DNA from: Acidimicrobiaceae bacterium | GTDB taxonomy: Bacteria > Actinomycetota > Acidimicrobiia > Acidimicrobiales > RAAP-2 | Assembly (NCBI GenBank): GCA_003132305.1 | Contig: PKXJ01000011.1 | Span: 120,656-161,195, forward strand | DNA length: 40,540 nucleotides | Direction of reading: 5' to 3' | Part shown: one piece after another, positions 1-40,540 of the stretch | Layout of the letters: the number at the start of each line of letters is the position of its first letter | Numbering within the stretch: position 1 is the first letter of the stretch | Notes under the pieces: model-generated | Database searches by the model: none | Seen by the model: only the letters and a program-made list of their open reading frames with translations | What the model was told of the DNA's origin: nothing | Program-made: the position numbers and the translations under genes

Positions 1-98
1 CTGATCATGAGCGCTCGATGCGACGTACTCTTGTCGCCGGGCACGCGCAATGAACCTCTCAGCTGTCGCGCGTGCGTCACGCGCTCGACGTCGCTCAC
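1..98 (-). CDS. aroA: 5-enolpyruvylshikimate-3-phosphate synthase, N-terminal fragment
   Basis: Reading leftwards from a GTG at 96-98, the 32 visible codons give MSDVERVTHARQLRGSLR and then VPGDKSTSHRALMI. The PGDKS-x-SHRAL stretch is the N-terminal substrate-binding signature of EPSP synthase, which condenses shikimate-3-phosphate with PEP in the shikimate pathway. The GTG overlaps the tyrA stop (GTGA), so the two are translationally coupled. The rest of the gene lies beyond the window edge. It is too short for standard ORF calling, but the motif and position make the call strong. Confidence 0.9.
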   Translation of the reverse strand, partial: MSDVERVTHARQLRGSLRVPGDKSTSHRALMI

Positions 99-1165
99 TC
101 GTGTCCCACCTGAAAGCCCATTTCGACGAGCGCGTGACTGAACGGTTCGGCCTGACGCGCGTCGATCGCCAGCAACAACGTGCCACTCGATCCTTCGATG
201 CCGTGAGCAATCTCGATGTCGTAGATGTTCACGAGCATCTCCGAGGCGGCCATCGTCACCGCGGCCAGCACGCCGGGTTGGTCACTCACCGCGACGCGCA
301 GGTACGCCAGATTCTCAGAGTTAAGGGCCCGTCCGGGAAGTTGGCGTCGCGCCGACGCCGCACTAAGAAGATCGTTGGCCACGGCGTCGTGGTCGTCGTT
401 GTTAAGCGCGGTGCGCAGCGCCGCGAGGCGCGCCTCGAGCGATTCAAGCGATTGGCTGATCGCCACGCGATTCTCAAAGAGCACGTCGGGCCAGATACCC
501 GGATCGCCCGCCGCGACGCGCGTCATGTCACGAAAACCGCCGGCGGCGAGCTGGAGCAGCACGGTGTCTTGTTCCGCGACGCGACTGGCTTCGTTCATGA
601 GAGCTCCGGCCAGCAGGTGCGGCACGTGACTCGCCACGGCGACGAGGCGATCGTGGTCTTCGGCGTCGACGGCCACGACGTTCGCGCCGAGTTCTCGCAA
701 CACGCCGTGCAGCGTGCCGTAGGTTTCGGGCTTGGTGGCCGCGGTGGGCGTGAGCACCCACGTGCAGCCCTGAAAAAGGTCGGCGCGTGCGCCCGCGAGT
801 CCTCGCAACTCCGAACCCGCCATCGGGTGACCGGCGAGAAACCGAGGATCGCTGATGTTACTGGCAATGGCGCCCTTGACGCCCGCGACGTCCGTGACGA
901 TGAGCGACGCGTTGGACGATTCGCGCAGCACTTTATTCGCCGTCGCGGCGACCAATCGGGCCGGCGTCGCGATGACCACCAACGCGTCGTTGTCACTTCG
1001 CTCCGTGCCCTCGACGACGCTCGCACTGAGGGCCGCCTCGACGATAGACGTGTCGAGGTCGGTGCCCGTGACGTGCCAGCCCGCCTCGCCGAGCGCGAGC
1101 GCCACCGACGAGCCGATCAGACCGAGTCCGATCACGTGGGCGTGACGGCTACTCGGGGAGGTCAT
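95..1165 (-). CDS. tyrA: Prephenate dehydrogenase with C-terminal ACT domain
   Basis: This 356-residue protein oxidatively decarboxylates prephenate to 4-hydroxyphenylpyruvate in tyrosine synthesis, using NAD(P). The ATG at 1163-1165 gives MTSPSSRHAHVIGLGLIGSS, a Rossmann GxGxxG placed where the family has it; a longer reading frame upstream only adds residues unlike the family. The middle carries the GHPMAGSE motif typical of the active site. The last about 70 residues (LRVAVSDQPGVLAAV...) form an ACT domain, which normally binds tyrosine for feedback inhibition. It overlaps the 3' end of aroH by 17 bp and couples to aroA through GTGA. Confidence 0.93.
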   Translation of the reverse strand: MTSPSSRHAHVIGLGLIGSSVALALGEAGWHVTGTDLDTSIVEAALSASVVEGTERSDNDALVVIATPARLVAATANKVLRESSNASLIVTDVAGVKGAIASNISDPRFLAGHPMAGSELRGLAGARADLFQGCTWVLTPTAATKPETYGTLHGVLRELGANVVAVDAEDHDRLVAVASHVPHLLAGALMNEASRVAEQDTVLLQLAAGGFRDMTRVAAGDPGIWPDVLFENRVAISQSLESLEARLAALRTALNNDDHDAVANDLLSAASARRQLPGRALNSENLAYLRVAVSDQPGVLAAVTMAASEMLVNIYDIEIAHGIEGSSGTLLLAIDARQAEPFSHALVEMGFQVGHE

Positions 1166-1520
1166 CACGTAGTGAAGAGGTGTTGCGCAGATAGACGTGG
1201 CGAAGTTCGCTGCGCGCCCGCTCGGTGTAGGCGTGTAACAGCACTCGTACCGTGAGCGGCATCGCACCGAGAACGTCGATCTCGCTCGCACAGAGCAGGG
1301 GCACGTCACCGAAACCGATGCCGCGAGCCGCGGTCGCGGGAAAGGACGCGTTGAGGTCGGGCGTCGTGGTAAAGAGCACGCTGATCACGTCGTCGTGCCG
1401 TACGCCGTTGCGCTCCATCATCGCGAGCAGCAGCTCTTGCGTTACTTCGCTGATCTCTTCAGAAGTGTTGGCGGCGCACGTCGACGCGCCGCGCAGGGCT
1501 CGTACGATGGCGGAACTCAT
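1149..1520 (-). CDS. aroH: Chorismate mutase, AroH type
   Basis: This 123-residue protein matches the length of the monofunctional AroH class, which converts chorismate to prephenate, the substrate of TyrA encoded just downstream. Visible family features are VRALRGAST near the N-terminus, the long helix SEEISEVTQELLLAMMERN, FTTTPDLNASFPA and the C-terminal HVYLRNTSSLRDDL. The ATG at 1518-1520 overlaps the rluB stop, so it sits inside the scpA-to-aroA operon. The supply and use of prephenate are thus coupled in one transcript. Confidence 0.92.
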   Translation of the reverse strand: MSSAIVRALRGASTCAANTSEEISEVTQELLLAMMERNGVRHDDVISVLFTTTPDLNASFPATAARGIGFGDVPLLCASEIDVLGAMPLTVRVLLHAYTERARSELRHVYLRNTSSLRDDLPE

Positions 1521-2257
1521 GAAGGCATAGTAGAGGCCAGTTCCTCGGTCATCCCCACGGCCTCCATCAGTCGACGCACTTCGTTGAGCGAAAGTTGACG
1601 GTACGAACCCGGCGACAGCGTCGCGTCCTGGAGGGGACCAATGCGCGTTCGAACGAGCCGAGTGACTTCGTGACCGACCGCCGCGCACATCCGACGCACC
1701 TGACGATTGCGCCCTTCGTGAATGACGATGCGCAAAAGCCCCTCGCTGACACGAGAGACCTGCGCCACGGCGGTGACACCGTCGTCGAGCTCCACGCCCT
1801 CTCTCAGTCGACGTAGGGCGCCGGGCGAGGGGTCACCCTCAACGCGCGCAAGGTACTCCTTGGCAATGCCCGAACTCGGATGGGTCAAGAGGTGGGCCAG
1901 TCGGCCGTCGTTGGTGAGTATGAGGAGGCCTTCGGTGTTCATGTCGAGACGGCCAACGGGAAAGATCCGCACCGTGGACTCCACAAGGTCCAGTACGGTC
2001 GTTCGACCCTGCGGGTCCGAGGCGGTCGTGACGACGCCGTCGGGTTTGTTCAAGAGATAGTAGACCTTGCTCTGCGAGGTGGGCGCAAGCTTCCCGTCCA
2101 CACAGATCATTTGAACCTCGGGATTGACTCGATTGCCCAGTTCGGCGACGCGCCCGTCGATCGTGACTCTTCCCTCGACGATCAAGACCTCACACGCTCG
2201 TCGAGAACCGTAGCCCGCGCGGGCGAGCGTCTTTTGCAAGCGCTCACCCTCATCCAA
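1517..2257 (-). CDS. rluB: 23S rRNA pseudouridine synthase, RluB/RsuA family
   Basis: The 246-residue protein starts with an S4 RNA-binding domain (ERLQKTLARAGYGSRRACE, about residues 4-60). A pseudouridine synthase domain follows, with the GRLDMNTEGLLILTNDG motif holding the catalytic Asp. It isomerises uridine in large-subunit rRNA. It directly abuts scpB, starting one base past the scpB stop region, and overlaps the aroH start by 4 bp. The scpA-scpB-rluB order is a widespread conserved cluster. Which rRNA position it modifies cannot be told from sequence alone. Confidence 0.92.
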   Translation of the reverse strand: MDEGERLQKTLARAGYGSRRACEVLIVEGRVTIDGRVAELGNRVNPEVQMICVDGKLAPTSQSKVYYLLNKPDGVVTTASDPQGRTTVLDLVESTVRIFPVGRLDMNTEGLLILTNDGRLAHLLTHPSSGIAKEYLARVEGDPSPGALRRLREGVELDDGVTAVAQVSRVSEGLLRIVIHEGRNRQVRRMCAAVGHEVTRLVRTRIGPLQDATLSPGSYRQLSLNEVRRLMEAVGMTEELASTMPS

Positions 2258-2845
2258 CTACGACACCTCGTTGACGTCGAACTCACTAGCCATCTCATCA
2301 GCGAGCGCGTTGGCGGTCTCGAGCGGTGGCATGAACTCTTCGATCGGCGGCAGATCATCCAGCGTCGCGAGACCCATTCGATCGAGGAAGAGCTCGGTCG
2401 TGCCGTAGAGAATGGGTTGGCCCGGCCCCGGCGCCCGGCCCAGTTCTTCGATGTAGCCGCGCTGTTCCAGCAGTCGCACCACGCCGTCGACGTTCACGCC
2501 GCGCAGCGCGGTGATCTGGGCCCGCGAGACCGGTTGACGATACGCAATGATCGCCAGTGACTCGAGGGCGGCCGAGCTCAGACGGTGTGAGACGTCGCGA
2601 TTGGCAAACTTCGTGACCCACGGCGCCACGTCGGGCGAGGTCTGCATCACCCAACCGCTGGCGAGCTCGACAAACTGGAAGCCCCGTCGCTCCAAGATGA
2701 ACTCACTACAAAGTTCGCGCAGCGTTGCCACCACGGCCTCCGCGTCGACGTCGGCGACGTCCGCGAGCTCTTCAGCCGAGATCGGTTCGAGCGCCACGGT
2801 CAACATAGCTTCGAGTTTCTGTTCGAGCGAAAGTTCATCCCTCAT
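2258..2845 (-). CDS. scpB: Segregation and condensation protein B
   Basis: This kleisin-interacting subunit of the SMC-ScpA-ScpB condensin complex has 195 residues and two winged-helix domains. The LESLAIIAYRQPVSRAQI stretch followed by RGVNVDGVVRLLEQRGYI is diagnostic of ScpB. I chose the ATG at 2843-2845 (MRDELSLEQKLEAML); a longer frame from 2896 would overlap far into scpA. With this start the overlap with the scpA stop is about 11 bp, which fits translational coupling. Confidence 0.93.
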   Translation of the reverse strand: MRDELSLEQKLEAMLTVALEPISAEELADVADVDAEAVVATLRELCSEFILERRGFQFVELASGWVMQTSPDVAPWVTKFANRDVSHRLSSAALESLAIIAYRQPVSRAQITALRGVNVDGVVRLLEQRGYIEELGRAPGPGQPILYGTTELFLDRMGLATLDDLPPIEEFMPPLETANALADEMASEFDVNEVS

Positions 2846-3611
2846 AGCGGTCAACCTCTCCAATGTCGAGACCGAGCGTCGAGTCGATCCACTCAATCTG
2901 CACGTCGCCGAACGTGGCGCCCTGGCCCAGATCGACGTGTCCTAACTTGCAGAGTTCGAGAAGTGCCAGAAAGTGCACGATAACTTCAATGCGCGTCGTG
3001 AGTCCCTCGATGAGTTGGCGAAAGGAGAGCCGGCCCATGGTGGGCAGACTCTGCGCCAAGGTGGCGACGGTTTCGGCGACGGTAACGGCGTCGACCGTGA
3101 CGTGGTGCAGGCGCACCACCATCACCGGCTTCTCCTCGATACCGCGCAGGTACGCCAGGGCCAGCTGCGCGGACGTCACGCCCGCGAGGAGGTCAGGCGG
3201 CTGCACCTCGAAGCCGTCGTCGACGCCTCGAAGGCGCGCGTAGGCCCGACCGGCGCGTTCAAAGAGCGATACGAAGGCGTCGGCGAGGGCCGCGTACGTA
3301 CGGAGTTCTAACAGCCGAGCCAGGAGAACGTCGCGCTCTTCCCATCCCACGAACTCCTCGTCCAGTTCCCCGCTGTCGCGACCCGGCAGGAGTCGCTGGC
3401 TCTTCATGTCTAAGAGGACGGCGCCGATCAAGAGGAACTCCGAGAGTTCGTCCATCGCCATGGTCGTCGATTCGTCACGCAAGACCGCGACGAAGGCGTC
3501 CACGAGCGGGGCCAGCGGGACGTCGAGAATGTCGACCTCGTGAGTGGATATCAACTGCAGCAGTAGTTCTACGGGGCCGCTGAAGGACGGCGTCGTCACG
3601 ACGAAGGTCAC
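2835..3611 (-). CDS. scpA: Segregation and condensation protein A (kleisin)
   Basis: The 258-residue kleisin bridges SMC heads in chromosome condensation. The N-terminus TPSFSGPVELLLQLISTHEVDI is the conserved ScpA opening (FxGPLDLLLxLI in most members), and LSEFLLIGAVLLDMKSQRLLP follows. The start is GTG at 3609-3611 with no Shine-Dalgarno sequence. A -10-like TAGGGT lies exactly 6 nt upstream, pointing to leaderless transcription. It is first in the operon that continues through scpB, rluB, aroH, tyrA and aroA and is divergent from trpS. Confidence 0.92.
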   Translation of the reverse strand: MTFVVTTPSFSGPVELLLQLISTHEVDILDVPLAPLVDAFVAVLRDESTTMAMDELSEFLLIGAVLLDMKSQRLLPGRDSGELDEEFVGWEERDVLLARLLELRTYAALADAFVSLFERAGRAYARLRGVDDGFEVQPPDLLAGVTSAQLALAYLRGIEEKPVMVVRLHHVTVDAVTVAETVATLAQSLPTMGRLSFRQLIEGLTTRIEVIVHFLALLELCKLGHVDLGQGATFGDVQIEWIDSTLGLDIGEVDRYEG

Positions 3612-3617
3612 TCGCCA

Positions 3618-3623
3618 ACCCTA
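3618..3623 (-). promoter_or_regulatory. -10-like hexamer for scpA operon (leaderless)
   Basis: Read on the minus strand the hexamer is TAGGGT, followed by 6 nt and then the GTG start of scpA. No purine-rich ribosome binding site is present, so transcription probably starts at or next to the start codon. Confidence 0.45.
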
Positions 3624-3651
3624 CTTGGTGACTTCGTGCGAGCCCCTCACC

Positions 3652-3657
3652 TACGAT
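3652..3657 (+). promoter_or_regulatory. -10-like hexamer for trpS (leaderless)
   Basis: TACGAT lies 6 nt before the trpS ATG and no Shine-Dalgarno sequence is visible. It mirrors the divergent scpA promoter within a 52-bp shared intergenic region. Confidence 0.45.
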
Positions 3658-3663
3658 TAAGCG

Positions 3664-4641
3664 ATGAGGATACTTTCGGGAGTACAACCTTCAGGTTCGA
3701 TGCACCTCGGTAACTACCTCGGCGCGTTACGTCAGTGGGTTGACGCGCAGAGCCCCGACGCCTTCTACTGCGTGGTTGACCTTCACGCCCTGACGCTGCA
3801 GATCTCGCCCGAGGCCCTGCGCGACCAGACAACCGACCTCCTCGCCACCTTGATCGCGTCGGGACTCGATCCCGAGGTCTGCACCATCTTCATTCAAAGC
3901 CACGTCCCCTACCACGCCCAGTTGAACTGGCTCTTGGAGTGTGTCACGACCTACGGAGAGCTCTCGCGCATGACCGCCTTTAAGGAGAAGTCCCAGCGCC
4001 AAGAGGGGTATCGCGTGGGTCTGTTGACCTATCCCGTCTTGCAAGCCGCGGACATCTTGCTCTACGACACCGAAGAAGTGCCCGTCGGCGACGATCAGCG
4101 TCAACATCTGGAACTAGCGCGCACCATCGCCGAACGATTCAATAATCGCTTTGGCGAGACCTTCCGGGTGCCCGTGAGTACGCATCCAAAAGTCGCCGCG
4201 CGCGTGATGGACCTCCAAGAGCCCACGAGAAAGATGAGTAAATCCATCTCGAGTCCCCTGGGCAACCTTCACATGTTCGATACGCCCGAGGTCATTCGAA
4301 AGAAGATAGCCAAAGCCGTCACCGACACCGACGGCGAGCTTCGCTTTGACTGGGAGAATAAGCCCGGACTCTCGAACCTGCTCGAGATCTACTCGAGCCT
4401 GAGTGACGAGACACCCCAGCAGGTCGCTGGTCGCTACACGAGGTACGGCGAACTGAAGACCGACCTTTCCGAACTCGTCATCGCCACCTTCGCGCCGATG
4501 AAGGAGCGCTACGACGAACTGCTGCGAGCACCTGATGACTTGTACAAGATCGCCGCGGACGGCGCGCTCAAGGCCTCCGCGGCCGCGGGCGGCGTCTATC
4601 GACGCGCGGCCCAGGCCATGGGCCTTACTTCAACAGGTTGA
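3664..4641 (+). CDS. trpS: Tryptophanyl-tRNA synthetase
   Basis: The 325-residue class I aminoacyl-tRNA synthetase charges tRNA-Trp. The N-terminus MRILSGVQPSGSMHLGNYLG contains the HIGH-type motif (HLGN), and KMSKS is seen at about residue 190, so both ATP-binding signatures are intact. Length and order match bacterial TrpRS. It is the only plus-strand gene among the left housekeeping genes. Its 3' end overlaps the convergent M50 protease gene by 17 bp. Confidence 0.97.
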   Translation: MRILSGVQPSGSMHLGNYLGALRQWVDAQSPDAFYCVVDLHALTLQISPEALRDQTTDLLATLIASGLDPEVCTIFIQSHVPYHAQLNWLLECVTTYGELSRMTAFKEKSQRQEGYRVGLLTYPVLQAADILLYDTEEVPVGDDQRQHLELARTIAERFNNRFGETFRVPVSTHPKVAARVMDLQEPTRKMSKSISSPLGNLHMFDTPEVIRKKIAKAVTDTDGELRFDWENKPGLSNLLEIYSSLSDETPQQVAGRYTRYGELKTDLSELVIATFAPMKERYDELLRAPDDLYKIAADGALKASAAAGGVYRRAAQAMGLTSTG

Positions 4642-5242
4642 ACCACCAGTTTTCCAAGTTCGGTAGGAAGTTCGTGCCGATGTGCAAGAACGAGTAGTCG
4701 AGGATGATGAACACGAAGAAGAACGGCAACGCTCGTTGGCGAAAGTGGTAGTACCGCGGCAAGTGTCGCATGGGAATAAATCGCTCGATAATGGCCGAAC
4801 CGTCGAGTGGCGGAATGGGCAGCAAATTAAAGGCCGCCAGGACGAGATTCACCAGGCCCAGTGCTTCGCCAACATTGAACTCACCTTGACTTAACGACAC
4901 GTGAATCGCGTACTCACAGATCGCGAAGCCGACAGCCGAGAGCACGATGTTGACCGCCGGACCGGCGAGCGCCATCCAGAGCACTTGCTTTCGAGGGTTC
5001 CGCATGCGTCCGGGGTTTACCGGCACTGGCTTCGCGTAGCCAAAGGCCGGCAGTCCCGAAAATATCAGCAGAGCCGGCATGATGATCGTGCCAAAGGGAT
5101 CGATGTGTCGAAGTGGATTGAGCGTCAAGCGGTGCTGTTCCTTGGCGGTCGGGTCGCCGAAGAAGTTGGCGACCCAGCCGTGCGCCACCTCGTGCAGCAC
5201 GACCGAGGGAATCAAGCAGACGAAGTAGAGCCAATAAGACAT
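4625..5242 (-). CDS. Site-2 protease family (M50) zinc metalloprotease
   Basis: This 205-residue integral membrane protein has HEVAH at residues 17-21 (the zinc HExxH) inside its first membrane segment. A second conserved motif, NLLPIPPLDGS, lies near residue 140 and supplies the third ligand Asp. Family members cleave substrates within the membrane. This short form without a PDZ domain is common in actinomycetes and its substrate is unknown. It is convergent with trpS and lies 14 bp after xerD in the direction of transcription. Confidence 0.9.
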   Translation of the reverse strand: MSYWLYFVCLIPSVVLHEVAHGWVANFFGDPTAKEQHRLTLNPLRHIDPFGTIIMPALLIFSGLPAFGYAKPVPVNPGRMRNPRKQVLWMALAGPAVNIVLSAVGFAICEYAIHVSLSQGEFNVGEALGLVNLVLAAFNLLPIPPLDGSAIIERFIPMRHLPRYYHFRQRALPFFFVFIILDYSFLHIGTNFLPNLENWWFNLLK

Positions 5243-5255
5243 GGTGAACTACCTC

Positions 5256-6147
5256 TTAGTCGTGGGCTCGAGGGTGAGCGTGTTCGTACTCGCGCTGCAG
5301 GGTCGTGATGGATACTGCCGTGTAGAGCTGAGTGGTGGCAATAGACGCGTGCCCCAACAGTTCTTGCACCACTCTAATATCCGCGCCATGAGCGAGCATG
5401 TGCGTGGCGCAACTGTGGCGAAACACGTGCGCGCTGATTCGAGTTCGGTCGATACCCACCTCGAGCGCCCGTTTATGAATAACAACGTCGACTCCTTGAC
5501 GCGACAACGACCCCCCGCGCGCGTTCACGAACACTTTTGAACTCTTCTTCGCCGCGAGCAGCGACGCTCGCCCGCCGGGGCCCAGGTAGTCCTCGAGGGA
5601 GCGCTTCAGCGTCGCGCCGAGCGGTACCAAGCGCTGCTTCGCCCCCTTACCCTGCAAGAGCACGAGTTCCTCATCAAAGTCAAGATCCTCGAGCGCGAGA
5701 CCGACCACTTCACTCACCCGAGCGCCCGTGCCGTACAAGAGTTCCAACAGCGCCCGGTCACGAAAGTCAATCGGCGTCGTTGACGGGATCGAGTCCAAGA
5801 GTCGCACGATCTCTTCTTCCCCCAAAGGCTTGGGCAGCGTCCGGCCCCGACGACCACCCTTCAATCGGACGCTCGGGTCAATGACGAGGTGTCCTTCGTC
5901 CACGAGGTAGGCGAAGAAACCCCGTACCGAGGCCACGGCGCGCGCGATCGTACTCGGCGCGCGCTTCGTTTTTCGTAGATCGTTGAAGTAACGTTCGAGA
6001 TCCTCTTCACGCATTGCGTCCAGCGCGACATTGATCTCGGTCATCCACTTCTCTAGTGCATCGAGGTCGCGGCGGTACGCTTCAATGGTCGCGCGACTTC
6101 GACCCTTTTCTATCGTGAGCCACTGCAGGTACTCCTTCAGGAGGGTT

Positions 6148-6161
<14 letters not shown>
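5256..6161 (-). CDS. xerD: Tyrosine recombinase XerD
   Basis: The 301-residue recombinase resolves chromosome dimers at dif together with XerC and FtsK. The N-terminal SAM-like domain starts FETLLKEYLQWLTIEKGRS. The catalytic domain shows the first Arg in GTGARVSEVVGL, then SAHVFRHSCATHMLAHGAD (H-x-x-R), LLGHAS and the nucleophile Tyr in TTQLYT. I chose the TTG at 6159-6161, which overlaps the Nudix stop by 14 bp and gives the usual length; the longer frame adds Arg-rich residues unlike the family. Linkage to recN and pyrG is typical of actinomycetes, so this is a housekeeping Xer and not an integron integrase. Confidence 0.92.
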
Positions 6162-9988
<3,827 letters not shown>

Positions 9989-9996
<8 letters not shown>

Positions 9997-10798
9997 GGCC
10001 TTCTCGAAGGCTACGACGAAGCCGCGTGGCGAGATCGAAGCTGCGCGTGGCGACGACGCGCACCGGAGTCGGGCTTTGGCGCACGTCGACGTACTGACCG
10101 GGATCTAAGGAGCCAATCGCTCGTCCGTCGGCGACCAGCGTGGCGGGCTTATCGTCGACCAAGAGTCGAATCACTCGGTCATCGGGAACGACAATGGACC
10201 GGTCGATCGTAAAGTGTGGCGCGATCGGCGTAAGAATCAGTATCGATAGTGACGCGTCCACCACCGGTCCCCCGGCAGAGAAGTTGTAGCCCGTACTACC
10301 GGTGGGTGTCGCGACCATGACACCGTCGGCCGAGTAGGTCAAGTACTCCTCTTCGTCCACGAACGTCTTGACGGTGACCATATGACCGGCGCTCGCGCGT
10401 GCCACCACGACCTCATTGAGCGCGAACTCCTCAAGCCCCGTCGTCGAGTTAGTGATCTGGAGGGCCAGACGTTCCGAGACCAACTCGCTCTCGAGGGCTC
10501 CCCTGACGTTCTCCACGATGTCGCCCGACGGCACGTTTAAGAGAAAACCCAACTTTCCCAAATTGACGGCGACGATCCGCGCGCCCGCGTCGTGCGCCAA
10601 CCGGGCCGCCTTCAAGAAGGTGCCGTCGCCGCCGAGACTGACGACCAGTGTCGAAGGATCCAGGGCAGCGGTGTCGGTCGCGTCCAGCAAGTGAAGCGAC
10701 GAGCTAATGCCTTCTAGCGCTAGTCGTTCACCGACTTCGCGGGCGAGTTCGACCGCGTCGCGGCGATTGCTAAAGGCGGTAAACAGCAGCTGGGACAC
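9989..10798 (-). CDS. nadK: NAD kinase
   Basis: The 269-residue enzyme phosphorylates NAD to NADP. The catalytic GGDGTFLKAAR motif is near residue 70, followed by VNLGKLGFL, the NEVVVAR stretch and TPTGSTGYNFSAGGP. The GTG start at 10796-10798 has a GAGGAG ribosome binding site just upstream. A longer in-frame start at 10849 lacks family-like sequence. It appears to be the first gene of the nadK-recN-pyrG-nudix-xerD transcript. Confidence 0.94.
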
Positions 10799-11044
10799 GT
10801 GACTCCTCGCCTCAATGGTAGTAACAATGGTCGAGCGATCCGGCCACAAGAAGGGTTCAATGGCGTCGTTTTCCAGAGGCGGGGACGCAACGAACCGGTC
10901 TCGTCATCGAACACTGACAACTGTCACGAAAGCTCGCATCGCAAAATTAATTGGACGGGCCTTTTTTCGCGTTCTAGTCACAAGAGTGAAGGACGTGACC
11001 GTACAGTCGCCATTCATGTCTTCGCTTCGCACGCTTAAGGAGCG

Positions 11045-11326
11045 TTGGTACCCGGCGCCACAGGCTACAAGGTGTACGTCAGTGCCACAGTCAATGGTGT
11101 TTTCGCCGCCGCCGCTACGCAGCCCGTTTTCCCCGCGTTGAGCGTCACTGAAACGTATGTGGCTGCTTCCAACGGCAGCAAGTTCTACCCACTGGAAGCG
11201 AAGTCGGCCCATTCGGCCTTTCCCGGCATCATTATCACCAACGCCCGTCAGGCGTCCGTGGGCGCCACCACCGGTGGATTCCTGACAATGGTCAGTTCCG
11301 GAACCCTCTGTGTCGCCACACCGTGA
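11045..11326 (+). CDS. Small hypothetical protein, possible fragment of a secreted repeat protein
   Basis: A 93-residue frame opens with TTG right after an AAGGAG-like stretch that sits very close to it. It reads VPGATGYKVYVSATVNGVFA, reminiscent of one strand pair of a fibronectin type III-like domain, then Ala/Thr/Val-rich sequence. There is no signal peptide and no recognisable partner. It may be the surviving end of a larger cell-surface gene rather than an intact gene. I do not recognise a function. Confidence 0.3.
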   Translation: MVPGATGYKVYVSATVNGVFAAAATQPVFPALSVTETYVAASNGSKFYPLEAKSAHSAFPGIIITNARQASVGATTGGFLTMVSSGTLCVATP

Positions 11327-11521
11327 ATTAGTAGAGACAACTACACCTCATCTGATCAAGATTTGGCCTTAATACCGCCGGTGTCCGATTACGAGCCGGC
11401 GGCGATGGGCGCTAACGCGACGAGAAACTGACGCTTTCCATTTGGGCGACGACGATCTAACTTTTGCATCGAAGCAGATGGATAATCTGAGGGTAACCGC
11501 ATTGAAAAAGGACGGCTCACT

Positions 11522-11968
11522 GTGAGCAACAAGGAACCAACTAGGGAGAACGCGGCCAGCGCGGCCAATGCCTGGAACGCAACGATCATTGAAGAGTTTC
11601 GCGCCAACGAGGGAAAGGTAGGCGGGCCGTTCGAGGGCGCCCCCGTACTGCTCCTGGGCACGACGGGTGCACGGACCCGTACTCATCGAACCAACCCGAT
11701 GATGTTCTTACAAGTGGACGGCAAGATCTACGTCTTCGCCTCCAAGGCGGGAGCGGACACGAACCCCGACTGGTTTCACAACCTCGTCGCCGATTCTGGC
11801 GTGACCGTAGAGATTGGTTTGGAGAAGTTCGAAGCTACGGCGAAACCGGTGGTGGGAGAAGAGCGCGAGCGAATCTACGCCATGCAGGCCGAACGTTACC
11901 CAGGGTTCGCCGAGTACCAAGAAAAAACCACCCGCACGATTCCGGTGGTGGAGTTGATTCGCGTTTAA
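11522..11968 (+). CDS. Nitroreductase/deazaflavin (F420)-dependent oxidoreductase, DDN family
   Basis: This 148-residue split-barrel protein resembles the actinobacterial DDN family that uses reduced F420 to act on quinones and other electrophiles. Visible features are PVLLLGTTGARTRTHRTNPM, a basic patch typical of the cofactor phosphate site, GKIYVFASKAGADTNPDWFHNL, and a C-terminal RTIPVVELIRV. The GTG start is preceded by AAAAAGGACGG, a reasonable ribosome binding site. It is monocistronic with no F420 genes adjacent. The presence of this family supports an actinomycete host. Confidence 0.85.
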   Translation: MSNKEPTRENAASAANAWNATIIEEFRANEGKVGGPFEGAPVLLLGTTGARTRTHRTNPMMFLQVDGKIYVFASKAGADTNPDWFHNLVADSGVTVEIGLEKFEATAKPVVGEERERIYAMQAERYPGFAEYQEKTTRTIPVVELIRV

Positions 11969-12352
11969 CGGCTGTGGACCGGACATTGTCGCCAGACACG
12001 CAGCACCGCAAGGCGATTTGAACCCAAGGCACGGAGCTAGTCCCCAATGAGCCAACCGACCGCAACTTCGGCGGCCCGCAGCCGGCAAGTGAGAAGTCAA
12101 CTTGACTGGCGACTGGCGAGGGCGAAACTAGTTGGCCCCAAGGGACACCCGAACCCGCTTCGTTTCTTCGTGCGGTGAGGAGACGCTAAAGATCACTCAC
12201 GTTGGACCGGGGCCAATAACGCCACCGACGTACCCGGTGTAGCTCGCTCCGCACACCGGCACTCGCACCCGGCTTCGCGACGCCCACCATCGCTCGGTCT
12301 ATCGACACGTGACAACAACACGTCGGCGTTGTTCTGCACTCCCAGGTGTCGC
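11969..12352. other. Gene-free interval
   Basis: Between two convergent genes I see no credible coding frame. A short stretch near 12014-12060 superficially resembles the complement of a tRNA T arm but does not fold as one. Confidence 0.5.
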
Positions 12353-12898
12353 CTACGTCGAGGTCAGTTCGATCAACTTACTCACGGTGTTCCAGTTTCG
12401 CACGGTGGTCGGAATCTTGAGTTGACGATCTAAGTAACTTGGAAGTTTCGACTGACCCATCCCGGTGGGCAGATAGAGGTACGTCTCGGCGCCCACGATC
12501 GCGAATCTTTCCGCGCCAAAGCGCTCGTGATCAAGCGCATCCACTATCGCCGCGGAGGGCTTCTGCGCCATGAAGCCAACGTACACGCGAGCTTCTTCGT
12601 CAATCGCAAAGGGATTGTGCTTAAGGACGGTTCCGATTTCACTCGACGTGCGAAGCACGACATGAGTCGAAATCGCAAATCTCTCGACAATCGCCGCTTC
12701 GAGAAACGACGATTTGGGTTTCTGCTTGCTCTTAAATATCACGTTGCCGCTCTGGATGAAGGTTCGCACGTCGCTGAATCCAAGGCTTTCAAAGAGCCCA
12801 CGAAGTTCCACCATGGGCATTGTGTTCTTGCCCCCGACGTTGACCCCACGCAAAAGGCCAACGTAGACGGGAGCCTCGGTGCGCACTTGTCTCGCCAT
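12353..12898 (-). CDS. DUF1697 domain-containing protein
   Basis: The 181-residue protein opens YVGLLRGVNVGGKNTMPM, followed by LRGLFESLGFSDVRTFIQSG and NVIFKS. This is the diagnostic N-terminal signature of the DUF1697 family, whose function is unknown. The C-terminus YLDRQLKIPTTVRNWNTVSK also fits. I use the ATG at 12896-12898; an upstream start near 12946 would add 16 residues. No partner is evident; the next gene upstream in the same direction is the DUF3048 protein, 44 bp away. Confidence 0.85.
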   Translation of the reverse strand: MARQVRTEAPVYVGLLRGVNVGGKNTMPMVELRGLFESLGFSDVRTFIQSGNVIFKSKQKPKSSFLEAAIVERFAISTHVVLRTSSEIGTVLKHNPFAIDEEARVYVGFMAQKPSAAIVDALDHERFGAERFAIVGAETYLYLPTGMGQSKLPSYLDRQLKIPTTVRNWNTVSKLIELTST

Positions 12899-12942
12899 GA
12901 CTCCGTAGCGTAAGCCGAACCCGCCCGCCCGTACTGGTTCGC

Positions 12943-13974
12943 TCACGAAGCCGTCGTAATGCTGACGTGTTCGGACACGTCGAGCAGTTCAACCCACGTC
13001 TGTCCCGGTGTCAACTTAATCAGCTGGCCCGACAGGTTTCGGTAGACGGCTCGTTGGCGCAGACTAGGACGTGACCACGTTCCCCTCTGCAGCGTGCCCC
13101 CGGTGAAGACCTCAACCGGCCCGGAGCCAATGAGTTGCGCGTATGAATCAATCACGCCCACGCCGCCGACGTAGTTCACCGACATGACAATCACGTTTCT
13201 CGGAGAGATGCGCACCCCGTTGGCCGCAACGTCCGGTTGACCAAAGACCGATCGATCCCACGACCTGCTCGTCGTGTCCCACGAGTAGGTCGCGGCGTAG
13301 CCCTCCGTGAAGCCCACGACGAACGACCGCACTCGCGGACCGCGAGCCTTTCGCGACCCCGATCTGTAGGTGAAAAGGGCTGGCGGTGGTCGCGGCAGGC
13401 CGTCCTTTTTCATTAGGAGTGCCGCGTTGGCGAACAGATTGTGCGGGGGGTAGCGCTTGGGGTCGCGGAACATCGCCGGACCGCTGTTGGACTCGTTGTA
13501 GAGCTTGACCGGCGCCGTCTTGATGCTCCGGACGGCGTACTCCGCACCACCCGAAAAGGCGAAGATGCCGCCGATCGGAAAGACAATCTCACGGTCAGTT
13601 CGACGCACCGAGCGAACTGGCCCCACGACGGTGGGAAGTCGTGTGTTGAAGATGGCCGCGAGGCGAGTTATGCCACCTTCGACGATCTCCTCGTAGACGA
13701 CGTCAGCATTTTCGATCCCGTACTGCGGCATCGCCCCGGGCGTGTTGTCAATCTTGATGGTGAGCGCCGACCGGTGTTTCGTCATCTCTAGCGGGTCCGG
13801 CAGTCCCGTGAGGGGCGCCACGGGCAGTGGCTTCGTCTTTGGCACTGACGTGGTCGTCGAAGATGCCGTGGTGGTCGACGTGGTAGTGGTGGTCGAGTCG
13901 GCGAGTGCGCTCGACGCCACCACCACATTCGAGCTCGAACTGAGGATCAACACGAGCAGGAGGGCGCGACGCAT
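12943..13974 (-). CDS. DUF3048 domain (YerB-like) exported protein
   Basis: The 343-residue protein begins with a signal peptide (MRRALLLVLILSSSSNVVVA) and then a Ser/Thr-rich linker (STTTTTSTTTASSTTTS) that separates membrane from domain. The body contains GPVRSVRRTDREIVFPIGG, FSGGAEYAVRS and FRDPKRYPPHNLF, typical of DUF3048 proteins of unknown function in cell-envelope contexts. No lipobox Cys is visible. The start has no ribosome binding site but a TAGGTT hexamer 6 nt upstream. Confidence 0.85.
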   Translation of the reverse strand: MRRALLLVLILSSSSNVVVASSALADSTTTTTSTTTASSTTTSVPKTKPLPVAPLTGLPDPLEMTKHRSALTIKIDNTPGAMPQYGIENADVVYEEIVEGGITRLAAIFNTRLPTVVGPVRSVRRTDREIVFPIGGIFAFSGGAEYAVRSIKTAPVKLYNESNSGPAMFRDPKRYPPHNLFANAALLMKKDGLPRPPPALFTYRSGSRKARGPRVRSFVVGFTEGYAATYSWDTTSRSWDRSVFGQPDVAANGVRISPRNVIVMSVNYVGGVGVIDSYAQLIGSGPVEVFTGGTLQRGTWSRPSLRQRAVYRNLSGQLIKLTPGQTWVELLDVSEHVSITTAS

Positions 13975-13980
13975 AGAGGA

Positions 13981-13986
13981 AACCTA
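13981..13986 (-). promoter_or_regulatory. -10-like hexamer for the DUF3048 gene
   Basis: TAGGTT on the minus strand is followed by 6 nt and the ATG. The identical hexamer and spacing occur before the small membrane protein at 40263. Confidence 0.45.
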
Positions 13987-14139
13987 CAACGTTGGCTTGG
14001 TCACAACCACGGTGGACTGACAGCTGGTTCGCCACGACGGACCTTCAATAGTCGACTCCCGTAGCGTCGGGCTGGTGGTTGATGGGACGAACGGTTGTCC
14101 GCAATCGGAGTTTGACACTTACCCGAGCTGATTGAGGTT

Positions 14140-14787
14140 TCAGATCGGACTTGCTAACACCGTTATCCAGAGCCGATTGCCGGTCACTTGACTTTGCGCG
14201 TCAATTCGAAACCCCGCGTCCACTACTTGGCCGAGAAGTGTTTCAGGATGTCGATAGGCGAACCAGCGCTCTTCGTTCGGTGCGTAAGGAACTTCTTCGA
14301 AACTCTCGCCTTCACCCAATGCGGTGACGAGTGCGAGCAAACCCGAACTGCGCAAAGTACGTCTGAATTCGGAGAGTACTTTGGGGGTGTCGCGTTCTGG
14401 CACGTGCAGTAATGAAGCGACACTCCAAATCCCGTCGAGTCGATGAGAGCCGATCGGGAGCGCTCGCATATCGCCCTGCACGACTCTACCGGGGAGGCTT
14501 CGTGCGGCGACGGCCAGCATTCCCGCTGACAGATCCAGTCCGACTACGCGATAACCGCGCGCCGCGAACCGGGCAGAGTCCATGCCCGGCCCACAACCCA
14601 TGTCAACGACCACGGCCTTCGCCGGCAGCTTCGCGATGAACGAACTTTCGAGCTCGAAGAACAAGTCATCACTCTCCGTTCGTGACTTTTCTTGAGTCTC
14701 GGCGTATCGCTGGGCAATACGGTCGTACGTGGCACGATTCGAATCCGAATGATCTGGTGACAAAGCAGGATTGTCGTCGCTCGTCAT
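14140..14787 (-). CDS. Class I SAM-dependent methyltransferase
   Basis: The 215-residue protein has motif I VVVDMGCGPGMDSARFAARG, the acidic end of strand 2 (VVGLDLSAGML) and QGDMRALPIG, giving a Methyltransf_11/25 fold. The substrate is unknown. I chose the ATG at 14785-14787 (MTSDDNPALS); the longer frame to 15039 has no family character. A CATTAT hexamer lies 6 nt before this ATG, supporting the start. Confidence 0.85.
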   Translation of the reverse strand: MTSDDNPALSPDHSDSNRATYDRIAQRYAETQEKSRTESDDLFFELESSFIAKLPAKAVVVDMGCGPGMDSARFAARGYRVVGLDLSAGMLAVAARSLPGRVVQGDMRALPIGSHRLDGIWSVASLLHVPERDTPKVLSEFRRTLRSSGLLALVTALGEGESFEEVPYAPNEERWFAYRHPETLLGQVVDAGFRIDAQSQVTGNRLWITVLASPI

Positions 14788-15250
14788 TGGCCCATAATGC
14801 CACGGTTCAATTCTGATCGTGGCGTTCCCCGCGTCAGGTCTCGGGACATCGCCTTCAAGGGCGTAGAGGACTCGTGGTGACCCGACCATGACAGACGCAG
14901 TAGTTCTTCGACTATGCACACGACGGAGGTCCGAAAGGCCGCGCCCGATGCCTCGCACCGGTGTTTTCCGGGACAGCCGTTCCCGTTTCGGTGCGGAGGG
15001 TGACAAAGGTAGTGGACTTTGGTGAGACGAATAGTCCATATTGTTTTAGACGCCAACCGAAGCGAGGAGGACGTCGAGATGACACGCACCGCACGAACGA
15101 GGGCCGCTCACAGTGAGTATCCCCTCTCACATCATTTTCGACTAGCGAATCGCATGTTGAGCAAAAGACTGTTGTGTGGAGTATCTTCTCAGGGCGAGGG
15201 GTTAACTCGTATCGCACAAAAGGTCGCGATATCGAACGAAGGAGTGACTG
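14788..15250. other. Gene-free interval
   Basis: This region lies between divergent genes. It holds the promoter of the methyltransferase on its left edge. No convincing coding frame or repeat copy is seen here. Confidence 0.5.
14794..14799 (-). promoter_or_regulatory. -10-like hexamer for the methyltransferase
   Basis: CATTAT on the minus strand lies 6 nt before the ATG at 14785-14787. No ribosome binding site is visible. Confidence 0.4.
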
Positions 15251-15496
15251 GTGCCACAGTTCATGGATTTTCACGACGATCTGAAATTGCCCGATGAAGC
15301 CATTCGCCAGATAACGCAAGAGACGAAAGACCGCAAGTCGGATGAATTTGGGGTTCGCCAAGTCGAGCTTTTCCACAACGCCGACGGCAAAGTGTATTGC
15401 CTCGTTGAAGCGCCTAACGCCGAGGCAGTTCGAAGCCACCACGCGGCTCTCGGCTTGACGTGCGGAGAGGTCCACGAGGTCTCTGGAGTTCTTTAA
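15251..15496 (+). CDS. DUF4242 (SCO4226-like) small protein
   Basis: The 81-residue protein MPQFMDFHDDLKLPDEAIRQ...GKVYCLVEAPNAEAVRSHHA is a short ferredoxin-like fold of the DUF4242 family. SCO4226, a characterised member, binds nickel. The pattern of HHAALG followed by CGEVHEV fits the family. The GTG start is preceded by AAGGAG at good spacing. It is followed within 270 bp by the first copy of the dispersed repeat. The true role is unknown. Confidence 0.8.
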   Translation: MPQFMDFHDDLKLPDEAIRQITQETKDRKSDEFGVRQVELFHNADGKVYCLVEAPNAEAVRSHHAALGLTCGEVHEVSGVL

Positions 15497-15901
15497 GCTG
15501 CAGAACTCCGGCCGGGACTCACTGAAATGGTTGCACCGACGATCCGTGTTGGTAACACGAAACCATCGAGGCCGATCTCTCTGGTTCAAATACCGAGAGA
15601 TGCGAAGCCTGGTTATTACAACTTGAACACCGTCGTTGCCGCCGAAAGGACCGGCAACTGCGGACCGGGGGCGTCAGTTATCCGCGCCGGGCGCTAGTGA
15701 CGACGAACCACGATTCACGATGAAGTTGAGACGGTACGTTGCACTCAAGGTGACTTGAGCCTTGCGTCAGAGACCCGACATGACAGAAGTGCCACCTTGC
15801 ACTGGCGTCTTGATCCCACTTTCATCGGTTTCGCTCGGCGGAATCCAACGATTGACGGATCGCGATTGACCTGGGCGAGACACGTTTCAAAATGAAGCCG
15901 C
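15497..15901. other. Gene-free interval containing the first dispersed repeat
   Basis: No gene is credible here. The leftmost type I repeat copy (15764-15807) lies between the 3' ends of the DUF4242 gene and the ABC permease gene. Confidence 0.55.
15764..15807 (+). repeat. Dispersed repeat type I, copy 1
   Basis: GTCAGAGACCCGAC, then AGTGCCACCTTGCACT and GGCG. The second hairpin pairs AGTGC with GCACT. It is the leftmost copy in the window and isolated from the main array. Confidence 0.85.
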
Positions 15902-17050
15902 TCACGCGTCCCTCTTTGCCATTCGCCACGCGCCCAACGCCGTCCAGCCGACGAGCCATGCGACGATGACGCACACCGCCACGACTGTGCTCTCAGGGAC
16001 AATCGATGCCACGCCTCCACCACCGCCTCCACCGAACGCACGGGGTAGGCCGCCAGGTTCCAAATGTTCCATGGCGAGGCCGACGAGGCCTCGCTGCACG
16101 TTTATCAAGTGCGGAATTGCCGCATGCGAGAAGATCGGTGTGAGGACAATCTCGAGCACGATCATCAGAACCACCGCGACGGTTCGTTGACCCATCAGCG
16201 ACGCCAGCCCGAGCCCCACGATGAAGCCGATGATCGCCTCAAGCTCGATCCATAATCCGGTCTTGAGCATGAGTAAGTTGGACGGGTACAGGAAGAACGT
16301 TGAGTAATCGGCATAGTCCTGCTTAGCGATCTTGACAGCGTCCGCCTTCAGCGTCGTTGGCGACAGCTGCTTGACGCCTGAGGTCCCCGGAGGGGTTATG
16401 ACCTTACCGTTCTGGTTGATGACGCAGGGAATGCCAATTGGCCCTCGGTAGGGGAGACCGCAGACCGCCTCTTTAGGGTGGTTAGCCGCCCAACTCTCGA
16501 AACCCGTCAACGAGAGCCCGGGGGGCACGTTGACGCCTTGGTAGTAAAGCTTGGTGGGAGCGGCGAAGACGCAGACGGCGCAGACGATCGTGAAGCCGAC
16601 CGCCACCATCGGCACGATGATTGCCAGTCCGGCGGGGATCCGAGCGAAATAGAGGGCCAGGCGCGAGCGTCCAGTGACCACCAAGTGACGAAACATGCCT
16701 TCGGTGAGGTCGACCGATCCCGCCGTACAGCCCAGCGTGGCGGCGACGATAAAGCCAAAGACGTACATGACACCAGCGACGAGGCTCGTGAAGATGTCGA
16801 AACCGCCGGCCGGTCCATAGGACTTCGGTGCCACGACGTGCGCGATCAATCGAATTAAAAGAAAGACGGCGGGTATGCCGATGTTCACGACGATCAACGC
16901 GGCCATCAGGCCCCGTCGCTTGCGCAGCTCCATGATCCGAGTCGTGATCATGGCACTCGTTGGAATCCACGACCCTCGACGGTCGCGCGGGGCGCCGTTC
17001 GAAAGGCTCGCGACACGGATCGCGGACGCGCTGCCGGAAACGGAAGTCAC
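15902..17050 (-). CDS. ABC-2 type transport permease
   Basis: The 382-residue membrane subunit of an ABC exporter has six or so hydrophobic segments, including LMAALIVVNIGIPAVFLLIR and GVASIVPESTVVAVCVIVAW. A long extracytoplasmic loop lies between. The GTG at 17048-17050 overlaps the ATPase stop as GTGA, so the two are translationally coupled; a longer frame upstream only shadows the ATPase gene. The transported substrate is unknown. A run of Gly codons (GGGGGG) precedes the last membrane segment. Confidence 0.82.
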   Translation of the reverse strand: MTSVSGSASAIRVASLSNGAPRDRRGSWIPTSAMITTRIMELRKRRGLMAALIVVNIGIPAVFLLIRLIAHVVAPKSYGPAGGFDIFTSLVAGVMYVFGFIVAATLGCTAGSVDLTEGMFRHLVVTGRSRLALYFARIPAGLAIIVPMVAVGFTIVCAVCVFAAPTKLYYQGVNVPPGLSLTGFESWAANHPKEAVCGLPYRGPIGIPCVINQNGKVITPPGTSGVKQLSPTTLKADAVKIAKQDYADYSTFFLYPSNLLMLKTGLWIELEAIIGFIVGLGLASLMGQRTVAVVLMIVLEIVLTPIFSHAAIPHLINVQRGLVGLAMEHLEPGGLPRAFGGGGGGGVASIVPESTVVAVCVIVAWLVGWTALGAWRMAKRDA

Positions 17051-18024
17051 GCGGGCTCCCCCAGTCGACTCGTCACCTGCAAGAACCAGGATTCGAGCGA
17101 CACCTGTACCTCCTGGAGACGGTAGACGGCAATCCCTTCCTCGACCAGCAGTCGATTGATCTCGGCGATGGCGTCGCGTCCCGTGCCCGCAGCAAGGTGA
17201 ATCGATAGCCCGGACGTCTCGACGTCGATCTGCGCTCCCAGAGCGGTGGCGGCCAGGATCGTTCGGGCTCGTTCGGGCGACGAGCATTCCACGTTCACCT
17301 CCATCGACGCACCGGCCAGGAGTTCGGCGATCGGACCTTGGCGAATCACCTTGCCGTTATCCACGATGGCGACCGCGTCGCACGTTCGTTCGACCTCATC
17401 AAGAAGGTGCGAAGAGAGCATCACGGTACGGCCCTCGGCGACCAGTGACTGGATCATGTCGCGCATCTCGTGCATGCCAGCTGGGTCGAGCCCGTTCATC
17501 GGTTCGTCCAGTATTAGGAGCTCGGGATCGCCAAGCAGGCACGCGGCGACACCGAGTCGCTGGCGCATGCCCATTGAGTACTTCGAGACGCGGTCGTCGG
17601 CTCGCTGTGCCATACCTACACGCTCCAGCGACGCTTCGATTCGATCTTTCGCCGCGCGTTCGCGGGCGGCGGCAAGAATCTGAAGGTTCTGACGGCCGGT
17701 CAAGTGACCGTGAAATCGAGGTTCATCAACAATGGCCCCGACCCGCGCTAACGCCAGGTCTCGCCGGCGTGGCACCGAGAAACCGAGCATCGACATGGTA
17801 CCGGCGTCAGCATGCGTCAAGCCCAGCAGGACCCGAATGAGGGTGGTCTTTCCCGCTCCATTGGGACCCAGGTAGCCGAATGCGCACCCTCGAGGAACTA
17901 GTAACTCAACATCGTTGACCGCCGCGTTGTCACCGAACCGCTTGGTCAACCCATGAGTTTCAACGGCCCATTGACTGTCCGAGGAGTTCGCGCGAGACGT
18001 GTCATCGAGTGTAGTTGCACTCAT
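17047..18024 (-). CDS. ABC transporter ATP-binding protein
   Basis: The 325-residue ATPase energises the adjacent permease. Walker A GPNGAGKTT is near residue 47, the signature reads YSMGMRQRLGVA, and Walker B is LLILDEPMNGLDP followed by the H-loop SSHLLDEVE. It is the DrrA/CcmA-like class often used for drug or lipid export. The ATG at 18022-18024 has an excellent GAGGAGGG ribosome binding site; an upstream in-frame ATG at 18069 is less likely. It overlaps the permease start by 4 bp. Confidence 0.92.
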   Translation of the reverse strand: MSATTLDDTSRANSSDSQWAVETHGLTKRFGDNAAVNDVELLVPRGCAFGYLGPNGAGKTTLIRVLLGLTHADAGTMSMLGFSVPRRRDLALARVGAIVDEPRFHGHLTGRQNLQILAAARERAAKDRIEASLERVGMAQRADDRVSKYSMGMRQRLGVAACLLGDPELLILDEPMNGLDPAGMHEMRDMIQSLVAEGRTVMLSSHLLDEVERTCDAVAIVDNGKVIRQGPIAELLAGASMEVNVECSSPERARTILAATALGAQIDVETSGLSIHLAAGTGRDAIAEINRLLVEEGIAVYRLQEVQVSLESWFLQVTSRLGEPA

Positions 18025-18584
18025 TTTGACACCCTCCTCCTCTGGCACCCAACCACCATGCTCAGACAATAAACGGACGCCCGGTCACTCGCCATAGGGG
18101 TAAACCCTGACGCCCGCGCGGGTCACTAAGCGCGCACTCCGGCGAAACGGCGCCGCGCTCCTCGCCGAGTTGCACCAACTCGCCGGCAACCTGTCGAGCC
18201 TGCAGTCGGAGACTGTTGGTGTCGGAGACCCTACTTCAACACTCTCCGACTGGAGGATTCAGACATGGAGACTGTAGCGAGACTCTAGCCACCAGAGACG
18301 AGGGCATACTCTGGGTTCGAGTCCTCCAGCGCCCACTCGTTGTCGAAATTACAACGATGTACCTGGTCAAAAAAACTGCGGTTTCCGATGCTTGATGGAC
18401 GACCACGGCAACTGTGCTTGTGTCACGGCAACTGTGCTAGTTCGAACCCTCGGGCACGTTTGCGAAGCGTCCCCGACCGGCGGCGCTGGGGATACACTAG
18501 GAACTCAACGCGGCCTCGAGGGCCTAGCAGTTCCATGCGACTGGTACTTTTGAGCCTTCGAAGGAAGAGCCAAGGAGAAGTCTC
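18025..18584. other. Gene-free interval with a type II repeat and a tRNA-like 3' fragment
   Basis: No gene is credible. The region holds a type II repeat (18218-18256). At about 18311-18336 the sequence GGGTTCGAGTCCTCCAGCGC resembles a tRNA T loop and acceptor arm, but its T stem has two mismatches and no matching 5' half is found. Confidence 0.45.
18218..18256 (+). repeat. Dispersed repeat type II, copy 1
   Basis: GTCGGAGA pairs with TCTCCGAC 14 bases later, an 8-bp perfect inverted repeat. The near arm seen in other copies has decayed to CCCTAC. Confidence 0.8.
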
Positions 18585-18938
18585 ATGGGCCCCATTCGGA
18601 TGGTGGCGAGGTATCCGAATATCGATCCAGCCACCCTGCACGAGTTCAAGCAGGTGGCTGCCGAGATGCTTGAACTCACGCGAGGCGAAGTGGGAACCGA
18701 CCAGTACGACTTTTTCATGAGTTACGACGAGCAAACCTGCTTCATTCACGAGAACTACGCAGACTCCGAAGCCGCACTCTCTCATGCCATCAATATGGGT
18801 GAGTTGCTGCCGAGGCTTGTTGCGCTGGGCGGAGGTGTGGAACTGCAGTGGTTCGGTAGTCCATCTCCTGAGCTCCTCCAAGCAGCTCAAGACTTCAAGA
18901 TGGATGTGTCCGTCTATTCAAAAATGCAGGGCCTGTAG
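18585..18938 (+). CDS. Antibiotic biosynthesis monooxygenase (ABM)-like small protein
   Basis: The 117-residue protein appears to be a dimeric alpha/beta barrel of the ABM/quinol monooxygenase group: a first strand MVARYPNI, helix HEFKQVAAEMLELTRGEVGT, then QYDFFMSYDEQTCFIHENYA and a helix DSEAALSHAINMG. Such proteins act on quinols or as small heme or polyketide monooxygenases; the substrate cannot be told. An AAGGAG ribosome binding site lies 8 nt before the ATG. It is followed 91 bp later by the LanC-like gene but is probably separate. Confidence 0.7.
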   Translation: MGPIRMVARYPNIDPATLHEFKQVAAEMLELTRGEVGTDQYDFFMSYDEQTCFIHENYADSEAALSHAINMGELLPRLVALGGGVELQWFGSPSPELLQAAQDFKMDVSVYSKMQGL

Positions 18939-19029
18939 TGATCCCTCGAACTTCGGGCAAGATTCAGTCTGATCCAGCTACATTGGAGTTGAACCCCTTG
19001 ATACGCGCGTCACTGGCGGCCTTCGTTCG

Positions 19030-20268
19030 ATGAGTGATCCCGCAGCCGCGGCAGAGTCCCTCGCGTTCGATGGGCTGAGGTGGCTCCTCGCCGAAGGAAC
19101 GCCCTCGGACGCGGGACTCACATGGTCTCCCGCTCGAGGGGAAGACGTCGATCCCACGCTGTACCAGGGTGGCGGAGGGGTCGCGCTCGCGCTCCTCGAA
19201 GCGTATCGGCACTTTAAGGACGAGTCGTATGCCCACGCGGCGAGGAGCACCGGGAGCTCGATCGCCGCAGCGATACCGTCCGTGGACCACGCGTCGCTCT
19301 ACTTCGGGCTCACTGGTATCGCGCTCGCCCTCTGTGCCATTGACGCGACGCTGGATGACGCACCAGCTCGGGCGGCGGCGACGAAGGCTCTGACGCTCGT
19401 TCGGAGTCAATTCGATGGCACGCGCTGGAACTCGGACTTCGAGCTTCTGGCCGGGAACGCCGGCATCGCGCTCGGCGCACTCGCATGCGGTGACGTCGAG
19501 TTGGCACTACTTGCGGTCATGCCGTACGTGCGCACCGCGGAGGTGACCGACCACGGCGTGCAGTGGGAAGACCGCGTTGGAGAGGTCTCCCGCCTCCACC
19601 ACATCTCGCACGGCACGCTGGGCATTGTCGCGGCACTCGCGGCCGTTGGCAAGGCGACGGATCACCAAGAGCTCATCGAACTAGCGTTGGGTGGAATTGC
19701 GGACGTTGTCAGCCGCAACGAGGCAGGCCCCTCAGGCTTCTTGGTGCCGCACTCTGACCCCCAGTATGTGCCCGATCGGACGCCGCGCTACAGCTACGGC
19801 TGGTGCCACGGACCAGCAGGCGACGCGCAGGTCTTTCGCCGACTCGAGCAGGTCACGGGCGACGCCACCTGGACAGACCTCGTCGAACGCTGTTGGAGCA
19901 CCGTGGTCAACTCCGGGCTGCCGCAGAGGACCGAGCCAGGCTTCTGGGACAACAATGGACGGTGCTGCGGTACCGCAGGCGTGCTCGCGCTTGCGTGCGA
20001 CCGAGCCGAAGAGGGTCGCGGTGACCTCAGATTCGCCGAGGAACTCGTGGACGACCTAGGCGCACGGGCGACACGAGACGCCGACGGCGCTCGTTGGTCG
20101 AATGTGGAGTACCGCAAGGCGCCGAGCGAGCTGACCCCCGAGGTCGGTTGGGCGCAGGGAAACGCGGGCATCGTGCGGGAGCTCCTTCGCTTCACCCGAT
20201 GCGTTCGAGGCGAGGACGCGTCGTACGTCGTCACCGTTCCCGACCAGCCGGACACGCGCGCCACCTAG
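19030..20268 (+). CDS. Lanthionine synthetase C-like protein with CCG zinc motif
   Basis: The 412-residue alpha/alpha toroid is related to LanC cyclases, which add cysteine thiols to dehydroamino acids using zinc. Conserved elements are GGGGVALALLEAY (about 47-59), LYFGLTGIALAL, LLAGNAGIALGAL, the ligand region YGWCHGPAG (Cys259, His260) and NNGRCCGTAG (Cys312-Cys313), and the final GWAQGNAGIV. Classical LanC has Cys-His in CHG; the Cys-Cys here gives a possible three-Cys zinc site as in ProcM-type enzymes. No dehydratase, precursor peptide or transporter lies nearby. Base composition is richer in G+C than the right-hand array, which suggests separate acquisition. Confidence 0.85.
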   Translation: MSDPAAAAESLAFDGLRWLLAEGTPSDAGLTWSPARGEDVDPTLYQGGGGVALALLEAYRHFKDESYAHAARSTGSSIAAAIPSVDHASLYFGLTGIALALCAIDATLDDAPARAAATKALTLVRSQFDGTRWNSDFELLAGNAGIALGALACGDVELALLAVMPYVRTAEVTDHGVQWEDRVGEVSRLHHISHGTLGIVAALAAVGKATDHQELIELALGGIADVVSRNEAGPSGFLVPHSDPQYVPDRTPRYSYGWCHGPAGDAQVFRRLEQVTGDATWTDLVERCWSTVVNSGLPQRTEPGFWDNNGRCCGTAGVLALACDRAEEGRGDLRFAEELVDDLGARATRDADGARWSNVEYRKAPSELTPEVGWAQGNAGIVRELLRFTRCVRGEDASYVVTVPDQPDTRAT

Positions 20269-20583
20269 CGCTCAAGCTCCCGCCCTCAACCTGTCCGAAC
20301 AGGGAGAACGCTGGCGAACCGGGGGTTCGAACATAGTCCCGTTACGTCCACCGACCGGGACGTTGTGCGAACCACATCGCTCGCCATACAATCACCAGCC
20401 AAAGGCACGTGAAAGACGGGCTTGATGGCGTTGCCAATGTCCACTCGAATTTCGTGGATGAAGACTCGCAAGAGTGCTGTAACCCAAGGCGTCATACTCG
20501 CGACAGGCTCTTTTGCATTGGTACGTGCCCGCTGGGCGCCTTCGCCTCCAGCGAGCGCCAAGAGAGGTGTGTGAGAACCTTCT
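20269..20583. other. Gene-free interval
   Basis: This lies between the convergent LanC-like and serine hydrolase genes. A minus-strand frame covers much of it but has no ribosome binding site and no family resemblance, so I treat it as non-coding or a decayed remnant. Confidence 0.4.
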
Positions 20584-21657
20584 TTACGTATTCGAGACAC
20601 CGACAGCGCTGGAGACGTCACGGATCAAGGTGAGCACGTCCTCGGTCCAGTGCGACGCAAGGACGAGTTCGCGAGCGGGGTCGACCCAGAGCAGGTGCCG
20701 TCCACCGTTGCCGCGCGCACTGCGCCCCGTGCTCGGCGCACCCGGCCACGGGATCTCATCGTCGTTGAGCCACCACAGGTAGCCGTACTCCGGCTTGACC
20801 GGGCTCGGAGTCCATGACTGGTCCACCCATTCCTCGCTGAGCAGACGGCACCCGGCGTGGATTCCCCGGTCGAGAAAGAGCTGGCCGAGCAAGGCAAGGT
20901 TCCTGGCGGAGATGACCAGACCGCCGCCCCAGTGCGCCCCACCCGAGACGACCTCGATTGGACGACCGTCGAGCTGGACGACGCTGATCCGATACCCGTG
21001 CCAGGACCATCCGTCGGATGCAGCCATCGGCTCCATGACGCTCTCGCGCAACACCTCGGGCAGAGGCCGTCGGAACAAGAGCGTGAGGGCGTACGTGAGG
21101 AGGTTCATTCGTACGTCGTTGTACGCCCAGCCCTCGCCCGGAGGCGTCCCGTGCACCTCGGTGCCCTCACGAAAGCTCTGCGCATCGACGCCGGTCGGTT
21201 TGCCCCACAGCTCACCCTCCCACTGGCTCGTCTGCTGCAGTAGGTGACGCCAGGTGATCCGGTCGCGCTGGGGTCCCTCGAACTCGACAGTGCTTACAAC
21301 CTCGTGAACCGGCTGGTCGGGCACCAGCAGGCCGTCGTCGAAGGCCAGGCCGGCGACGACGGACACCACCGACTTGGTGACGCTGAACGCCATCTCTGGC
21401 GCGTCCGCATCACCCCATTTGGCGACCTCTTCCCCGTGCACCCACACGACCCCGCTGGCGCCGGTGCTGGCGCGAAGGGGTCCAACGATCTCCCGGTGGC
21501 TGGTGTCGGAAACCTGGGCCGCCAGGTAGGTCTCGATGTCGGCGGCACCAGTCGTCCTTCGACCTGGACATTCCGCCACGATCCGCTCGAGAGTAGCGTG
21601 ATCGACGCTCACGTCGCCCAGTTTATCGAGCCTTCCTGCAGGGTCGCGTAACGACAC
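20584..21657 (-). CDS. Serine hydrolase of the beta-lactamase/penicillin-binding (class C-like) family
   Basis: The 357-residue protein has the active-site tetrad SVTK (Ser92-Lys95) in FSVTKSVVSVVAGLA, a YND motif (GWAYNDVRMNLLTYAL) and a third motif HWGGG. This fits the esterase/D-peptidase branch sometimes annotated as 6-aminohexanoate-dimer hydrolase or EstB-like. No signal peptide is evident, so it is probably cytoplasmic. The start is GTG at 21655-21657; a second in-frame GTG 45 bp downstream is possible. The 164-bp long repeat lies immediately upstream. Confidence 0.85.
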   Translation of the reverse strand: MSLRDPAGRLDKLGDVSVDHATLERIVAECPGRRTTGAADIETYLAAQVSDTSHREIVGPLRASTGASGVVWVHGEEVAKWGDADAPEMAFSVTKSVVSVVAGLAFDDGLLVPDQPVHEVVSTVEFEGPQRDRITWRHLLQQTSQWEGELWGKPTGVDAQSFREGTEVHGTPPGEGWAYNDVRMNLLTYALTLLFRRPLPEVLRESVMEPMAASDGWSWHGYRISVVQLDGRPIEVVSGGAHWGGGLVISARNLALLGQLFLDRGIHAGCRLLSEEWVDQSWTPSPVKPEYGYLWWLNDDEIPWPGAPSTGRSARGNGGRHLLWVDPARELVLASHWTEDVLTLIRDVSSAVGVSNT

Positions 21658-21702
21658 GGCCGGTCAACACGCTGTCAATGGTGACGACCGCATCTAAAGA
21701 CG

Positions 21703-21866
21703 TAAAGGGAGGTTACGCCCCAGAGGCATACGCGTAGCGGATTGTTCAATTATCGACACCTCGCCTCTGGGCCGCTGGCGCGCAGCGCCAAAGGGCCGGG
21801 TCCGTGAAGTAGTGACTTCAAAGTCCAACTAGAAGAAGGCACACCACGGGGTCGTAACAATCCTGT
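21703..21866 (+). repeat. Long structured repeat (LR), copy 1
   Basis: About 164 bp, closely similar to 36340-36502 and in the same orientation. A perfect 9-bp inverted repeat, CCCAGAGGC (21719-21727) with GCCTCTGGG (21763-21771), is followed by GGCGCGCAGCGCC. In both copies its end runs directly into a short dispersed repeat (CCTGTGGTGTCG), and a minus-strand gene starts 46-48 bp to its left. No coding frame is evident. Confidence 0.85.
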
Positions 21867-21904
21867 GGTGTCGAAGAGTCGACGTCAACAATCCCCGACT
21901 GGCG
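21867..21904 (+). repeat. Dispersed repeat type II, copy 2
   Basis: GTCGAAGAGTCGAC keeps a GTCGA/TCGAC pairing in place of the usual GTCGG/CCGAC, a compensatory change. TCAACAATCCCCGACTGGCG follows. Confidence 0.8.
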
Positions 21905-22142
21905 TATTCACACGTGGTTCCACTCGCCTAGCTAGCCGTGCGCCTAGGGCCGCTCTCATGCAAGCGAAAAGAGGTGAAGGGCTTCGCTCTCGGAGGTCGT
22001 GACGTCCGCTCGTGTTCGTATCGATGAATTGCTCGAGCAGTTGGGTGCACAACGCCCAATGAGTGAGCGGCCCTCGAACTGCTCGCTGTAGAGCTGGTTA
22101 AATGTCGCCGCGAAGTCCCTGTGCGCGGCAGGCATCGTTCCC

Positions 22143-22651
22143 GACGAGGACGGACCGAAGCCCGACTACCTACGCACGCGCATTGTCGAGTACCACGCCG
22201 AGCGCGAGCGCGTCATCGTCTTTTGTTCGAGCCGCGCGATGACTGACCTCGTCGCCGAGCACTTCGCCAGGATTTCATTCCCTACGTGCTCTACATCGCC
22301 AAGGACCCTGGTCCTTCGGTGGTGACCGCGACCGACGCAGGGTCTGAGGCTCTCAACCTCGGCAGGTGCCGCTCCACCATCATTAACCTTGACGTACCAT
22401 GGAAGGCCACGTCCCTTGAGCAGCGAGGCAACCGCGTGCACCGAATCGACGGCACCGCCGAAAAGAACGAGGTCATTAACTTGGTGAGGACCGGCACGCT
22501 CAAGCGCGGACTTCTCGCGATGGTCGGGCCCAAGGCCGAACTTCAGGACGCAATTCTCGGCGAGTCGGGAGGACGTACTCGAACCACCGGTGGAAAGGGA
22601 CGTAACTTCTTCGATCAAGCGCTCGAGAGCTGGTCCGAAAACCCGGAGTAG
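22143..22651 (+). pseudogene. SNF2-type helicase, C-terminal remnant
   Basis: Two frames give parts of one helicase C-terminal domain. First, at 22143 onward, comes YLRTRIVEYHAERERVIVFC followed by SSRAMTDLVAEHFA. After a frameshift or deletion near 22266-22286 comes GPSVVTATDAGSEALNLGRC then INLDVPWKATSLEQRGNRVH and RIDGT, containing the motif V and VI region (QRGNRVHR). No N-terminal ATPase half exists in the window. It ends 4 bp before the penicillin-binding protein start. It is a decayed fragment, not a working gene. Confidence 0.8.
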
Positions 22652-22655
22652 TTGC

Positions 22656-24839
22656 GTGCTACCTTCACTCCTGAGCCGACTTCGCCCGCCGCACCGCGGA
22701 GCGACGTTGCTCCTTCTCGCCAGCACCACGATCTCGCTCTTCTTGTTGGGCGTCTTCGTGCCCGCCGTCAGTTCGACGGTAATCGTCGGCGCCGCGAACC
22801 TCGACGCGTTGGCGACCGGACTGCCCCGGCTCGTCATTCCACCACTCCCCTTGTATTCGAGACTCCTCGCCGCGAATGGATCGGTAATCGCAACGTTCAC
22901 CTCAGAGAACCGCGTGCCAGTCAAACTCAGCGCCGTCGCACCGATCGTGGTGAAGGTACTGCTCTCCTCAGAGGACCGAACCTTTTTCACCAACGACGGC
23001 ATCGACCCGCGAGGCATGGTTCGCGCACTGCTCGCCAACCTCGAGGGCCGACCAATCCAAGGAGGCTCTACGATCACCCAGCAGTACGTGAAGAACATCC
23101 TTGAACTGCAACAAGGTGCCGCGGCCCCGGTCAACACGATCCAGCGCAAGGTGAACGAAATCGTCTACGCGCGCCAACTCACCCGCGAGCTCACCAAGGA
23201 TCAGATCCTTGACGGCTACCTCAACACGGTCTACTTCGGCGCGCAGGCCTACGGCGTCGAGGCCGCGGCCGAGCGCTACTACTCCATCACCGCGCGCCAA
23301 CTCGACCTCCAGCAGTCAGCAATGCTCGTCGCACTCGTCGAATCCCCGACGACTTACGACCCGCTCACGAATCCGACGCTCGCGCGTACCATGCGCAACC
23401 AAGTGCTGCACTCCGCCTACGCCAACCACCAGATCACGCTTCATCAGGAGCAAGCGGCAATCGCTTTGTCGTTAGACCTCAAGCCGTCGCAGCCGACGAC
23501 TGGTTGCCTGGCCTCGAACGTGCCCTATTTCTGCGACTGGGTATCGAACGAGCTCACCTCGCTGCCCGCTCTGGGCGCCACGCTCGCCGAACGCGTCGCC
23601 ACGTTGGAAAAAGGTGGCCTCACTATCCGCACGACGCTCGTGCCGACCCAACAGGCCGCGGCCCAGACCGCGGCGGTTTCTATCGTGAATACCACCGACC
23701 GAGTCGGCGACGCGATCGTCGTCGAAACTCCGGGGACCGGCGCCATCACCGCGATGGCGCAGAATCGTGTTTTCGGGCTGGACACCAGAAAGAACCAGAC
23801 CACGCTTAACTACGCCAACTCTCCTTCGCCGGTCGGATCAACCTTCAAGGCGTTCACTTTGTCGGCGGCACTCGGCGCCGGCGTGCCACTCACCACCACG
23901 CTCCCCGCGGGGGCCACCTATCACTCCACGGTCTTTGACAACCCGCCCAGTGGCTACTTCACCAACGCCGAACCATCAGACGGGACCAACTTGTCGATCG
24001 CGCAAGCTACCGACGGATCGGTCAATACCGCCTTCGTCCAACTTGAAGAGAAGGTTGGCGTGCTCGCCATCGCGAAGACCGCGCGCGCCATGGGACTCAC
24101 CGACTTGCCGCTCACGGGACCGAACGCGGTCACCGCGAAGGAGGGCAGTCTCACCCTCGGCGCGCGAGGATTCACCGCCGTACAGATGGCTGGCGCCTAC
24201 GCGACGCTCGCCGCTCACGGACTGCACTGTACGCCCAACGCCGTCACGGAGATCACTCTGGCGAGTGGCACCTCGGTCACCGTCACGCCCCAGTGCACCC
24301 GGGCAATCTCCCCCGCGGTCGCCGACACCGTCACCTCTTTATTGGCGGGCGTGGTGACCTCAGGCACGGGCATCGCCGCGGCCGTTCCGGGCCACCAGGT
24401 CGCCGGCAAGACCGGCACGACGGGCAACTTCGGTTCGGCGTGGTTCGACGGCTACACCCCGGACACCGCGATGGCCGTGTGGATGGGTGACCCTCGAGGG
24501 ATCACCTATCCCCTGTACAACGTCGCCGGCGTGTCCGCGGTGTACGGAGGGACGTTGCCCGCCGAGATGTTCAGGACGGCGATGACGTCAATCCTCCAGG
24601 GACAGCCCGACTTCTTCATTCCTCCCCCGACCGAGATCTATTTGGCGAAATCATCCGAGGTAGTGCCCGACGTCGCGGACCTTTCAATGTCGAACGCCCG
24701 CGCGCTGCTCGTCGCACTCGGCCTCGTCGTTACCGGGCCGACCTCGGGAGTAGCGGGCGTCACGAATCCACCAGCGGGCACGTCGGTGTCGCGCGGTGAT
24801 CGGGTAACGCTGAACACGTACTCGAAACCGTTGTTGTGA
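22656..24839 (+). CDS. Class A penicillin-binding protein (transglycosylase/transpeptidase) with PASTA domain
   Basis: The 727-residue bifunctional peptidoglycan synthase starts at GTG 22656, giving an N-terminal anchor (residues about 15-40). The GT51 glycosyltransferase has the catalytic Glu106 in SSEDRTFF and the GGSTITQQYVKN motif. The transpeptidase has STFK (Ser395, Lys398), an SVN-type motif (DGSVNTAF) and KTG at about 585. A single PASTA domain (about 668-725, VPDVADLSMSNARALLVALG) ends the protein. The frame extends upstream over the helicase remnant, so the GTG is preferred. The next gene overlaps its stop by GTGA. Confidence 0.93.
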   Translation: MLPSLLSRLRPPHRGATLLLLASTTISLFLLGVFVPAVSSTVIVGAANLDALATGLPRLVIPPLPLYSRLLAANGSVIATFTSENRVPVKLSAVAPIVVKVLLSSEDRTFFTNDGIDPRGMVRALLANLEGRPIQGGSTITQQYVKNILELQQGAAAPVNTIQRKVNEIVYARQLTRELTKDQILDGYLNTVYFGAQAYGVEAAAERYYSITARQLDLQQSAMLVALVESPTTYDPLTNPTLARTMRNQVLHSAYANHQITLHQEQAAIALSLDLKPSQPTTGCLASNVPYFCDWVSNELTSLPALGATLAERVATLEKGGLTIRTTLVPTQQAAAQTAAVSIVNTTDRVGDAIVVETPGTGAITAMAQNRVFGLDTRKNQTTLNYANSPSPVGSTFKAFTLSAALGAGVPLTTTLPAGATYHSTVFDNPPSGYFTNAEPSDGTNLSIAQATDGSVNTAFVQLEEKVGVLAIAKTARAMGLTDLPLTGPNAVTAKEGSLTLGARGFTAVQMAGAYATLAAHGLHCTPNAVTEITLASGTSVTVTPQCTRAISPAVADTVTSLLAGVVTSGTGIAAAVPGHQVAGKTGTTGNFGSAWFDGYTPDTAMAVWMGDPRGITYPLYNVAGVSAVYGGTLPAEMFRTAMTSILQGQPDFFIPPPTEIYLAKSSEVVPDVADLSMSNARALLVALGLVVTGPTSGVAGVTNPPAGTSVSRGDRVTLNTYSKPLL

Positions 24840-26089
24840 ACGTGATGAGATCACTACTTCGCTCAATGCGGCACTGGGTTGCTGACCATGTCGTGATGGC
24901 CCTCACCTGTGCCTTTGTCGCGGTGCTCGGCCTCACCCTCGCACTCGGAGCGTCGGGCGCGTGGCTGACCCCTGTCGCGCCAGGTCCGCCCACCACCACT
25001 ACGACGACGACGGACCGACCTGTCGTTCGCGCTGCTCTCGACACCTCGCCGGCGGCGTCCCTCGTCGCCACTCTGGTAGCCAGCTTGCACCACCAGTCCG
25101 GCTACGCCGCGAGGGATCCGTCCTACGCCACGACCGATCCGCTGCTCGCCGGCTGCGCCGCGTCCACCACTCCCGTGGCGCAGATCACGCGTTCGCTCAC
25201 GCTCTCCTCCGCTTCGCTTGAGGTCGTCGCGGACGTTGACGTCTACGGTGCCGGCCTCGGCGGACTCGTAGTTGCCAACACGCTGTCCACCACGTTGGGT
25301 TGCTACGGGGACTACGTGGAGACGACTGCACCCTCAGGGCTTAACGGCTTCGAAGCAAGCAGCACCGAAGTGTCGGGTTCGTCCATTCTCGACGTGACGT
25401 TTCGCCGTGGTGACGTTGTCATATCGCTCTACGCGTTCCCGACCAACTATCAGAGTGCCTCGACCGCGACGATGGCATTAGCGACCGCGATCGACGCCCA
25501 GCTCGCTCCTGCGATGTCGTCGGTGTGCGCCAACGAGAACGCGCCCGCCGCGGCCTCCTCGCGCAATCCCACCCAGCCCGACTACCGGCCCTACACGACG
25601 GCGGTCGTCGTCACTCCACCGAGGCAACTCGTTCGTCCCGACCTCAGCCTGTTGAACAAAGCCCGGCCGGTCGTTACGAAACCACCGGCCGGTTCCATAA
25701 CCAGCGCCCCTAGGGCGCCAATCGTGCCGACCGTTCCACTCACCACCACGCTCAGAACGCCGGCAACCGACACCGTAGGACCAGGCTGTGGCTGGTCCTT
25801 CACCGCAATGGCGCCGCCGACGTCCCCTCCGAGCGCCGGGTCCCTCCGCACCCGCGAGGCGTCTGCCGTTTCGCAACTAGAAAGCAAATGGGCGCAGTGG
25901 CCAAAGATCGTGGCGGCCTACCTCAAGGCGAAGGCGGTGTACCTCAGCGACCTCGCGAGCTACAAAGCCACACTCCCGACCACCACAACCTCAACGACAA
26001 CCACAACCTCAACGACAACGACAACGACTGCACCGCCGCCGACGACAACGACGACGGCCGCTACCACTAGCACGCTCCTAACTGGATAG
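24836..26089 (+). CDS. Membrane-anchored extracytoplasmic protein with Thr/Pro-rich tail
   Basis: The 417-residue protein overlaps the PBP stop (GTGA), implying coupled translation. After RHWVADHVVMALTCAFVAVL, a hydrophobic segment (about residues 15-40), comes a Pro/Thr stretch (PGPPTTTTTTTDRP). An outer domain with several Cys and an Ala/Ser-rich region follow, and it ends with a low-complexity TTTSTTTTTTAPPPTTTTT tail. I recognise no domain. Coupling to a peptidoglycan synthase suggests a cell-wall role; the tail may span or attach to the wall. Confidence 0.7.
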   Translation: MNVMRSLLRSMRHWVADHVVMALTCAFVAVLGLTLALGASGAWLTPVAPGPPTTTTTTTDRPVVRAALDTSPAASLVATLVASLHHQSGYAARDPSYATTDPLLAGCAASTTPVAQITRSLTLSSASLEVVADVDVYGAGLGGLVVANTLSTTLGCYGDYVETTAPSGLNGFEASSTEVSGSSILDVTFRRGDVVISLYAFPTNYQSASTATMALATAIDAQLAPAMSSVCANENAPAAASSRNPTQPDYRPYTTAVVVTPPRQLVRPDLSLLNKARPVVTKPPAGSITSAPRAPIVPTVPLTTTLRTPATDTVGPGCGWSFTAMAPPTSPPSAGSLRTREASAVSQLESKWAQWPKIVAAYLKAKAVYLSDLASYKATLPTTTTSTTTTTSTTTTTTAPPPTTTTTAATTSTLLTG

Positions 26090-26314
26090 ATTGTCAAAGC
26101 AGATCGGTCTATTCGATACTTCGCCGTTCGCCTTGAAATGTCGATAGCACCTCACGCCTTCGGCAAGCATCGCTACTTCTCACGTATCCCTACGCTCGTA
26201 TCGGCATAACTCCTCGCCTGTCGTTGCCAGCCTTCCGAATTCAATCGCGTGCGGGGTTTCTACGCGGCGTGAAAGCGCGCAACGGCACAAGGATTCCGAG
26301 ATCTCATCGAACAG
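26090..26314. other. Gene-free interval
   Basis: No credible gene lies between the wall-protein gene and the recombinase remnant. The last part (about 26240-26314) may be further upstream recombinase sequence but is too decayed to read. Confidence 0.4.
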
Positions 26315-26519
26315 GACCTCAACACCGACGAGGTGTGGGCCAAACCAGAAGATGGGGGACGCAGCGTCCTAGTTAAGAAGCTTGTCGAGTCCGTTGAATG
26401 TCCTTTACGGCGAAATAGGACTCAAGGTACCTGAGAGCGTTGGTGTCGGAGACCCGACGCAACAGGAGCGCAACTTCGCACTTGCGTTTGGATTCAAGCC
26501 GATGACTTCTCCTCATTGA
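26315..26519 (+). pseudogene. Serine recombinase 3'-end remnant A, running into the repeat
   Basis: 26315-26395 matches 33317 onward base for base in length (GACCT, GGTGTGGGCCAA, then GTCGAGTCCGT). After a deletion of about 50-60 bp it resumes with NVLYGEIGLKVPESVGVGDP and continues in frame through the repeat (TQQ) to a stop at 26517-26519. The VLYGEVGLK-type ending resembles the extreme C-terminus of actinobacterial large serine recombinases. This copy has a frameshift across the deletion and lacks the catalytic domain. The recombinase identity is by recollection of family endings, not by search. Confidence 0.6.
26442..26486 (+). repeat. Dispersed repeat type I, copy 2
   Basis: GTCGGAGACCCGACGCAACA is intact; the 3' half (GGAGCGCAACTTCGCACTTG) has diverged. 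It is the in-frame 3' end of recombinase remnant A. Confidence 0.85.
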
Positions 26520-26554
26520 GCATCTGGTAACTGACTATGTACTTGACAGGTACG

Positions 26555-26992
26555 TCAGGAATCCGAGGGCACTAGGTCAATCTTCCTAATCGTGAATGAC
26601 GTCAAGAAGAAGCCAACGGCGCCCACGCCGAATCCGAGTGCGGTAATCCAGAATGGTGCACTGAATCGATCCATGAAGATGACATGGCCGGCTCTCAGGA
26701 GGTAGGCAGCGCATGAGGCCGCAAACTGCAAACCCAACACCACGTACGCCTTCGCGAGAAGGGACCTCTGGGCGGAGTCCTTGGCCCCCAATTGACACAG
26801 AAACCACCAACCGCCCGCCGCGAACAGCGCCGAGAGGGTTTCCAAGACCAGTTGGGCATAAGTGCTAACGCCAGTCCCGCCCGGGTAGCTTTGGCTCACG
26901 TAGTTATAAGAACTGATTACCGTCGAAAGCGCGAGCAAGGCAAAGCCGCCGAATATCAATCGTCTCGATAACTGATGTCTCGACAAGGTCAC
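26555..26992 (-). CDS. Small membrane protein, four predicted transmembrane segments
   Basis: The 145-residue protein has hydrophobic stretches at about 12-30 (LIFGGFALLALSTVISSY), 48-66, 82-101 (AYVVLGLQFAASCAAYLLRA) and 113-132. I recognise no family. The GTG start lacks a ribosome binding site but has TATGCT 6 nt upstream. It is the single gene between repeat copies at 26442 and 27052. Confidence 0.65.
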   Translation of the reverse strand: MTLSRHQLSRRLIFGGFALLALSTVISSYNYVSQSYPGGTGVSTYAQLVLETLSALFAAGGWWFLCQLGAKDSAQRSLLAKAYVVLGLQFAASCAAYLLRAGHVIFMDRFSAPFWITALGFGVGAVGFFLTSFTIRKIDLVPSDS

Positions 26993-26998
26993 GGTTGA

Positions 26999-27004
26999 AG
27001 CATA
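26999..27004 (-). promoter_or_regulatory. -10-like hexamer for the 4-TM protein
   Basis: TATGCT on the minus strand lies 6 nt before the GTG start. Confidence 0.4.
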
Positions 27005-27051
27005 CGAGTCGGGTCGAATCGAGAACGGAAACTCGCCGATTGTGGACTAAT

Positions 27052-27097
27052 GGTATCGAAGACCCGACGCAACAGGTCTGGTACCAAACATTGGCGG
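27052..27097 (+). repeat. Dispersed repeat type I, copy 3
   Basis: GTATCGAAGACCCGACGCAA then TGGTACCA and CATTGGCGG. It is followed after 21 bp by a type II copy, forming a type I-type II pair. Confidence 0.85.
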
Positions 27098-27118
27098 TTG
27101 GCTGATGAAGTCGATCTT

Positions 27119-27155
27119 GTGTCGGAGAACCGATGTCAACAATCTCCGACCGGCG
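27119..27155 (+). repeat. Dispersed repeat type II, copy 3
   Basis: GTCGGAGAACCGAT near arm and a perfect far arm TCTCCGAC (8 bp), then CGGCG. It is the best type II example. Confidence 0.85.
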
Positions 27156-27248
27156 AATTGATGCGTGGCGAATTGGTGCTGAGCTCGGTTAGCGCGAAGT
27201 AACGAGAATGGTACTTCGCGTTCTCATCAGGTCAGGGTCCCGGAACCC

Positions 27249-27254
27249 TAGTCT
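27249..27254 (+). promoter_or_regulatory. -10-like hexamer for the CDF-like gene
   Basis: TAGTCT lies 6 nt before the GTG at 27261, which favours GTG over the TTG at 27258. Confidence 0.4.
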
Positions 27255-27260
27255 CTATTG

Positions 27261-27857
27261 GTGCGCCATCTACTGAATGAAGAGGGCAGTCGGCAACTGC
27301 TTCGGCGTGGACGCCAGCTCGAAATAATGACGCTCGGCTGGAACGTGGTTGGCGTGATCATCCTCACCTTCGCTTCGATCGCGGCACGATCGGTTGCACT
27401 GGCCGGATTCGGATTGGATAGCGTCATTGAAATTGGTGCGTCGACTGTCGTGCTCTGGGAGCTCGCTGAGGTTGCACAAGCTCGGCAGCACAGGGCTATG
27501 CAGATGATTGGTTCCGCCTTTGTTGCGCTGTGCGTCTACCTGGCAGTGCAGAGCACAATTGTGCTCGTAGTTGGTTTCCGACCGCATCACAGTCCTGTCG
27601 GTATTGCATGGACTGCGGTGACCGCCTTGGTCATGTTTGCACTCGCGACGGGCAAAGCAAGGGTCGGAGCGGCCCTGAATAATCCAGTGCTTAAGGTAGA
27701 AGGCCGCGTCACGATGATCGACGGAATATTGGCTACAGCGGTGCTCCTGGGCCTCGTGCTGAACGCATTGGTCGGATTGTGGTGGGCCGATCCCGTCGTG
27801 GGCTACGTGATTCTCTATTACGCCATCCGAGAGGCTCGAGGGTCACTAAAACACTGA
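27261..27857 (+). CDS. Cation diffusion facilitator-like membrane transporter
   Basis: This protein of about 198 residues has six hydrophobic segments and is shaped like the membrane domain of CDF/cation efflux proteins. GFGLDSVIEIGASTVVLWEL carries the Asp-rich second helix, and KVEGRVTMIDGILATAVLLG has the later Asp in helix five. WWADPVVGYVILYYAIREAR matches the last helix. It lacks the C-terminal cytoplasmic domain, so it is a short form. Metal specificity is unknown. It occupies one repeat-to-repeat interval. Confidence 0.75.
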   Translation: MRHLLNEEGSRQLLRRGRQLEIMTLGWNVVGVIILTFASIAARSVALAGFGLDSVIEIGASTVVLWELAEVAQARQHRAMQMIGSAFVALCVYLAVQSTIVLVVGFRPHHSPVGIAWTAVTALVMFALATGKARVGAALNNPVLKVEGRVTMIDGILATAVLLGLVLNALVGLWWADPVVGYVILYYAIREARGSLKH

Positions 27858-28000
27858 AGTTGCTGCACGTTGCGACGTTGCTCGAGCGGCGGCTTGCGTG
27901 ATCCGTACGCGGGTGTGCATCACAGTACCCGCAAACTGCACCAAAATAGTGAAGTTCATAGTGCGCAGAGACTTGTTCACCTTGCGATAGTCGGGTTGTT

Positions 28001-28036
28001 GGTGTCGGAGAGCCGACTTCAACAATTTAATTGCGG
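28001..28036 (+). repeat. Dispersed repeat type II, copy 4
   Basis: GTCGGAGAGCCGACTTCAAC has a perfect near hairpin; the far arm is lost (AATTTAATTG). Confidence 0.8.
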
Positions 28037-28208
28037 CTGCAGTCATGGAGCCCGTGAACGAAGGAAGGATGTGATTCCATTGCGCAACATTGGGCCGGAC
28101 AACAATGTGAATCCCAGATCGAATGACGTTCAGTGTCAACTGGCGTCTGACTTTGTCGGGACCTTCGTCCCTAGAGATAGAAGGCTGTGAAAACCTAGGC
28201 TCGCCGTC

Positions 28209-28676
28209 ATGGAGGCAATGTCCACTAATAGCGCAGTTCGGCGTACCATCTTATTAACGATCGCAGCTTTGCTAGTTGCTGGTGCCGTAACGCTTGGCCT
28301 GATTCTCACGCGGGGTTCGAGTTCGGTCTCTACGGCTGATCAGCTCGCCTCGGTGCACACGGCCTGCCAAAAATGGCTCAGCACAAACCCGGGGCAGTCC
28401 GGAAATGGACAGTGGTGCACTGACCTGCGTGACTGGATGTCGCAAGATATGGGCCACAACGGCGTCGGTCCAGAGATGATGTGGGGTGATGCCAATCACA
28501 TGCTCAGCACCTGTGAGCAGTGGATGTCAGCGAGCCCACCTTCTGGGTCCCCCATCACTCCACGAGACTGGTGCAGTTCGATGGTGACCTGGATGACGAG
28601 CCACCCAGGTAGTTGGACCGACAAGAACGGCTGGGGCGGCTGGATGAAACACGGCCCGATGATGGGCGGAAACTAA
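28209..28676 (+). CDS. Exported Met/Trp-rich small protein
   Basis: The 155-residue protein has an N-terminal signal anchor (TILLTIAALLVAGAVTLGLI), then a domain with regularly spaced Cys (TACQKW, WCTDLRDWM, STCEQWM, WCSSMVTWM) and a C-terminus rich in Met, His and Gly (WMKHGPMMGGN). The repeated C-x-x-W/WC-DW-M pattern suggests two related halves held by disulfides. Met/His tails often bind copper, but that is inference. ATG at 28209 or 28218. TAGGCT lies 7 nt before the first ATG. Confidence 0.65.
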   Translation: MEAMSTNSAVRRTILLTIAALLVAGAVTLGLILTRGSSSVSTADQLASVHTACQKWLSTNPGQSGNGQWCTDLRDWMSQDMGHNGVGPEMMWGDANHMLSTCEQWMSASPPSGSPITPRDWCSSMVTWMTSHPGSWTDKNGWGGWMKHGPMMGGN

Positions 28677-29044
28677 GTTTGCGCTGTACGTAAGCAGAGT
28701 TCGCACAGGCGGCCAGGGCGCGCGTCCTGAATCACAGCACCTGAGTACCGCACCGACGAATTCTGCCGATGGATGCGCACCAAACGAGCGAGTTTTTGCC
28801 ACTCTGAGATTTTTGGTGTCGGTGACCTGACGCGGCAGGAATGCAACCTTTCATTGCCGGCTGGCAATTAGGTTCCAAGTGGTGTCGAAGAAGGTAATTT
28901 CAGACACCAATTCGAGGCCATCCGTCCGCTCGGCTGGCTAGTCGACAAGAAGCCAATCAGGGACTACGGAAAGTCGGCCAGCGGCCTAAAGGCCTTGATA
29001 CACTCCTTGCCGGATCAACTACTACGCGAAAGGAAAGGCCGGTC
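28677..29044. other. Gene-free interval with a degenerate repeat copy
   Basis: It holds type I copy 4 (28815-28860) and a 7-bp inverted repeat TGGTGTC (28880-28886)/GACACCA (28903-28909) that may be two opposed half-repeats. No gene is seen. Confidence 0.5.
28815..28860 (+). repeat. Dispersed repeat type I, copy 4 (degenerate)
   Basis: GGTGTCGGTGACCTGACGCG, then AATGCAACCTTTCATT. The second hairpin keeps four of five outer pairs. Confidence 0.75.
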
Positions 29045-29467
29045 ATCAAGGCAAATAGCGACAATAGATCACCAGGTTCGGTAATTGTCCCTCAAATATG
29101 GGCTGACTTTTATGCGGAGACCCACATTCCAGCGGCCGTGAGCGCCGAGGGCGTATTGCGACTCACCGGACATACCGGCGAGACGGCCGACGGGTCCTTG
29201 GCAGCCGACCCGGAAGCGCAAATTCGCCAAGTATTTCGTAACATCGAAGTCACTTTGGCCGAAGCCGGAGTGGATTGGTCCAATGTGGTTGAAATCAACT
29301 CGTACCATGTCGACCTTCTTATCCAAACTGAAACCGTACTCAAAGTCGCTTCCGAATTCTTAGACGCCCCATATCCCGCTTGGACAGCCGTGGGAGTAAG
29401 TGAACTCATTTATCCCGAGGCAATTGTGGAGATCAGTTGCGTCGCCGTTTTCCCTAAATTGAAGTAG
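29045..29467 (+). CDS. RidA family (YjgF/YER057c/UK114) protein
   Basis: Homotrimeric RidA proteins hydrolyse reactive enamine/imine intermediates. The frame contains HIPAAVSAEGVLRLTGHTG, AQIRQVFRNIEVTLAEAG, NSYHVDL and the C-terminal PAWTAVGVSELIYPEAIVEI, typical of the family, though the substrate Arg is not obvious. The only in-frame ATG/GTG is at 29138, which would remove the first strand. The frame stays open to about 29039, and an ATC at 29045 follows a purine-rich GGAAAGG, so a non-standard start is possible. The start is therefore uncertain; the 3' end is firm. Confidence 0.72.
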   Translation: MKANSDNRSPGSVIVPQIWADFYAETHIPAAVSAEGVLRLTGHTGETADGSLAADPEAQIRQVFRNIEVTLAEAGVDWSNVVEINSYHVDLLIQTETVLKVASEFLDAPYPAWTAVGVSELIYPEAIVEISCVAVFPKLK

Positions 29468-29654
29468 GCAACAGGGTGCTAAGGCTCTCTTGTTCTCTTA
29501 GAAGGTGCGAGATCCGTTCGTAGTATGGCGATCGATACTAATTGTGTTGCGCAAGAACATCCGACACAATGCATCGTCATGGCGGCTCGAGTCTTGAAGA
29601 TCCCTGGCAATATGAGTGCGAATCATTGTCGGCCCGAACGCAAGGATTGGTTTC

Positions 29655-29699
29655 GAGTCGGAGACCCGACGCAACCGATCTACTACCAAGCACTGGCGC
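29655..29699 (+). repeat. Dispersed repeat type I, copy 5
   Basis: GAGTCGGAGACCCGACGCAA, then CTACTACCAAGCACTGGCG. It continues into a tail TTGAACCAGCGAGGTCTTGA (29701-29720) shared with copies at 32243 and 36503. Confidence 0.85.
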
Positions 29700-29775
29700 C
29701 TTGAACCAGCGAGGTCTTGACTCCCTTGCGCTCCGCCGGGTTCCAGAGACCAGGTGCGGACAGCGCGCGTGTCCT

Positions 29776-30255
29776 CTACCCGTGAGGAAGACAGCGACGA
29801 GCGACCTCCGCGTCGAGGGGACTCAGCCCATCCCACAACTCGCCGGTTGGATCCCACCAAATGAACCTGTTCAACTCCTCACTCTCGACTAGGTGCGGGG
29901 CGCTGCCAATAACGACGGTAAACACCGCGGCCAGGTATCTGGTGGCTTCGCCTCCGAACATGAATTCAGCTCGCGCGACCAGCGAGACCCGGTCAGCCCG
30001 GATGCCCGTTTCTTCCGCTAGTTCCCGAAGCGCCGCCTCGTGAACCGACTCCCCCGCCTCCACCGATCCGCCCGGTAGTTCCCACTGCTGCCGACTGACG
30101 TTGAAGCCGAGCAGCACTTGTCGGCCCCATTCGACTACGACAAGAGAACAAGCGTACGGTGACGTTCCTTCCAGATCTTCCAGCGACGCACTGTCGAGAC
30201 GAATGAACGACACGAGGCTTCCGCCACGCGCGTCGAATATTGGGAGTTCCGTCAT
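29776..30255 (-). CDS. Nudix hydrolase
   Basis: The 159-residue protein has a textbook Nudix box, GGSVEAGESVHEAALRELAE followed by ETGI, preceded by QQWELPGG. It hydrolyses a nucleoside diphosphate linked to an unknown moiety. I chose the ATG at 30253-30255 (MTELPIFDARGG); a TACGGT hexamer lies 6 nt before it, which excludes the longer frame to 30312. It is the single minus-strand gene between repeats at 29655 and 30362. Confidence 0.88.
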   Translation of the reverse strand: MTELPIFDARGGSLVSFIRLDSASLEDLEGTSPYACSLVVVEWGRQVLLGFNVSRQQWELPGGSVEAGESVHEAALRELAEETGIRADRVSLVARAEFMFGGEATRYLAAVFTVVIGSAPHLVESEELNRFIWWDPTGELWDGLSPLDAEVARRCLPHG

Positions 30256-30261
30256 GAACAG

Positions 30262-30267
30262 ACCGTA
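30262..30267 (-). promoter_or_regulatory. -10-like hexamer for the Nudix gene
   Basis: TACGGT on the minus strand lies 6 nt before the ATG. No ribosome binding site is visible. Confidence 0.45.
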
Positions 30268-30361
30268 CAGTGACTCACGCCCACGGTCTCGGACCACGGG
30301 CCCCATGAACAAGAAAAGAGCCGCCGCTTTCGCAACGGCTCTTTACTCTTCTTCGTGGCGG

Positions 30362-30393
30362 GGACCCATTAGAAATGCCACCTTGCATTGGCG
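30362..30393 (+). repeat. Dispersed repeat type I, copy 6 (3' part only)
   Basis: ACCCATTAGAAATGCCACCT and TGCATTGGCG. Only the second hairpin (AATGC/GCATT) remains. The ACCCATTAG spacer is shared with copy 15 at 35347. Confidence 0.75.
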
Positions 30394-30435
30394 ACTGACT
30401 GTCTAAGTCCGACGCGCTGGAGTCAGTGCCATGTC

Positions 30436-30618
30436 TTACCCCCGTGGCTTCTCTCCGGGTGGTAGCGCCCACTGGGCGGCGCACCCCACACCTAGACACT
30501 TCCAGTGATCAAGACTGTCCGCAGTGCGGTCCGCCTCACTGGGATCGGCCGCGTAATCGCGCACCGGCGCGTGGTGGTGAGCGTGGCCCTGTCCAGTTTC
30601 TCGTTGCACGATGCCCAT
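30436..30618 (-). CDS. Small His-rich hypothetical protein (60 aa)
   Basis: A 60-residue frame, MGIVQRETGQGHAHHHAPVR... ending CLGVGCAAQWALPPGEKPRG, has a strong GGAGGAG ribosome binding site just before its ATG. It is the only plausible gene between repeats at 30362 and 30768, matching the one-gene-per-interval pattern. Two Cys and a GHAHHH cluster could bind metal. It resembles nothing I know. Confidence 0.45.
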   Translation of the reverse strand: MGIVQRETGQGHAHHHAPVRDYAADPSEADRTADSLDHWKCLGVGCAAQWALPPGEKPRG

Positions 30619-30767
30619 GCTCCTCCAATCGACGAGACGATCTCGTTCACACCCTACGATGCTCTTGCGGGCCCGCCGTGAATTGATTCCCCTAACGCTG
30701 CAAATTACGTGCTCGATGTTGGTTAGGATTTGTCAATCCCTGAAGTGTGGGAACACTCCCACTCAAT

Positions 30768-30813
30768 GGTGTCCCAGGCCCGACGTGACAAGAATGCCAC
30801 CAGGCACTGGCGG
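30768..30813 (+). repeat. Dispersed repeat type I, copy 7
   Basis: GTCCCAGGCCCGAC and TGCCACCAGGCACTGGCGG. The second hairpin uses TGCC/GGCA, a pair change from the common TGCT/AGCA. Confidence 0.85.
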
Positions 30814-30908
30814 CTCGTGTCTGCTCAGTCGTGACGAGTATTTAGGGCTCAACACAACGGTGCCGCCCTTCTTCACCCTCGCGGGAGTGCAAGGCCATAG
30901 CCCAACTT

Positions 30909-31466
30909 TTAGTTTCCTTTCCAACCGAGCTGACTAATTTCTAAACCGCAAGCGATGTCGACTTTGATACCCGACAGGTACACGTCCCCATTCGAGTTCG
31001 GAAGTTCGATGGTCAAGTTCGTGTAAGTATTCGCAGCCGCTACCTTGTCGATTTTGGTGATTCCACCCGTATTGAGCGCGTTGCAATCGTCCGCGGTGCT
31101 GAGCAAGAGCTCCCCACTGATTCGGGGAGACAGCACAGTGGACGGAAGATTGCCAGCGAATGTCCCATGTTTATTGACGTCCAACGTGTAGGTGCGATTA
31201 TCCCTAATGCCTTGAATATTTGGGTAACCCGATAACTTGCATGTCGTGTGGCCCACGTTGATAAGTGCGATTGTGTAGATAAAGTGTCCCGTTGCTGCAC
31301 CCCTGCCAACGTACGCACCCCAGAGGTTGTTCCCCTTGCAAGGAGCAATGTGGGGAGTAGAAGCTGAGGCCACGGAAGCCCCCACGTTCATCATCGGCAC
31401 TCCGACCACAATGCAGAACGTGGTCAGCGCTAGTCGGAAACTGATTCGGGTCGATCGCTGTTTCAT
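30909..31466 (-). CDS. Exported DUF4232-like protein
   Basis: The 185-residue protein has a signal peptide (LALTTFCIVVGVPMMNVGAS), then APCKGNNLWGAYVGRGAATG, IALINVGHTTCKLSGYPNIQ and late GLEI. This pattern of Cys and the NxGxxxCxLxGYP motif is typical of actinobacterial DUF4232 secreted proteins of unknown role. The ATG at 31464-31466 has a clear GGAGGTGA ribosome binding site; a longer in-frame start reads through a repeat copy and is rejected. Confidence 0.82.
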   Translation of the reverse strand: MKQRSTRISFRLALTTFCIVVGVPMMNVGASVASASTPHIAPCKGNNLWGAYVGRGAATGHFIYTIALINVGHTTCKLSGYPNIQGIRDNRTYTLDVNKHGTFAGNLPSTVLSPRISGELLLSTADDCNALNTGGITKIDKVAAANTYTNLTIELPNSNGDVYLSGIKVDIACGLEISQLGWKGN

Positions 31467-31547
31467 GCTCACCTCCGCTGAAGGAGTGCATTCCTCCCTC
31501 ACGCGAAATGGTAGCCACGCGGGCATAGGAGAGGTTCGAAGATTATT

Positions 31548-31593
31548 GGTGTCGGCGACCCGACGCGACAGTACTGCAACCACTCAATGGCGG
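31548..31593 (+). repeat. Dispersed repeat type I, copy 8
   Basis: GGTGTCGGCGACCCGACGCG, then CTGCAACCACTCAATGGCGG. The first hairpin is intact with loop CGAC. Confidence 0.85.
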
Positions 31594-31642
31594 CTGATGA
31601 GAGAAGCGGCAATTTCAAGAGTGTCGGAAGTAATCCAAGTGA

Positions 31643-31648
31643 CAAGAT
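31643..31648 (+). promoter_or_regulatory. -10-like hexamer for the SRPBCC gene
   Basis: CAAGAT lies 6 nt before the ATG at 31655. The GAGGGG between could alternatively act as a close ribosome binding site. Confidence 0.3.
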
Positions 31649-31654
31649 GAGGGG

Positions 31655-32134
31655 ATGAGTGAGCAGCGTATTGAAGTCCAACGAACCATCCCCGTCCCGG
31701 CGAACGTGATCTTTTCGCTCTTATGTGATCCCGACGGGCACGTCCAGATCGACGCTTCGGGCATGTTGATGAGGTCCGAAGGTGCCCCCGTGACCCAGGT
31801 TGGAGACACCTTCCTCGTGCACATGGATCGCGAAGCGCTTAACGACGTTCCCCTGGGCCAGTACACCGTGTCTATCCGGATCACGGCGTTCGTCAAGGAC
31901 CGAGAGATCGCCTGGACGATCGAGCACCCCTTGATCGATCCGCCAATGGGCTACGTCTATGGATACGTGCTCGAGCCTGTCGAATCGGGAACATTGGTGA
32001 CCACTTTCTACGACTGGTCAAACGTGCCTGAAGTGCACCGAACGCGCATTAACTTTCCGGTGATTCCAGAGGCGTCGCTGCGTGCCACTCTGGGCATCCT
32101 GGCGCGCACAGTAATTCGAACCAACACGAAATAG
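31655..32134 (+). CDS. SRPBCC (START/polyketide cyclase-like) family protein
   Basis: The 159-residue protein starts EVQRTIPVPANVIFSLLCDP, the usual opening of SRPBCC proteins. A helix-grip fold follows with IDASGMLMRS, AWTIEHPL and a long C-terminal helix EASLRATLGILARTVIR. Such proteins bind hydrophobic ligands or act as cyclases; the ligand is unknown. It fills one repeat-to-repeat interval and ends 109 bp before the next repeat. Confidence 0.8.
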   Translation: MSEQRIEVQRTIPVPANVIFSLLCDPDGHVQIDASGMLMRSEGAPVTQVGDTFLVHMDREALNDVPLGQYTVSIRITAFVKDREIAWTIEHPLIDPPMGYVYGYVLEPVESGTLVTTFYDWSNVPEVHRTRINFPVIPEASLRATLGILARTVIRTNTK

Positions 32135-32242
32135 CGCCTTCCAATTAGTAGTTGGTGGAGCGATCGAGCAGATCATGATTCCTACGCGCGAAGCTTGATA
32201 TCTGAGAATGTTGAGGTCAAAGGCCCTTGGCAACAAATTGTT

Positions 32243-32288
32243 GGTGTCGGAGACCCGACGCAACAGATCTGCTACCAACCCCTGGCGG
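32243..32288 (+). repeat. Dispersed repeat type I, copy 9
   Basis: GGTGTCGGAGACCCGACGCA and AGATCTGCTACC, CTGGCGG. It continues with TTTGAACCGGCGCGGTCATG and then type II copy 5. Confidence 0.88.
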
Positions 32289-32311
32289 TTTGAACCGGCG
32301 CGGTCATGACC

Positions 32312-32348
32312 AGTGTCGGAGAGCGGACCTCCACAACCTCCGACCGTC
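32312..32348 (+). repeat. Dispersed repeat type II, copy 5
   Basis: GTCGGAG pairs with far arm CTCCGAC; the near arm is damaged (GCGGAC). It sits 23 bp after type I copy 9. Confidence 0.8.
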
Positions 32349-32422
32349 AATCGAGGCCGTGGCGCCGACAACGCAACTGTCCGGGAGTAACCTCAAGCAA
32401 ACGTTGACTTGCTCCGTCTTAA

Positions 32423-32752
32423 GTGTCGATATCAGAAGGTGAGTTCGGGTTCCGTCAGGTGGTCGTCTATCAATGGGCCGGAGGGGTTTCGCCGGAGGCA
32501 AAGCAAGGATTTCGAAATGCCCTCGATGACTTGCGCGAAATACCGGAGCTACTTGCCATGACGTGTGGTGATGACGCGGGCCACTTCGACGACAACTTCG
32601 ACTTTGTGGTGGTAGCAGATTTCGCTGACTTCGCTGCCGCTCGCCGCTACGTCGCCCACCCTCTGCACCAGACCTATGTCCGAGATCATGCAAGCCTGGT
32701 GATCGGACAGCGAATCGTCGTGCAACATGACTGGTCCTCTTCGAGTTCTTAA
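32423..32752 (+). CDS. Dabb (stress-responsive alpha/beta barrel) domain protein
   Basis: The 109-residue protein contains RQVVVYQWAGGVSPEAKQGF (strand then helix), IPELLAMTCGDDAGHFDDNF and DFVVVADFADFAAARRYVAH with PLHQTYV, which is the Dabb pattern. The function is probably a small dimeric barrel; substrate unknown. The start is GTG at 32423 without ribosome binding site or positioned hexamer, so the exact start is uncertain. It lies between repeats at 32312 and 32801. Confidence 0.78.
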   Translation: MSISEGEFGFRQVVVYQWAGGVSPEAKQGFRNALDDLREIPELLAMTCGDDAGHFDDNFDFVVVADFADFAAARRYVAHPLHQTYVRDHASLVIGQRIVVQHDWSSSSS

Positions 32753-32800
32753 CAGTGAAAGGCATTGGGGTCAATCAAGATCCTGCAGTAGCGACCTCAT

Positions 32801-32849
32801 GAAGGAGGCCCGGCGCAACAGACCTGTTAGGAATGCCTTCTTGCATCGG
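32801..32849 (+). repeat. Dispersed repeat type I, copy 10 (degenerate)
   Basis: GAAGGAGGCCCGGCGCAACA, then AATGCCTTCTTGCATCGGC. The first hairpin is lost; the second keeps AATGC/GCAT. Confidence 0.6.
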
Positions 32850-32887
32850 CAATTGCCTGACTGAACGGGGCTCGTACCAAAGACGGA

Positions 32888-33214
32888 CTACGCCGTCGCC
32901 GCAAGCGCGGCGGTTCGGGCGTCTCCGGTCGCCTCCAGAAATAACGACAACTTCATCGTTTTCAACATCCGCACCATTCCGTCCCCGACGTGATGCGCGA
33001 CCACTCCCTCGACATGGTTCTGACGCAGGAATCGGGCGACGCGAGCGTGGTGTTGGGCAGACGTACCCTCATCGTGCAGCCGGTCCCAGGACACCTCGAT
33101 CTCTTGCCAACTTTCAATCCCGCGATTGATGATGTTGGCCACTGCGATCCACTCCGCGCGGCCCCAACGCTGGTCGACTTGTCCATCACTGGTCACGGGC
33201 ACGCAAACGATCAT
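32888..33214 (-). CDS. NifX/dinitrogenase iron-molybdenum cofactor biosynthesis-like protein
   Basis: The 108-residue single-domain protein begins MIVCVPVTSDGQVDQRWGRA, the typical start of this ribonuclease-H-like fold. A conserved EGVVAHHVGDGMVRML follows, where Cys or His residues usually bind a metal cluster. No nitrogenase genes are present, so a nitrogen-fixation role is unlikely. TACCCT lies 6 nt before the ATG. It is followed on the right by the recombinase remnant B on the opposite strand. Confidence 0.8.
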   Translation of the reverse strand: MIVCVPVTSDGQVDQRWGRAEWIAVANIINRGIESWQEIEVSWDRLHDEGTSAQHHARVARFLRQNHVEGVVAHHVGDGMVRMLKTMKLSLFLEATGDARTAALAATA

Positions 33215-33220
33215 GCCCGG

Positions 33221-33226
33221 AGGGTA
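33221..33226 (-). promoter_or_regulatory. -10-like hexamer for the NifX-like gene
   Basis: TACCCT on the minus strand lies 6 nt before the ATG at 33212-33214. Confidence 0.42.
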
Positions 33227-33298
33227 CTCTCTAGATCCCGACCCGAGCGAATCTCGTCAGTTGCGCTCTCTATATGAAAACACCCGCAATGGGGGCAA

Positions 33299-33514
33299 GT
33301 GGAGAGCATTCTGAGGGACCTTGACATCGTCAAGGTGTGGGCCAAGGCGGAACACGATGAGCGCCGGGTTCTTGTTGAAGAACTGATCGAGTCAGTGACG
33401 GTCTTCCCCGATCATCTTGAAGTCAAAGCGGCAGGTGCTCCTCCACTCAATGTCCTTTACGGAGAAGTGGGACTCAAGCTACCGGAGATTGTTGGTGTCG
33501 GAGACTGGACATGA
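33299..33514 (+). pseudogene. Serine recombinase C-terminal remnant B, running into the repeat
   Basis: A 71-residue open frame, DLDIVKVWAKAEHDERRVLV then EELIESVTVFPDHLEVKAAG and APPLNVLYGEVGLKLPEIVG, ends VGDWT with a stop inside repeat copy 11. The pattern (helix with ERRxLVEELIESV, beta hairpin DHLEVKAAG, PPLNVLYGEVGL) resembles the extreme C-terminus of actinobacterial large serine recombinases. Catalytic and zinc-ribbon domains are absent. Its last about 58 bp are about 86% identical to remnant A. It is a fragment, not a functional enzyme. Confidence 0.68.
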
Positions 33515-33537
33515 CAGAATGCAACCTTGCATTGGCG
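33494..33537 (+). repeat. Dispersed repeat type I, copy 11
   Basis: GGTGTCGGAGACTGGACATG, then AATGCAACCTTGCATTGGCG. The second hairpin is a perfect AATGCA/TGCATT. It encodes the end of recombinase remnant B. Confidence 0.88.
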
Positions 33538-33568
33538 CTTGGGTTAGACCGTGCGGGTTCTGCTCTTT

Positions 33569-33604
33569 GACCCGACGCGACAGGCCTGCTACCACGCACT
33601 GGCG
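33569..33604 (+). repeat. Dispersed repeat type I, copy 12 (5'-truncated)
   Basis: GACCCGACGCGACAGGCCTG, then CTACCACGCACTGGCG. It lacks the 5' GGTGTCGG. It lies 31 bp after copy 11, with no gene between them. Confidence 0.78.
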
Positions 33605-33697
33605 TTTGGCCACATAATTCCAACGGGTCCCGGAGATTAATCTTGACACATCCAGTACTAGACACGATCGGCTCACGCTAATTTGCGTCAAAAAAGA

Positions 33698-33703
33698 CAT
33701 ACT
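33698..33703 (+). promoter_or_regulatory. Possible -10-like hexamer for the methyltransferase
   Basis: CATACT lies 6 nt before the second of two adjacent ATG codons (33710). This is weaker than the other cases. Confidence 0.25.
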
Positions 33704-33706
33704 GTA

Positions 33707-34450
33707 ATGATGCCGAACTCCGAACATGACGAAACGGTCGACTTAACGCCTTTCGAAGTAGGCAGAGAGCCTCAATATGACTCGTTCGCCGACGAGTATA
33801 TGGACCAAGCATCTCAAGGTTTCTATAACGCTCATTACGATCGTCCCGCATGTCTCGATCTCCTTGGGAATGTCGTCGGCAAGCGAGTCTTAGACGCTGC
33901 ATGCGGGCCCGGATTGTATGCCGAGGAGTTAGTTCATCGGGGCGCTTCAGTTGTGGGATTCGACCAGAGTGAGCGTATGGTGGCACTCAGTCGTGAGCGA
34001 GTTCCCACTGGGGAGTTTCGGGTACATCATCTCGCCGATCCCTTACATTGGCTGGCCGATGAGAGCTTTGATCTCGTTCTATTCCCACTTGCACTCGAAT
34101 ACGTCGATGATCGCGTGAGGGCATTGAGTGAACTGCGACGGGTGCTAAGGGCGGACGGAGCGCTCGTACTGTCGCTGCAACATCCCACGGCCAATTGGAT
34201 CTCCAAGGGTGGAAGTTATTTTGAAACGAGAGTCATCGAAGAAACGTGGAGCAAAGGCTGGCGCGTCCGCTACTGGCTCTCCCCCCTCGAGACCACGTGC
34301 GATGAAGTGAATCGAGCAGGTTTCTTGATTGAACGATTGATTGAACCACGACCAACTGCTGAAGCAGCCCTAATCAATGCTGAAGATTTTGAAAGACTCC
34401 AAACTATGCCTGGCTTTCTCGCGATGCGTCTTATCCCCAGACGTTCGTGA
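33707..34450 (+). CDS. Class I SAM-dependent methyltransferase
   Basis: A 247-residue protein with motif I RVLDAACGPGLYAEELVHRG, VVGFDQSERMVALSRERV and ESFDLVLFPLALEYVDDRV, of the Methyltransf_11/25 type. QHPTANW and YWLSPLETTCDEVNRAGF are typical of SAM methyltransferases with a C-terminal lid. The substrate is unknown. ATG at 33707 or 33710. Its stop is only 20 bp before the next repeat, copy 13. Confidence 0.86.
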   Translation: MMPNSEHDETVDLTPFEVGREPQYDSFADEYMDQASQGFYNAHYDRPACLDLLGNVVGKRVLDAACGPGLYAEELVHRGASVVGFDQSERMVALSRERVPTGEFRVHHLADPLHWLADESFDLVLFPLALEYVDDRVRALSELRRVLRADGALVLSLQHPTANWISKGGSYFETRVIEETWSKGWRVRYWLSPLETTCDEVNRAGFLIERLIEPRPTAEAALINAEDFERLQTMPGFLAMRLIPRRS

Positions 34451-34470
34451 CCTTTCGGGTGTAATCAACT

Positions 34471-34516
34471 GGTGTCGGAGACCCGAAGCAACAGAACTGC
34501 TACCAAGCACTGGCGG
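34471..34516 (+). repeat. Dispersed repeat type I, copy 13
   Basis: GGTGTCGGAGACCCGAAGCA, then CTGCTACCAAGCACTGGCGG. The second hairpin is TGCT/AGCA with loop ACCA. Confidence 0.88.
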
Positions 34517-34613
34517 CTTCTTGTTTAGGAAGCCCGGTCCTTCCTGAAGCCAGGAATAACTTCCCGTTCACGACGTTGGAAGCTCCAGGATTTCCAGGAA
34601 CCTCAACGGTGAA

Positions 34614-35234
34614 CTAGCAATTGGTACGAGGGAGCCGGACTGTCTGATACAGCGCAATACTAAAGCCCTTTTGTCCAACGGTGTAGTAGACCCGTAGTCC
34701 ACGAATTGTCCACTCTGACGCGTGTGGCTGAATGACCTTAATGCGGAACAGCACGACGTACCACCGTGAGCTGCTGGCGATTGGCTGCAAGACGCCTCCG
34801 ACGGCGTCTCCAAGGATGCGACCGCCCAGCACAGGCATATTTGCGACCGCGCCGACTGCTCCAGTAGTTGAGCCTTGGCGGAACGAACGCAACTGATAGG
34901 TGATCTTGTCCTTGAGAGGAGCCATCTCCGTCGGAATGATCGCGTTGACGCGAACAATCTGCAGAGGTTTCGAGCCCATGTTCTTGACGATCGTGAGACC
35001 ATCGAAGACATCACATGTGGCGAGGGAGTCCAATGTAAAACCTTCACTCGCGCTAAGGCCATTCGCGGCGCGCAGCGGTTCGTCCCGAACGGCTGCTCCA
35101 CTCGCCAAAGTCATTGGTATCAAGGTCAATGTCACGACGAGGGCGACAACGACGCTAACTGTCGCAAAGGCGAAACCACTTTTCCGACTGATTGCATTGG
35201 CCGTTGGCGATCGCAAGGTCAAGGCACAACGCAT
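34614..35234 (-). CDS. Exported hypothetical protein
   Basis: The 206-residue protein has an N-terminal membrane or signal segment (AFATVSVVVALVVTLTLIPM), then an extracytoplasmic region with one Cys (DSLATCDVFDG) and a beta-rich C-terminal part ending QTVRLPRTNC. I recognise no family. It could be a secreted envelope protein like the DUF4232-type gene at 30909. It fills the interval between repeats at 34471 and 35347. Confidence 0.6.
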   Translation of the reverse strand: MRCALTLRSPTANAISRKSGFAFATVSVVVALVVTLTLIPMTLASGAAVRDEPLRAANGLSASEGFTLDSLATCDVFDGLTIVKNMGSKPLQIVRVNAIIPTEMAPLKDKITYQLRSFRQGSTTGAVGAVANMPVLGGRILGDAVGGVLQPIASSSRWYVVLFRIKVIQPHASEWTIRGLRVYYTVGQKGFSIALYQTVRLPRTNC

Positions 35235-35346
35235 TTTCTGCCGATCGGTAGTGGTACGCCGACGCTAACAGCGTTAGCAACGGAATATTCGGCACCGCGG
35301 GGATCTATAACTTCGTTCTGCTGAGAAGATTGTTCGAGTTCTCACT

Positions 35347-35400
35347 GGTGTCGGAGACCCGACGTGACAGACCCATTAGGAATGCAACCTTGCATTGGAG
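35347..35400 (+). repeat. Dispersed repeat type I, copy 14
   Basis: GGTGTCGGAGACCCGACGTG, then spacer ACCCATTAGG and AATGCAACCTTGCATTGGAG. A longer variant with a perfect second hairpin. Confidence 0.88.
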
Positions 35401-35465
35401 ATTGGTCAAGAAGACATGAAGATGTCGATATGCATTGCCAAGCGGTCTCACCAATCCCAGAGGTT

Positions 35466-36293
35466 CTATGGCTTCCGGGCGGCGAACAAGAGGTGAGTCC
35501 CCCCGTCCAATGCGCCAGGTTCGGCACATGCGTTGATCTCGTGCCTGATAAAGCGTGCCCAACGATCGGGGTTGGCTTCGATTTCTTCAAGAACGTCTGT
35601 ATCGCTGAGTGACGCCCAGTTACTGGCCGACATCGCTACGACTTCACCGCCGCACGCAGCAACCAGATTTGCGACGTCCCGAGCTCGGTACATCTGGCAA
35701 ACGTGGGACGTCTGAGAGTGCCTCAAGTCGCCCGTGGTCAGCATCAAATCGATGGCGTCTTCTCCCACCGCCTTCATATCCTCGATGGCACCTCGGAGAA
35801 AGAATCGCCACGATCCGAGCCATGACATTACTGAGCCAACGACGAAACCATCGGGCTTCGTGACGCGCAGGAGTCCGGTCAAAGCATCTGCGGCCTCCTC
35901 GAAGGCGTAGGAAAGTGGGCCGCCGTAAGCCAGAACCACGTCATAATCGTTGTCGTCGTATCGCGACGTATCGCAAATGTCGAGGATCTCCCTCGACCGC
36001 ACCGCACCCTCAGCGGGTGTACTTCCAACATGTTGGCGGTGAAGTTCCAACTGAACGGGAGAAAAGTCAGTCACGTCGACCGTGGCCCCTAAGCGCGCCA
36101 AGTCAATGGTGAACCGTCCCGGCCCGGCACCAACTTCGAGCACATGGTCGCCGGGCTTCACGAATCGATCTAGGAACTGGCGATGTACTTCGTATGCGAC
36201 GCGGCCCCGGGGTGACGCTTCGAACCGAGCCCACTCACCTTCTCCGAGCTCGTCGTAGAAGACACGCATTCTCTCGCGGTCGTTCGCCGTCAT
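35466..36293 (-). CDS. Class I SAM-dependent methyltransferase
   Basis: The 275-residue protein has motif I HVLEVGAGPGRFTIDLARLG, then VDVTDFSPVQLELHRQHVGS and DYDVVLAYGGPLSYAFEEA (motif IV). The C-terminus carries a lid region EINACAEPGALDGGTHLLFA. It differs from the methyltransferase at 33707, so it is not a recent duplicate. The ATG at 36291-36293 has TAAGGT 6 nt upstream. The long repeat lies directly beyond its promoter. Confidence 0.85.
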   Translation of the reverse strand: MTANDRERMRVFYDELGEGEWARFEASPRGRVAYEVHRQFLDRFVKPGDHVLEVGAGPGRFTIDLARLGATVDVTDFSPVQLELHRQHVGSTPAEGAVRSREILDICDTSRYDDNDYDVVLAYGGPLSYAFEEAADALTGLLRVTKPDGFVVGSVMSWLGSWRFFLRGAIEDMKAVGEDAIDLMLTTGDLRHSQTSHVCQMYRARDVANLVAACGGEVVAMSASNWASLSDTDVLEEIEANPDRWARFIRHEINACAEPGALDGGTHLLFAARKP

Positions 36294-36299
36294 CAGGGC

Positions 36300-36305
36300 A
36301 CCTTA
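36300..36305 (-). promoter_or_regulatory. -10-like hexamer for the methyltransferase
   Basis: TAAGGT on the minus strand lies 6 nt before the ATG at 36291-36293. Confidence 0.42.
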
Positions 36306-36339
36306 CCTAAATCAGACAGCAATGCTCTCTTAATTGGCC

Positions 36340-36502
36340 TAAAGAGAAGTTACGCCCCAGAAGCATGCTCAGAGCGGCTGATTCAATTATCGACACCTCG
36401 CCTCTGGGCCGCTGTCGCGCAGCGCCAAGGGGCCAGTCCGGGATGTAGTGACATCAAAGTCCAGCTAGAAAAAGACAAACCACGAGGTGGTAACAAACCT
36501 GT
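36340..36502 (+). repeat. Long structured repeat (LR), copy 2
   Basis: About 163 bp, aligned to copy 1 at 21703-21866. CCCAGAAGC/GCCTCTGGG here has one mismatch in the 9-bp inverted repeat. It ends directly in type I copy 15, as copy 1 ends in a type II repeat. Confidence 0.85.
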
Positions 36503-36548
36503 GGTGTCGGAGACTCGAAGCAACAGTTCTGCTACCAAGCACTGGCGG
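36503..36548 (+). repeat. Dispersed repeat type I, copy 15
   Basis: GGTGTCGGAGACTCGAAGCA, then CTGCTACCAAGCACTGGCGG and the shared tail TTGATCCAGCGAGGTCTTGA before copy 16. Confidence 0.88.
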
Positions 36549-36571
36549 CTTGATCCAGCGAGGTCTTGACC

Positions 36572-36616
36572 GGTGTCGGAGACTGGACGTGACAAGTCTT
36601 CTACCAGTCACTGAAG
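36572..36616 (+). repeat. Dispersed repeat type I, copy 16
   Basis: GGTGTCGGAGACTGGACGTG, then CTTCTACCAGTCACTGAAG, whose second hairpin pairs CTTC/GAAG instead of the usual bases. Confidence 0.82.
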
Positions 36617-36640
36617 ATTGACAGTCGACGGTCGGTAAAC

Positions 36641-36646
36641 CAGAAT
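36641..36646 (+). promoter_or_regulatory. -10-like hexamer for the CPT-like gene
   Basis: CAGAAT lies 6 nt before the ATG at 36653. The same hexamer and spacing precede the nucleotidyltransferase gene at 37492. Confidence 0.35.
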
Positions 36647-36652
36647 AATGGA

Positions 36653-37240
36653 ATGCCGGCGCCTCTGATCGTTCTGAACGGTCCAAGTAGCGCAGGAAAG
36701 ACGTCCATCATCACTGCTCTCCAAGGCCTTTGGCCCCGCCCCTTGTTTGTCTCGGGCATTGATACGTTCATCGCCGGGTGGCCTGAGTCCCACGTCAGCT
36801 TTCCGGGCGATGACGGCTCACCCGCGCCCGTTTCAGCCATGCGTATCGTTCCCGGCCTCGGCCCGGCGCCGTCGTGGATTCCCCAATACGGCGACGAATT
36901 CCACACAGTGACGCGACTGGCACATGAGTCGTGGGCCGCGATGAGTCAAGGTGGCATTGATCTGATCGTCGACCACGTGATCATTGACGCGACGATACGT
37001 GACCAAGCGAGGAGCACGCTCGTTTACGCGTTTTGGGTCGGAGTCACGTGCGACGTAGGCGAACTCGTGCGACGCGAAACTGCGCGAGGCGACCGATACC
37101 CCGGTTTCGCGTCTGGTACCTCCGCTGTAGTGCATCGCGAAATGACCTACGACCTAGTTGTCGACACGACCACCACTCCTACGGACATACTCGCCCACCA
37201 GATTTACGACGCTGTGATGGGAAGACAGAACGACTATTGA
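36653..37240 (+). CDS. Chloramphenicol phosphotransferase-like P-loop kinase
   Basis: The 195-residue protein has Walker A NGPSSAGKTS at residues 9-18, followed by FVSGIDTFIAGWP, which carries the conserved Asp of the chloramphenicol 3-O-phosphotransferase family. The later part has VDHVIIDA, a lid RRETARGDRYPGFA and the C-terminal helix. It probably phosphorylates a hydroxyl on a small molecule; true chloramphenicol resistance is not shown by sequence. It fills one repeat interval, like a resistance-type cassette. Confidence 0.85.
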   Translation: MPAPLIVLNGPSSAGKTSIITALQGLWPRPLFVSGIDTFIAGWPESHVSFPGDDGSPAPVSAMRIVPGLGPAPSWIPQYGDEFHTVTRLAHESWAAMSQGGIDLIVDHVIIDATIRDQARSTLVYAFWVGVTCDVGELVRRETARGDRYPGFASGTSAVVHREMTYDLVVDTTTTPTDILAHQIYDAVMGRQNDY

Positions 37241-37293
37241 ATCGACCTAAGAAAAGGCAGGAAAGTTGACTTGTTCGGTTTATTTGGGAAGTT

Positions 37294-37323
37294 CGACGGA
37301 ATGGACCTGTTACCAGGCACTGG
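37294..37323 (+). repeat. Dispersed repeat type I, copy 17 (partial)
   Basis: CGACGGAATGGACCTG then TTACCAGGCACTGG. The 5' half is eroded. It is the first of three tandem copies with no gene between them. Confidence 0.7.
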
Positions 37324-37346
37324 TAGCTAGCGTTCTGAGCCTGCCT

Positions 37347-37391
37347 GGTGTCGCAGACCCGACGCCTCAGATCTGCAACCTTGCACTGGCG
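37347..37391 (+). repeat. Dispersed repeat type I, copy 18
   Basis: GGTGTCGCAGACCCGACGCC, then ATCTGCAACCTTGCACTGGC. The second hairpin is TGCAA/TTGCA. Confidence 0.85.
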
Positions 37392-37415
37392 ACTTGCCCA
37401 AGGCGAGCCGTGATT

Positions 37416-37461
37416 GGTGTCGGAGACCCGACGCAACAGGTCTGCTACCAGACATTGGAGG
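37416..37461 (+). repeat. Dispersed repeat type I, copy 19
   Basis: GGTGTCGGAGACCCGACGCA, then TCTGCTACCAGACATTGGAG. It lies 24 bp after copy 18. Confidence 0.88.
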
Positions 37462-37479
37462 TTAATGACGCAGTACTGA

Positions 37480-37485
37480 CAGAAT
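37480..37485 (+). promoter_or_regulatory. -10-like hexamer for the nucleotidyltransferase gene
   Basis: CAGAAT lies 6 nt before the ATG at 37492, matching the arrangement before 36653. Confidence 0.35.
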
Positions 37486-37491
37486 GGCTCG

Positions 37492-38109
37492 ATGAACCCG
37501 GAGTCTGCCCTCGAAGGTGAACTGCTCGGAGAGGATGTTGTCTGGGAGTCGTGGACTCCTGAAGACGTTGCGTCGCGGCTTTCTGGGACCAGCGCACGAT
37601 GGTATGTCGTCGCTGGCTGGGCGCTCGATCTCTTTGTGGGCCGACAGTCTCGGCCGCACGACGACATTGAAATTGGTGTACCCGCCGAAAGTTTTCCGGA
37701 GATACGAGAGGCTCTCGCCGATTACGACTTTGACGTCGTGGATTCCGGTCGACGCTGGCCACTGGCAAGCGATGCGTTTACTTCCACTTTTCAAACCTGG
37801 CTGCGCGACCCCAAGACTGGTGTTTATCACCTCGACGTCTTCCGGGATCCGCACAACGGTTCGGAGTGGATATGTCGCCGTGACGAGAGAATACGACTGC
37901 CGTACGCGCAATTAATTTGTTACTCAGAAAAAGGGATTCCCTATATGTCACCTGAGGTCGCGTTGCTGTTTAAGGCGAAGCACCTTCGCGAGAAGGATCA
38001 AGTGGATTTTGAAGGAGTTCTCCCGCTTCTTAGTCTTCAACAGATTGCTTGGCTTCGAGTGAATCTCGAATTAGTACATCCCGGCCACGTTTGGGCTAAG
38101 GCGCTCTAA
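37492..38109 (+). CDS. Nucleotidyltransferase domain protein (aminoglycoside/lincosamide-type fold)
   Basis: A 205-residue protein with AGWALDLFVGRQSRPHDDIE followed by IGVPAES. The Gly-Trp opening and the two Asp of DDIEIG match the pol-beta-like fold of ANT(2'')/Lnu-type and unassigned small nucleotidyltransferases. The later DVFRD gives a possible third acidic residue, and AKHLREKDQVDFE a C-terminal helix. It may adenylylate a small molecule; real drug resistance is not established. It lies between repeats at 37416 and 38167. Confidence 0.8.
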   Translation: MNPESALEGELLGEDVVWESWTPEDVASRLSGTSARWYVVAGWALDLFVGRQSRPHDDIEIGVPAESFPEIREALADYDFDVVDSGRRWPLASDAFTSTFQTWLRDPKTGVYHLDVFRDPHNGSEWICRRDERIRLPYAQLICYSEKGIPYMSPEVALLFKAKHLREKDQVDFEGVLPLLSLQQIAWLRVNLELVHPGHVWAKAL

Positions 38110-38166
38110 AAGCGGACGTGCACAATGGACAGATACCAACCACAATTTCGAAATCCTATTGAAGGT

Positions 38167-38213
38167 TTGTCTCGGAGAACCGACGCAATAGGCCTGCTAC
38201 CAGACATTGGCGG
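38167..38213 (+). repeat. Dispersed repeat type I, copy 20
   Basis: TCTCGGAGAACCGACGCAAT, then CTGCTACCAGACATTGGCGG. The first hairpin keeps TCGG/CCGA. Confidence 0.83.
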
Positions 38214-38350
38214 CTCGGGTAGCAATTTCGTGAGCGCGATTTAGCGACGTTCGCTCAGTTAGCGAGAGAATACTAAAGTCAATTTCGAGCCGTCGTCGAC
38301 ATCGCTCAATCTGTTCTTGTTCGATTTCTACCGGAGCGTGAGTAATTCGG

Positions 38351-39127
38351 ATGAATAATCTCTCTCTGAATGAGCTAGTCGACCTACTCGCATCGCCGGA
38401 CCCGCATCTTCGTGATGAAGTTGCCTACAGTGAACTGGCGATCCGCATTGGGTCTGGCGCTGAGGACCGACACCTGCGTGAACTCGGTGATCGTCTAATT
38501 CTGCAACTGAAAGACGAGGCCATCCAGACTCGAACATTTTCGGCCTTGGTGTTGGGATGCATCGTCGAACGCTCAAATCACAACGGCCAACTCAACCGTG
38601 AAACGTTGCTCCAATGGTTGGAGTCATTTGCAAATTGGTATCGATCAGAGACGGATCTACGTGGTTGGGATGAGGAGCTCGGTTGGCTTCACGCTGTCGC
38701 CCACGGCGCTGACGTGATTGGTACATTCGCGCAGTCGCCGGAAATACGAGAAGACGACCTCGTTGCCCTTCTCGCCCTCGTAGCGGCGCGACTACTCACG
38801 CCAACAACTTGGGTCTTTAGGGAGCAAGAGGACGAGCGTTTGGGTCGCGCTGCGGCAATCGTCCTCTGTCGATCCGAATTAACACGCTCTACTGCTACGG
38901 CCTGGCTCGGATCGGTCGCACTGGCATTCTCCAATAGTGAGCCAGGTCCAACTCCTCCGTGGGCGTCAAACACGATGCGCACATTGCGCGTCATCTACAT
39001 CATCGTTGACAGAGGTTTTCAAGCAAAAGACCCTCTTGAGTTCCGTCAGACGCCTTTTCGTGAAGACATCGAAACAGCAATCGCCAGAGTGCTGCGGCTT
39101 GCATCCCCCTACACGTCCGAACTTTGA
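38351..39127 (+). CDS. DUF2785 domain-containing protein
   Basis: The 258-residue helical protein contains LRDEVAYSELAIRI, DEELGWLHAVAHGADVIGTF (the family signature W-x-HAVAHGAD) and a long C-terminal helical repeat region. DUF2785 proteins are of unknown function. The start is ATG at 38351 with no clear promoter hexamer or ribosome binding site. It fills the interval between repeats at 38167 and 39182. Confidence 0.82.
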   Translation: MNNLSLNELVDLLASPDPHLRDEVAYSELAIRIGSGAEDRHLRELGDRLILQLKDEAIQTRTFSALVLGCIVERSNHNGQLNRETLLQWLESFANWYRSETDLRGWDEELGWLHAVAHGADVIGTFAQSPEIREDDLVALLALVAARLLTPTTWVFREQEDERLGRAAAIVLCRSELTRSTATAWLGSVALAFSNSEPGPTPPWASNTMRTLRVIYIIVDRGFQAKDPLEFRQTPFREDIETAIARVLRLASPYTSEL

Positions 39128-39181
39128 GCTGTCTAGAAATTCGCTTGAAGAAGTCGGACTTCACGCTGGTCGCAGACCTGT

Positions 39182-39227
39182 GGTGTCGGAGACCCGACGC
39201 AACAGATCTACTACCGGCCACTGGCGG
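39182..39227 (+). repeat. Dispersed repeat type I, copy 21
   Basis: GGTGTCGGAGACCCGACGCA, then ATCTACTACCGGCCACTGGC. The bases just upstream (GAAGTCGGACTTCACGCTGG) read EVGLHAG and faintly resemble the recombinase endings at 26442 and 33494. Confidence 0.88.
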
Positions 39228-39277
39228 CTCCATCAATGCCCGTACTTCAAGGTTGCCAACGTTTACTCTGAGGGCTG

Positions 39278-40054
39278 ATGCTTGTCGTATCCACACCGAC
39301 CGACGCACTACGGGCTGCGCTGGTGCAGCTTGGTGCCGTTGCGTATTCCGAGATTCCAAAATGGGAACCGCTTATCGACTCGATCGCGGTAGTGATAGGC
39401 GCCGATCCGGCAGACGTCCACCTGACCGTGGGCCTCGACTGTGAAGTCGAAGCAGTCGAAACTCTCTGGTTCGAGCGCATCCGTCCGTTTGAGGCGAATC
39501 TTCGAGCGGGACGACGGGCTCCACGACGCCAAAGGCCCGTGTTGGCGCAACCAGACCCGACGTGGCCGGACCAGGCCGAGCGTTTGATTGCGCGTCTCTG
39601 CACTACTACGGGCTCGTCAGTTCGTCGCATCGATCACATCGGTTCAACTTCCATCCCCGGTCTGCCGGCGAAGGACATCATCGACATCCAGGTAGTTGTC
39701 GACGATCTCGTCGTCGCATTAGAGTTAGCGAGACATGCCCGTCGGGCTGGCTTCGTGCAGGTTGAGGGCGATTGGTTCGGCGAAGATCGCGACGGCGTGG
39801 AGTTCCGAGAAGTGGTAGCAGTCAACGCCGACCCAGGCAGACCGGTCAATGTGAACTTCCGGTCGTTCACTGATTCCGTCTGGAAAGAGACACTCCTGTT
39901 TCGCGACTTCCTTCGCGGCAATACCTCCGAGCGTCACGGTTACGCCGAAATGAAGCGTTCCCTCGAGGCTCAGGGCCTAGACGTCGATCGTTACGGTGAA
40001 CTCAAAATGCCCTACATCAGGGCGATACTGAGTAAGGCGGACACGACGCCCTGA
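39278..40054 (+). CDS. GrpB family protein with a CoaE-tail-like N-terminal region
   Basis: The 258-residue protein has from about residue 90 a GrpB domain: WPDQAERLIARLCTTTG, RIDHIGSTSIPGLPAKDIID and the acidic end of the nucleotidyltransferase-like fold. Immediately before it, ETLWFERIRPFEANLRAGRR resembles the C-terminal tail of actinobacterial CoaE in CoaE-GrpB fusions. The kinase P-loop is missing: residues 1-85 (MLVVSTPTDALRAALVQLGA...) show no Walker A. It is thus probably a split-off or rearranged GrpB module, not a dephospho-CoA kinase. TACTCT lies 8 nt before the start. Confidence 0.78.
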   Translation: MLVVSTPTDALRAALVQLGAVAYSEIPKWEPLIDSIAVVIGADPADVHLTVGLDCEVEAVETLWFERIRPFEANLRAGRRAPRRQRPVLAQPDPTWPDQAERLIARLCTTTGSSVRRIDHIGSTSIPGLPAKDIIDIQVVVDDLVVALELARHARRAGFVQVEGDWFGEDRDGVEFREVVAVNADPGRPVNVNFRSFTDSVWKETLLFRDFLRGNTSERHGYAEMKRSLEAQGLDVDRYGELKMPYIRAILSKADTTP

Positions 40055-40190
40055 CGATCGGGCCGATGAGCGCCCGTAGACGTGGCAAGGAGCGACGCTT
40101 ACAACGCCAGCCACCATCTGTGGGTCTTAGGACGAATCATCACCGCAAACGAGTAAGTATTCCTGCCAACAAACTGAGTGGCTATCCCTA

Positions 40191-40227
40191 GTGTCGGAGG
40201 GCCGACATCCACTTTTTCCGACTGGAG
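40191..40227 (+). repeat. Dispersed repeat type II, copy 6
   Basis: GTCGGAGGGCCGAC near hairpin, and TCCGAC as a shortened far arm (pairs with GTCGGA). It precedes the small membrane gene. Confidence 0.82.
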
Positions 40228-40250
40228 ACTGACGGTATGGTCAGTTTGAT

Positions 40251-40256
40251 TAGGTT
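40251..40256 (+). promoter_or_regulatory. -10-like hexamer for the small membrane protein
   Basis: TAGGTT lies 6 nt before the ATG at 40263, the same hexamer and spacing as at the DUF3048 gene. Confidence 0.45.
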
Positions 40257-40262
40257 GGATCG

Positions 40263-40430
40263 ATGGGAATAAAGACAGCGGCCGTGCTTTACGTACTCGC
40301 GCTAGTTGCCGTCGTGGTCGGCGTGGACGTCCTGTTCTTCAGGCACCACTTCTTGGAGCGCCTGATTGTTAACGTCGGAATTGTACTGGTGTTCGCGGCG
40401 TTCTATTTGACGTTCCTGAAGCATCACTGA
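40263..40430 (+). CDS. Small membrane protein (55 aa, two transmembrane segments)
   Basis: A 55-residue frame, MGIKTAAVLYVLALVAVVVG, VDVLFFRHHFLERLIVNVGI, VLVFAAFYLTFLKHH, has two hydrophobic helices linked by a charged loop (FRHHFLERL). It is too short for ordinary ORF cut-offs, but the position between a type II and a type I repeat, the frame and a promoter-like TAGGTT make it likely to be real. I do not recognise a family. Confidence 0.55.
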   Translation: MGIKTAAVLYVLALVAVVVGVDVLFFRHHFLERLIVNVGIVLVFAAFYLTFLKHH

Positions 40431-40467
40431 CAGAAACATCAACGCATTTGATGAGTCGGATCTTTCT

Positions 40468-40514
40468 GGTGTCGCAGACCCGACGTGACAGATCTGGGCT
40501 CTCCTGCCAATGGT
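40468..40514 (+). repeat. Dispersed repeat type I, copy 22
   Basis: GGTGTCGCAGACCCGACGTG, ACAGATCTGGGCTCTC, then CTGCCAATGG. The 3' half is diverged. It closes the window; the array probably continues beyond. Confidence 0.82.
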
Positions 40515-40540
40515 GTGGGTTGATTTGAACGCTTGACGCA

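Follow-up and report, generated by a model that had tools for sequence, protein, structure and literature searches.

A 49-bp site bordering gene cassettes, with a core that recurs at the ends of tRNA-Leu(GAG) and large serine recombinase genes, suggests an integron-like system in one genus of Acidimicrobiaceae

The window, that is, the whole 40,540-bp stretch of DNA analysed here, comes from an Acidimicrobiaceae genome of 2.9 Mb in 35 contigs (G000:C23:120656-161195) and carries an array in which copies of a short repeat alternate with small genes (Table 1). The core of the repeat has 19 matches in the window at three mismatches or fewer, all on the + strand, when shuffled sequences lead one to expect 0.01. 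The cassette genes of the window lie in both orientations and include NUDIX, L-PSP, Dabb, methyltransferase, CPT-like, DUF2785 and GrpB genes, among others. Over all genomes with arrays, intervals between sites (n = 205) have a median length of 746 bp, with 35 of them shorter than 100 bp. Among the 118 intervals of 300-1500 bp, a single nonoverlapping open reading frame of at least 80 aa is found in 102, two are found in 13 and none in three.

Table 1. Sites, cassettes and recombinase remnants in the window (positions are those of the window)
Feature	Position	Strand	Basis or comment
Isolated A-type site ahead of the dense array	15762-15810	+	core matches
B-type site	18221-18260	+	B-type search
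B-type site; left flank recurs at the A-type site at 36502	21870-21909	+	B-type search
Second clade I recombinase C-terminal remnant, frame-shifted	26315-26440	+	recombinase matches
A-type site after the 26315 remnant	26441-26489	+	core matches
A-type site	27051-27099	+	core matches
B-type site, same core, alternative right arm; core 66 bp after that of the 27051 A-type site	27121-27160	+	
A-type site	28814-28862	+	core matches
A-type site	29653-29701	+	core matches
NUDIX hydrolase cassette gene	29776-30312	-	544 bp of the cassette 87.7% identical to G012 array DNA
Cassette, first site (30353) decayed; nearly full length in G029:C41, both neighbours different	30398-30766	+	
A-type site	30767-30815	+	core matches
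Cassette (gene 30909-31583, -, weak DUF4232); whole in G049:C15, both neighbours different	30816-31546	+	
A-type site	31547-31595	+	core matches
A-type site	32242-32290	+	core matches
B-type site; core 69 bp after that of the 32242 A-type site	32315-32354	+	
Clade I large serine recombinase C-terminal remnant, without catalytic domain	33299-33492	+	homology to full-length relatives
A-type 49-bp site, in frame with the 33299 remnant	33493-33541	+	site search
Decayed A-type site, left arm gone	33559-33607	+	
Methyltransferase cassette gene	33683-34450	+	
A-type site	34470-34518	+	core matches
A-type site with short insertion	35346-35403	+	
Methyltransferase cassette gene	35466-36293	-	
A-type site	36502-36550	+	core matches
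A-type site, 69 bp after the 36502 site	36571-36619	+	core matches
Chloramphenicol-phosphotransferase-like (CPT) cassette gene; related cassettes in G049 and G012	36653-37240	+	
A-type site	37346-37394	+	core matches
A-type site, 69 bp after the 37346 site	37415-37463	+	core matches
A-type site	38167-38215	+	core matches
A-type site	39181-39229	+	core matches
GrpB family cassette gene	39278-40054	+	
B-type site	40193-40232	+	B-type search
A-type site near the contig end	40467-40515	+	core matches

Two of the repeats are preceded by fragments of a coding sequence. From 33299 to 33508, 70 residues can be read without a stop, ending NVLYGEVGLKLPEIVGVGDWT, and the stop then falls inside the repeat. 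This remnant and the C-terminal end of an open frame of 497 aa in a relative (G046) share 71% identity, and a further comparison gave 67% across 73 aa; a Pfam scan gave zero matches of its own. The remnant at 26.3-26.5 kb is more decayed, being split into two pieces in differing frames, and a single frame read through it meets stops. Across the 58 bp that end GGTGTCGGAGAC, the two remnants are 86.2% identical, compared with a mean of 26% and a maximum of 59% in 20,000 random pairs of 58-mers from the window. A sequence-only reading of the window had taken both for ends of a large serine recombinase, about 86% identical over this length and running in frame into the repeat. The recomputed identity agrees with it, and full-length homologues in relatives have the same ending peptide. 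The claim about the frame stands for the 33299 remnant, and at 26315 it stands for the last piece alone, the rest being frame-shifted. We can thus confirm that a large serine recombinase has left its decayed C-terminal end at 33299-33492, reading in frame into the repeat. The same frame at 36502 passes, as had been noticed, through the repeat to the TGA of GGCGGCTTGA.

When used as a query, the 70-residue remnant matched 39 of 148 genomes, its own included, and several of the matches lie within open frames of about 480-580 residues. The five full-length relatives that were scanned, and two more besides, have the Resolvase, Recombinase and zinc-ribbon domains typical of large serine recombinases. 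Thirteen aligned genes show 43-84% identity to the first of them, and two kinds can be told apart by their C-terminus: clade I (...EVGLKxSExVGVGGGT) and clade II (...GCKPVVSEAG...). The best relative of solved structure is the catalytic domain of TP901-1 integrase, and the best annotated phage record is about 30% identical to the family. A full-length recombinase is found in 15 of 109 genomes, many array-bearing genomes, including that of the window, being without one. In the latter genome, the Resolvase profile detects no Resolvase-domain gene and the full-length profile no full-length recombinase; there are remnants only, with five further matches at four places. The same genome has 14 tyrosine-recombinase matches, which counts against assigning the arrays exclusively to serine recombinases. 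The first cassette gene of the window array (26555-26992, - strand) is 66% identical to a gene (L084 3791-4225, - strand) just upstream of the clade II recombinase of G047.

The places where these recombinase genes end have one element in common. At eight of the first 20 relative loci, the gene enters the 3' end of tRNA-Leu(GAG) in antisense, and at another eight it ends at the core, which there leads into CCGACGTGAACCC or a close variant, with neither tRNA nor array site. The rest are two remnants ending at array-like sites (L074 and L085), a decayed locus (L080) and one cut by a contig end (L081). Similarly, a tRNA-Leu called by ARAGORN overlaps 15 of 30 recombinase homologues, some on contigs shared with the first 20 loci. 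This abutment of many recombinases on the tRNA-Leu 3' end was beyond the view of the window sequence alone. Open full-length recombinases that end at an array-type site also exist: a clade II gene that ends at an A-type core plus inner arm (L277), another gene that ends at an A-type site (L158), and the second, clade II member of a tandem pair, which ends at a B-type site (L068). Therefore, the end of the recombinase gene stays at the core, whether tRNA, array site or CCGACGTGAACCC follows. In L084, L083 and L278, the recombinase is placed between the array and the tRNA. Sites are found in 13 of the 15 genomes with a full-length recombinase versus 32 of the 51 others of the genus, a difference that is not significant (Fisher p = 0.12).

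An alignment of 249 sites delimits the conserved part of the repeat sharply to 49 bp, TGGTGTCGGAGRCCCGACGYRACAGRTCTGCAACCTTGCAYTGGCGGCT, outside which almost nothing is conserved. Its inner part is a dyad, GTCGGA-GR-CCCGAC, with GG or GA at the centre in 261 of 273 sites. These 273 were kept from 298 site matches (E limit 0.001, recognisable core, some duplicate loci omitted), the E-values relating to the fetched sequences only. The array repeat starts TGGTGTCGGAGRCCCGACG, and the tRNA-Leu 3' end read in the same direction is TGGTGTCGGAGGCGGGACTTGAACCC. At 67 places, a similar core is followed by an alternative right arm, which defines the B-type. We rejected a long palindrome as the general form of the site because only a few B-type sites are long dyads (17-18 of 23 arm positions), the means being 8.9 (A-type) and 9.1 (B-type) of 23. 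We also rejected an RNA element, as an alignment of 45 sites yields no shared fold with RNAalifold. Sites occur in 46 of 109 genomes, that is, in 45 of 66 within the genus and, as a weak match, in one of 43 outside it, many of the genomes being fragmentary assemblies with contigs that frequently end within arrays. Strong sites next to each other almost always share a strand (189 of 190 pairs). In a check for a replication-strand bias behind this uniformity, GC skew in the orientation of the repeat was positive in 22 cases and negative in 35 (p = 0.11), which lends such a bias no support. Same-strand clusters also lie tens to hundreds of kb apart on single contigs (G049:C10, G049:C19, G049:C11, G050:C11 and G050:C29). 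Paired sites are common, with an offset of 69 bp in 41 and of 66 bp in 14 of the 273 sites, examples being 36502/36571 and 37346/37415 in the window and many in relatives; the spacer of about 20 bp between them is possibly an empty mini-cassette.

Between genomes, sharing goes cassette by cassette. For example, a cassette of 935 bp on contig C20 recurs over its whole or nearly whole length in G050 and G017. We compared the neighbours of homologous cassettes in 40 pairs from different genomes, which amounts to 80 sides, 53 of them untestable since the neighbour is missing or shorter than 150 bp; at all 27 testable sides, the neighbours differ. The gene pyrG lies both on the contig of the window and on one array contig of G049, and these arrays share only a few cassettes, in a different order. 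Among the relatives, one cassette (L084 2147-2649) encodes a ParE-type toxin together with a Phd/YefM antitoxin, and homologous cassettes are present in three other genomes (L100, L132 and L134).

Next, we mapped where homology between such cassettes begins and ends by measuring positional identity in all 15 start-aligned and all 15 end-aligned cassette pairs against random site pairs. In start-aligned pairs, the left flank is at background (0.30 vs. 0.29) and the outer right arm is raised (0.79 vs. 0.59). In end-aligned pairs, the left flank is raised (0.68 vs. 0.29) and the outer right arm is at background (0.59 vs. 0.59). Hence, a cassette takes along the right arm of the site before it and the left arm of the site after it. 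The switch in homology thus lies inside the site, around its centre, and from the dyad we infer the exact base pair of the crossover. This full set is more trustworthy than an earlier, finer map of seven of the 15 start and 10 of the 15 end pairs, picked by eye as free of gaps, in which two start and two end pairs stood beside a third pair from one cassette trio. Moreover, 140 of 904 ends of homologous blocks fall near sites, compared with 35 ± 5 at random places. One exchange at the core is visible within the window itself: a left flank of about 180 bp (21703-21882 and 36340-36518, 84-87% identical) leads into a B-type right arm at 21870 and into an A-type one at 36502. Possibly another type of recombinase ends in this flank.

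The arrays are positioned with respect to tRNA-Leu(GAG). Wherever a fetched stretch includes both the tRNA and array sites (14 of 14), the sites follow the tRNA on its 3' side in antisense orientation; two of these 14 contigs have further clusters far off on the 5' side (G049:C10 at 51-118 kb and G050:C29 at 320 kb). The last site is only about 70 bp from the tRNA core in G017 and G041, and the array starts within 4 kb of the tRNA in G049, G012, G034 and G023. Ten other fetched tRNA-Leu contigs are site-free in the stretch seen (G043, G028, G026, G008, G040, G047 C16, G058, G010, G045 and C22 of the window's own genome). That C22 carries the intact tRNA-Leu(GAG) of the window's genome (G000:C22:6861-6948); about 50 bp from its 3' end there is, as judged by eye, an apparent end of an insertion-sequence transposase, after which the contig stops. 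A degenerate tRNA-Leu fragment lies within an array contig of the same genome (G000:C33:32323-32373), and partial copies are also present in G012, G050 and G029. The partial copy is about 9 kb from the whole one in G050 and G029, and no recombinase was found in these 9-kb intervals. In G043, the start of C23 is identical to C55 for 79 bases, and the two fork exactly after TGGTGTCGGAGGC into tRNA-Leu or a cassette. Such a fork is as expected if excised and unexcised forms were both assembled, which is possible, as is the presence of two genomic copies.

The centre of the site varies in step with the tRNA. The dinucleotide in tRNA-Leu is GA in G000, G049, G012, G028, G014, G008 and G046 and GG in the other genomes read. 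We scored 29 genomes (E limit 1e-5, duplicates removed), reading the tRNA state by eye in 25, with the states of G005 and G009 taken from partial tRNA copies. The majority dinucleotide of the arrays is that of their own tRNA-Leu in 22 of 22 genomes with a majority, three more being without one. Counted by site, there are 104 GG and six GA under GG tRNAs and 22 GG and 107 GA under GA tRNAs; the window's genome has a GA tRNA, yet 18 of its 68 sites are GG. In a tree of pyrG, found in 28 of the 30 genomes asked, the GA genomes whose arrays were scored (G000, G008, G049, G012, G014 and G028) group as a single clade, and G046, with zero scored sites, is GA through a separate change. The concordance is thus essentially one change common to tRNA and arrays rather than 22 independent ones. 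With genomes held fixed, neighbouring sites have the same centre in 163 of 184 cases, compared with 150.8 ± 3.4 in within-genome shuffles, of which two in 5000 reach the observed value. This test supports dinucleotide matching.

In our view, large serine recombinases targeting tRNA-Leu(GAG) are likely to serve an integron-like cassette system here, with the repeat as its site of recombination. Usually a single gene, each cassette would carry the right half-site (about 38 bp) at its start and the left half (about 11 conserved bp) at its end, and strands would be exchanged at the dinucleotide in the middle of the dyad (GG or GA in GTCGGA-GR-CCCGAC). The tRNA-Leu 3' end, which has the left half and the centre in common with the site, would be the entry and anchor site and play the role of attI in integrons. 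The recombinase gene would itself be the cassette that terminates at the core, so that its last codons would overlap the site and remnants such as 33299-33492 would run into the repeat. Our comparisons of genomes show gene-sized units, exchange around the site centre, tRNA-Leu anchoring, a matching dinucleotide and recombinase genes that end at the core. These recombinases are the best candidates for the enzyme because their gene ends at the core and sits between array and tRNA in the three loci named above, and because the serine recombinase class requires matching central bases. Cassette movement would then be catalysed by this family, with the cassettes presumably moving as circles and with a polarity of insertion. 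The arrays of the window's genome, in which we found no intact recombinase of the family, would be orphan clusters of cassettes. Several points count against this model: full-length recombinases are found in few genomes and have no clear association with arrays, some of them end at neither a tRNA nor an array site, none was found between the partial and whole tRNA copies of G050 and G029, the dinucleotide concordance comes down to essentially one change, and arrays need recombination of like by like, which is unusual compared with classical attP x attB integrases.

An alternative is that recombinase elements entered tRNA-Leu and tRNA-like sites in succession, stacked and decayed, so that the repeats are left-over attL and attR and the genes are remains of cargo. 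The sequence-only reading had pointed in this direction by proposing that the repeat is a recombinase 3' end plus its attachment site and that the cassettes were left by lost recombinase elements. The partial tRNA-Leu copies in or near arrays, the tandem recombinases of L068, the window's genome without a full-length enzyme and the remnants themselves would all fit such a history. However, a recombinase remnant lies within 300 bp upstream of only 16 of 297 distinct sites, with two remnants counted twice through paired sites (in the window, upstream of three of 20 sites, from two remnants), and the other 281 sites are without one. Moreover, the compact, mostly one-gene intervals are common to genomes one by one with every testable neighbour different, and decay does not predict that the same cassette is precisely re-joined inside the site in different genomes. 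We therefore consider this history of decay unlikely. As to the earlier proposal, an attachment-like site does coincide with the recombinase 3' end, but most repeats are not the end of a recombinase gene. Because so few sites follow a remnant, the origin of cassettes by loss of recombinase elements is only partly right, the intervals being gene units exchanged at the site centre rather than leftovers.

Could the arrays be a true integron with a tyrosine integrase and attC sites too divergent to recognise? Their layout and cassette content, including the ParE/Phd toxin-antitoxin cassette of L084, are like those of chromosomal integrons. However, the integron integrase profile TIGR02249 finds none over the cut-off in 109 genomes, the best score being 101.7 of 265 bits. 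The attC end boxes, which we take to be RYYYAAC ... GTTRRRY, are found around none of 272 sites on either strand, compared with a mean of 0.8 in shuffles. No conserved fold is predicted for the 45 sites aligned, and exchange takes place around the centre of a short dyad common to the tRNA and the ends of serine-recombinase genes. We thus regard a divergent integron as highly improbable. The arrays seem integron-like in their working, yet with neither IntI nor attC end boxes detected they depart from integrons in two defining features. That the repeats are passive, such as terminators or dispersed short elements between which ordinary homologous recombination exchanges cassettes, we judge very doubtful: they are numerous and intergenic, and such recombination would also enrich block ends at them, but random copies agree at only about 60-80% of site positions, which is little for homologous recombination, there is no conserved RNA fold, and the 189 of 190 same-strand neighbours, the tRNA anchoring and the dinucleotide concordance would be left unexplained.

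Returning to the serine-recombinase cassette system, we compared it with known systems. Integron cassettes are described as generally one open reading frame plus a site, with toxin-antitoxin cassettes and an attachment site beside the recombinase (PMC8618304), and cassette clusters without a recombinase go by the name CALIN (PMC7923331). The arrays resemble chromosomal integrons and CALINs in their mostly one-ORF cassettes with a site, their toxin-antitoxin cassette, an attachment site next to the recombinase and their recombinase-free clusters. In contrast to chromosomal integrons, they have no IntI over the cut-off, no attC end boxes, a candidate serine recombinase, a dyad site exchanged around its centre, an anchor at the tRNA-Leu 3' end and, in the window, genes in both orientations. 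Actinobacterial integrative elements (AICEs) offer another parallel, as a group of eight Mycobacterium recombinases of integrative elements is reported to insert at tRNA-Leu (PMC3218068). The arrays share with them a serine recombinase at tRNA-Leu, here in eight of 20 loci and 15 of 30 homologues, which suggests an ancestry for the array system. Unlike AICEs, which are conjugative and have many genes, the arrays have one site family bordering dozens of mostly one-gene units. Elements of the staphylococcal cassette chromosome (SCC) are similar in that they use serine recombinases (Ccr) and stack their units in tandem at a single site within a host gene, whereas SCC units are few, tens of kb long and target rlmH, and those described here are gene sized and target tRNA-Leu. 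Phage large serine integrases (A118, Bxb1 and TP901-1) are alike in their Resolvase, Recombinase and Zn ribbon domains and in having a near-palindromic site with a central dinucleotide, as described for A118 attP (PMC3783163). Classical serine integrases are reported to recombine attP with attB only and to require a further factor for excision (PMC3783163). In contrast, here there are many copies of the site, apparently recombining with each other.

A survey of the open-licence full-text literature, a narrower scope than print overall, returned no description of cassette arrays of serine recombinases. To our knowledge, no system other than the integron is widely known to build long arrays of exchangeable cassettes with one gene each, and integrons depend on a single lineage of tyrosine recombinases. 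On balance, we think it probable that in one genus of Acidimicrobiaceae a family of tRNA-Leu-targeting integrases has independently become the serine-recombinase equivalent of an integron: in each genome, dozens of cassettes, most of them with one gene, would be excised and inserted in trans at the 49-bp site, with a tRNA as entry platform and a centre that changes in concert between tRNA and arrays. If so, cassettes would be shuffled by a second system, anchored at a tRNA and using a short dyad and an enzyme of an unrelated class, and cassette shuffling would have evolved more than once. The system would also offer sites and enzymes that can be tested directly, perhaps a means of stacking genes, and a supply of unknown genes of uncultured bacteria, and it raises the question of how a normally one-way integrase would permit repeated exchange of like by like.

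Related recombinases are also encoded on viral contigs. One scan of viral contigs for the exact core gave no match. The five nearest IMG/VR recombinases (L313-L317, from 80 viral loci kept) are 61-73% identical to the family, and weak site matches are seen in two of them. Four of the five run into tRNA-Leu-like sequence, a tRNA gene being called in none, which suggests that viruses may use the same enzymes.
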